Assembly (NCBI GenBank): GCA_022841525.1
Contig: JALHRI010000004.1
Coordinates: 30,166-68,935 of the forward strand
Source: Alphaproteobacteria bacterium
Lineage (GTDB): Bacteria > Pseudomonadota > Alphaproteobacteria > Rickettsiales > UBA3002
Direction of reading: 5' to 3'
Length of the DNA stretch: 38,770 bases
Part shown: piece by piece, positions 1 through 38,770 of the stretch
Numbering within the stretch: position 1 is the stretch's first letter
Layout: every line of letters begins with the position of its first letter
Translations under genes and position numbers: made by a program
The notes under the pieces: generated by a model
Database searches by the model: none
Seen by the model: the letters and a program-made list of their open reading frames with translations, nothing else
Told to the model about the DNA's origin: nothing

Positions 1-1
1 G

Positions 2-1711
2 ATTAAAGACCCCCTCACCCACATGGTGCGCAATTCCTGCGATCATGGTCTGGAAAAACCGGAAGACCGTCTCGCCAGCGGCAAGTCAGATACTGGCACG
101 GTCACGCTCAGCGCGCGTCATGAAGGCGGCTACATCATCATCGAAATCAGCGATGATGGGCGCGGCATCAACATCGAGCGCGTGAAGCAAAAAGCGGTAG
201 AAAACGGCCTCACCTCGCCGGAACAGCTGAGCCTCATGGCCGAAGAACAGATTTTACAGTTTATTTTCCGTGCTGGTTTTTCCACGGCAGAAAAAGTCAC
301 CAGCGTCTCCGGCCGCGGCGTGGGCATGGATGTGGTGCGCACCAATATCGAAAAGATTGGCGGTGCGGTGGAGCTGCGCTCGAAAGTCGGCAAAGGCTCG
401 ACGTTTGATATTAAAATTCCGCTGACCCTTGCCATTGTATCGGTACTGATTGTTGAATCGCGCGGGCGCTGTTTTGCCATTCCGCAGCTGAATGTGGCCG
501 AACTGGTGAGCGTCGCGGAAGATTCCGATTACAAACTCGAAGAAATTCACGGAGCGCGTGTACTGCGCCTGCGCGAAAAGCTGCTGCCCATGCTGTCGCT
601 GGCCGAAGTGCTGGGGCTGCCCGCACAAGATGGGGCAGAAGATGAAGCTTACGTTGCCGTCATTAAGGTTGGCGCCAGCGAGTTTGGCCTACTGGTACAC
701 CGCGTACACGATACCGAGGAAATCGTGGTGAAGCCCACCTCGCGCGTGCTTGAGCATCTGGCGGTTTATGCCGGCAACACCATTTTAGGGGATGGCAGCG
801 TGATCATGATTTTAGATCCCAACGGGCTTGCCAAAGCCCTTGGCGATCACGAAGGCGCTGGCAAACATGCCGCAGCGGTGGAAAATACCCAGCGCGTTCG
901 CAGCACCAGCTACCTTGTATTTACCGCTGGCGGCGATGCGCAGAAAGCCGTGCCGCTTGAACTGGTGTCGCGTCTGGAAGAAATTGATACGACTAAAATT
1001 GAGTATTCTGGCGGCGAGCCGGTGGTGCAATATCGCGGTGATTTAATGCAGCTTCGCTGCCTTGATAATACCGCTATCCCAGGCTCCGGCGCGGTCAATA
1101 TCATCGTCTTTACCTATGATAGCAGGTCGATTGGCCTCGTGGTCGAACGCATTGTCGATATTGTCCAGGCGCCCGTCGATATTCAGCTGGTGAGCGAAAA
1201 TCCGCTCTACCTTGGTGGTATGATCATTGGCGATAAAACCACCGATGTACTCAGCATTGCCCATCTGATTCAAACCACGCTGCATACGCGCGCAGGCGAG
1301 ACACAGGCCAGCATTGAAGGCCTGGAATCGCTGCATGTGCTTTATGTGGAAGATAGCCCGTTCTTCCGCAATTTAACGGTGAATTATTTCAAAACCCTGG
1401 GTCTTGCCATGCACGCGGCAGCCTCCGGGGCCGAGGCACTTGCCTTCCTCAGCAATGCGGTCGAACCGTTTGATCTGATTGTCACAGACATCGAAATGCC
1501 CGAGATGGATGGGTTTGAATTTGCCAAAGCGGCCAGAAAAATTGGCGCGCATGCGCAGTGCCCCATCTATGCCTTTACCTCCACGGTTAATCATGAAGTG
1601 CAGCAAAAGGTTGCCGAATGCGGGCTTTCAGGCGTGGTCAATAAAACCAACCGCGAAGCGTTGGTGGAGATCATGCGTTCGTTAGCTACACAGTCAAGAA
1701 AGGCTGCCTGA
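2..1711 (+). CDS. cheA: CheA chemotaxis histidine kinase, C-terminal part, with extra CheW-like domain and receiver domain
   Basis: The gene enters from the left edge; 569 residues are visible, so the Hpt and dimerisation regions are outside the window. The visible part begins at the kinase N box (DPLTHMVRNSCDHG), followed by the ATP-lid motifs SDDGRGIN and GRGVGMDVV and the kinase end at GKGSTFDIKIPL. A CheW-like P5 domain follows at about residues 135-280. A second CheW-like segment lies at about 300-435, and a receiver domain at about 450-560 (VLYVEDSP, phospho-Asp in DLIVTDIEMPEMDG, late Lys in VVNKTN). CheA phosphorylates CheY and CheB in response to chemoreceptor signals. The stop overlaps the cheW start (TGATG). 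The family call is secure. The second CheW-like domain is inferred from length and hydrophobic pattern only. Confidence 0.93.
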   Translation: MKDPLTHMVRNSCDHGLEKPEDRLASGKSDTGTVTLSARHEGGYIIIEISDDGRGINIERVKQKAVENGLTSPEQLSLMAEEQILQFIFRAGFSTAEKVTSVSGRGVGMDVVRTNIEKIGGAVELRSKVGKGSTFDIKIPLTLAIVSVLIVESRGRCFAIPQLNVAELVSVAEDSDYKLEEIHGARVLRLREKLLPMLSLAEVLGLPAQDGAEDEAYVAVIKVGASEFGLLVHRVHDTEEIVVKPTSRVLEHLAVYAGNTILGDGSVIMILDPNGLAKALGDHEGAGKHAAAVENTQRVRSTSYLVFTAGGDAQKAVPLELVSRLEEIDTTKIEYSGGEPVVQYRGDLMQLRCLDNTAIPGSGAVNIIVFTYDSRSIGLVVERIVDIVQAPVDIQLVSENPLYLGGMIIGDKTTDVLSIAHLIQTTLHTRAGETQASIEGLESLHVLYVEDSPFFRNLTVNYFKTLGLAMHAAASGAEALAFLSNAVEPFDLIVTDIEMPEMDGFEFAKAARKIGAHAQCPIYAFTSTVNHEVQQKVAECGLSGVVNKTNREALVEIMRSLATQSRKAA

Positions 1712-2193
1712 TGAGCACCGCCCTTACCACCCTAGACCGCCCCAAAGAACCCAGCGTTTACGGCCATACCCAGCAGCAATTCGTGACCATGCAAATTGGC
1801 AATCAGTGGTTTGGTATTTCCGTCATGAGCGTGCAGGATGTCCTGCGCAATCTGCAGGTATCTCCCATCCCGATGGCACCTCCGGCCATTGCCGGTGCGC
1901 TCAATATTCGTGGCCGGATTGTCACCGCGATTGATATGCGCAAGCGCCTTGGCATTGAAGAATCCAATAGTGCGGCCGCCATGTTCGTCGTGGTTGAAAG
2001 CGATCACGAATTATTCGCCCTCATGGTCGATGCGGTGGGCGATGTGTTAAGCCTTTCCATGCGCGAATTTGAGGCCGCGCCCGCCAACCTGGATGCTGCC
2101 TGGCGCAGTATTGCTGCTGGCGTCTTCAAACTGAAAAAAGGCATTCTGGTGATTATGGATGTGGTTCAACTGATTGATGGATGCAGCGTATGA
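1711..2193 (+). CDS. cheW: CheW chemotaxis coupling protein
   Basis: This 160-residue protein has the CheW pattern throughout: FVTMQIGNQWFGISVMSVQDVL at the start, the conserved IRGRIVTAIDMRKRLG centre, and the FALMVDAVGDVLSL strand pair. CheW bridges CheA and the methyl-accepting receptors in cytoplasmic signalling arrays. The start ATG overlaps the cheA stop by one base, and AAAGG lies about 7-8 bases upstream, so it is translated as part of the operon. Length is normal for the family. No receptor gene is present in this window. Confidence 0.95.
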   Translation: MSTALTTLDRPKEPSVYGHTQQQFVTMQIGNQWFGISVMSVQDVLRNLQVSPIPMAPPAIAGALNIRGRIVTAIDMRKRLGIEESNSAAAMFVVVESDHELFALMVDAVGDVLSLSMREFEAAPANLDAAWRSIAAGVFKLKKGILVIMDVVQLIDGCSV

Positions 2194-2558
2194 CGACTTG
2201 CCTTATCGTGGATGATTCCAAAATCGTGCGCAAAGTCATCACCCGCATCTTAGAGCCGCTGGGCTTTCGTATCGTTGAAGCAGAAAACGGCGAACAAGCC
2301 CTTGAGCACGCGCGCAAGCACAAGGTCGATCTCATCATGCTGGACTGGAATATGCCGGTCATGAATGGCATCGATTTTTTGCGCACACTTCGTGGTGATG
2401 GCAGCATCGCGCAACCGAAAGTCATTTTTTGTACCACCGAAAACGAGATCCCCAAAATCACCGAAGCGATGCAGGCCGGTGCCGATGAATATGTGATGAA
2501 ACCTTTTGATGAGGGCATTATCACCGGTAAGCTGCAACAGCTTGGCCTACTCCCCTGA
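2190..2558 (+). CDS. cheY: CheY-like single-domain response regulator
   Basis: This 122-residue receiver domain has all key residues: the acidic pair in LIVDDSK, the phospho-acceptor Asp in IMLDWNMPVMNG, the Thr of FCTTENE and the Lys of VMKPFDE. I prefer the ATG at 2190 because it overlaps the cheW stop (ATGA) and has GATGG about 9 bases upstream; the ATG at 2181 has no room for a ribosome site. It should carry phosphate from CheA to the flagellar switch or act as a phosphate sink. It ends in TGA at 2556-2558 and the same reading frame continues directly into the CheB esterase, which has no receiver of its own. An alternative role is therefore as the detached receiver of that CheB. Confidence 0.93.
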   Translation: MTTCLIVDDSKIVRKVITRILEPLGFRIVEAENGEQALEHARKHKVDLIMLDWNMPVMNGIDFLRTLRGDGSIAQPKVIFCTTENEIPKITEAMQAGADEYVMKPFDEGIITGKLQQLGLLP

Positions 2559-3185
2559 GTGCGACCGGGCATGCAGGCACACCCCCACAGTTTTGAGATG
2601 TTAAGCGGGCTTCGTCCACGCATCGTGGCCATTGCTTCCTCAACCGGTGGCCCCGAAGCACTGCGCACGCTGCTTGCGCCACTGAAGGGTAAAACCGTGC
2701 ATACGCCGATTGCGATCACGCAGCATCTGGGATCCGATTATGCGCAGGATTTTGCCTTACAAATGGAGAAAATATCCGGGCTGCCGACGCATCTGTCGGA
2801 AGATAAACTGGTGGTACAAGCGGGGCATGTATATATTGCCAGTAACGGCAAACACATGACGTTTGAACGTCTCCACGACCGCACCGTGGTGATGACCAAC
2901 GACGGCAAACCCCAGCATCACTGCAAGCCTTCTGCCAACCCGATGCTGCAAAGCCTCGCCACCATCTACGGCAGTAGACTACTCGCCATCACCCTCACCG
3001 GCATGGGCGAAGACGGGATTGAGGGCGCAGAGGCAGTCGTGGCCTCAGGCGGGATGATGGTGGTGCAAGATCAGGCCACCAGCCGCGTTTGGGGCATGCC
3101 CAAAGCCGTGCATGAGGCAGGGCTGGCGCATGCCACACTGCCACTCAACGATTTAGCCAGTCTGCTGACGCACACCATCACATGA
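2559..3185 (+). CDS. cheB: CheB-type protein-glutamate methylesterase, catalytic domain only
   Basis: The 208-residue protein is the CheB esterase domain. The proposed catalytic triad is Ser in IASSTGGPEAL, His in ITQHLGSDYAQDF and Asp in TGMGEDGIEGA. It removes methyl groups from receptor glutamates and may also deamidate glutamines. Canonical CheB (about 350 residues) starts with a receiver domain that inhibits the esterase until phosphorylated; that domain is absent here. The frame is continuous with cheY, broken only by the TGA at 2556-2558. The start could be GTG 2559, ATG 2571 or ATG 2598; none has a strong ribosome site, suggesting translational coupling. The 3' end overlaps cheR by 4 bases (ATGA). 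Confidence 0.9.
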   Translation: MRPGMQAHPHSFEMLSGLRPRIVAIASSTGGPEALRTLLAPLKGKTVHTPIAITQHLGSDYAQDFALQMEKISGLPTHLSEDKLVVQAGHVYIASNGKHMTFERLHDRTVVMTNDGKPQHHCKPSANPMLQSLATIYGSRLLAITLTGMGEDGIEGAEAVVASGGMMVVQDQATSRVWGMPKAVHEAGLAHATLPLNDLASLLTHTIT

Positions 3186-4006
3186 GCGATCACGAGAGCA
3201 CGATTCCACCTGCCTTATTTACTGAGATTTCTTCTTGGTTAAAAGATGCAAGCGGGATTGTACTGGCGCCTGAAAAATCGTACCTGCTGGAAAATAGGCT
3301 CACCCCCGTCGCCAGCAATTTCGGCTTTCCTACGGTGCTCGATTTATTATGGGCGCTGAGCGAAGAGAAGCTCACCTCAGAAATACAGACCGCCATCATC
3401 GATGCGCTCACCACCAACGAATCACTCTTCTTCCGCGACATTAAACCCTTCGATTACCTGATCAGCCATATCATGCCGTCGTTTGTCAGTGCGGGTATCA
3501 CCTCGCCGCGCATCTGGTCGGCGGCCTGCGCCTCGGGGCAGGAAATTTTCTCAGTCGCGATGAAACTGCAGGAAGCCTCGCTGCTGCAACATGCCGTCCT
3601 TGATGCCAGCGATCTTTCCGCCACCGTTGTTGCGCGCGCGCGCTCAGGGCTCTACTCGCAGTTTGAAGTGCAGCGCGGCCTGCCCATCACCATGCTGATG
3701 AAATATTTTCAGCAGCTGTCGGATCAGCGCTGGCAGATCAAAGAATCGATCCGCGAGCGAGTGCGTTTCTTCGATCACAATCTACTCAGCCCACCGCAAC
3801 ATACCAGCTATCACCTGATTTTATGCCGCTACGCGCTGATTTATTTTGATGAGGCCACGCGCGAGCACGTGCTGACGCAGCTTATCGATGTGCTGGAGTG
3901 TGGTGGTTACCTGATGCTCGGTAGCTCAGAAGCGCTGAAAGCGCCCGATCATTACGGCTTGTTGCCTGCGAAAGATGCCCCGCAGGGCATCTTCCAGAAA
4001 CGCTGA
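3182..4006 (+). CDS. cheR: CheR chemoreceptor glutamate methyltransferase
   Basis: CheR transfers methyl groups from S-adenosylmethionine to glutamates of chemoreceptors, opposing CheB in adaptation. The 274-residue length is normal. The N-terminal helical domain is followed by TTNESLFFRD, the SAM-binding motif IWSAACASGQEIFSVAMKL, the DASDLSATVVARA acidic loop, and the late strand ILCRYALIYFDEATR. The start overlaps cheB by 4 bases, making it the last gene of the operon. Its stop lies one base from the stop of the convergent ctrA gene, leaving no room for a separate terminator. Confidence 0.95.
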   Translation: MSDHESTIPPALFTEISSWLKDASGIVLAPEKSYLLENRLTPVASNFGFPTVLDLLWALSEEKLTSEIQTAIIDALTTNESLFFRDIKPFDYLISHIMPSFVSAGITSPRIWSAACASGQEIFSVAMKLQEASLLQHAVLDASDLSATVVARARSGLYSQFEVQRGLPITMLMKYFQQLSDQRWQIKESIRERVRFFDHNLLSPPQHTSYHLILCRYALIYFDEATREHVLTQLIDVLECGGYLMLGSSEALKAPDHYGLLPAKDAPQGIFQKR

Positions 4007-4007
4007 T

Positions 4008-4733
4008 TTACGCCTCAGTTTTTGCCTTGGCTTTGCTAGGCAATGCGGCGAGTTCACCTTCCGGCTCTTTGAGCACATAGCCACGACCCCACACCGTTTC
4101 GATGTAGTTTTCGCCGCCGGCAGCATCTTGCAGTTTCTTGCGCAATTTGCAGACAAACACGTCAATGATTTTGAGCTCCGGCTCGTCAATACCGCCGTAG
4201 AGATGGTTCAAAAACATCTCCTTGGTGATGGTTGAACCTTTGCGAAGACTCAGCAGCTCTAAAATCCCGTATTCTTTGCTGGTCAGATGCAGTGGCTTGG
4301 CATCCACTTCTACCGAGCGCGTATCCAGATTCACCACCAGCTTACCGGTGCGCATTACCGATTCGGAATGGCCTTTCGAGCGGCGCACAATCGCCTGAAT
4401 GCGGGCAATCAGCTCGCCTTTGTTAAACGGCTTGGTCAGATAATCATCCGCACCGTAGCCAAGACCTTTGATTTTCTGATCCGGCCCCGAAAGCCCCGAT
4501 AAAATCAGAATCGGCGTGTTGATTTTCGCAGCGCGGAAGCGGCGCAGCACCTCATAGCCGTCGATGTCCGGCAGCATGAGATCAAGAATGATAATATCGT
4601 AATCGTAGATTTTACCGATCTCGAGACCCTCTTCGCCCAGCTCGGCGGTATCGCAAATAATGCCTTCAGACGCCAGTGACAGCTCAATGGCCTTCGCGGT
4701 GGATGGATCATCTTCAACCAGCAACACACGCAT
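4008..4733 (-). CDS. ctrA: CtrA cell-cycle response regulator
   Basis: This 241-residue OmpR-family regulator is CtrA, the alphaproteobacterial regulator of cell cycle, division and flagellar genes. The receiver begins [17 protein letters not shown] and has phospho-acceptor Asp51 in [15 protein letters not shown]. Thr/Ser and Lys switch residues follow in LILSGLSG and [11 protein letters not shown]. The C-terminal winged helix contains [23 protein letters not shown] and WGRGYVL. The extreme C-terminus is KAKTEA, not the terminal Ala-Ala that ClpXP recognises in Caulobacter CtrA, so proteolytic control may differ. Two perfect CtrA boxes lie upstream, and a GAATC (GANTC, the CcrM methylation motif) lies at 4736-4740 next to the start codon, consistent with autoregulation. 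Confidence 0.95.
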
Positions 4734-4862
4734 ACGAATCTCCCTGTTGTTTTGTTAATGCGCTTTTATCCAAGCTATTGTTTTTATTATTATTTTTCTA
4801 TTTTTGTTAAGCATATTTAACGCAATGGAGAGTGTTTTGACCCTATACCGCGTCAACAATGG

Positions 4863-4877
4863 TTAATATACCCTTAA
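4863..4877. promoter_or_regulatory. CtrA box 1 (TTAA-N7-TTAA)
   Basis: TTAATATACCCTTAA is a perfect match to the full CtrA binding consensus TTAA-N7-TTAA. It lies between the divergent ctrA and fliI genes, about 130 bases upstream of the ctrA start codon. Binding is inferred from the motif alone. Confidence 0.75.
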
Positions 4878-4901
4878 TCGCATGCCTCGCCAAGCGATAT
4901 T

Positions 4902-4916
4902 TTAATCATTCATTAA
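4902..4916. promoter_or_regulatory. CtrA box 2 (TTAA-N7-TTAA)
   Basis: TTAATCATTCATTAA is a second perfect TTAA-N7-TTAA CtrA box, 39 bases to the right of the first. It is the box nearer to fliI, and GCAATAT about 10 bases downstream (4927-4933) could be a -10 element. Degenerate relatives occur at 4755-4769 (TTAA-N7-TTAT) and 4807-4820 (TTAA-N6-TTAA), nearer ctrA. Confidence 0.75.
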
Positions 4917-4980
4917 GAATTAGATGCAATATGCCCCCCATGAGGCAAAAATGTCATCGCAGGATGACTAAGGCTTGGCT

Positions 4981-5009
4981 TTGACCAAGCCGTTAAAATC
5001 TGTTAGGTT
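4981..5009 (+). promoter_or_regulatory. possible sigma70-type promoter for fliI
   Basis: TTGACC (4981-4986) and TAGGTT (5004-5009) are separated by 17 bases. The -35 is good and the -10 is weak. If used, transcription would start shortly before the GTG at 5032 and would exclude the TTG start at 4975. This is a motif-only call. Confidence 0.3.
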
Positions 5010-5031
5010 TCTGCCTGATAGAAAGTTCCCC

Positions 5032-6405
5032 GTGCATTCCTTAAAGCAGCATTTAATCGGCGAAATTAACCGTGTCAGCCCGGTGCGGGTGTGCGGGCGC
5101 ATCAGCGCCGTGCGCGGCTTGCTCCTTGATTGCAAGGGGATTGAGCAGCATGTCTCTGTCGGCGCGCGCTGCGAGGTCGCCAGCAGCGATCCGGATCACC
5201 CCACCGTACTGTGCGAAGTTGTGGGCTTCCGTGATGATGTGGCACTGCTGATGCCGTTTTCCTCGGTAGAAGGTGTGGGGCTGGGCGCGACCGTGACCGT
5301 GACCGCCAGCGCGCTGAATGTCGAGCCGTGCGATGCCTGGCTGGGGCGCATTGTCAACGCCCTCGGCGAGCCGATTGACGGCAAAGGCCCGCTGCCTAGA
5401 GGTGGCATTCCCTACCGTCTGCGAGGCACACCGCCTGCGGCGACCTCGCGCCGCCGTGTCGCGGGTAAACTCGATTTGGGCGTGCGCGCGATTAACACCT
5501 TTCTGACCTGCTGTAACGGCCAGCGTATGGGAATTTTCGCCGGATCAGGCGTGGGCAAATCCATCCTGATGTCGATGCTGGCACGCTATTCCAGTGCGGA
5601 TATTAACGTCATCGGCCTGGTGGGTGAGCGTGGCCGCGAGGTGCAGGAATTCATCGAAGACGATCTGGGGGAAGAAGGCCTCAAGCGCTCAGTGCTGGTG
5701 GTGTCTACGTCGGCAGAATCCGCACTCATGCGCCGTCAGGCGGCCTATACGACGCTTGCGATCAGCGAATATTTCCGTGACCGCGGCGCTCAGGTTCTCT
5801 GCCTGATGGATTCCGTCACCCGCTTTGCGATGGCGCAGCGCGAAATCGGCCTTTCCGCCGGCGAGCCGCCCACCACCAAAGGCTACACCCCCACCGTATT
5901 TGCCGAGCTTCCCAAATTGCTCGAGCGCGCAGGCCCAGGCACGCCCGAGCAGGGCAACATCACCGGATTATTTACCGTACTGGTGGAAGGCGATGACACC
6001 AACGAGCCGATTGCCGATGCCGTGCGCGGGATTTTAGATGGCCACATGGTGCTCGACCGCGAGATTGCGCAGCGTGGCCGCTATCCGGCGATCAATATCC
6101 TTAAATCCGTCTCGCGTTTGCTGCCAGATTGTAATCAGGAAGATGAAAACGCCCTTATCACGCAGGCGCGGCGCTTCATGGCTTCTTACGACAATATGGC
6201 CGAGCTGATTCGCTTGGGCGCGTACCGCCGCGGATCGGATCCGGAAGTAGACCGCGCGATGGCACTGCATCCGCTGCTGGAGCAGTTTTTATCCCAGCGC
6301 GAGCGCGAGTCGGCCAGTTTAGAGGAAGGCTACACGCAACTGGCACAAATTCTCGGCGTTACCTGGCGGCAAGCAGAAGAACCACTCCGTGAGGCTGCCG
6401 AATGA
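5032..6405 (+). CDS. fliI: FliI flagellar export ATPase
   Basis: FliI is the hexameric ATPase of the flagellar type III export apparatus at the inner membrane. The protein has an F1-beta-like N-terminal barrel, [18 protein letters not shown], Walker A GSGVGKS at about residues 171-177, [13 protein letters not shown], the Walker B region [18 protein letters not shown], and [11 protein letters not shown]. From GTG 5032 it is 457 residues. I chose this start because the expected family N-terminus begins near [16 protein letters not shown] and GAAAG lies 6 bases upstream. The in-frame TTG at 4975 would add 19 residues. It overlaps fliJ by 4 bases and is divergent from ctrA with CtrA boxes between them. 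Confidence 0.95.
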
Positions 6406-6827
6406 AAAGCATGCTCACGCTGATGAAAATCAAACAACGCGAGATGGATTTGATCACCCAGCAAGTCACCAAGCTGGAAGTGAAACGCGCGGAGATTGAA
6501 AGCACCATTGCCAAGCTGATGCAGCAACTGCGCGAGGAAATGGAGTCTGCCACCGCCATGCCGGACATGGCGCATTTTTTCGGTGATTATTCCAGCCACA
6601 TCAAAAAACGTCAGGATCAGTTGCGCAATCTGCTGGCGAAAACCGAGGAAGAAATCAGCAAACTTCAGCTTGCCATTCGCGTGATCTACGGCGAAATGAA
6701 AACCTATGAACAAGCCTATAAACAATGGAAGGCGCGCGAGACCAAAAAACGCGATCGTCGCGAACAATCGGATCTCGATGAGGCCGCGATGGTGCGCTAT
6801 ATCCGTAAGGCAGAATCGCATGCATAA
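6402..6827 (+). CDS. fliJ: FliJ-like flagellar export chaperone
   Basis: This 141-residue, highly charged protein is predicted to be an almost continuous antiparallel coiled coil of two long helices, about residues 10-55 and 65-120. Heptads are rich in Leu, Ile, Gln, Lys and Glu. FliJ is a soluble component of the flagellar export gate that contacts FliI and FlhA. Sequence conservation in this family is poor, so the call rests on coiled-coil character, size (family about 140-150) and position directly behind fliI with a 4-base ATGA overlap. The end overlaps the next gene by 8 bases. Confidence 0.85.
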
Positions 6828-7311
6828 GCTAATGTTTGTTATCACGGCGCTCACGGTTACGGCCTGTCATCAAAGCCAGATTCAGGGCGATTACCACGTC
6901 ATTCGCGGCGAGTGTCGCAGCATGGCCGAAACCAAAGTCGCAGCCGCCAGCACTTCCACGTCGCGCACAGGGCGAAACGCCGAGCTGGTAACCGCTTTCA
7001 GCGATTGCATGGCCAAACGCGGCTGGGCAGTCGCAGCGCCAAAACGCGCAAAATCGGATAACGCGCAAGCACAAGAGCAAGCCGCACAACCAAATGCACC
7101 CGCACCGCAGCCGCAGCCAGCACCTCCTGCCCCTGCACGGGCGGCGCAAGCTTCTGCAACCTCCGACGCGCGCTATCAATCCACTCAGCCGGTGGAAACT
7201 CCCGCTGGTACGCCTGATTATTCGATCTATCAGCCGGAATATCCGGCGCCCGCGGCGGATGTCCGCCCGCCTGCGATTGGTAAAACGCCGCGTACCCCCG
7301 CACGTTATTAA
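6820..7311 (+). CDS. small lipoprotein with proline/alanine-rich tail
   Basis: The 163-residue product starts with a short lipoprotein signal: hydrophobic LMFVITALTVTAC with the lipobox Cys at residue 16. A compact domain containing GECRSMAET and the segment FSDCMAKRGW has two further cysteines that could form a disulfide. Similar DCM..KGW segments occur in small alphaproteobacterial lipoproteins of unknown role. The rest is a Pro/Ala/Gln-rich, probably unstructured tail. I chose ATG 6820 because AAGG lies 9 bases upstream and it exposes the signal peptide; a longer frame reaches upstream into fliJ. It is the third gene of the fliI-fliJ unit, so a flagellar or envelope role is possible but unproven. 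Its TTAA end is shared with the comEC stop on the other strand. Confidence 0.75.
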   Translation: MHKLMFVITALTVTACHQSQIQGDYHVIRGECRSMAETKVAAASTSTSRTGRNAELVTAFSDCMAKRGWAVAAPKRAKSDNAQAQEQAAQPNAPAPQPQPAPPAPARAAQASATSDARYQSTQPVETPAGTPDYSIYQPEYPAPAADVRPPAIGKTPRTPARY

Positions 7312-9410
7312 TAGCGCGGCGGAATCAGTGGTGACCAGGGTCTGTCACCCTGAATCATGCGCGTCGTGAGCAGCTGCCAGCGCGCATCTTCACCCGTTTG
7401 CCACCAGCTATGCGCGCCGTGAATGCGCCGTCTATACGGCGTGATGGTACGCACGTCATCGCAGCGCACGCCGTACGCATCGGTGATGAGCATGCTCGCC
7501 TGTTTTGCGCGCACCTGATCGCACACGCTGCCAGATTTATCCCAGGTAAAATCGAAGAAAATACGCTGATCGTTCTTCGTCCATACACAGCGGCGGGTGC
7601 GCGCTTTCCCCTCGCACTGCCAATGATCCGAAGCGGGCATCACGGAAAGCGTTTCGCGCCCCATCGCGTGGGCGAGCATTTCGGGCACCATCGCATAGGC
7701 TCTGCCACTGGCGAGTTTCGGCTCGCCCGCATCCATCAGTACCACATGGCGCATATCCTGCGAGACGATTAGCTGTGGCGGCGATACTACCAACACCGTC
7801 AGCGTCGAGGCGATCATGACAGGAATAGCCATCAGGCGCGCGCGGCCATGCCACAAACATAAAAACGCCAGCGCCAGCGCGTAAATGACCAGCGCCCAAA
7901 TCGGCTGCGAAGGTACGTAAATCAGCGCATGTGGAAGCTCGGCGGTGATGCGCGCAATGGTAAGCAGCAAGCCAATCCCCGCATCCAGCAGCGTGAGCGC
8001 GTAGGTCTCAAGCCCCAACGGCAGGCTTAAAAAAAACAGCGCCACCGAGGGCATAATCAGCAGCGACACCACCGGCCCAGCGATCATGTTGGCAAACGTG
8101 CCGTACAACGAAAACTGATTGAACATATGCATCACCAGCGGCGCGGTGACCCATTCAGCAATCAGGCTGATGAGTGCCAGCCACGGCAGCGCATAGATCA
8201 CGCGTCCGACCAGCGAATGTTCGCCGCGCGCGCGGTCACGCAGGATGGCGCTATGGGCAACCGCGAGCATCGCCATCGTTGCCGCGAAGGAAAGCTGAAA
8301 GCCAGGCTCCATCAAATCTGACGGGTCGTAGATCAGCATCATCAGCGCCGTCATCATCAGCGCGCGCATGGGCTGCATCTGCCGCGCGACCAACACGGAT
8401 AATAGCAGCAGCATAATCATGATATAGGCGCGCAGCGCCGAAACATCGACACCGGTAATGCATAAATACGCGCTGACCGCTACCATAGTCATCGCCGCGG
8501 CAAGCTGTTTAGATGCCATGCGTTGCCCCAGCAGCGGCACCATCAGTAGCAACATGCGCAGCGAGAAAAATACCACACCTGCAATCACCACCATGTGCGA
8601 ACCCGAAATTGCAATGATGTGCAGTAAATTCGCCGCGCGCAGCTCTTCATACGTACGCTTTGAAATGCCCGCATCATCCCCCGTAATCAGGCCGGAGGCA
8701 ATCGCTGCGCGCTCAGGATCCAGTGTGGCGCGAATCGTGCGCGCAAGCTTCACCCGCGCATCTTCCCAGAACTGCCAGAAGCCATCAATCTGCGCTGGCT
8801 TGACGATGGTAATAGGGTTCATGCCGTAGCCCACCGCACCGATGCCGCGAAAATAAAAATAGCGCGAAAAGTCGAACCCACCGCGCAGAATAGGCCCCAT
8901 AGGCGGCAGCAGTCCGGCGCGCAGCTGAATACGCATGCCCACTTCCAGTGGGATGATTTTTTTCGCGCGCATGCTTAAGCGAAGTCGCCTCGGCGTGTCG
9001 CTGCGCGCCAGCGAATCAATCGCCACATCCCCCAGTGTCAGTCGCTGACCGGTGGGTAGAAACTCGATCATCTCAATCGTGCCGGTGACGGTTTTAGACG
9101 GCAGGTTTTTTTCAAGCACCACCACTTGTTGTCTGGCTGTGTGCCAGGTGGCGGCGAACACTCCCGCGCTGATGCAAAATACGCCCATCAATACCGTAAG
9201 CAGCCCTGTGCGCCGCCGCATGAATAGGCAGGCCTGCAGCGCGGCAAATGTGAGCGCGCCGGTAAGCGCCAGCGATGGTTCGCGCGGCAATCCGAAATAC
9301 AGCGCAATACCGGCGGCAAACGCCACCACGGCCCACATCATGCGTGATGGGCGTTGACGCAGCATTGCTCTGCGCATTCGGTAGCGAAAGTCTGCAAAGA
9401 TGCTTGGCAT
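7308..9410 (-). CDS. comEC: ComEC/Rec2-family DNA uptake channel protein
   Basis: The 700-residue integral membrane protein matches ComEC, the proposed inner-membrane channel for single-stranded DNA during natural transformation. An N-terminal membrane and OB-like region (residues about 20-190) leads into the Competence domain with ASGLITGDDAGISKRTYEEL and the hallmark LLHIIAISGSHM. Many transmembrane helices follow to about residue 520. The C-terminal 170 residues occupy the place of the metallo-beta-lactamase domain but show no HxHxDH motif, so this part is degenerate. The start ATG at 9410 has AAAGGA 7 bases upstream. No other competence genes are visible. Confidence 0.9.
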   Translation of the reverse strand: MPSIFADFRYRMRRAMLRQRPSRMMWAVVAFAAGIALYFGLPREPSLALTGALTFAALQACLFMRRRTGLLTVLMGVFCISAGVFAATWHTARQQVVVLEKNLPSKTVTGTIEMIEFLPTGQRLTLGDVAIDSLARSDTPRRLRLSMRAKKIIPLEVGMRIQLRAGLLPPMGPILRGGFDFSRYFYFRGIGAVGYGMNPITIVKPAQIDGFWQFWEDARVKLARTIRATLDPERAAIASGLITGDDAGISKRTYEELRAANLLHIIAISGSHMVVIAGVVFFSLRMLLLMVPLLGQRMASKQLAAAMTMVAVSAYLCITGVDVSALRAYIMIMLLLLSVLVARQMQPMRALMMTALMMLIYDPSDLMEPGFQLSFAATMAMLAVAHSAILRDRARGEHSLVGRVIYALPWLALISLIAEWVTAPLVMHMFNQFSLYGTFANMIAGPVVSLLIMPSVALFFLSLPLGLETYALTLLDAGIGLLLTIARITAELPHALIYVPSQPIWALVIYALALAFLCLWHGRARLMAIPVMIASTLTVLVVSPPQLIVSQDMRHVVLMDAGEPKLASGRAYAMVPEMLAHAMGRETLSVMPASDHWQCEGKARTRRCVWTKNDQRIFFDFTWDKSGSVCDQVRAKQASMLITDAYGVRCDDVRTITPYRRRIHGAHSWWQTGEDARWQLLTTRMIQGDRPWSPLIPPRY

Positions 9411-9495
9411 TGAGGATTCCTTTGCTAGAAGCATTCCCCTAGTATCTAACCCGTCATGCCGCGCTTGTCGACGACCCACACGCAAAGGATTCGCC

Positions 9496-10926
9496 ATGAA
9501 AGTCATTACCCGCTTTGCCCCCTCGCCCACTGGCATGCTGCATATTGGTGGCGCGCGCACGGCGCTGTTTAATTATCTGTTCGCTAAACGTCATGGCGGA
9601 CAGTTTTTGCTGCGCATTGAAGATACGGATGCTGCACGCTCCACGCCTGAGGCGAAGCAAGCCATATTGGATGGCATGAAGTGGCTCGGCTTACAGCATG
9701 ATGGCGACATTGTGTATCAAATGGCGCGCAGCCAACGTCATAAAGAAGTCGCCGAAGCGCTGGTGGGTTTAGGCCATGCCTATTATTGCTACTGCACGCC
9801 GCAAGAACTCGCCGATATGCGAGCAGCGGCCGAAGCCAAAGGTGAAGCGTTTCGTTATGATCGCCGTTGGCGCGATGGCGGCACGCCGCCCGCAGGTGTA
9901 CTGCCCAGCATCCGCATCAAAGCACCGCTTAGCGGCGAAGTGATCGTGGCGGACGCCGTGCAGGGCGAGGTACGTTTTGGTACCGAATCTCTTGATGATT
10001 TTGTGATTTTACGCTCCGACGGCACACCCACCTACATGCTCGCGGTTGTCGTCGATGATCACGATATGGGCATCACCCATATTATTCGCGGCGATGACCA
10101 CCTTAATAATGCTGGTCGCCAAAGCATTATCTATCAGGCGATGGGGTGGGATATTCCGCAGTTTGCGCATATTCCCCTCATCCACGGACCCGATGGCGCG
10201 AAACTGAGCAAGCGCCACGGCGCCACCTCGGTGATGGAATATGCGAGCATGGGGTATCTGCCCGAAGCGATGCGCAATTACCTGCTGCGCCTGGGCTGGA
10301 GCCACGGGGATGACGAAATTATTTCTGATCAGCAAGCCGCCGAGTGGTTTAATCTCGAGCATATTGGTCAGTCGCCCTCGCGGCTGGATTTTGATAAATT
10401 AAACCACGTCAACGCCCATTACATCCGCGCACGCAGTGATGAAGACTTGGCGGCACTGCTGCACCCTGTCATGCTGAACGCAGTGAAGCATCTCCCTCAA
10501 TCAGGAGATCCTTCGCTGACGCTCAGGATGACAGATACTATGTCCTTCCTCTCCCGCGCTATTGGCAGCGTGAAAGAGCGTGCCAGCACCCTTCCTCAGC
10601 TTGGGGAAGCGGTGCAGTTTTACCTGCACGCGCCAGAGCGTTATGATGATAAAGCAAAAGCAGCGCTCACTAAAAACGGAGCGCATTTAACCCTCGTGAT
10701 TGAAGCGTTTGAAGCCCTGAGCGAGCCCTGGAACGCCGACTCCATCAAAGCTGAGCTGATGCGCATAGCAGAAGCGAGCGGCAAAAAAATCGGCGAGATC
10801 ATGCCGCCCATCCGCGCCGCGATCGTGGGCAGCATGAGCGGGCCAGATGTGCCCGTAGCCCTCGCCATTTTAGGTAAAGAAGAAACGCTCAAGCGGCTGA
10901 AAAAGGGCGTAGAGCCGAGAGCGTAG
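9496..10926 (+). CDS. gltX: glutamyl-tRNA synthetase (GltX type)
   Basis: The 476-residue class I synthetase charges tRNA-Glu, or possibly tRNA-Gln if this is one of two paralogues. The HIGH-type motif is APSPTGMLHIGGARTALFNY at the N-terminus, and the KMSKS-type motif is AKLSKRHGA at about residue 235-243. The C-terminal anticodon-binding helices end near GVEPRA. ATG 9496 is preceded by AAGGA with 7-base spacing and starts just before the conserved ITRFAPSPTG. The unusual part is about residues 324-346, encoded by a 69-base palindromic repeat (10466-10534) inserted in frame between the segments AHYIRARSDEDLAALL and LSRAIGSVKERA. This is a variable part of the family, so the enzyme is probably functional. 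Confidence 0.95.
   Translation: MKVITRFAPSPTGMLHIGGARTALFNYLFAKRHGGQFLLRIEDTDAARSTPEAKQAILDGMKWLGLQHDGDIVYQMARSQRHKEVAEALVGLGHAYYCYCTPQELADMRAAAEAKGEAFRYDRRWRDGGTPPAGVLPSIRIKAPLSGEVIVADAVQGEVRFGTESLDDFVILRSDGTPTYMLAVVVDDHDMGITHIIRGDDHLNNAGRQSIIYQAMGWDIPQFAHIPLIHGPDGAKLSKRHGATSVMEYASMGYLPEAMRNYLLRLGWSHGDDEIISDQQAAEWFNLEHIGQSPSRLDFDKLNHVNAHYIRARSDEDLAALLHPVMLNAVKHLPQSGDPSLTLRMTDTMSFLSRAIGSVKERASTLPQLGEAVQFYLHAPERYDDKAKAALTKNGAHLTLVIEAFEALSEPWNADSIKAELMRIAEASGKKIGEIMPPIRAAIVGSMSGPDVPVALAILGKEETLKRLKKGVEPRA
10466..10534. repeat. palindromic repeat, copy 1, inside gltX
   Basis: The left arm CTGTCATGCTGAACGCAGTG (continuing to 10495) is matched by a right arm ending GCTCAGGATGACAG. The reverse complement of the right arm equals the left arm with a few differences, giving a roughly 30-base imperfect hairpin stem. 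The element is 69 bases, a multiple of three, and is translated in frame as part of GltX (HPVMLNAVKHLPQ, then SLTLRMTD). The TGTCAT-CTGA / TCAG-ATGACA pattern is that of widespread bacterial palindromic repeats. Copy 2 is at 19072-19143. Confidence 0.85.
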
Positions 10927-10930
10927 AGAT

Positions 10931-10960
10931 CCCTCTCCTGCAATTGGGGAGAGGAATTCT
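10931..10960 (+). terminator. possible terminator or short repeat hairpin after gltX
   Basis: CCTCTCC (10932-10938) pairs with GGAGAGG (10948-10954) five bases after the gltX stop. The hairpin is followed by AATTCTTG, which is a poor U tract, so terminator activity is uncertain. The CCCTCTCC...GGGGAGAGG pattern also resembles hairpin 1 of the repeat at 17987-18060. Confidence 0.4.
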
Positions 10961-11034
10961 TGTGCACGCGGTAAGCTGTCGGCTGCAGGCGCCAACCCAC
11001 TTGCAATCTGCACACCCTGCACTACACTGAGCTT

Positions 11035-11586
11035 ATGGCTATTTTACCTCTTGTCATCGCGCCGGATGAGCGCTTGCTGAAACCTTCAAAAAACATCGAG
11101 AAGGTGACCGATGACGTGCGCGCCTTCATCCGCGATATGTTCGATACCATGTATGCCCATCAGGGTATTGGGTTGGCGGCCGTGCAGGTGGGTGTGCATC
11201 ACAATATCATCGTGGTGGATGTCGCGCAGCGCGAAGGTGCGCACGAACCGCTGGCGTTTATCAACCCTGAAATCATCAGCAGTTCTGAGGATGATTCGGT
11301 ATTCAAGGAGGGTTGCCTTTCCTTCCCCGATCAGTTTTCTGATGTCACACGTCCGGCCAGCATTACGGTGCGTTACTTGAATGAACAGGGTGTAGAAAAA
11401 ACGCTTGAAGCGGATGGTATTTTAGCGACCTGCCTCCAGCATGAAATTGATCACACCAAAGGCATCGTCTTTGTCGATCACATTTCCAAAATGAAGCGCG
11501 ACATGATTTTGCGTAAGCTGATCAAAGCCAAACGGCTGGGCTTAATCAGCGAATATCCAGAAAATGAAGATAAGGCGGCGCTGTAA
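11035..11586 (+). CDS. def: peptide deformylase
   Basis: Peptide deformylase removes the N-formyl group from nascent proteins using a bound metal ion. All three family motifs are present in this 183-residue protein: GIGLAAVQVG (motif 1), EGCLSFP with the metal-binding Cys (motif 2), and HEIDH with the two metal-binding His and catalytic Glu (motif 3). It lies two genes upstream of fmt, the formyltransferase that creates its substrate, a common bacterial pairing. Here they are separated by one small gene with 1-base overlaps on both sides, so the three are probably one transcript. Confidence 0.97.
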   Translation: MAILPLVIAPDERLLKPSKNIEKVTDDVRAFIRDMFDTMYAHQGIGLAAVQVGVHHNIIVVDVAQREGAHEPLAFINPEIISSSEDDSVFKEGCLSFPDQFSDVTRPASITVRYLNEQGVEKTLEADGILATCLQHEIDHTKGIVFVDHISKMKRDMILRKLIKAKRLGLISEYPENEDKAAL

Positions 11587-11873
11587 TGCTGCGTGCTGTA
11601 CTATGCATCGTGTTCATCGCACACGCGGCGCAAGCGCTGGCGGTGGAGGCGAATCCGGCTGAGTGGCCGCCGTCAGCGCGGCCAAACTTCATGCTCAGTT
11701 GCACCAAACTACAGCAAGATTTAGTGCCGCACTGCGCCTGCATTTATGACAGTCTGGTGCGCGAGATTGCGCATGCGGAATTCCTGCGCCTCTCGCAAGC
11801 GGGGCAGATGGCCACCGACGAGCGCTACCTGCGCCTGCGCTCGGCGTGCGTGGCAACCCCAAGGCCGCGCTGA
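11586..11873 (+). CDS. small exported cysteine-containing protein, unknown function
   Basis: The 95-residue protein begins with a hydrophobic signal sequence (about residues 1-19, LRAVLCIVFIAHAAQALA) that probably ends in a signal peptidase I site near AQALA-VEA. The mature part has four cysteines, at residues 39, 50, 52 and 88, including a C-A-C pair, enough for two periplasmic disulfides or metal binding. No known catalytic motif is visible. It overlaps the def stop (TAATG) and the fmt start (TGATG) by one base each, so it is translationally coupled between two housekeeping enzymes. The exact gene boundaries and absence of frame disruption support a real gene. Confidence 0.7.
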   Translation: MLRAVLCIVFIAHAAQALAVEANPAEWPPSARPNFMLSCTKLQQDLVPHCACIYDSLVREIAHAEFLRLSQAGQMATDERYLRLRSACVATPRPR

Positions 11874-12808
11874 TGCGCGTCATTTTCATGGGCACTCCTG
11901 CCTTTGCGCTGCCCGCGCTGAACGCGCTGATGGCCGCAGGCTATGACATCTGCGCCGTGTATACGCAGCCGCCGCGCCCTGCGGGTCGTGGGCTAAAGCT
12001 CAGCCCCTCGCCGGTGCACCAGCTGGCCAGTCAGCATCAGCTAAGCGTGTACACGCCGACCTCGCTAAAAACTGTGGAAGCGCAGGAAATGTTTCGCGCG
12101 CATGAGGCCGACATTGCCGTCGTCGCCGCCTATGGGCTGCTACTGCCCAGGGCTATTTTAGAAGCGCCGCGCATGGGCTGCATTAACATCCACCCCTCTG
12201 ATCTTCCGCGCTGGCGGGGTGCAGCGCCGATTCAGCGCACGCTGATGGCAGGCGACCGGCATACTGCCTGCTGCATCATGCAGATGGCCGAAGGCCTCGA
12301 TACGGGTGATGTCTTACTGCGCCGCCCATTTACGATTGCTGAGGGCATGAACGCGGCGGAGCTACATGACGCGATGGCTCAGATGGGCGCAGCGATGCTA
12401 CCCGAAGCCATCAGCGGACTTGCGGCACACACGATTACGCCGCAGGTACAATCCACTCAGGGGGTGACCTACGCCCATAAACTCACCAAAGATGACTGCA
12501 CACTGGATCTGCGCAAATCCGCTAGCGAACTGTACCATCAGATTTGCGGGCTGGCTCCCTCCCCGGCGGCGCACGTCATGCTGGGGGGTGAGGCCGTTAA
12601 AATCTTAGCCGCCGTGGTGAGCGATGCCCCCAAGGGTAGCAGGGCGGGCGACATTCATAGGGGAGAAAACGCGCTGATACTGACCTGTGCAGAGGGCGCG
12701 CTGACAGTCAACACGCTCAAACGCCCGGGAAAATCGGCACAATCCGCTTCAGAAGCCTTACGCGGCTGGTCGTTGCCTACGGGCAACATTTTTTCCAATA
12801 ACGCGTAG
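11873..12808 (+). CDS. fmt: methionyl-tRNA formyltransferase
   Basis: This 311-residue enzyme formylates Met-tRNAfMet using 10-formyltetrahydrofolate. The N-terminal Rossmann domain starts RVIFMGTPAFALPALNAL. The formyl-transfer residues Asn and His are in GCINIHPSDLPRWRGAAPIQ and Asp is in AEGLDTGDVLL. The C-terminal OB-like domain contains LTKDDCTLDL. ATG 11873 overlaps the preceding stop (TGATG) and precedes the first conserved strand directly. A terminator-like hairpin lies within its last 12 codons. Confidence 0.96.
   Translation: MRVIFMGTPAFALPALNALMAAGYDICAVYTQPPRPAGRGLKLSPSPVHQLASQHQLSVYTPTSLKTVEAQEMFRAHEADIAVVAAYGLLLPRAILEAPRMGCINIHPSDLPRWRGAAPIQRTLMAGDRHTACCIMQMAEGLDTGDVLLRRPFTIAEGMNAAELHDAMAQMGAAMLPEAISGLAAHTITPQVQSTQGVTYAHKLTKDDCTLDLRKSASELYHQICGLAPSPAAHVMLGGEAVKILAAVVSDAPKGSRAGDIHRGENALILTCAEGALTVNTLKRPGKSAQSASEALRGWSLPTGNIFSNNA
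12772..12794 (+). terminator. intrinsic terminator-like hairpin inside the fmt 3' end
   Basis: GTTGCC (12772-12777) and GGCAAC (12782-12787) form a 6-bp stem closed by a C(TACG)G tetraloop of the very stable UNCG class. It is followed by A and then six T residues (12789-12794). It lies 12-36 bases before the fmt stop codon, so full termination here would cut the transcript before the stop. It may mark the 3' end region of the def-fmt unit, but the stem is short. Confidence 0.45.
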
Positions 12809-12885
12809 GTTTTGCTTTTAATTATGCGAATTTATTGATATATTGCATCTCGACAAAAACCACCTATAACAGGCGAGTAACGACA

Positions 12886-13104
12886 ATGATTCTTGGTTGG
12901 CATGTTCCGATGAACGACGAAATTACCCTTATTAAACAGCTAGAAGAGCTGAAATCGCAACACCGCGACCTTGACCAAGAAATCACCAGTGTCACCGAAT
13001 CCTGGGACGAGCTGCGCCTTGCGCGGTTGAAGAAAGAAAAGCTCAAACTGCGTGACCGCATTTACGCACTTGAGAGTGAACTCTACCCCGATCAGCCCGC
13101 TTAA
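12886..13104 (+). CDS. DUF465 (YdcH-like) small coiled-coil protein
   Basis: The 72-residue acidic/basic helical protein has the DUF465 pattern, with EELKSQHRDLDQEI, then RLKKEKLKLRDRIYALE, ending near the usual ELYPD. It probably forms a helical hairpin; the cellular role of the family is not established. ATG 12886 has GGCGAG about 9 bases upstream; ATG 12910 would give 64 residues starting MNDEITLI and is also plausible. Its TAA shares bases with the stop of the convergent DUF808 gene (TTAA at 13101-13104). Confidence 0.8.
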   Translation: MILGWHVPMNDEITLIKQLEELKSQHRDLDQEITSVTESWDELRLARLKKEKLKLRDRIYALESELYPDQPA

Positions 13105-14021
13105 GTTCTGCGCGCGCGGCGAATCAACGGCGCGCCTATCTTCACCAGCCACGCGGCCAGTTTACCGACGATGATTCCAAAGAGTGCCAGGCTCAGGGCT
13201 TTGATCAGCCAGGCGAGCATGCCTAGCGGCGCAAGTATCCGCACATAATCATCCAGTGCATGATGCAGCATAGGAATGCCGTGGGCGATAATTTCTGCAC
13301 CCACCCACAACATCGCAAGCGTCCCCACGATACTGAGCAGTGTCAGAAATCCAGGCATGGCACGCACCAGAGATCTGCCAAACGCCCTCAGCCATTCATG
13401 GCGAGCATGTTTGGCCAGATGCAGCCCGATATCATCCGCCTTCACCACCAGGCCTACAAACCCGTAAACCGCCAGCGTGATTACGATGGCCACCAGTGCC
13501 AGCACGCCCGCCTGCGAGACGAAAGGCTGCGCGGCGACCTGCGCATACGCAATCGCCATAATTTCAGCGGATAAAATCATATCCGTACGAATGGCGCCCT
13601 CAGTGCGCATGGCCTCAAGCGCTGCGGCATCGATCGCATCCGCCGCGTCATCGTGGCTATGCGCTGGCACAAACCAGTGATGAACTTTTTCGTAGCCTTC
13701 AAAACATAAATACGCACCGCCGATCATTAATATGGGCGCGATCAGAAACGGCGCGAGATAGCCCAGCACCAGCGCCGCTGGGCCTAAAATCAGCAGTTTA
13801 TTTTTCAGCGATGCGCGCGCAATATTGAAAATAATGATCAGCTCGCGCTTGGGGTCAAGGCCTACGACATATTTCGGCGTCACAGCAGCATCATCAATCA
13901 CGATGCCGGAAACCTTCGCCGATGTTTTGCTGACCTGCGCCGCGACATCATCGACGCTCACCGCACTGGCTTTCACCAAAGCGGCGACATCGTCAAGCAG
14001 AGCAAGTAATCCGGATGCCAT
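13101..14021 (-). CDS. DUF808 (YedI-like) inner-membrane protein
   Basis: The 306-residue protein begins MASGLLALLDDVAALVKASA and continues with DDVAAQVSKTSAKVSGIVIDDAAVTPKYV, a pattern I recognise from DUF808. About six to eight hydrophobic helices follow, including GPAALVLGYLAPFLIAPIL and ALVAIVITLAVYGFVGLVV. A soluble loop with HSHDDAADAIDA lies between helices at about residues 120-150. It is expected in the inner membrane; no biochemical function is established for the family. It is the last gene of a minus-strand run, 36 bases downstream of the unrecognised 471-residue gene. Confidence 0.85.
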   Translation of the reverse strand: MASGLLALLDDVAALVKASAVSVDDVAAQVSKTSAKVSGIVIDDAAVTPKYVVGLDPKRELIIIFNIARASLKNKLLILGPAALVLGYLAPFLIAPILMIGGAYLCFEGYEKVHHWFVPAHSHDDAADAIDAAALEAMRTEGAIRTDMILSAEIMAIAYAQVAAQPFVSQAGVLALVAIVITLAVYGFVGLVVKADDIGLHLAKHARHEWLRAFGRSLVRAMPGFLTLLSIVGTLAMLWVGAEIIAHGIPMLHHALDDYVRILAPLGMLAWLIKALSLALFGIIVGKLAAWLVKIGAPLIRRARRT

Positions 14022-14057
14022 GATGAAAAGCTAACGATTTATGCGTCGTACGCAATG

Positions 14058-15473
14058 TTAGAGTACTGCAGATGCGACGTGATCGCTGGCAGGCTCTGCC
14101 TGCTGTGCTTTCTTGGCATGCACCAGCTCAGACCAGCGATTGTTCTTCACCGCCTGCACTTGCTTGCGCAACTCTGAGGCAATGCGGCCTTGATTGCCGC
14201 CCATCACTTTCGGCGAGGCCAGCTCAGCACTCATCTTCGTAATCAGCGCTTCTTGCTTATCGGGAGTTTGCTTAGCAATGGTTTCGGCGGTGAGCGCGAC
14301 CACGCTTTTTTCCACCGTATCATCAGTTTTCACCCCTTCACCGTGACCTTTGGATGACACGGCCATCAAGGCTTCCGCTGCAAGGTTGAAGCCAACGAAT
14401 CCGCCACGATAAGCAGCATCTCTACGTTTCTCTGATGTGGTTGCGGCAACCCATTCCGCGTGCGTGCTAAAGGCATGAATCACCGTGCTGACGCCGTAAC
14501 CAGCCGCGGCGACACTCAGCGGCTTATGGGTGAACCATAGCCAAACTTTCTCGAAAATATTTTTACCTGCTTTATCTTCTTCGCTAATTTCACGCTCGCG
14601 CTTTAAGGCACCGTAAAGCCCGGATGCAGTCGTCGTTAGCCCCAGCACCACATCATGCGGTTGGCTTTTGATCAGCTTTGTAAGCTCCTCAGTCTCCGAT
14701 GCAGAAATGTTACCAGCAGCCCGACGGTTTTTAAAAATAGCGAGTTTTTTACGTGCCGCTACCGCAAGAAATGCACCTGCCGCCGCATAGCCTAAATTCA
14801 TAATTTCCGATGGGTAGGAAATAAACGCTTGTTTGATTTTGCCAACCAATCCGTGTGTTTCTTTTTCCGCCGTTCGCGCCAGATTATCCGAAGATGTAAT
14901 CTTAGCTTCCGCGAACTTATCATGGATACGCGCAGAGATTTTTTTTACCTCGTCATCGGACTGATCGCCGCGCAGCCAAGTCGATACGATCGATGCTGCC
15001 GTACCTAAAAAGTATGCAATACCGCTATAGGTATTCTCGGGAACTCTCTTACCGTAATCATTAAAAAACTTTTTTTGCTCACGGCGGCCATAGTGAAAAT
15101 AGCTGGAATCGCCTACGATATACAGCCCCAGGCACATTTCGTAGGTATGATGCTTAAACCACTGCCACCAGCTGATGGGCTTGCCGTTTTGTTCCATGCG
15201 CTCAGGCTTGGTGGCACTAATCGCCCCGGCAGTGTGAAGCTGCGCAATCAGGCTCTGGCCGCTGGAAAAGCGCCGCACCTCCAGCATATTTTCGCCATCT
15301 TTTTCCATCGGCGTGGTCATGTAGCCGTGGCCTTGCAGGGCTGTGCGCACGCGCGCCAATTCCTCTGGGCTTGCGCTCTCGCGCGCGCGCAAATAGGCCG
15401 CCTGCGAGCCGGACGCTTGCTTACGCACATCCACCCAGGAAATCAGGCTATCGTCGCTGAAGAAATATTTCAT
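14058..15473 (-). CDS. unrecognised 471-residue protein with three paired hydrophobic helices
   Basis: I do not recognise this family. The first 90 residues are soluble and charged. Then come three similar modules, each with two hydrophobic stretches: MCLGLYIVGDSSYF with SGIAYFLGTAASIVSTW; IMNLGYAAAGAFLAVAA with VVLGLTTTASGLYGALK; and LSVAAAGYGVSTVIHAF with GFVGFNLAAEALMAVSS. Charged linkers separate them and a soluble 90-residue tail follows. The pattern suggests an integral membrane protein built by triplication of a helical hairpin, but the helices are short and small-residue rich. Local G+C is lower than in neighbours (25 of 60 bases at 14881-14940, 27 of 60 at 14701-14760), hinting at a lineage-specific or acquired gene. 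The long intact frame supports coding. Confidence 0.7.
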   Translation of the reverse strand: MKYFFSDDSLISWVDVRKQASGSQAAYLRARESASPEELARVRTALQGHGYMTTPMEKDGENMLEVRRFSSGQSLIAQLHTAGAISATKPERMEQNGKPISWWQWFKHHTYEMCLGLYIVGDSSYFHYGRREQKKFFNDYGKRVPENTYSGIAYFLGTAASIVSTWLRGDQSDDEVKKISARIHDKFAEAKITSSDNLARTAEKETHGLVGKIKQAFISYPSEIMNLGYAAAGAFLAVAARKKLAIFKNRRAAGNISASETEELTKLIKSQPHDVVLGLTTTASGLYGALKREREISEEDKAGKNIFEKVWLWFTHKPLSVAAAGYGVSTVIHAFSTHAEWVAATTSEKRRDAAYRGGFVGFNLAAEALMAVSSKGHGEGVKTDDTVEKSVVALTAETIAKQTPDKQEALITKMSAELASPKVMGGNQGRIASELRKQVQAVKNNRWSELVHAKKAQQAEPASDHVASAVL

Positions 15474-15575
15474 GCGCGATGCCTGCTGTGAACAGTCTTT
15501 TTCATCCTGACCATTCTAGCCGGCAAATATGACAGAACGATGACGGCGGGCTTAAAAAAATCAGGGATTTACGGG

Positions 15576-16121
15576 TTAAATGCGCCCCCAAATCGCCGCG
15601 CACCAGTCGTCTGAGCGCAAACGGTGCATGGGCGCAAGCCCGACTTGCTGGTAGGCCGCATCCACAGCTGGCATGAAATGGCCCAGAATGCCTGAAATCA
15701 TCACCACTCCCTGCGCTGCCAGATGCGCTGGGATATCCGCCGCCAGTCGCACCAGCGGCGCGGCGAGCATGTTCATCACCAGCAGATCGTAAGGGCCACT
15801 TGCGGCAATATCCGGGTGGGAAAATCCATCCGCCTGCAGTGCGTGGATGCGCGCTGCAACCCCCGCCGCTGCTGCATTTGCACGCGTCGCGGTAATGCTC
15901 TCATGCTCAATATCCACTGCGGTGACCAGGCATTTTGGCCATTTTTGAGCGATCGCTAGCGATAAAATGCCCGATCCACAGCCCATATCCAGCGCACGCT
16001 CTGGTGCCTCCCCCGCCATTGCCTCTATGGCGTGCAGTAGCATCTGCGTGGTGGGGTGGGAACCATCGCCAAAGGCTTTAGGGCTATGAAGCATCTTGTG
16101 TAAAAGATTAGCTGCGCACAA
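15576..16121 (-). CDS. PrmA-like SAM-dependent methyltransferase lacking the N-terminal domain
   Basis: The 181-residue protein matches the catalytic domain of PrmA, the ribosomal protein L11 methyltransferase. It has AFGDGSHPTTQMLLHAI, the SAM motif ALDMGCGSGILSLAIAQ, AVDIEHESITATRANA, and LLVMNMLAAPLVRLA. PrmA is usually near 290 residues with an N-terminal L11-recognition domain that is missing here. The upstream sequence is occupied by nfeD, so this is not a start-site error. It begins with TTG at 16121, overlapping nfeD by 14 bases, or with ATG at 16094. Either L11 is recognised differently or the substrate has changed; hence no gene symbol. Confidence 0.8.
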   Translation of the reverse strand: MCAANLLHKMLHSPKAFGDGSHPTTQMLLHAIEAMAGEAPERALDMGCGSGILSLAIAQKWPKCLVTAVDIEHESITATRANAAAAGVAARIHALQADGFSHPDIAASGPYDLLVMNMLAAPLVRLAADIPAHLAAQGVVMISGILGHFMPAVDAAYQQVGLAPMHRLRSDDWCAAIWGRI

Positions 16122-16554
16122 TCAGCACATTGCCGCGCACGGCGGTGATACGCACGCGTGTGCCTTCCGGCAAGGCCTGTGCAGGCTCCTCAGCGTCAAG
16201 CTCTGCCTGCATGAGCGTACCTGACCAGCGTACCTGACCCAGCGCACCTTTTTGCAGTCCGCTAAGGGCGATGGTCGCGCTATCCCCGACCATATTACTA
16301 TATTCGCCCTGTTTCGGATTTAACCGCCAGGCTTTGAGCTTCTTCCACATCAGCGCGGCGAAAATGGCAGTGAACATGAAAAACAGCGCAATCTGCGCCA
16401 CGTAGGCCGCCTGCCCCACCAGATTACTTTGTACCGTGATACCTACTAAAATCGCGGAAAGTCCTGCGAATAAAAAGCCGATGCCAGGAATGCCAAACGC
16501 TTCCAGCGCCAGCATCGCAGCACCCGCAATCAGCCACAGAATCGATGGTTCCAT
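16108..16554 (-). CDS. NfeD-family membrane protein with OB-fold
   Basis: The 148-residue protein has two to three N-terminal transmembrane helices (LWLIAGAAMLALEAFGIPG, LFAGLSAILVGITV, AQIALFFMFTAIFAALMW) and a C-terminal beta-rich OB-like domain ending VRITAVRGNVLIV. This is the short NfeD architecture. Such proteins partner with SPFH/stomatin-type proteases or scaffolds, but no SPFH gene is visible here. It overlaps the downstream methyltransferase gene by 14 bases. Confidence 0.85.
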   Translation of the reverse strand: MEPSILWLIAGAAMLALEAFGIPGIGFLFAGLSAILVGITVQSNLVGQAAYVAQIALFFMFTAIFAALMWKKLKAWRLNPKQGEYSNMVGDSATIALSGLQKGALGQVRWSGTLMQAELDAEEPAQALPEGTRVRITAVRGNVLIVRS

Positions 16555-16581
16555 ACCGCCCCCCTTATAAGGAAGTTGCCG

Positions 16582-17136
16582 CTATTTCAGACTTTGCAGA
16601 TAGGCAATCAGGTTCGCGCGCTCGTCATCTTTTTTTGTGCCCGCGTAGGCCATAATGGTGCCAGGCGCCCATTTGCGCGGGTTATACTGAAACTGGTTCA
16701 TGTTTTCTACATTCCAGCTTTCACCTGCTTTGGCTTTCAGACCATCAGAATAACCAAAGCCTGCATGGCTGGCGATGCTACGCCCCATTACCCCGTGCAG
16801 ATTGGGACCCACTTTATTCGGTCCACCTTTGTCAACGCCGTGACAGACCGCACATTTTTTCGAGAAATACGCGCCACCTTTGGCGGCATCCGCACTTGCC
16901 ATCAGCGCGGAAATATCCGGCGCGCCCTGAGGTGCGGCGGCACCGGCATCGCCGGCGGCGCTCTCTTCGACCACTTCGATACTATAGCCACGTTTTTCCT
17001 CAGCATGGTGGCCAGGATGTTTCGGCCCACCTTCGTACAGAAACTCGGTCATTTTTCCAGCGACCATACCAATCAGCCCCGCGAGCAACACCGCTGCGGC
17101 AATTTTATTCAGTTCCATTCCATTATTTGAGGCCAT
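16582..17136 (-). CDS. membrane-anchored class I cytochrome c
   Basis: The 184-residue protein has an uncleaved N-terminal membrane anchor (KIAAAVLLAGLIGMVAG), an acidic/Ala-rich linker, and a class I cytochrome c domain from about residue 83. The haem-binding motif is CAVCHG, GPNLHGVMGR follows, and the distal Met ligand is in GTIMAYAG. The layout resembles CycM/cytochrome c552-type proteins that pass electrons from the bc1 complex to a terminal oxidase in the periplasm. ATG 17136 has AGGGAA about 8 bases upstream; ATG 17118 is an alternative. Confidence 0.9.
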   Translation of the reverse strand: MASNNGMELNKIAAAVLLAGLIGMVAGKMTEFLYEGGPKHPGHHAEEKRGYSIEVVEESAAGDAGAAAPQGAPDISALMASADAAKGGAYFSKKCAVCHGVDKGGPNKVGPNLHGVMGRSIASHAGFGYSDGLKAKAGESWNVENMNQFQYNPRKWAPGTIMAYAGTKKDDERANLIAYLQSLK

Positions 17137-17242
17137 GCGACAAATTCCCTGTGCTAGTAATCAACTCATTTGCGGGTAACATAAGCTCCCAGCGCACGCA
17201 AGATTCTTGTGCATCGCGCCCGCTTATGTCACAACGACGCGC

Positions 17243-17998
17243 ATGAGCGTTGCTATTTTCATCCCTGCGCGTATGGCTTCCACCCGCCTTCCGGGCAAGC
17301 CGCTGGCCGATATTGCTGGCCTGCCGATGATTGTGCAGGTCATGAAACGCGCGCAGGAATCGGGGCTTGGCAAAGTGGTGATCGCCTGCGACGGTGAAGA
17401 AATCGCCTCGGCGGTGCGCGCCCATGGTGGCACGGCGGTGGTGACTGATCCGAATTTACCCAGCGGCTCCGACCGCATTTGGGCAGCCTTGCAGCATGAG
17501 GATTGGGTACTCCACTCATCCGACGATCCGATCATCATTAACTTACAGGGCGATTTACCGACTTTTGACAGCACATTGCTTCAGGATTTAGTACGCGTAC
17601 TGCGCACGACGGGCGCAGATATTGCCACCCTCATCACGCCCATCACGCGGCAGGATGAGCATGAAAATCCCTCCGTGGTCAAAGCCGTTGTCGCACTCGA
17701 TGATTCAGGAAAACAAGGTCGCGCGCTGTATTTTACGCGTGCGACCGCACCGTATGGCCAGGGGGTGCGCTACCACCATATCGGCGTGTATGCTTACCGC
17801 TACGCAGCGCTGAAACGCTTTGTCTGCCTGCCGCCAAGCACGCTTGAGGTGCGCGAAAAACTCGAGCAACTGCGCGCGCTGGAAGCAGGCATGACCATCG
17901 CAGTTTCAGTTGCAGATACCGCCGCACTTGGTGTAGACACGCCGGAAGATTTAGCGCGCGCGCGTGCGATAATTGGGCGCGCAGCGCCCTCACCCTAA
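17243..17998 (+). CDS. kdsB: 3-deoxy-manno-octulosonate cytidylyltransferase (CMP-Kdo synthetase)
   Basis: KdsB activates Kdo with CTP for lipopolysaccharide core synthesis. The 251-residue protein starts at the nucleotide-binding segment IFIPARMASTRLPGKPLADI and contains SGSDRIWAAL, the IINLQGDLP metal-binding motif, and HHIGVYAYRYAAL. ATG 17243 is chosen because the preceding in-frame residues are not conserved. The last codons and the TAA stop fall in a repeat element starting at 17987, so the C-terminal RAAPSP probably came from repeat insertion. WaaA, which uses the CMP-Kdo product, is encoded at 25171. Confidence 0.95.
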   Translation: MSVAIFIPARMASTRLPGKPLADIAGLPMIVQVMKRAQESGLGKVVIACDGEEIASAVRAHGGTAVVTDPNLPSGSDRIWAALQHEDWVLHSSDDPIIINLQGDLPTFDSTLLQDLVRVLRTTGADIATLITPITRQDEHENPSVVKAVVALDDSGKQGRALYFTRATAPYGQGVRYHHIGVYAYRYAALKRFVCLPPSTLEVREKLEQLRALEAGMTIAVSVADTAALGVDTPEDLARARAIIGRAAPSP

Positions 17999-18060
17999 CC
18001 CTCTCCCAGTGGGAGAGGGAAGCTGCCGCTTCGCGTCAGCGAATTGGCAGCGGGTGAGGG
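17987..18060. repeat. cloverleaf palindromic repeat between kdsB and the PfkB kinase gene
   Basis: Outer arms CCCTCACC (17987-17994) and GGTGAGGG (18053-18060) enclose two hairpins. Hairpin 1 is CCCTCTCCC (17999-18007) with GGGAGAGGG (18011-18019). Hairpin 2 is GCTGCC (18022-18027) with GGCAGC (18046-18051), containing an inner TTCGC/GCGAA stem (18030-18034 with 18039-18043). The result is a three-way, cloverleaf-like fold. It supplies the kdsB stop codon. In another frame it reads HPNPLPVGEG, typical of a repeat family widespread in proteobacterial genomes. Confidence 0.85.
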
Positions 18061-18089
18061 AAAAACGAACGGTGATGAAAGGATTTCCT

Positions 18090-19067
18090 ATGACTAAAAC
18101 CTACGACGTCAGTGCGATTGGCAATGCGATTGTCGATGTCATCGCGTTTGCCGATGAAGCCTTTGTACAAAAAAACGGCGTGCAAAAAGGCACCATGATG
18201 CTGATCGATGAGCAGCGCGCACATTCGCTGTATGATGCGATGGGTGCGGGGACGGAAGTATCGGGCGGATCGGCGGCGAATACGCTGGCCGGCATGGCAT
18301 CGCTGGGGGCAAAAACGGCCTTCATCGGCAAAGTATTTGATGACGAACTGGGGAGAATTTTCCGCCACGATATGCGCGCCGTCGGCGTTGATTTTGATAC
18401 GCCCAGCGCGACCTCTGGCCGCTCTACCGCTCGCTGCCTGATTCTGGTGACGCCCGATGGTCAGCGCACCATGAACACCTTTATCGGCGCCTGCAATGAA
18501 CTCTATGAATCCGACATTGATGAAGCGCTGATCGCAACCAGCCGTATTGTGTATGGTGAAGGCTATATGTGGGATATGGACTGCACCAAATCCGCGCTGC
18601 GTAAGGCATTTGCGCTGGCGAAGAAGCACGGCGCGAAAGTGGCCTTTACCTTGTCTGACGTCTTTTGCGTTGCCCGTTCGCGCGATGAATTTTTAGCGCT
18701 CATCGCGAGTGACTTTGACATTTTGTTCTGTAACGAAGGCGAGCTTGCCGCGCTTTACCCAGATCTATCATGGGAGGCGCAGCTAGACGCGGTGCAAAAA
18801 TCCTGCCCGCTCGTGGCGGTAACGCGCGGCGAGAAAGGCTCCATCATCCTCACCCCTTCTGAGCGTGTAACCATTGCACCCGCAGCGGTAACCAAAGTGG
18901 TCGACACCACGGGAGCCGGGGATTTATACGCCGCCGGATTTTTATACGGACTCACCCATGGTAAATCTTTGGCCGAGTGTGGGCGCTTAGGCTCAGCGTG
19001 CGCAGCGCAGATCATTCAGCATCTAGGCGCGCGCGTACAGCAACCGCTGAAAAAACTGGTAGCATAG
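18090..19067 (+). CDS. PfkB-family sugar/nucleoside kinase (adenosine kinase-like)
   Basis: The 325-residue protein is a ribokinase/PfkB-fold kinase. It has the N-terminal AIGNAIVDVIAFAD, the substrate-binding GGSAANTLAGMASLGAKTAFIG, and the C-terminal VVDTTGAGDLYAAGFLYG with the anion-hole GAGD and catalytic Asp. These enzymes phosphorylate sugars or nucleosides; the overall pattern is closest to the adenosine kinase-like group of alphaproteobacteria, but the substrate cannot be read from sequence. ATG 18090 has AAGGA at the right distance (GAAAGGATTTCCT). An open frame extends upstream into the repeat but is not homologous. Confidence 0.88.
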   Translation: MTKTYDVSAIGNAIVDVIAFADEAFVQKNGVQKGTMMLIDEQRAHSLYDAMGAGTEVSGGSAANTLAGMASLGAKTAFIGKVFDDELGRIFRHDMRAVGVDFDTPSATSGRSTARCLILVTPDGQRTMNTFIGACNELYESDIDEALIATSRIVYGEGYMWDMDCTKSALRKAFALAKKHGAKVAFTLSDVFCVARSRDEFLALIASDFDILFCNEGELAALYPDLSWEAQLDAVQKSCPLVAVTRGEKGSIILTPSERVTIAPAAVTKVVDTTGAGDLYAAGFLYGLTHGKSLAECGRLGSACAAQIIQHLGARVQQPLKKLVA

Positions 19068-19071
19068 CGCT

Positions 19072-19143
19072 TGTCACTCTGAACGTTAGTGAAGAGTCTC
19101 ATCTTTGTAAGAGAGATTCTTCGGCTAAAGCCTCAGAATGACA
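19072..19143. repeat. palindromic repeat, copy 2, between convergent genes
   Basis: The left arm TGTCACTCTGAACGTTAGTG continues to 19100 and pairs with the right arm GAGATTCTTCGGCTAAAGCC continuing to TGACA at 19143; the loop is about 12 bases. It is the same family as the element inside gltX. It lies between the convergent PfkB kinase and efp genes, starts five bases after the kinase stop, and may act as a bidirectional terminator or transcript-stabilising hairpin. Confidence 0.85.
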
Positions 19144-19162
19144 GACAGCACGTAATGTGACG

Positions 19163-19732
19163 TTACTTATCCTTCGCGCGTTCGACGAAGCTGGAGTCTT
19201 CGGTTTTTACCACAATGCGCTCGCCGGATGCGATGTACGGCGGCACCATCACGCGGATGCCGTTTTCCATAATCGCCGGCTTGTAGGATGACGACGCGGT
19301 TTGCCCCTTCACCACCGCATCGGCTTCTTTAATGGTGAGCACCACCGTATCAGGCAGATGCGCGCTGATCGGCTGGCCTTCATACATTTCGATATGTACC
19401 GTCATATTTTCCTGCAGGAAGGGCAACTTCTCGCCGATCGTGTCGCGGCTGATGGTGAATTGATCGTAATTTTCGTTATCCATGAAGTGGAGGAAATCAT
19501 CATCGGCATAGAGGAAATTGCAGCTCTTACCCTCAATCTGCACGCGCTCGATGGTTTCGCTGGAGCTAAAACGAACGTTATCTTTCGTGCCGCTTTTCAC
19601 GTCTTTGAGTTCGACCTGATTAAAGGCGCGCAGGTTACCTGGCGTACGAATTTCGTGCTTCACCACCAGCCAGAGCTTGTCTTTAAACTCAATCACCATG
19701 CCCTGACGCACGGCAGAACCGTCAATTTTCAT
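19163..19732 (-). CDS. efp: translation elongation factor P with non-canonical loop tip
   Basis: EF-P binds the ribosome near the E site and rescues stalls at polyproline. The 189-residue protein shows all three domains, including GMVIEFKDKLWLVVKHE, LPFLQENMTVHIEMYEGQPI, and the C-terminal GIRVMVPPYIASGERIVVKT. The domain I loop reads TPGNLRAFNQ where the common form is PGKGxAF: the tip residue is Asn33 instead of modifiable Lys (EpmA or related systems) or Arg (EarP). No modification gene is in this window. GAGGAG lies about 8 bases upstream of ATG 19732. Confidence 0.95.
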   Translation of the reverse strand: MKIDGSAVRQGMVIEFKDKLWLVVKHEIRTPGNLRAFNQVELKDVKSGTKDNVRFSSSETIERVQIEGKSCNFLYADDDFLHFMDNENYDQFTISRDTIGEKLPFLQENMTVHIEMYEGQPISAHLPDTVVLTIKEADAVVKGQTASSSYKPAIMENGIRVMVPPYIASGERIVVKTEDSSFVERAKDK

Positions 19733-19793
19733 GTACCACTCCTCAGGTTAAATGTGGCGCGCACCATAGCGATGCTCCTTAAAATGGCAAGCA

Positions 19794-20489
19794 TTATGGC
19801 TTAGATGGCAATGCCCGCGCGCGCTCACCAAACACGAAACTGAGCGCGTACATCAAAATGTAATAATAGATCAGGGTTTCGAGCACTTCACTACCGCGCT
19901 CAAAAAAATGCCTGAAGCCCATGTCCGGCAGTTTATCCAGTTTTTTGGTGATAAGAAACAGCCCCACAAAATACGCCGATTCACGCGAGGGAAGAAGCGC
20001 TGTCAGCGCGTGCGGCAATGTTAACAAACGGTAGTGAAGCATCAGCGGTATCACCCAGCTGCCAAAGATCATGCCAATTTCCAGTAAGCTGCGGGGTTTC
20101 TGATCCAGCCACGGCGTCACGTTATGCAGATTGGTCTCGCCCTGATCATTGTGCGCATGCCACTGCTCAGGCGTTTCCCACTCAAAAAACCACTGCCCCC
20201 AGCTGACCTCTTCACCGGCAATGTAAAAACTTCCCGCAGCAAACAGAAAAAACCACACCGATGCGAGGTGATGACCTAAGCGCTGTTGCTTACATGCCTG
20301 CATGCTGCATGCCGCACATGCCATCAGCGCTAATACAAAATGTACCAGTTCCATGACGCCGTTTTCTGATACCGCCCACTGCACCCAGTGAAGCGGTGCG
20401 GTGTGCTCGGTGACAAACCAGCCGACCAGAAATACCAGCGGCAGAACCACCCAGCTTAGCCAACGTGCGCGAGTTGAAGTCAGATACAT
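19794..20489 (-). CDS. conserved multi-pass membrane protein with GEE-SWGQ and QGETNLHN motifs
   Basis: The 231-residue protein has about five or six transmembrane helices, including VVLPLVFLVGWFVT, MELVHFVLALMACAACSM and SVWFFLFAAGSFYI. A conserved polar loop contains GEEVSWGQWFFEWETP and, 15 or so residues later, DQGETNLHN. I recognise this pair of motifs from uncharacterised bacterial membrane proteins. The clustered Glu, Trp, His and Asn beside a helix end could form an active or metal-binding site, but no function is known to me. ATG 20489 follows GGAAGGG; a longer frame to 20573 reads into the divergent rlmB promoter region and is less likely. Confidence 0.75.
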   Translation of the reverse strand: MYLTSTRARWLSWVVLPLVFLVGWFVTEHTAPLHWVQWAVSENGVMELVHFVLALMACAACSMQACKQQRLGHHLASVWFFLFAAGSFYIAGEEVSWGQWFFEWETPEQWHAHNDQGETNLHNVTPWLDQKPRSLLEIGMIFGSWVIPLMLHYRLLTLPHALTALLPSRESAYFVGLFLITKKLDKLPDMGFRHFFERGSEVLETLIYYYILMYALSFVFGERARALPSKP

Positions 20490-20602
20490 AAACCCTTCCG
20501 TATGTGGTGAGACAAGCGCATCCCATAGTTGATGTGGGCGTTTGCTGCAAGTGCGCGCGCAAAAAACTGGCAAGGCCAGACTAACTTGGCTATGCAGTTC
20601 GT

Positions 20603-21415
20603 ATGAAACATCCTCGCACCAAAACGGGCAAGCCGCAGGGGCAGCCTGCGCGCGCGCCCTCTTCTACGCCTGTGCCCGCGGGTTATTACTGGTTGTATGG
20701 CTGGCATGCGGTGCATGCGGCGCTAGGCAACCCCGCCCGCCGCATCGCGCGGCTGGTATGCACGCTCAGCAGCGAGCGCGATTTGCCGAACCTGCCCAAA
20801 GCACTCAAGCCTGAAATTCGCGATAGCAAAGAAATCACCGCACTCGCAGGATCTGATGCGGTACATCAAGGCATCGCCGCATTGGTAGCCCCCCTGCCTA
20901 CGCTGGAGCTTTTCGAACTACTGGCGCTGGAAACGAATAGCGGTTCGCCGCGCACCTTACTCATCCTCGATCACATCACCGATCCGCATAATGTCGGCGC
21001 CATGCTGCGCTCAGCGGCGGCGTTTAATGTCGCGGCGATCATCACCACCAAAGATCACGGCGCGCACGAAAGCGCGGTGATGGCCAAGGCCGCCTGCGGT
21101 GCGCTCGATAAGGTGCCGCTGATTGAGGTGACCAATCTGGCCAGCGCCATGCGCGAGATCAAAGCAGCCGGCTACTGGATTTACGGGCTGGATGGTCGCG
21201 CCGAACGCGCGCTGCACGCACACAGCATCAGCGGTGCGTGCGCGCTGGTGATGGGCGCCGAAGGCAGCGGCATGCGCCGCCTGACAGCCGATCACTGCGA
21301 TGTTCTGATCAAACTAGCGATGGATGCGCGAATGGAAAGCCTGAATGTTTCCAACGCTGCGGCGATCGCGCTGTATCACCTTTATGTATCCAGCATTGAG
21401 GCAAGCACGACATGA
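20603..21415 (+). CDS. rlmB: 23S rRNA 2'-O-methyltransferase, TrmH/SpoU family (RlmB-like)
   Basis: The 270-residue protein has a basic N-terminal extension, a substrate-binding domain beginning YYWLYGWHAVHAAL, and a C-terminal knotted SPOUT methyltransferase domain. The SPOUT motifs are LILDHITDPHNVGAMLRSA (motif 1), ALVMGAEGSGMRRL (motif 2), and MESLNVSNAAAIALY (motif 3). RlmB modifies G2251 of 23S rRNA. Membership of the SpoU family is certain; the exact target is inferred from the domain layout. It overlaps the next gene by 4 bases (ATGA). Confidence 0.9.
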   Translation: MKHPRTKTGKPQGQPARAPSSTPVPAGYYWLYGWHAVHAALGNPARRIARLVCTLSSERDLPNLPKALKPEIRDSKEITALAGSDAVHQGIAALVAPLPTLELFELLALETNSGSPRTLLILDHITDPHNVGAMLRSAAAFNVAAIITTKDHGAHESAVMAKAACGALDKVPLIEVTNLASAMREIKAAGYWIYGLDGRAERALHAHSISGACALVMGAEGSGMRRLTADHCDVLIKLAMDARMESLNVSNAAAIALYHLYVSSIEASTT

Positions 21416-22767
21416 ACGCACCCACCCACTGCAGCGATGATTTGCTTTCCCTTGCGCAGCAGGCGGTGGCGCATGCGCTGAAACAAGGTGCCAGCGCCGC
21501 AGATGCCTTCGCTGTCGATGCGGTTTCTTTAAGCGCCAGCATGCGCCTTGGCTTGCCGGAAGCCACCGAACATGCAGGCGAGCGCGGACTGGGGCTGCGC
21601 GTATTTGTCGGGGCAAGAAGCGCTTCCATCGCCAGCGATGATCTGCGTCAGAAAACGCTGGATAAACTTACCGAAGAAGCACTCTGCATGGCGCGCGCGG
21701 CGCCGCCTGATCCGTTTACCACGCTTGCCCCTCAGGAACTCTTGGCGCACGAACTGCGCGCGCTTGATTTGTGCGATGGAGCCATGCCCGAAATGCAGGC
21801 GCTGCAACATCAAGCGCAGGCATGCGAGGATGTGGGGCGCAGCACGCAGGGCATTACCAATTCAGAAGGGGCCACTGCCAGCTTCAGCACCAGCACGGTG
21901 GCATTTGCATCCTCGCATGGGGCAGCGCTTTCTTACCAACGCTCGCATGCGTCACTTTCGCTCTCCCTCATTGCAGGTCACGGCGAAGACATGCAGCGTG
22001 ACTATGCCTACGCCACCTGTCGCCACCGCGCAGATCTCTCCTCTGCTGAAGAAATCGCGACAGAAGCTGCCGCGCGCACACTTGCTAAACTCTCGCCGCG
22101 CAAGCTTCCTTCTGCAAGCATGCCGGTCATTTTCGATCCACGCGTGGGCAGGCAACTGGCGGGGGCGTTTGCCTCGGCGATTAACGGTGCAGCCATTGTA
22201 CGCGGCACGAGTTTTTTGAAAGAGGCGATGGGCAGCGCCGTTTTCCCTCAACGCATTTCCATCATCGATGATCCGCATATCATGCGCTCTCTTGGCTCTG
22301 CCCCGTGCGATGATGAGGGCGTGCGCAACCAGAAACGCATACTGATTGATCAAGGACGCCTGACCAGTTGGCTGCTGGATACACGCAGCGCCGCCAAGCT
22401 TGGCCTTACCTCCACCGGCCATGCGCAGCGCGGGGTTTCCTCCAGCCCGCACCCATCACCGAGCAATCTGTACATTGCCGCTTCTACCACGTCGCTACAC
22501 GATCTCATGCGCGCATACCCGCGCGCGCTCTACATCACCGAAACGTTCGGTCACGGCATCAATCTCGTCACGGGGGATTATTCGCAGGGCGCTTCGGGTT
22601 TTCTTATCGAACAGGGGCAACGCAGCTATCCGGTGAGTGAAATTACCATTGCCGGTAATTTGCGTGACATGTTTGCGCAGCTGCACGCCGCAGATGATCT
22701 GGTGCTGCGCTACGCGATCAACGTGCCCACGCTGCTGGTTGAATCCATGACGGTGGCCGGATCATGA
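21412..22767 (+). CDS. pmbA: TldE/PmbA-type metalloprotease subunit
   Basis: The 451-residue protein matches TldE (PmbA), the partner of TldD in a heterodimeric protease that trims peptides such as microcin precursors and degrades CcdA. Visible family segments are RGLGLRVFVGARSASIASDD, VIFDPRVGRQLAGAFASAINGAAIVRG (as two shorter blocks), and FGHGINLVTGDYSQGASGF near the C-terminus. Length is standard. The catalytic HExxH lies in TldD, not TldE, and no TldD is visible here. It overlaps rlmB and msbA by 4 bases on each side. Confidence 0.9.
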   Translation: MNAPTHCSDDLLSLAQQAVAHALKQGASAADAFAVDAVSLSASMRLGLPEATEHAGERGLGLRVFVGARSASIASDDLRQKTLDKLTEEALCMARAAPPDPFTTLAPQELLAHELRALDLCDGAMPEMQALQHQAQACEDVGRSTQGITNSEGATASFSTSTVAFASSHGAALSYQRSHASLSLSLIAGHGEDMQRDYAYATCRHRADLSSAEEIATEAAARTLAKLSPRKLPSASMPVIFDPRVGRQLAGAFASAINGAAIVRGTSFLKEAMGSAVFPQRISIIDDPHIMRSLGSAPCDDEGVRNQKRILIDQGRLTSWLLDTRSAAKLGLTSTGHAQRGVSSSPHPSPSNLYIAASTTSLHDLMRAYPRALYITETFGHGINLVTGDYSQGASGFLIEQGQRSYPVSEITIAGNLRDMFAQLHAADDLVLRYAINVPTLLVESMTVAGS

Positions 22768-24512
22768 GCCATTCTCGCCGCAGTGCCCTCATGAGGCGCC
22801 TCTGGTGCGATTACATCGCCAAGCACCGCGCGCGCCTCATCACCGCCATGATCTGCATGGTGCTGATGGCCGCCTCTCAGGCCGGCAATGCCTACATGAT
22901 GCAGCCCGTGCTCGATGATATTTTTGTGCGCCGCGACAGCGCGCTTCTGATGTTGATTCCGATGATCATCGTCACGCTGGCGATCATCAATGCGCTGGCG
23001 GATTACGGCCAATCCCTCGGCCTACGCTACGTCGGCCAGCGCATTGTTTCCACCATGCAGGGCGATTTATTTGCGCATATGCTGCATGCAGATATGCAGC
23101 AATTTCATGATCAGTCCTCGGGCAAACTCATCTCGCGCATGACCAATGATATTGTGCTGCTGCGCGCGGCGGTGTCCACCGTTGTCACAGGCATTGCCAA
23201 AGAGTTTTTGAGCATGATTTTTCTGGTTGCGCTCATGTTCTATCAAAGCTGGCAAATGGCGCTGATGGCTTTTGGTGTGCTGCTTTTTGCCGTACTGCCC
23301 ATTTTGAAACTAGGCCGCAAAATGCGCAAAATTTCCGGCAGCACGCAGGAAAAACTCGGTGCGTTTACCGGCCAGCTCGATGAAACCTTCAGCGCCGCGC
23401 GCGTGGTGAAAGCCTACGCCCGCGAGCCCTTTGAAATTTCCCGTGTGCGCCGCAGCATTGATGAATTATTCGCGCTGTACATGAAGGGTATGCGCGTGCA
23501 GGTGCTCTCCGGCCCGATGATGCAGCTGCTTTCCGGCGTCGCGGTGGCGGGCGTCATCTGGTATGGTGGCTTTGCCGTGCTGCATGGCACGATCACGCCG
23601 GGTGCATTTTTTTCGTTCCTCACCGCCATGTTGATGGCGTATAAACCGGTAAAAGTACTCGCTGGTCTGAATACGCAGTGGGAAGAAGGTGCTGCCGCCG
23701 CCTACCGCTTTTATCAGGTGATGGATACGCCCGCACACGTGAACGACGCACCGGATGCTGCACCCCTCGTCTTAAAACAGGCCGAAGTCACGTTTGATCA
23801 GGTCGGCTTTCGCTACACACAGGGTGCAGGCGTTAAAGATATTTCGTTCACGATCGCACCCGGAAAAACACTGGCGTTGGTCGGCGCGTCAGGTAGCGGC
23901 AAAACCACCCTCACCAGCTTGCTACTGCGCTTTTTTGATGTCTCCGAAGGTCGCATCAGCATTGATGGTCAGGATATAAGATCCGTCACCCTCGCCAGCC
24001 TGCGCGAGCATATTGCCTACGTTGGCCAGGACATGATGTTGTTTGATGCCAGTGTGCGCGAAAACATCGCCTACGGCAGGCTGGATGCTTCTGAACACGA
24101 TATCATCCACGCGGCGAAGATGGCCGAAGCAGATGAGTTTATCCGCGCCCTTCCCCAAGGCTATGATACACCCATTGGCCCGCACGGTGTCAGGCTTTCC
24201 GGTGGGCAGCGTCAGCGTCTTTCGATTGCGCGTGCGCTGCTTAAAAACGCGCCGATTCTTGTACTCGATGAAGCGACGTCTGCACTCGATACTGCCTCAG
24301 AAAGTGCCGTGCAGCATGCGCTGGAGCATCTGATGCAGGCGCGCACGACACTGGTAATTGCGCACCGGCTTTCCACCATCGCCCATGCGGAGGAAATTGT
24401 GGTGATGGAGCACGGAACGATCGTCGAGCGCGGGTCGCATGCGGCACTGCTTGCGCGTGGCGGCACGTATGCTGCGCTGCACCAAAAACAGCATACACGA
24501 GGTGACGCATGA
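22764..24512 (+). CDS. msbA: lipid A export ABC transporter, MsbA-like
   Basis: The 582-residue half-transporter joins a six-helix exporter domain (residues about 1-320) to an ATPase domain. Walker A is LVGASGSGKTTL near residues 370-380, the signature is LSGGQRQRLSIARAL near 478, Walker B is ILVLDEATSALD near 500, and the switch His is in IAHRLSTI. Homodimeric MsbA flips lipid A-core across the inner membrane. General ABC exporters share these motifs; the lipid A assignment rests on the overlapping acyltransferase, waaA, lpxK and lpxL genes that follow. It overlaps both neighbours by 4 bases. Confidence 0.9.
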   Translation: MSHSRRSALMRRLWCDYIAKHRARLITAMICMVLMAASQAGNAYMMQPVLDDIFVRRDSALLMLIPMIIVTLAIINALADYGQSLGLRYVGQRIVSTMQGDLFAHMLHADMQQFHDQSSGKLISRMTNDIVLLRAAVSTVVTGIAKEFLSMIFLVALMFYQSWQMALMAFGVLLFAVLPILKLGRKMRKISGSTQEKLGAFTGQLDETFSAARVVKAYAREPFEISRVRRSIDELFALYMKGMRVQVLSGPMMQLLSGVAVAGVIWYGGFAVLHGTITPGAFFSFLTAMLMAYKPVKVLAGLNTQWEEGAAAAYRFYQVMDTPAHVNDAPDAAPLVLKQAEVTFDQVGFRYTQGAGVKDISFTIAPGKTLALVGASGSGKTTLTSLLLRFFDVSEGRISIDGQDIRSVTLASLREHIAYVGQDMMLFDASVRENIAYGRLDASEHDIIHAAKMAEADEFIRALPQGYDTPIGPHGVRLSGGQRQRLSIARALLKNAPILVLDEATSALDTASESAVQHALEHLMQARTTLVIAHRLSTIAHAEEIVVMEHGTIVERGSHAALLARGGTYAALHQKQHTRGDA

Positions 24513-25171
24513 GGCTCAAACAGATCCTCAAGCTTCCCCCCATACGCGGGGCGGTGTCACTGATCATCAGTCTGATGCTGCGTGTCATTTATCTAACGTC
24601 GCGCATCACACGCGAAACACCGGCTGCCGCAGCGGACTATATGAGTGGCAGGCAGCAGGCGATTTTTTGTTTCTGGCACGGCAACATGATTATGCACCCG
24701 TTTCATAAGCCGCGCGGGCGTAAGATGGCGGTGCTGATTTCGCACCACCGCGATGGCGCGCTGATCACCTCTATTCTTGGCTGGCTTGGCATTGGTACGG
24801 TGCGCGGCTCAACGCGTAAGGGCGGTGCCAGCGCCATGCGCGAGCTGCTGAGCGTTTGCGAAAGCGGTACCAATATTTCGATCACGCCTGACGGGCCACG
24901 CGGTCCGCTGCACCATGTGGCAGGCGGTGCGGCGATGCTCGCACGCTGTAGCGAATTACCGCTGATTCCGGTGGCATTTTATGCCTCACGGGGGAAAGTA
25001 TTTTCCAGTTGGGATCGGTTTTTTCTACCCTATCCGTTTTCGAAAATCGCCTTTGTTGCCGGCGATCCGGTGCATGTAACACACGACGAAGACGAAGCCT
25101 CCGCGAAGTTAAAACAATCTCTGCTGGCCTGCTTAGAAAGCGCTGCAGCAAACGTAGGACAGAAGCTGTGA
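24509..25171 (+). CDS. DUF374 lysophospholipid-acyltransferase-like protein
   Basis: The 220-residue protein has a hydrophobic N-terminal segment and then the DUF374 pattern. This consists of IFCFWHGNMIMHPF, VLISHHRDGALIT (H-x4-D-like acyltransferase motif), GTVRGSTRKGGASAMREL and ISITPDGPRGPLHHVAGG. The family is placed near glycerolipid acyltransferases and in alphaproteobacteria commonly sits beside waaA. It probably acts on lipid A or a phospholipid at the inner membrane; the substrate is unproven. It overlaps msbA by 4 bases and waaA by one. Confidence 0.88.
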   Translation: MRLKQILKLPPIRGAVSLIISLMLRVIYLTSRITRETPAAAADYMSGRQQAIFCFWHGNMIMHPFHKPRGRKMAVLISHHRDGALITSILGWLGIGTVRGSTRKGGASAMRELLSVCESGTNISITPDGPRGPLHHVAGGAAMLARCSELPLIPVAFYASRGKVFSSWDRFFLPYPFSKIAFVAGDPVHVTHDEDEASAKLKQSLLACLESAAANVGQKL

Positions 25172-26442
25172 TGATGTTTTTTTACCGCCTGTGCTGGAGT
25201 ATGCTCGCGCTTTTCATTCCGCTGTATCTGCGCGTTCGCCTGCGCAAGGGCAAAGAAGACCGCGAGCGCCTGCACGAGCGCTACGGCCTTGCCAGCGCCG
25301 CGCGCCCGGGCGGCACGCTGATCTGGATCCACGCTGCCAGTGTTGGCGAAACCCAGTCCGTCCTGCCGCTGATTGAGCGCATGCTGCGTGACATGCCCTG
25401 GCTTTTTGTGCTGCTGACAACTGGCACGCGCACCTCGGCACAGATGGTGGCATCCAAAAAAATCAGCCGCCTGATACATCAATACATCCCGCTGGATCGG
25501 CGTAAATATGTTGCACGGTTTTTGCATCACTGGCATCCAGATTGCGCGCTATGGGTGGAGAGTGAATTCTGGCCGGAAATGCTGATACAAACCCACACCG
25601 CGCGCATTCCATCGCTGCTGATTAACGCACGTATTTCCGAGCGTTCGGTACGTCGCTGGCAGCGCGCACCCCTGCTTGCCAAGCGCCTGCTTGCAGGCTT
25701 TTCTACCATCGTCGCTAGTAGCGATGAAGACGCAGCACGCCTCATGCTACTAGGCGCGCCCTATATTTCGCAGGTTGCCAATTTGAAATATGATGCACCC
25801 GCGCTGCCGTGCGATGCCTCAAGCCTGGGGTATTTCACCTCCGGTCTGGGGGATCGGCCAAGCATTCTCATCGCCAGCACCCATAAAGGGGAAGAAGAAT
25901 TACTGATCGACGCGCTTGCTCCGCTGTATCAGTCAGCCCCCAATGTGCTGACGGTGATTGTGCCACGGCATGCTGAGCGCGGCGAGTGGCTGACAGCACA
26001 CTTTAGAAATGCCGGCTGGCAAGTCGCACAGCGATCCGGTGCAGAATCCCTCGCGCCTACGACACAGATTTACATCGCCGATACGATGGGCGAGTTGGGG
26101 CTTTTCTTCCGCGCCTGCGGCGTGGTGGTCATGGGCGGGTCGTTTATCCCGCAAGGGGGGCATAACTTGCTCGAACCGGCACGCTTAAAATGTGCGATCA
26201 TCACCGGTCCGTTCATGCATAACTTCCACGAGATGACCGCGCACATGCTAGCGCACGAAGCGCTGTGGCAGGTCGCCAGCGCCGCCGAGTTGGCAGAGGC
26301 CTGCTTCCACCTGTTAAGCGACCCCGCACATGCAGGCGCGATGGGCAAAAAAGCCTGGCAGCTTGCCACCAAAAGCCAGGGCGCGGGCGAACTGGTGCTG
26401 CAGGTGCTCAAGCCAATTCTAGAGAAAAAATCCTATGCGTAA
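25171..26442 (+). CDS. waaA: Kdo transferase
   Basis: WaaA transfers Kdo from CMP-Kdo to lipid IVA. The 423-residue GT-B enzyme has an N-terminal membrane anchor (RLCWSMLALFIPLYL) and LIWIHAASVGETQSVLPLI with the catalytic Glu. It also contains VESEFWPEMLIQ, and the C-terminal CMP-Kdo site ADTMGELGLFFRACGVVVMG followed by GGHNLLEPA. ATG 25171 overlaps the previous stop by one base; a longer upstream frame is only an overlap with the acyltransferase gene. The end overlaps lpxK by 8 bases. Confidence 0.95.
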   Translation: MMFFYRLCWSMLALFIPLYLRVRLRKGKEDRERLHERYGLASAARPGGTLIWIHAASVGETQSVLPLIERMLRDMPWLFVLLTTGTRTSAQMVASKKISRLIHQYIPLDRRKYVARFLHHWHPDCALWVESEFWPEMLIQTHTARIPSLLINARISERSVRRWQRAPLLAKRLLAGFSTIVASSDEDAARLMLLGAPYISQVANLKYDAPALPCDASSLGYFTSGLGDRPSILIASTHKGEEELLIDALAPLYQSAPNVLTVIVPRHAERGEWLTAHFRNAGWQVAQRSGAESLAPTTQIYIADTMGELGLFFRACGVVVMGGSFIPQGGHNLLEPARLKCAIITGPFMHNFHEMTAHMLAHEALWQVASAAELAEACFHLLSDPAHAGAMGKKAWQLATKSQGAGELVLQVLKPILEKKSYA

Positions 26443-27430
26443 GGCGCCGCAATTTTGGCACGATGCATCGCATCCACTTGGCCGGTGGCTAAGCCCCATC
26501 AGCTGGCTTTACCGACTGCTTAGTAAGCTGCATTATCTATGCGCACTACGAAAACGCGTGAGCGTTCCGGTCATCAGTATCGGCAATGTGGTGACAGGGG
26601 GCGCAGGCAAAACCCCCGCGGTGATGACCACTGCGCGTCTGCTGCGTATGGCCGGCTTCACGCCGCACATTTTATCGCGCGGATACGGTGCACGGGTGCG
26701 CGCGCCGCTGAGGGTCGATCCGCAGCGACACAGTGCCCAGAATGTGGGCGATGAAGCCTTGCTGCTTGCAGCACTTGCACCCACCTGGATTCACCCTAAA
26801 CGTTGCCGCAGTGCAAAAATGGCAGCGGCAAACGGTGCAGATGTACTGCTGCTGGATGATGGCCTGCAGCATTATTCGCTGAAAAAAGATATCAGCCTGA
26901 TGGTGATTGATGGCGCCTACGGACTGGGAAATAGCAGGCTTATTCCCGCAGGCCCCCTGCGCGAGCCGTTTGCGCGCGCGCTTTCACGCTGCGATGCGGT
27001 GATTTTCATTGGCGAAGATAAACACATGCTGCGCCCGCGCATTCCGCTGGGCATCCCCGTTTTTCACGCCGATATTCTACCGGTGGGCGATATCTCGTTT
27101 CTATATGAAAAGCCTGTGATTGCCTTTGCTGGCATCGCGAGACCGGAGAAATTTTTTGCAACACTCGCGGATCTTAACGTGACACCGATCGCCACCTACA
27201 GCTATCCGGATCATCATCCGTTTAGTGAGGAAGAAATGCGTGCGTTATTTAGCGAAAGCACCCAGAAAGGCGCGCGGCTTGTCACCACCGAGAAAGACTG
27301 GGTGCGGCTTGACGGCGCGATGCGTCGGCATTGCCATAGCCTGCGCGTCGAGATGCGCCTTCGCAAAACCGAAGCCTTTGCTCAGTGGCTGATGGAAAGA
27401 CTGTACCGATGCGCGCAACCTACGTCTTAG
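26435..27430 (+). CDS. lpxK: tetraacyldisaccharide 4'-kinase
   Basis: LpxK phosphorylates the 4' position of the tetraacyldisaccharide to give lipid IVA, the acceptor for WaaA. The 331-residue protein shows the P-loop VISIGNVVTGGAGKTPAV, ILSRGYGAR, VGDEALLLA, the DDGLQHYSLKKD catalytic loop, and RLIPAGPLREP. The C-terminal half contains LVTTEKDWVRL. The start lies 8 bases inside waaA and the end overlaps lpxL by 22 bases, so it is firmly part of the operon. Confidence 0.95.
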   Translation: MRKAPQFWHDASHPLGRWLSPISWLYRLLSKLHYLCALRKRVSVPVISIGNVVTGGAGKTPAVMTTARLLRMAGFTPHILSRGYGARVRAPLRVDPQRHSAQNVGDEALLLAALAPTWIHPKRCRSAKMAAANGADVLLLDDGLQHYSLKKDISLMVIDGAYGLGNSRLIPAGPLREPFARALSRCDAVIFIGEDKHMLRPRIPLGIPVFHADILPVGDISFLYEKPVIAFAGIARPEKFFATLADLNVTPIATYSYPDHHPFSEEEMRALFSESTQKGARLVTTEKDWVRLDGAMRRHCHSLRVEMRLRKTEAFAQWLMERLYRCAQPTS

Positions 27431-28263
27431 AATACGTATTGGCGCAAGCATTCCTTGCGATCTTACGCGTGATGCCACTGGATATGGCCTCATGGCTGAT
27501 GGGCAACATCGCACGCGCGGTGGGCCCATATGTGCCGCGCAGCACGCTCGCACTGGCGCAGATCAGGCAGCATTTACCACCGCATCCGGATCGTGAATCT
27601 GCCATATTACTGCGCGACATGTGGGAGAATATGGGCAGGATTTTGGGCGAATACCCGCATCTGCACCGCGACATGATGGCAGATCGCATCGCCATTGTTG
27701 GGCGCGAGCATTTGCCCAGTTCTGCTCCGGTACTGTTTATTTCGGGGCATGTCGGCAATTGGGAAATCATTCCACGCGGACTCGGGCTATACTCGAGCGC
27801 CGTACACGTGATTTACCGGCCACCGAACAATCCGCTAGCCAAGCGCATCATTGATAGAATTCGTAGCCGCTACAGCCTTGGTCATTACGGCAAAGGCCGC
27901 GAGGGCGCACGCGGGGTGCTAGAGGCCTTCAGCGCCGGAGAGAATGTGCTGATGCTGATTGATCAGAAAGATAATACCGGCAGCTTGCTGCGTTTTCTTG
28001 GCAGCCCCGCAATGACCATGACCTCCGCCGCGAAACTTGCCTTAAAGCACGGCGTGCCGGTGGTGCCCGTATTGGTAGAGCGCACAGGCGGCTCCCATTT
28101 TACGCTGCATGTTCAGCCTGCACTCATCGCGCCTAGCGAAGGCAGCGCAGAAGACAACATCACCGCCTATATGCAACTGATGAACGATCGTTTAAGTCAG
28201 TGGATCACCGCGCATCCGGCGCAGTGGTTCTGGCTGCACCGTCGCTGGCCGAAAAACACTTGA
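27409..28263 (+). CDS. lpxL: lipid A late acyltransferase (LpxL/HtrB family)
   Basis: The 284-residue protein has a single hydrophobic N-terminus and the family motif ISGHVGNWE, where the H-x4-E pair is the catalytic dyad. HVIYRPPNNPLAKRII, GKGREGARGVL, LMLIDQKDN and the C-terminal HPAQWFWLHRRW follow. It adds a secondary acyl chain to Kdo2-lipid IVA. Only one LpxL/LpxM-type gene is visible, so which chain it adds is unknown. ATG 27409 has GGAAAG about 9 bases upstream and overlaps lpxK by 22 bases. Confidence 0.93.
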   Translation: MRATYVLEYVLAQAFLAILRVMPLDMASWLMGNIARAVGPYVPRSTLALAQIRQHLPPHPDRESAILLRDMWENMGRILGEYPHLHRDMMADRIAIVGREHLPSSAPVLFISGHVGNWEIIPRGLGLYSSAVHVIYRPPNNPLAKRIIDRIRSRYSLGHYGKGREGARGVLEAFSAGENVLMLIDQKDNTGSLLRFLGSPAMTMTSAAKLALKHGVPVVPVLVERTGGSHFTLHVQPALIAPSEGSAEDNITAYMQLMNDRLSQWITAHPAQWFWLHRRWPKNT

Positions 28264-28294
28264 AATTTACGCCTCGGCAAAGCAGAACTGCTGC

Positions 28295-28624
28295 ATGCAT
28301 CCAGCCATGATGATCGTCTTAGGAATCATTACCCCCGTGCCCCTGGCACTGGCGTTTTTGTTGCCGCTTTATGCCAGCCTTTTTTGCACCGTGCTGGTGA
28401 TTTATCATCAGCAGATCGATACGCTGTTGCCCGCGTTCACGAATGTCGTCTACATTCTTGGCGTGTTCGAACATGCGGTGGATTATTGGCTGAAGCACTT
28501 GGCGACGGTCAATCACTTCACCTACTCACTACCGCTCATTATTATCCCACTGCTTGGGCTAGCGCTGGCGACCTTTGTCACCATCAAACTGTCGCAAAAA
28601 ATTAAGAACGTGTTTCAGACGTAA
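28295..28624 (+). CDS. small membrane protein, unknown function
   Basis: The 109-residue hydrophobic protein has about three predicted transmembrane helices: MIVLGIITPVPLALAFLLPL with YASLFCTVLVIYH, VVYILGVFEHAVDYWL, and SLPLIIIPLLGLALATFV. It ends in a short basic tail (KLSQKIKNV). I recognise no family. It lies 31 bases after lpxL on the same strand and could be co-transcribed with the lipid A operon. The start may be ATG 28295, 28307 or 28310. An inverted repeat follows directly. Confidence 0.6.
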   Translation: MHPAMMIVLGIITPVPLALAFLLPLYASLFCTVLVIYHQQIDTLLPAFTNVVYILGVFEHAVDYWLKHLATVNHFTYSLPLIIIPLLGLALATFVTIKLSQKIKNVFQT

Positions 28625-28629
28625 GCGCC

Positions 28630-28686
28630 AGATAGTGTCATCAAATTCGCTGCAGCACGCTACAGTAGAATTTCACGATACTATCT
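28630..28686. terminator. inverted repeat, possible bidirectional terminator
   Basis: AGATAGTGTCATCAAATTC (28630-28648) is nearly the reverse complement of GAATTTCACGATACTATCT (28668-28686): 16 of 19 positions pair, one more is a G-T wobble, and the loop is 19 bases. It lies between a plus-strand gene and the convergent xseA, and its right arm overlaps the xseA stop codon. There is an AAAA run after the right arm but no long T tract on the plus strand. Confidence 0.45.
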
Positions 28687-30088
28687 AAAAGAGGCTTTCC
28701 TGGGTTGTAGCTTTTTTAGCCTTACCTCGTGGGCTTCGTGGTGCAGAAGATCCGGCGAGCACCGTCACATCATCAAAAAACTCGAGGGAAGCCGGCGCAT
28801 GCTGCGCAGCTGCTGCTGCGCTGGTAACGAGTTTGCCGCGCGCGTCGCGTACGAGTGCAAATCCACGCGAGAGGACATGGCGCACATCCAGCAGTGCGAG
28901 TTTTGCAGCCTGCATAGAAAGCATGTGCATGTGCGCGGTTATCCGGCGATTGGCGGCGTGATGCATGCGTAGCTCGCTGGCCTGTAATTGCTGCACCGAT
29001 TGCTGCATGCGCTCGCGCAACATGGCGGGTTGCAGTGCCGCGCTGCACTGCAACCAGTGTGCTCGTTTTAAGTGCATCATTTGCTGCGGCGCACGCGCTA
29101 AACGTTCTGCCAGATCATCCAGTCGTTGCTGTGCCTCATCCAAACGCTGCGGAAAGCGGGTGAGTGCGGCGTGCTGACGCTGCAGCCGTTCTTCCTGCAA
29201 GGTGACTTTGTGCATCAGCGCACGGATAAGCGATGCGCCATATTCCTGTATATTTGCCATCCACTCGCGGCGCACGGGAACGGCGTGTTCAGCAGCCGCC
29301 GTGGGGGTGGGCGCGCGCAGGTCGGCGGCGTAGTCAATCAGCGTGGTGTCGGTCTCGTGCCCTACCGCCGATATCAGCGGAATGCGCGATGATGCCGCCG
29401 CGCGCACGACGATTTCTTCGTTAAACGGCCATAAATCCTCCACCGAACCACCGCCACGCGCGACGATGATAACATCCGGGCGCGGCAGTCCTGAAGGGTG
29501 CGGAAACTGATTAAAACCATCAATCGCCGCGGCAATCTGCTCTGCGGCACCGCTTCCTTGCACGGCCACCGGCCATAGCAGGACATGGCGTGGGAACCGA
29601 TCCGCAATACGGTGCAGCATATCGCGAATCACCGATCCGGTGGGCGAGGTAATCATCCCAATCACTTCCGGCAATAAGGGCAGCGGTTTTTTACGCGCCG
29701 CATCAAACAGGCCTTCGGCCGCCAGCGCCTTTTTGCGCGCTTCCAGCATCGCCATCAGTGCGCCAGCGCCAGCGGGCACCAGTGCCTCGATAATCAGCTG
29801 ATATTGCGAGCGCCCGGGATAGGTCGTCAGCCTGCCCGATGCAATCACCTCCATCCCCACTTCCGGCTTGTGCGCAAGTTTGGATAATGTGCCACGCCAG
29901 CAGACGGATTCAAGCACCGCGCCCTCATCTTTCAGCGTGATGTAGGCATGGCCAGAGGAGGCATTGACGCCGCATTTGGAAATCTCGCCGCGCACGCGCA
30001 CGAAGCCAAATTGGTCTTCCACCGTGCGTTTAATATAGCCCGCCAGCTCGCTGACGCGATATTCCGGTTGATTATGAAGGGCACTCAT
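28685..30088 (-). CDS. xseA: exodeoxyribonuclease VII large subunit
   Basis: XseA is the catalytic subunit of the single-strand exonuclease ExoVII. The 467-residue protein has an N-terminal OB-fold (EYRVSELAGYIKRTVEDQF, VRVRGEISK, SGHAYITLKDE) and the catalytic block IVARGGGSVEDLWPFNEE with SAVGHETDTTLIDYAADLRAPTP in two parts. A long coiled-coil arm and a C-terminal VLSRGFALVRD segment follow. ATG 30088 immediately precedes the conserved YRVSEL region. The divergent purD start is only 18 bases away. No small subunit XseB gene is in the window. Confidence 0.95.
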   Translation of the reverse strand: MSALHNQPEYRVSELAGYIKRTVEDQFGFVRVRGEISKCGVNASSGHAYITLKDEGAVLESVCWRGTLSKLAHKPEVGMEVIASGRLTTYPGRSQYQLIIEALVPAGAGALMAMLEARKKALAAEGLFDAARKKPLPLLPEVIGMITSPTGSVIRDMLHRIADRFPRHVLLWPVAVQGSGAAEQIAAAIDGFNQFPHPSGLPRPDVIIVARGGGSVEDLWPFNEEIVVRAAASSRIPLISAVGHETDTTLIDYAADLRAPTPTAAAEHAVPVRREWMANIQEYGASLIRALMHKVTLQEERLQRQHAALTRFPQRLDEAQQRLDDLAERLARAPQQMMHLKRAHWLQCSAALQPAMLRERMQQSVQQLQASELRMHHAANRRITAHMHMLSMQAAKLALLDVRHVLSRGFALVRDARGKLVTSAAAAAQHAPASLEFFDDVTVLAGSSAPRSPRGKAKKATTQESLF

Positions 30089-30106
30089 GGCTAAAGCTCT
30101 AGCACG

Positions 30107-31390
30107 ATGAGGCACACACACAAGCACAACATCTTGTTAATCGGCAGTGGCGGCCGCGAGCACGCGATGCTGCGCGCGCTGAAAAACAGCCCCTCAGCGG
30201 GCGAAATTTTTTGCAGTCCCGGCAGCGATGCGATAGCACGCGAAGTGACGTGCACGACACTTGCCACCGCGCGCGATGCCGCCGCCTTCTGCCGCGAGCA
30301 TCAGGTGCATCTGGTGATGATTGGGCCTGAACAACCGCTGGTCGATGGGTGGGCAGACGTGCTGCGCGCTGCGGGCGTCGCCGTGTTTGGCCCTTCGGCC
30401 AAAGCCGCGCAGGTAGAGGCTTCCAAAGATTTTACGAAACGTTTGTGCGACCGCGCAGGCATTCCTACCGCACGCTATGCCACCTTTCATGATGCGCTCT
30501 CAGCGCGCGCTTACGTCAATACCGTTGGCGCGCCGGTGGTGATTAAGGCCGATGGTCTGGCCGCCGGCAAAGGCGTCACTATCGCGCAAACCACCGCTGA
30601 AGCCGAAGATGCGATTGATGCCTGTTTCGCCGGAGCGTTTGGCGCTGCGGGTCATACCGTCGTCGTCGAGGAATTCTTACAAGGCGAAGAAATCAGCTTC
30701 TTCGCGCTAAGTGATGGCAAATCGGTCGTCGCCTTTGGCAGCGCGCAAGATCACAAGCGCGCGTTCGATGGTGATACCGGCCCCAACACTGGCGGCATGG
30801 GCACGTACAGCCCCGCACCTGTGTTCACGCCGGAGCTTGAAGCACAAAGCCTGCGCGAGATCATCATCCCCGCCATTGACGGTCTGGCGCGCGACGGCGC
30901 ACCTTACATCGGCGTGTTGTTTGCAGGCTTGATGCTCACTGCAAGCGGCCCCAAACTCATTGAGTTTAATTGCCGCTTTGGCGATCCGGAAACACAAGTG
31001 CTACTCGCGCGCTATCAGGGCGATTTTGCAGCGCTGTGCTTGGCCTGCGCGACGGGGCATCTGCACGAAATTCCCGCACCGAAGCTGGAAAATAACGCAG
31101 CCATTTGCATCGTCATGGCTACGCGCGGCTATCCATCGCATTACGAGGCAGGTAGCTTCATCGGCCTTCCTGCGGATGAAACGCTGCCGCAACATGTTCA
31201 GATTTTGCACGCCGGCACTAAACGCGCAAACGACCAGTGGCAGGCGCATGGTGGAAGGGTGCTGAACATCGTGGCCAGCGCTGCGAATTTAGAAGCCGCG
31301 CGGATGCGGGCGTATGACAGCGTCGCACAGATTGATTGGCCGGAAGGATTCTACCGCCGCGATATTGGCTGGCGTGCACTGAAGCAATAA
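30107..31390 (+). CDS. purD: phosphoribosylamine-glycine ligase (GAR synthetase)
   Basis: PurD catalyses the second step of de novo purine synthesis, joining glycine to phosphoribosylamine with ATP. The 427-residue ATP-grasp enzyme has ILLIGSGGREHAMLRAL at the N-terminus, VVIKADGLAAGKGV and VVEEFLQGEEISFFALSDG in the ATP site. The signature GPNTGGMGTYSPAPV and the metal-binding EFNCRFGDPETQ follow. The start is 18 bases from the divergent xseA start and no clear ribosome site is visible. The stop is one base from the stop of the convergent orphan gene. Confidence 0.96.
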   Translation: MRHTHKHNILLIGSGGREHAMLRALKNSPSAGEIFCSPGSDAIAREVTCTTLATARDAAAFCREHQVHLVMIGPEQPLVDGWADVLRAAGVAVFGPSAKAAQVEASKDFTKRLCDRAGIPTARYATFHDALSARAYVNTVGAPVVIKADGLAAGKGVTIAQTTAEAEDAIDACFAGAFGAAGHTVVVEEFLQGEEISFFALSDGKSVVAFGSAQDHKRAFDGDTGPNTGGMGTYSPAPVFTPELEAQSLREIIIPAIDGLARDGAPYIGVLFAGLMLTASGPKLIEFNCRFGDPETQVLLARYQGDFAALCLACATGHLHEIPAPKLENNAAICIVMATRGYPSHYEAGSFIGLPADETLPQHVQILHAGTKRANDQWQAHGGRVLNIVASAANLEAARMRAYDSVAQIDWPEGFYRRDIGWRALKQ

Positions 31391-31391
31391 A

Positions 31392-31895
31392 TTAGCGTAC
31401 TATCGCTGCCGCCTTTTGCTTCACACCAGCGAAAGAAAGGGTGGCGGTTTCTGCCAGACGGAGCAAATCACGCACGTCCGCATCTTTCCCAACCAGCTCA
31501 GATACATCACACATTACCCTAGGATACGCACCAACTGTTATGGGCTGATTCAATTCTTCCCGCGTTACCTTCCCACGGCTCGGTATCGGCCACTTGGCAC
31601 GAAGCACAATGCCCTTATTTTCTTCATTCATCTCGAAGGTAATTTTTCTCTGACCTTGCAGCACACCAAGTGCACGCGCCACCACCTCAGCTTTTGTTTC
31701 GCCATGATTCACGCAAGCACGGAACTGATGGCCATTGACTGACTTGGCCGCTTCATAGTGCGCGTTAGAAAACATCAGAGGCACCGTTATCGTGGCTCCA
31801 CCCTCCTGAATGCTAAGCAGCAACGTGCCTTGCTCACGTTGCGATGGAAACGGTCTATTTCGGGCTTTGACGCTTAACAAACTCTGAGTTGCCAT
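31392..31895 (-). CDS. unrecognised 167-residue soluble protein
   Basis: I do not recognise this protein. It has no signal peptide or membrane segment and appears mixed alpha/beta, with GTLLLSIQEGGATITVPLMF, TKAEVVARALGVLQGQRKI and DVRDLLRLAETATLSF as its most regular blocks. It contains two cysteines. ATG 31895 is chosen because GGAG lies 7 bases upstream; an in-frame start at 31928 has no such site. It is downstream of recJ on the same strand with a 64-base gap. G+C is locally low (26 of 60 bases at 31501-31560), in contrast to purD next door (40 of 60 at 30841-30900), which suggests a lineage-specific or acquired gene. Confidence 0.65.
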   Translation of the reverse strand: MATQSLLSVKARNRPFPSQREQGTLLLSIQEGGATITVPLMFSNAHYEAAKSVNGHQFRACVNHGETKAEVVARALGVLQGQRKITFEMNEENKGIVLRAKWPIPSRGKVTREELNQPITVGAYPRVMCDVSELVGKDADVRDLLRLAETATLSFAGVKQKAAAIVR

Positions 31896-31959
31896 ATCAT
31901 GCTCCACGATGTTAACGGGATACATCATCGCAGAGTATTATGACAATTTGATGAAGGTT

Positions 31960-33720
31960 TTAGAAAGCCACCACCACCGCCGCATCGTGGATGATAAACT
32001 GGGCGCTCACCCGCCCTTGCCAATGGTTTTCTTTCACTTCACCATACAGATGCAGCACGTTTTCGCGCTGCAACATATCGCCCAGCGGCGTACCGAGCGC
32101 GTTAAACGCCACCGCGTCCACCGCGCGGCCATGCGCACTGCTTAGGCGAAGTTTCACATGTTTTTCTTTCATCACGCTGCGGTAGCTGATACGCGCCTCG
32201 CGCAGCGCGATGCGTGGTGCGGGAAAGCCCACGCCGTAAGGTGCCGCGCGATGCAGGTCACTGATTAACTCCACGGTCACACCGGCACTATCCAGCCAGC
32301 CATCGACCATCTGGCAGCGCGATTGGCCGTAGCGCGTCACCGCTTCACCCAAACGTTCGCACAAAAATTGCTGCAGTGCATCGACCTTGCTGCTGTGCAG
32401 CGTAAACCCGGCCGCCATCGCGTGGCCGCCGCCTTTGATAATCAGTCCTGCATGCTGCGCCTGATGAATGGCGATGCCGAGATCTGCGCCCGTCACGCTG
32501 CGGCCTGAGCCTTTGCCCTCCTGAGCGTTAAGGCTCACAACCAGCGCTGGGCGCGAGAATTTTTCTTTCAGGCGACCTGCCACAATCCCAATCACGCCTT
32601 CGTGCCAGCCTTCGGATGCTACCAGCATCACCGGCATGTTCGCCTGCGCCTCGGCCTTGATCAGCGCTTCGGCCAGCACCCCCGTTTCGATTGCCTGACG
32701 TTCCTGATTATAGCGATCCAGCGTGGTGGCAAGCTGCGCGGCGTGGCCTTCATCGCGGCTAGTGAGCAGCTTCACCCCTAAATCGGACTGGCCAACGCGC
32801 CCACCGGCATTAATGCGCGGGCCAAGCAGAAAGCCTAAATGATAGACACCCGGAGCTTCCTGAAACCGCGCGCTATCAGTAAGTGCGCGCAGCCCCAGCC
32901 GAGAGCGACCAGCAAGCACTTTCAGCCCCAACGATACAAAGGCACGGTTAAGCCCGGTCAGGCTCATCACGTCGCACACCGTGCCCAGCGCCACCAGATC
33001 CAGCAGCGAAAGCAAATCAGGCTCGCTACGCGCAGCAAAAAATCCGCGTGCACGCAGCGTGCGATTGAGCGCAACCAGTAATAAAAACACCACGCCGGCA
33101 GCACATAAATTGGTGTGCGCCGACGTTTCATCATAGCGGTTGGGATTGACCACTGCATAGGCTTCTGGAAGCGTCGTATCCGACACGTGATGATCGAGGA
33201 TAATCACTTCCACGCCGCGCGCTTTTGCATGGGCAATGGGTGCAAAGGCCAGCGTGCCGCAATCCAGCGTGAGGATGAGGCTGCAGCCAGCATCGATCAG
33301 CGCATCAAAGGCTGCAATGTTCGGGCCGTAACCCTCGCGCGCACGGTCAGGAATATAGATGCGGTAGGGCACCTCCAGCGCGTCGAAATAAATCGCCAGC
33401 TGCGCCGCTGAGGTCGCACCATCCACATCGTAATCGCTAAAAATGGCGATGGTTTCTTTCGCGCTGATCGCATCCGCCAACCGCGCACAAGCCTTATCCA
33501 TGTCGGCAAGATGCGATGGATCCGGGAGCAATGTTTTGAGAGTTGGATTTAAGAATGCGGGCACCGCATCCAGCGCCACGCCTCTTCCCGCCAGTACACT
33601 CGCCAGCAACGGTGACAACCCGTGATGCTGGCTGATCGCGGTTTTTAGCGCGTCATTGTCTGAGCGCAGCTTCCACGGCAATCCAGAAGCGGTGCGCACT
33701 GCGGCTTGCGCATCAGACAT
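31960..33720 (-). CDS. recJ: single-stranded-DNA exonuclease RecJ
   Basis: RecJ is a 5'-3' exonuclease in recombination and mismatch repair. The 586-residue protein has the DHH phosphoesterase motifs AIFSDYDVDGATSAAQLAIY, LTLDCGT, VIILDHHVSD and DLVALGTVCDVM, then the DHHA1 part with GWHEGVIGIVAGRLKE and IKGGGHAMAAGFTL, and a C-terminal OB-fold. ATG 33720 is the start just before the conserved N-terminus and overlaps glpX by 8 bases, so it is translated as part of the hom-glpX-recJ unit. Confidence 0.95.
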   Translation of the reverse strand: MSDAQAAVRTASGLPWKLRSDNDALKTAISQHHGLSPLLASVLAGRGVALDAVPAFLNPTLKTLLPDPSHLADMDKACARLADAISAKETIAIFSDYDVDGATSAAQLAIYFDALEVPYRIYIPDRAREGYGPNIAAFDALIDAGCSLILTLDCGTLAFAPIAHAKARGVEVIILDHHVSDTTLPEAYAVVNPNRYDETSAHTNLCAAGVVFLLLVALNRTLRARGFFAARSEPDLLSLLDLVALGTVCDVMSLTGLNRAFVSLGLKVLAGRSRLGLRALTDSARFQEAPGVYHLGFLLGPRINAGGRVGQSDLGVKLLTSRDEGHAAQLATTLDRYNQERQAIETGVLAEALIKAEAQANMPVMLVASEGWHEGVIGIVAGRLKEKFSRPALVVSLNAQEGKGSGRSVTGADLGIAIHQAQHAGLIIKGGGHAMAAGFTLHSSKVDALQQFLCERLGEAVTRYGQSRCQMVDGWLDSAGVTVELISDLHRAAPYGVGFPAPRIALREARISYRSVMKEKHVKLRLSSAHGRAVDAVAFNALGTPLGDMLQRENVLHLYGEVKENHWQGRVSAQFIIHDAAVVVAF

Positions 33721-34714
33721 CTTTCTTGCGGGTGAAGTTATGCTGCGCGTCGATGATGCGCACGGTGCCGGTGGAGGCACGCATGACGATCGACTGCGTG
33801 CGCGCACCGCCTTCAAAACGCTTCACACCCGATAGCATTGCGCCGTCAGTCACGCCGGTGGCGGCGAACATCACATCGCCTTTGGCCATATCCAGCAGGC
33901 TATATTTACGGTTAAAATCGCTAATGCCCATGCGGCTGGCGCGCTGTTTTTCATCGTCATCAGAAAAGATCAGGCGGCCTTGCATCTGGCCGCCAATGCA
34001 GCGCAGCGCGGCAGCTGCCAGCACGCCTTCCGGCGCGCCGCCAATGCCTAAATACATATCGACTCCGGTGTCTTCGCTGGCAGTGGCAATCACGCCTGCA
34101 ACATCGCCGTCATGAATCAGCATCACACGCGCACCGGCTTCGCGCACGTGTGCAATCAGCTCTGCATGGCGCGGGCGGCTTAAAATACACACGGTGAGGT
34201 CAGCGATGCTGAGCGCTTTCGCCGCCGCAAGGTTTTTCAAATTACTGCGCACATCGGCATCGAGATCGACAACACCTTCAGGCAAATCGGGCCCGACAGC
34301 GATTTTATTCATATACACATCCGGCGCGTGCAGAAACCCGCCATGCTCGGCCATCGCCACCACGGCGAGCGAGTTGGGGCCGCCGGTGGCACAAATCGTG
34401 GTGCCTTCCAGCGGATCAAGCGCGATATCAATTTTCGGCCCCTTACCGGTGCCCACTTTTTCGCCGATATAGAGCATGGGGGCTTTATCGCGCTCGCCTT
34501 CGCCAATCACCACGGTGCCTTCAATATCCAGCCCGTTGAGCGCTTCACGCATCGCGTTGACGGCGGCCTGATCGGCGGCTTTTTCATCGCCCATACCGGT
34601 GAGGCGCGAGGCGGCAAGCGCCGCGGCTTCGGTCACGCGCACGGCTTCCAGCGCGAAGTTGCGATCCATTTTCCATTCGACGTTTTCGCCGATCCAGCTG
34701 GCATTCACGGTCAT
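33713..34714 (-). CDS. glpX: class II fructose-1,6-bisphosphatase
   Basis: GlpX hydrolyses fructose-1,6-bisphosphate in gluconeogenesis. The 333-residue protein has MDRNFALEAVRVTEAAALAA, VVIGEGERDKAPMLYIGE, the metal/phosphate motif ALDPLEGTTICATGG, and GIGGAPEGVLAAAAL, all typical of the class II (GlpX) family. GGAGG lies 6 bases before ATG 34714, which starts one base after the hom stop. The end overlaps recJ by 8 bases. The order hom-glpX-recJ is, to my knowledge, a recurrent alphaproteobacterial arrangement. Confidence 0.95.
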   Translation of the reverse strand: MTVNASWIGENVEWKMDRNFALEAVRVTEAAALAASRLTGMGDEKAADQAAVNAMREALNGLDIEGTVVIGEGERDKAPMLYIGEKVGTGKGPKIDIALDPLEGTTICATGGPNSLAVVAMAEHGGFLHAPDVYMNKIAVGPDLPEGVVDLDADVRSNLKNLAAAKALSIADLTVCILSRPRHAELIAHVREAGARVMLIHDGDVAGVIATASEDTGVDMYLGIGGAPEGVLAAAALRCIGGQMQGRLIFSDDDEKQRASRMGISDFNRKYSLLDMAKGDVMFAATGVTDGAMLSGVKRFEGGARTQSIVMRASTGTVRIIDAQHNFTRKKDV

Positions 34715-34715
34715 C

Positions 34716-36005
34716 TTATCCCTCCATTTGCATGAGCACGGGCGGCGCAACACACACGGCAAGCCCTGCAATTTTCTGATGCGCGCGCGCAATCTGTCCG
34801 CTGGTCGTGACATGCGTCAGCACGACGACCTGCGCCGATGCATCCTCAGCAATATCACGCTGGGTGATGGCGCGCACGGAAATATCTTCCTCGGCAAACA
34901 CGCGGGTGAATTCCGCCAGCACACCCGGCTCGTCTTTGAGGCTCAGGCGCAGATAAAAGCAGGCGCGCTGTGCATGCACATCGCCCGCGCTTGAGGCAAT
35001 CAGCGACGCGGTAGGCACTGTAAATGCCGGGTAACGATCCCCACGCGCCAGCGCAATAATATCCGCCACCACCGCCGATCCAGTAGGGCCAGCGCCTGCG
35101 CCGCGCCCTTCAAACATCACGCGGCCAACACTGTCGCCTTCGATCTGCACGGCGTTGAACGAACTATCGACACTGGCAAGCGGCAAGGCTTTTGCCACCA
35201 ACGCCGGATGCACCGATTGGATCAGCGTGCCATCATGAAATTCCGCCACGCCCAGCAGTTTGATGCGGTAGCCAAATGCATCCGCGTAGCGCACATCGCG
35301 CAGCGTAATGCTGCGAATACCGGTGGCTTTCACGCCGGCAACATCGACCTGAGTACCAAATGCCAGCGAGGCTAAAATCGCGATTTTGTGGGCAGCATCA
35401 ATCCCGTCAATATCGAGCGACGGATCAGCCTCAAGGTAGCCGAGCTTTGCGGCATCTGCCATGACCACGCCCTGCTCAAGCTGCTCGTGATACATACGGC
35501 TTAAAATGTAATTGCACGTGCCATTCAAAATGCCGGAGATTTTTTCAATCCGGTTCGCCGCCAGACCGCTGCGCAGGGCAGCAATCACCGGAATGCCGCC
35601 AGCCACGGCGGCTTCAAACGCCAGTGTCACGCCGTGTATTTCTGAAAGCTTGGCCAGCATCACGCCATGATGCGCGATCAGCGCTTTATTCGCCGTGACC
35701 ACATGTTTGCCTGCGCGCAAGGCCGATTCTACCAGCGTTTTAGCGGCACCCTCGTGCCCGCCAATCACTTCTACCACCACATCCACATCACTGCGCGTAG
35801 CTAAACTTACCGCATCGTTGACGATGTCAATCCCGGAAAGATCGATGTCACGTTTCTTGGTCAGATCGCGCGCACTGGCGGCGACAATCGTCACGTCGCG
35901 ACCGGCACGCTGCGCGATCATGTCGCGGTGGCGCTGCAAAATACTAATCGTGCCTGCACCCACCGTCCCCAGACCAGCCACCGCAATGCGAAGTGGGTTA
36001 CTCAT
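34716..36005 (-). CDS. hom: homoserine dehydrogenase
   Basis: This enzyme reduces aspartate semialdehyde to homoserine in threonine and methionine synthesis. The 429-residue protein has the NAD(P)-binding VAGLGTVGAGTISIL, VVTANKALIAHHG, the GTCNYILSRM catalytic segment, and EADPSLDIDGIDAAHKI. A C-terminal ACT domain from about residue 345 (YLRLSLKDEPGVLAEFTRVF) provides amino-acid feedback sensing. It lies one base after alaC and one base before glpX, so it is in the middle of a tight operon. Confidence 0.96.
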   Translation of the reverse strand: MSNPLRIAVAGLGTVGAGTISILQRHRDMIAQRAGRDVTIVAASARDLTKKRDIDLSGIDIVNDAVSLATRSDVDVVVEVIGGHEGAAKTLVESALRAGKHVVTANKALIAHHGVMLAKLSEIHGVTLAFEAAVAGGIPVIAALRSGLAANRIEKISGILNGTCNYILSRMYHEQLEQGVVMADAAKLGYLEADPSLDIDGIDAAHKIAILASLAFGTQVDVAGVKATGIRSITLRDVRYADAFGYRIKLLGVAEFHDGTLIQSVHPALVAKALPLASVDSSFNAVQIEGDSVGRVMFEGRGAGAGPTGSAVVADIIALARGDRYPAFTVPTASLIASSAGDVHAQRACFYLRLSLKDEPGVLAEFTRVFAEEDISVRAITQRDIAEDASAQVVVLTHVTTSGQIARAHQKIAGLAVCVAPPVLMQMEG

Positions 36006-36006
36006 A

Positions 36007-37218
36007 TTACGCCGCCTTTAGTTTTTTGGTGAGCATTTCTGGGTCTTGCGCCAGAAATGTTTTAATCCCCCGCACGGCTTGACGCAGACGCTGTTTATTT
36101 TCCACCAGCGCAATGCGCACATGCGAGTCACCATACTCGCCAAAACCAATGCCGGGAGCGACAGCAACCCCGGCCTCTTCCATCAGCAATTTGGCAAAGG
36201 CCAGCGAGCCGTAGGGTTTATACGCCTCCGGAAGGGGCGCCCAGATGAACATGGAGGCGGAAGGATTCGGCACCATCCAGCCGGCTTCGTGCAGGCCTTT
36301 GACCAGCACATCGCGGCGTTCTTTGTAGAGCTGACGCATTTCTTCCACACACTCTTGCGGGCCGTTTAAGGCGGCGGTGGCGGCCACTTGAATCGGGGTG
36401 AACATGCCGTAATCGAGGTAGGATTTAATGCGGGTGAGCGCGTAAATCAGCTTCGGGCAACCCGCCGCAAAGCCCACGCGCCAGCCGGCCATGGCGTAGG
36501 TTTTCGACAAGGTGGTAAATTCAATCGCGATGTCTTTCGCCCCTTTTACCTGCAAAATAGAGGGCGGCGGATTACCATCGAAATAAATCTCGCAGTAGGC
36601 TAAATCAGAGATCACATACACGCCGTGCGCACGGCATATTTCCACGACTTTTTCATAAAACGCGAGATCCACCACTTCCGCCGTCGGGTTGCAGGGATAG
36701 TTCACAATCACTGCGACCGGCTTGGGTGCGGTATGGCGAATCGAGCGCTCGAGCTGCTCGAAAAACGATACGCCTTCGAGCTTGGGCATGTAGCGCACCG
36801 ACGCGCCGGCAATCACCGCTCCGTAGGCATGAATCGGGTAGCTGGGGTTGGGCACCAGCACCATGTCGGAGGGCCCCGTGATCGCCTGAATCAAATTCGA
36901 CAAGCCTTCTTTCGAACCAATGGTGGCGATCACTTCCGAATCCGGATCGAGATCGACATCAAAGCGGCGTTTATAATAGGCCGCCTGGGCTTTGCGCAGC
37001 CCCTGAATCCCGCGCGATACCGAGTAGCCGTGGGTGGTTTCATCCTGCACGACGCTGATCATTTTATCGACGATATGTTTGGGTGTTGGCGAATCCGGAT
37101 TGCCCATGCCCAAATCGATAATGTCTTTGCCGCTCGCGCGCAGTGCGGCTTTGAACTTGTTTACCTCAGCAAATACATACGGCGGCAGACGGGAGATGCG
37201 GTAAAATTCATCGCTCAT
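36007..37218 (-). CDS. alaC: class I/II aminotransferase, AlaC-like
   Basis: The 403-residue PLP enzyme closely follows the AlaC (glutamate-pyruvate aminotransferase) pattern: ISRLPPYVFAEVNKFKAALR, DIIDLGMGNPDSPTPKHIV, GYSVSRGIQGLRKA and VLVPNPSYPIHAYGAVIAGA. The PLP-lysine is in TLSKTYAMAGWRVGF. A family-typical C-terminus contains VAPGIGFGEYGDSHVRIALVEN in two blocks. LL-diaminopimelate aminotransferase is the main alternative. It sits directly upstream of hom in the same operon. Confidence 0.87.
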   Translation of the reverse strand: MSDEFYRISRLPPYVFAEVNKFKAALRASGKDIIDLGMGNPDSPTPKHIVDKMISVVQDETTHGYSVSRGIQGLRKAQAAYYKRRFDVDLDPDSEVIATIGSKEGLSNLIQAITGPSDMVLVPNPSYPIHAYGAVIAGASVRYMPKLEGVSFFEQLERSIRHTAPKPVAVIVNYPCNPTAEVVDLAFYEKVVEICRAHGVYVISDLAYCEIYFDGNPPPSILQVKGAKDIAIEFTTLSKTYAMAGWRVGFAAGCPKLIYALTRIKSYLDYGMFTPIQVAATAALNGPQECVEEMRQLYKERRDVLVKGLHEAGWMVPNPSASMFIWAPLPEAYKPYGSLAFAKLLMEEAGVAVAPGIGFGEYGDSHVRIALVENKQRLRQAVRGIKTFLAQDPEMLTKKLKAA

Positions 37219-37226
37219 AACTCTCT

Positions 37227-38237
37227 CTAATTCGTGGCCATGTCGGCAGCATACGGATCGTAGCCTGCCTCCGGCAACACTCCGCGCGGCGCGTGATTTG
37301 CCTCCGACTCGCGAAGCTGCACCGCTTCGCTGCGCGTACCGCGCACCACATTCACCGTCGGTGCAGGCGGCAGGGCTGGCTCCATCATCGCAGCGGAAAG
37401 CGCTTCGTCTTCTACGGCTTGCTCAGACTTGTCGAGCTTTCTAAACTCGATCACTTCTTCTACCACAGGCGCTGGTTGCTGCGCTGCGTCCTGAGGCTGC
37501 GCAGAAAGCTCGCCGCGCTTATAGGCATCCAGCAAGGTCGGCTCGGCCACAGCTTCTTTCGATAAATGTTCGCGCGCGGCAGCGGCACGCGTCTCATCGA
37601 TTTTTAGCGCCTGGGTTGCCTGCTGCAATTTATCACGCGCCTGAACACTCGCAGGTGGCACTTCCTGCACGCTTTCAAGTTTGGGGTAATCCGTACCGGG
37701 CGATCCCATCGCAAGCGTGGTGCCAGAAGCTGGTGAAATCTGATTCAGCGCACCGGGAGGCAGCGGTCTTCCCAGCGGTATCGGGGTTTTGCGAATCTCC
37801 GCATCTTCACCGAAAAGCCAGCCTTTACTGCGCTGCCAGAACGATTTTTTTGGCTGCATCGCGGCTTGCGGCATGCGTGCATTGGGGGCTGCGGGTGAAG
37901 GCATCATGCCGGGATTGGCAGAGGGCATCGCGCCAGGGGGCGGTGCTGGAAACGCACCGGCTGGGGGCACGCCCATGCTGGCTGCCTGCGCCGCCGGATC
38001 GACCGGATAGGCTTCCTCTGAAGGCTCTGGCGGGGTGGCACTCCCCACGGCCTGATTCAGCACGGGCACACGCCGCTCACCAATGACCGCATTGTAACGC
38101 GGTGGGCGCTTTTCTTCCGGAATCAGATAAGAACAGCTCGCCAGCGCCATCAAGGTCAGCGCACAGCCAATGGCCGAGAACTTCAGGCCAAACACCAGTT
38201 CATGCTCGTCAGAATGCGGACGCGAAAAAAGAGCCAT
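37227..38237 (-). CDS. proline-rich outer-envelope lipoprotein, unknown function
   Basis: The 336-residue protein has a positively tipped N-terminal region of about 18 residues and then a lipoprotein signal FSAIGCALTLMALASC, with lipobox Cys near residue 35. The mature part is low complexity, rich in Pro, Ala, Gln and Met. Two recognisable segments are PPRYNAVIGERRVPVLN after the lipid anchor and DYPKLESVQEVPPAS in the middle; the latter resembles the YPNL-SVP motif of several alphaproteobacterial envelope proteins. No enzyme motif is visible. It is 8 bases upstream of alaC and may share its promoter, although the functions look unrelated. Confidence 0.75.
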   Translation of the reverse strand: MALFSRPHSDEHELVFGLKFSAIGCALTLMALASCSYLIPEEKRPPRYNAVIGERRVPVLNQAVGSATPPEPSEEAYPVDPAAQAASMGVPPAGAFPAPPPGAMPSANPGMMPSPAAPNARMPQAAMQPKKSFWQRSKGWLFGEDAEIRKTPIPLGRPLPPGALNQISPASGTTLAMGSPGTDYPKLESVQEVPPASVQARDKLQQATQALKIDETRAAAAREHLSKEAVAEPTLLDAYKRGELSAQPQDAAQQPAPVVEEVIEFRKLDKSEQAVEDEALSAAMMEPALPPAPTVNVVRGTRSEAVQLRESEANHAPRGVLPEAGYDPYAADMATN

Positions 38238-38355
38238 AGCCAGCCGTGAAGATACCGTTATTGTTTTTTGTTTTGAGGCTACTTGCTAGCCAGAAGCAGC
38301 GGCTTTGTCTAGTAACTTGCGCGTGATGGGAAGCCTGGCCACCATGTGCAAATCG

Positions 38356-38383
38356 TTGCACGCCAGAAAATCCGTGCTATAGA
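38356..38383 (+). promoter_or_regulatory. weak candidate promoter for phaC
   Basis: TTGCAC (38356-38361) and TATAGA (38378-38383) are 16 bases apart and end 34 bases before the ATG at 38418. Both elements match only partly. A DnaA-box 9-mer follows between the promoter and the start codon. Confidence 0.25.
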
Positions 38384-38398
38384 GCCTGAGCTTCGCAC

Positions 38399-38407
38399 TT
38401 ATCCACA
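38399..38407 (+). promoter_or_regulatory. DnaA-box-like 9-mer TTATCCACA
   Basis: TTATCCACA is an exact match to the strong DnaA-box consensus, 10 bases before the phaC start codon. I noticed only this one copy, so it does not indicate a replication origin and may be chance. Confidence 0.35.
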
Positions 38408-38417
38408 GGCCGTATCC

Positions 38418-38770
38418 ATGTCCCCTCGCACTAAAACGACGACTGCCAAATCCAAGAAAAAAACTGCGATCAAACCTTCGCATGTGCCCAGCACTTCCGA
38501 TGACGCCAGCTTCAGTTACGATGCGCAGGCACTCACGGAAAATATGGCGAAGGTGAGTGATCTGTGGCAGCGCATCATGCAAAAGCTCGGCCAGTCGAAT
38601 CTGATTGCCGAACAAGTCGGCCATACCGATCCCTTAAGTTTCGCCAGTTCGCTGCTTTCCAGCATGCGTCAGGCACAGGTGAATCCCAATAGTGTGATGG
38701 AATCAGGCTTAAAACTCGCCAGCGAACATGCGCATTTGCTACACAGTATTACGGGCAAAATTCTGGGGCG
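38418..38770 (+). CDS. phaC: probable class I polyhydroxyalkanoate synthase, N-terminal part
   Basis: Only 117 residues are visible before the right edge. After a basic Lys/Thr-rich start (KTTTAKSKKK) comes a helical region with ENMAKVSDLWQRIM, HTDPLSFASSLLSSM and NPNSVMESGLKLASEH. This resembles the N-terminal helical domain of PhaC, before its alpha/beta-hydrolase core. PhaC polymerises 3-hydroxyacyl-CoA into storage granules. The catalytic Cys-Asp-His triad would lie outside the window, so the call rests on this helical pattern and on the recurrent position of phaC divergent from an alaC-hom gene set. ACAGG lies about 8 bases before the ATG. Confidence 0.65.
   Translation, partial: MSPRTKTTTAKSKKKTAIKPSHVPSTSDDASFSYDAQALTENMAKVSDLWQRIMQKLGQSNLIAEQVGHTDPLSFASSLLSSMRQAQVNPNSVMESGLKLASEHAHLLHSITGKILG

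Follow-up and report, generated by a model that had tools for sequence, protein, structure and literature searches.

What is the palindrome that is translated in frame inside the glutamate--tRNA ligase gene of this alphaproteobacterium, and how did it come to be part of the protein? The window analysed here, meaning the whole stretch of DNA, is 38,770 nucleotides long and comes from a fragmented 2.34-Mb assembly (274 contigs, contamination 5.26%), referred to below as the source genome or G000. We consider it very probable that the element is a non-autonomous mobile head-to-head TGTC REP heterodimer of the CGTC-REP superfamily. It would have been inserted in the linker that joins the stem-contact region of GluRS to its anticodon-binding domain, and retained because it preserves an open reading frame and falls in a loop able to take extra residues. 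The features on which this reading draws are the following.

9496 to 10926, plus strand: gltX, glutamate--tRNA ligase, 476 aa, the insertion host (TIGR00464, Pfam, AF2 structure match)
10467 to 10533, no strand assigned: REP heterodimer, in-frame insert (covariance-model match E 7e-17, fold z-scores, translation)
10467 to 10494, plus strand: left REP half, with tag TGTC, stem ATGCT/AGCAT, tandem G.A mismatches, inner stem, GCA loop and tail CTC (sequence; exact half-pattern match; stem perfect)
10495 to 10504, no strand assigned: spacer separating the left and right REP halves (sequence)
10505 to 10533, minus strand: right REP half, with tag TGTC, stem ATCCT/AGGAT and a loop, GTCA, one base longer (sequence; stem perfect)
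19072 to 19143, no strand assigned: the window's other copy, in intergenic DNA where convergent ORFs meet with their 3' ends (covariance-model match G000:C4:49236-49309, E 9e-15; ORF map)

An earlier, sequence-only reading had described a palindrome at 10466-10534. It is present as a core, TGTC...GACA at 10467-10533, with one extra C/G pair, and the letters of the core run TGTCATGCTGAACGCAGTGAAGCATCTC-CCTCAATCAG-GAGATCCTTCGCTGACGCTCAGGATGACA (left half, spacer, right half). The computed fold reaches -41.4 kcal/mol as RNA (z -7.8) and -22.4 kcal/mol as DNA (z -6.0), with 0 of 200 shuffles equally good in either case. An Rfam search of the window returned no family reaching its gathering score.

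The host gene was assigned with the TIGR00464 equivalog model, which its product matches with a score of 504 bits (cut-off 290). In Pfam terms, residues 2-303 form the catalytic tRNA-synt_1c domain and residues 347-471 the anticodon-binding Anticodon_2 domain. The reading frame stays open through the whole element, and residues 325-346, VMLNAVKHLPQSGDPSLTLRMT in translation, are entirely encoded by it. Measured from the conserved HYIR motif to K(E/P)RA, the GltX linker has 48 residues in the source genome, compared with 38 in G006, 32 in G008, 32 in G011, and 24 in G010 (~68–76% identity). The linkers of these relatives are shorter and unrelated in sequence, and the element residues are missing there, an absence read from protein, with the nearest relatives belonging to other genera at ~71% protein identity. 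With its 22–23 element residues removed, the source linker comes to ~25 residues and resembles that of G010. The element had been said to add about 23 residues; 22 are indeed encoded by it, but a clean gain of 23 does not hold, since the net gain relative to the relatives is 10–24. The nearest named GltX proteins come from assorted Alphaproteobacteria, at 58% or less, and none of the named alphaproteobacterial linkers among those listed contains element-like residues.

An AlphaFold2 model of GltX (mean pLDDT 91.6), which matches solved GluRS structures with E 8e-44, was used to map the segment. The first element residues are predicted to prolong the helix at 315-331, while the remainder forms a low-confidence loop that leads into the helix at 348-362; pLDDT is 60–69 at residues 331-350, the lowest internal stretch. 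The model thus shows the inserted residues as a helix extension and a surface loop of GluRS, ahead of the anticodon-binding domain. Because a second GluRS-like gene is present in the source genome (G000:C2:57886, 39% identity), the element-bearing gltX is only presumably essential.

The sequence-only reading had also pointed to a separate intergenic copy at 19072 and taken the element to be mobile. The first point is confirmed and the second supported. The copy at 19072-19143 begins 5 nt past one stop codon and lies 20 nt from the end of the convergent ORF. Across the genome, the 22-nt arm pattern was found in 27 places with up to 2 mismatches and a 27-nt pattern gave 34 matches, while the same patterns read backwards gave 0. 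Trained on 23 copies, a covariance model identified 29 TGTC-family dimers at E<=1e-9, beyond which weaker matches belong to the TTGCGAG family. The element is therefore dispersed in ~29 copies, and relatives lack its residues in GltX. Neither of the two outcomes that the sequence-only reading had named as refuting it was observed. Most of the copies are intergenic, and four are in frame within conserved genes, namely gltX, valS (two copies), and a photolyase gene. The valS of the source genome is split between two contigs that share ~118 bases at their ends, and both parts match valine--tRNA ligase models. Among relatives the TGTC family is patchy: it was found in 8 of 37 genomes, with ~60 matches each in G012 and G017 and few or none in most. 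Phage and plasmid collections held no record matching the element.

The element had further been described as a multiple of three in length and able to make peptide. Both statements apply to the gltX copy, a 69-nt palindrome that is translated in frame, but not to the family, whose cores are 62–79 nt long and for which coding is incidental. In a typical arm, one frame holds the TGA of CTGA. In the right arm of the gltX copy, the extra loop base (GTCA) carries the frame past this usual TGA; the 12-nt loop length of this arm is also found in other, intergenic copies. On average 1.9 of 6 frames are open in a dimer, compared with 54% of frames in random 71-nt stretches of the window, and with fewer open frames than random stretches the family is not built for peptide coding. 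We consider it likely that the peptide in GltX is neutral or nearly so.

A question that follows from the gltX case is whether synthetase linkers receive such insertions repeatedly. In G007, which belongs to another genus of the same taxonomic family, the same GltX linker carries a different REP dimer, CGTCATCCCGA...TCGGAATGACG, partial copies of which occur elsewhere in that genome. In-frame dimers were detected in ValS in 6 of 24 genomes, nine dimers in total and mostly in two linkers: after NKYGKMD (site 1; G000, G002, G007, and G017) and before RFxxLFPADLRP (site 2; G000, G012, and G001). Among the ValS dimers, both subfamily and frame differ. The same detector found none in RecJ (0 of 25 genomes), and its backward control was 0 everywhere. 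The difference between ValS and RecJ gives a one-sided Fisher p of 0.0096, or ~0.02 without the source genome, for a gene that was chosen because the source genome had matches there. IleS of G001 contributes two in-frame TGTC-family dimers. Outside the synthetases, the hosts are Mfd, PyrB, Lgt, and HtpG in G012, MurD in G017, NadE in G036, and LepA, a thiolase, and a ferredoxin reductase-like protein in G001, with part of these names given from sequence inspection alone. The five TGTC-family sites fetched from G001 (L355, L356, L357), the two in IleS and the three non-synthetase hosts just named, were all in frame in conserved genes, whereas source-genome copies are mostly intergenic. Three CGTC-type REP dimers and a CCCTCACCC/PHPTPLPQGEG palindrome lie in frame within a single ValS ORF of G001 (L237).

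The excess of REP dimers in tRNA synthetases is only suggestive, because ValS is longer than RecJ, a single control gene was used, and large linker-rich enzymes may tolerate more insertions. It is possible, but in our judgment rather unlikely, that the GltX, ValS, and IleS linkers are recurrent, independently reused landing sites for several unrelated in-frame palindromic families in this order, through target preference or selection beyond tolerance. A further proposal is that the insertion is adaptive, with the residues or the strong mRNA hairpin tuning GluRS through tRNA binding or translation, and with selection explaining the repeated synthetase insertions. In its favour are the independent REP dimers that occupy one GltX linker in G000 and G007 and those that, in different genera, sit in two ValS linkers, together with the ValS and RecJ counts and the IleS pair. 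However, the same sites hold different REP families, frames, and unrelated peptides, so there is no conserved peptide, non-synthetase genes are hosts as well, and ValS was picked because of matches in the source genome. We therefore regard adaptation as improbable. Given that different families, frames, and peptides occur at the same linkers, the simplest view of the peptide is that of a by-product which the enzyme tolerates, and the explanation works with no demonstrated or required advantage for the host.

The 69-base palindrome keeps its outline in our analysis but not its standing as a single unit, as within-arm covariation defines half repeats of ~28 nt. Each arm forms its own hairpin, with a TGTC tag, a 5-bp stem (e.g. 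ATGCT/AGCAT), a tandem G.A mismatch, and an inner stem capped by a small loop. Among 32 halves, the pairs 6-24, 7-23, 12-18, and 13-17 are Watson-Crick in 31, 32, 31, and 30, compared with shuffled expectations of 18.6, 13.5, 18.6, and 22.2; the tandem G.A is conserved in 31 and a GNA loop in 24. At the two variable outer-stem positions of the 29 dimers, bases pair within the arm in 114 of 116 cases, while the two arms agree with each other in 26 of 58 (random expectation 0.535). The gltX copy itself has ATGCT/AGCAT on the left and ATCCT/AGGAT on the right, each arm perfect internally and mismatched to the other. With pairing inside arms and no agreement between them beyond chance, the element is an inverted REP heterodimer rather than a single palindrome. 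The argument rests on covariation and not on energy, since a single half is only weakly stable under standard DNA parameters (-1.9 to -3.7 kcal/mol).

If the whole palindrome were the unit, as a cruciform or long hairpin whose arms are copied together and kept alike in the manner of MITE-like terminal inverted repeats, the strong fold of the whole dimer and the inverted outer tags would be accounted for. The contrast between self-pairing and arm-to-arm agreement largely refutes this model, which we consider highly improbable. Chance, or ordinary variation of a GltX linker that spans 24–38 residues in the nearest relatives, is refuted by the ~29 copies of the same element and by shuffles and a backward control that yielded none, and can be dismissed with near certainty.

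The heterodimer can be compared with a published class. In Di Nocera et al. 2013 (PMC3733652), CGTC-tagged REPs are described as having the tag CGTC or TGTC, a stem of 8–9 bp that opens with AT (or AC), a loop of 4–5 nt, and a short unpaired tail, mostly CCA. They form mainly head-to-head dimers, with heterodimers frequent, and occur chiefly in Alphaproteobacteria without a linked transposase; intragenic dimers encode 20–30 residues in hosts that include tRNA synthetases and photoreactivating enzyme. In our data, nearly all of the 32 halves carry TGTC or N-GTC as their tag, 31 have A-T at 5-25, 31 have T-A or C-G at 6-24, and the 29 dimers are head-to-head, with tags outward. The stem consists of 5 bp, two G.A mismatches, and an inner 2–4 bp, with a 3–4-nt loop, such that its fit to the published 8–9 bp depends on how mismatches are counted. 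The tail is short, CT(C) in the source genome and CC in G017. Relative to the published description, the element shares the tag, stem start, head-to-head heterodimers, alphaproteobacterial host, in-frame dimers of 20–30 aa, and lack of a transposase. Loop and tail are short in both, although the tail here reads CTC and not the usual CCA, and the stem, interrupted by the tandem G.A, does not clearly match the published length. We assign it to the CGTC-REP superfamily because it fits in tag, stem start, and dimer form and has no flanked transposase. A second REP family, CGTCATTGCGAG...CAATCCA (CGTC-1-like, with CCA tails), coexists in the source genome (L404, L405, L408, L409).

The sequence-only reading had likened the element to Rickettsia palindromic elements, an apt comparison in that the same paper assigns RPE-4 to CGTC-4 and RPE-6 to CGTC-1, within this superfamily. 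Like the element, these are dispersed, palindromic, and in frame within genes, the equivalence being taken from the paper's description; RPE-1 is longer and a separate family. The element shares with REPIN/RAYT systems two inverted REP hairpins, a conserved stem mismatch, and non-autonomous dispersal, but it has TGTC in place of the GTAG tag, and no RAYT gene in the source genome is flanked by these repeats. Parallel REP insertions are also described in PMC3733652, in Xanthomonas recB and in tRNA synthetases of X. oryzae, E. litoralis, and S. alaskensis. These resemble our case in having REPs at about the same site of a gene in different species and in synthetase hosts; in our genomes, the GltX and ValS linkers of different genera hold REPs of more than one subfamily. 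Judged by its sequence features, the element is closest to a REP heterodimer and is REPIN-like.

How such a heterodimer would move can be proposed by analogy. Our tentative suggestion, for which we would give somewhat less than even chances, is that the element moves as single-stranded DNA, with each half folded and cut in trans by an HUH tyrosine transposase, as TnpA-REP acts on GTAG REPs. The E. coli TnpA-REP recognises a single-stranded REP with its tag and requires a mismatched bulge in the stem (PMC8266576), a feature similar to the conserved tandem G.A mismatch of the element. Gene-breaking insertions would be lost, which would leave copies mainly between genes and, within genes, in frame. 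No transposase gene flanked by TGTC repeats was found in the source genome. A RAYT was rejected as its mobiliser, as the only Y1 transposase found there (L076) has unrelated GGGACACAAT inverted repeats on its flanks and reaches a RAYT score of 58 against a cut-off of 80. This Y1/REP-associated-type gene, at L076:1300-1860, lies between GGGACACAATnATTTATTGTGTCCC palindromes and resembles the TIR-flanked tyrosine transposases of PMC3733652. DUF559 was likewise rejected as mobiliser, since the palindromes that border its domains are of the CTCCCCC...GGGGGAG or CCCTCACCC kind and not TGTC repeats.

The DUF559 domain (PF04480, a Vsr-like nuclease) was itself observed in frame inside IleS in the source genome (L379, G000:C68:596-907) and in G001, G002, G009, G013, and G031 (L375-L400), as well as in G007 and G023, where it was judged from contig position. 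By inspection, it also lies within DnaE (G017), GltB (G004), Sua5 and TlyA (G002), CCA transferase (G013), and an NTP pyrophosphatase (G031). In the five inserts examined, which measure ~440–520 nt, both ends carry inverted palindromes of the CTCCCCC...GGGGGAG type that are much alike, and by their sequence the inserts resemble an in-frame mobile nuclease element; a literature search found no paper on DUF559 in-frame inserts. In IleS of G002 (L400), an N-acetyltransferase-like domain occupies about the DUF559 site of relatives, and IleS carrying a GNAT domain has an NCBIfam model, NF040702.

The gltX case is a checkable example of mobile DNA made into protein within a housekeeping enzyme. With the same linkers holding different REP families in different genera, these genomes offer a natural experiment for telling tolerated insertions from directed or selected ones. 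The half hairpin as the moving unit, derived from covariation, better defines the search for the family's mobiliser.
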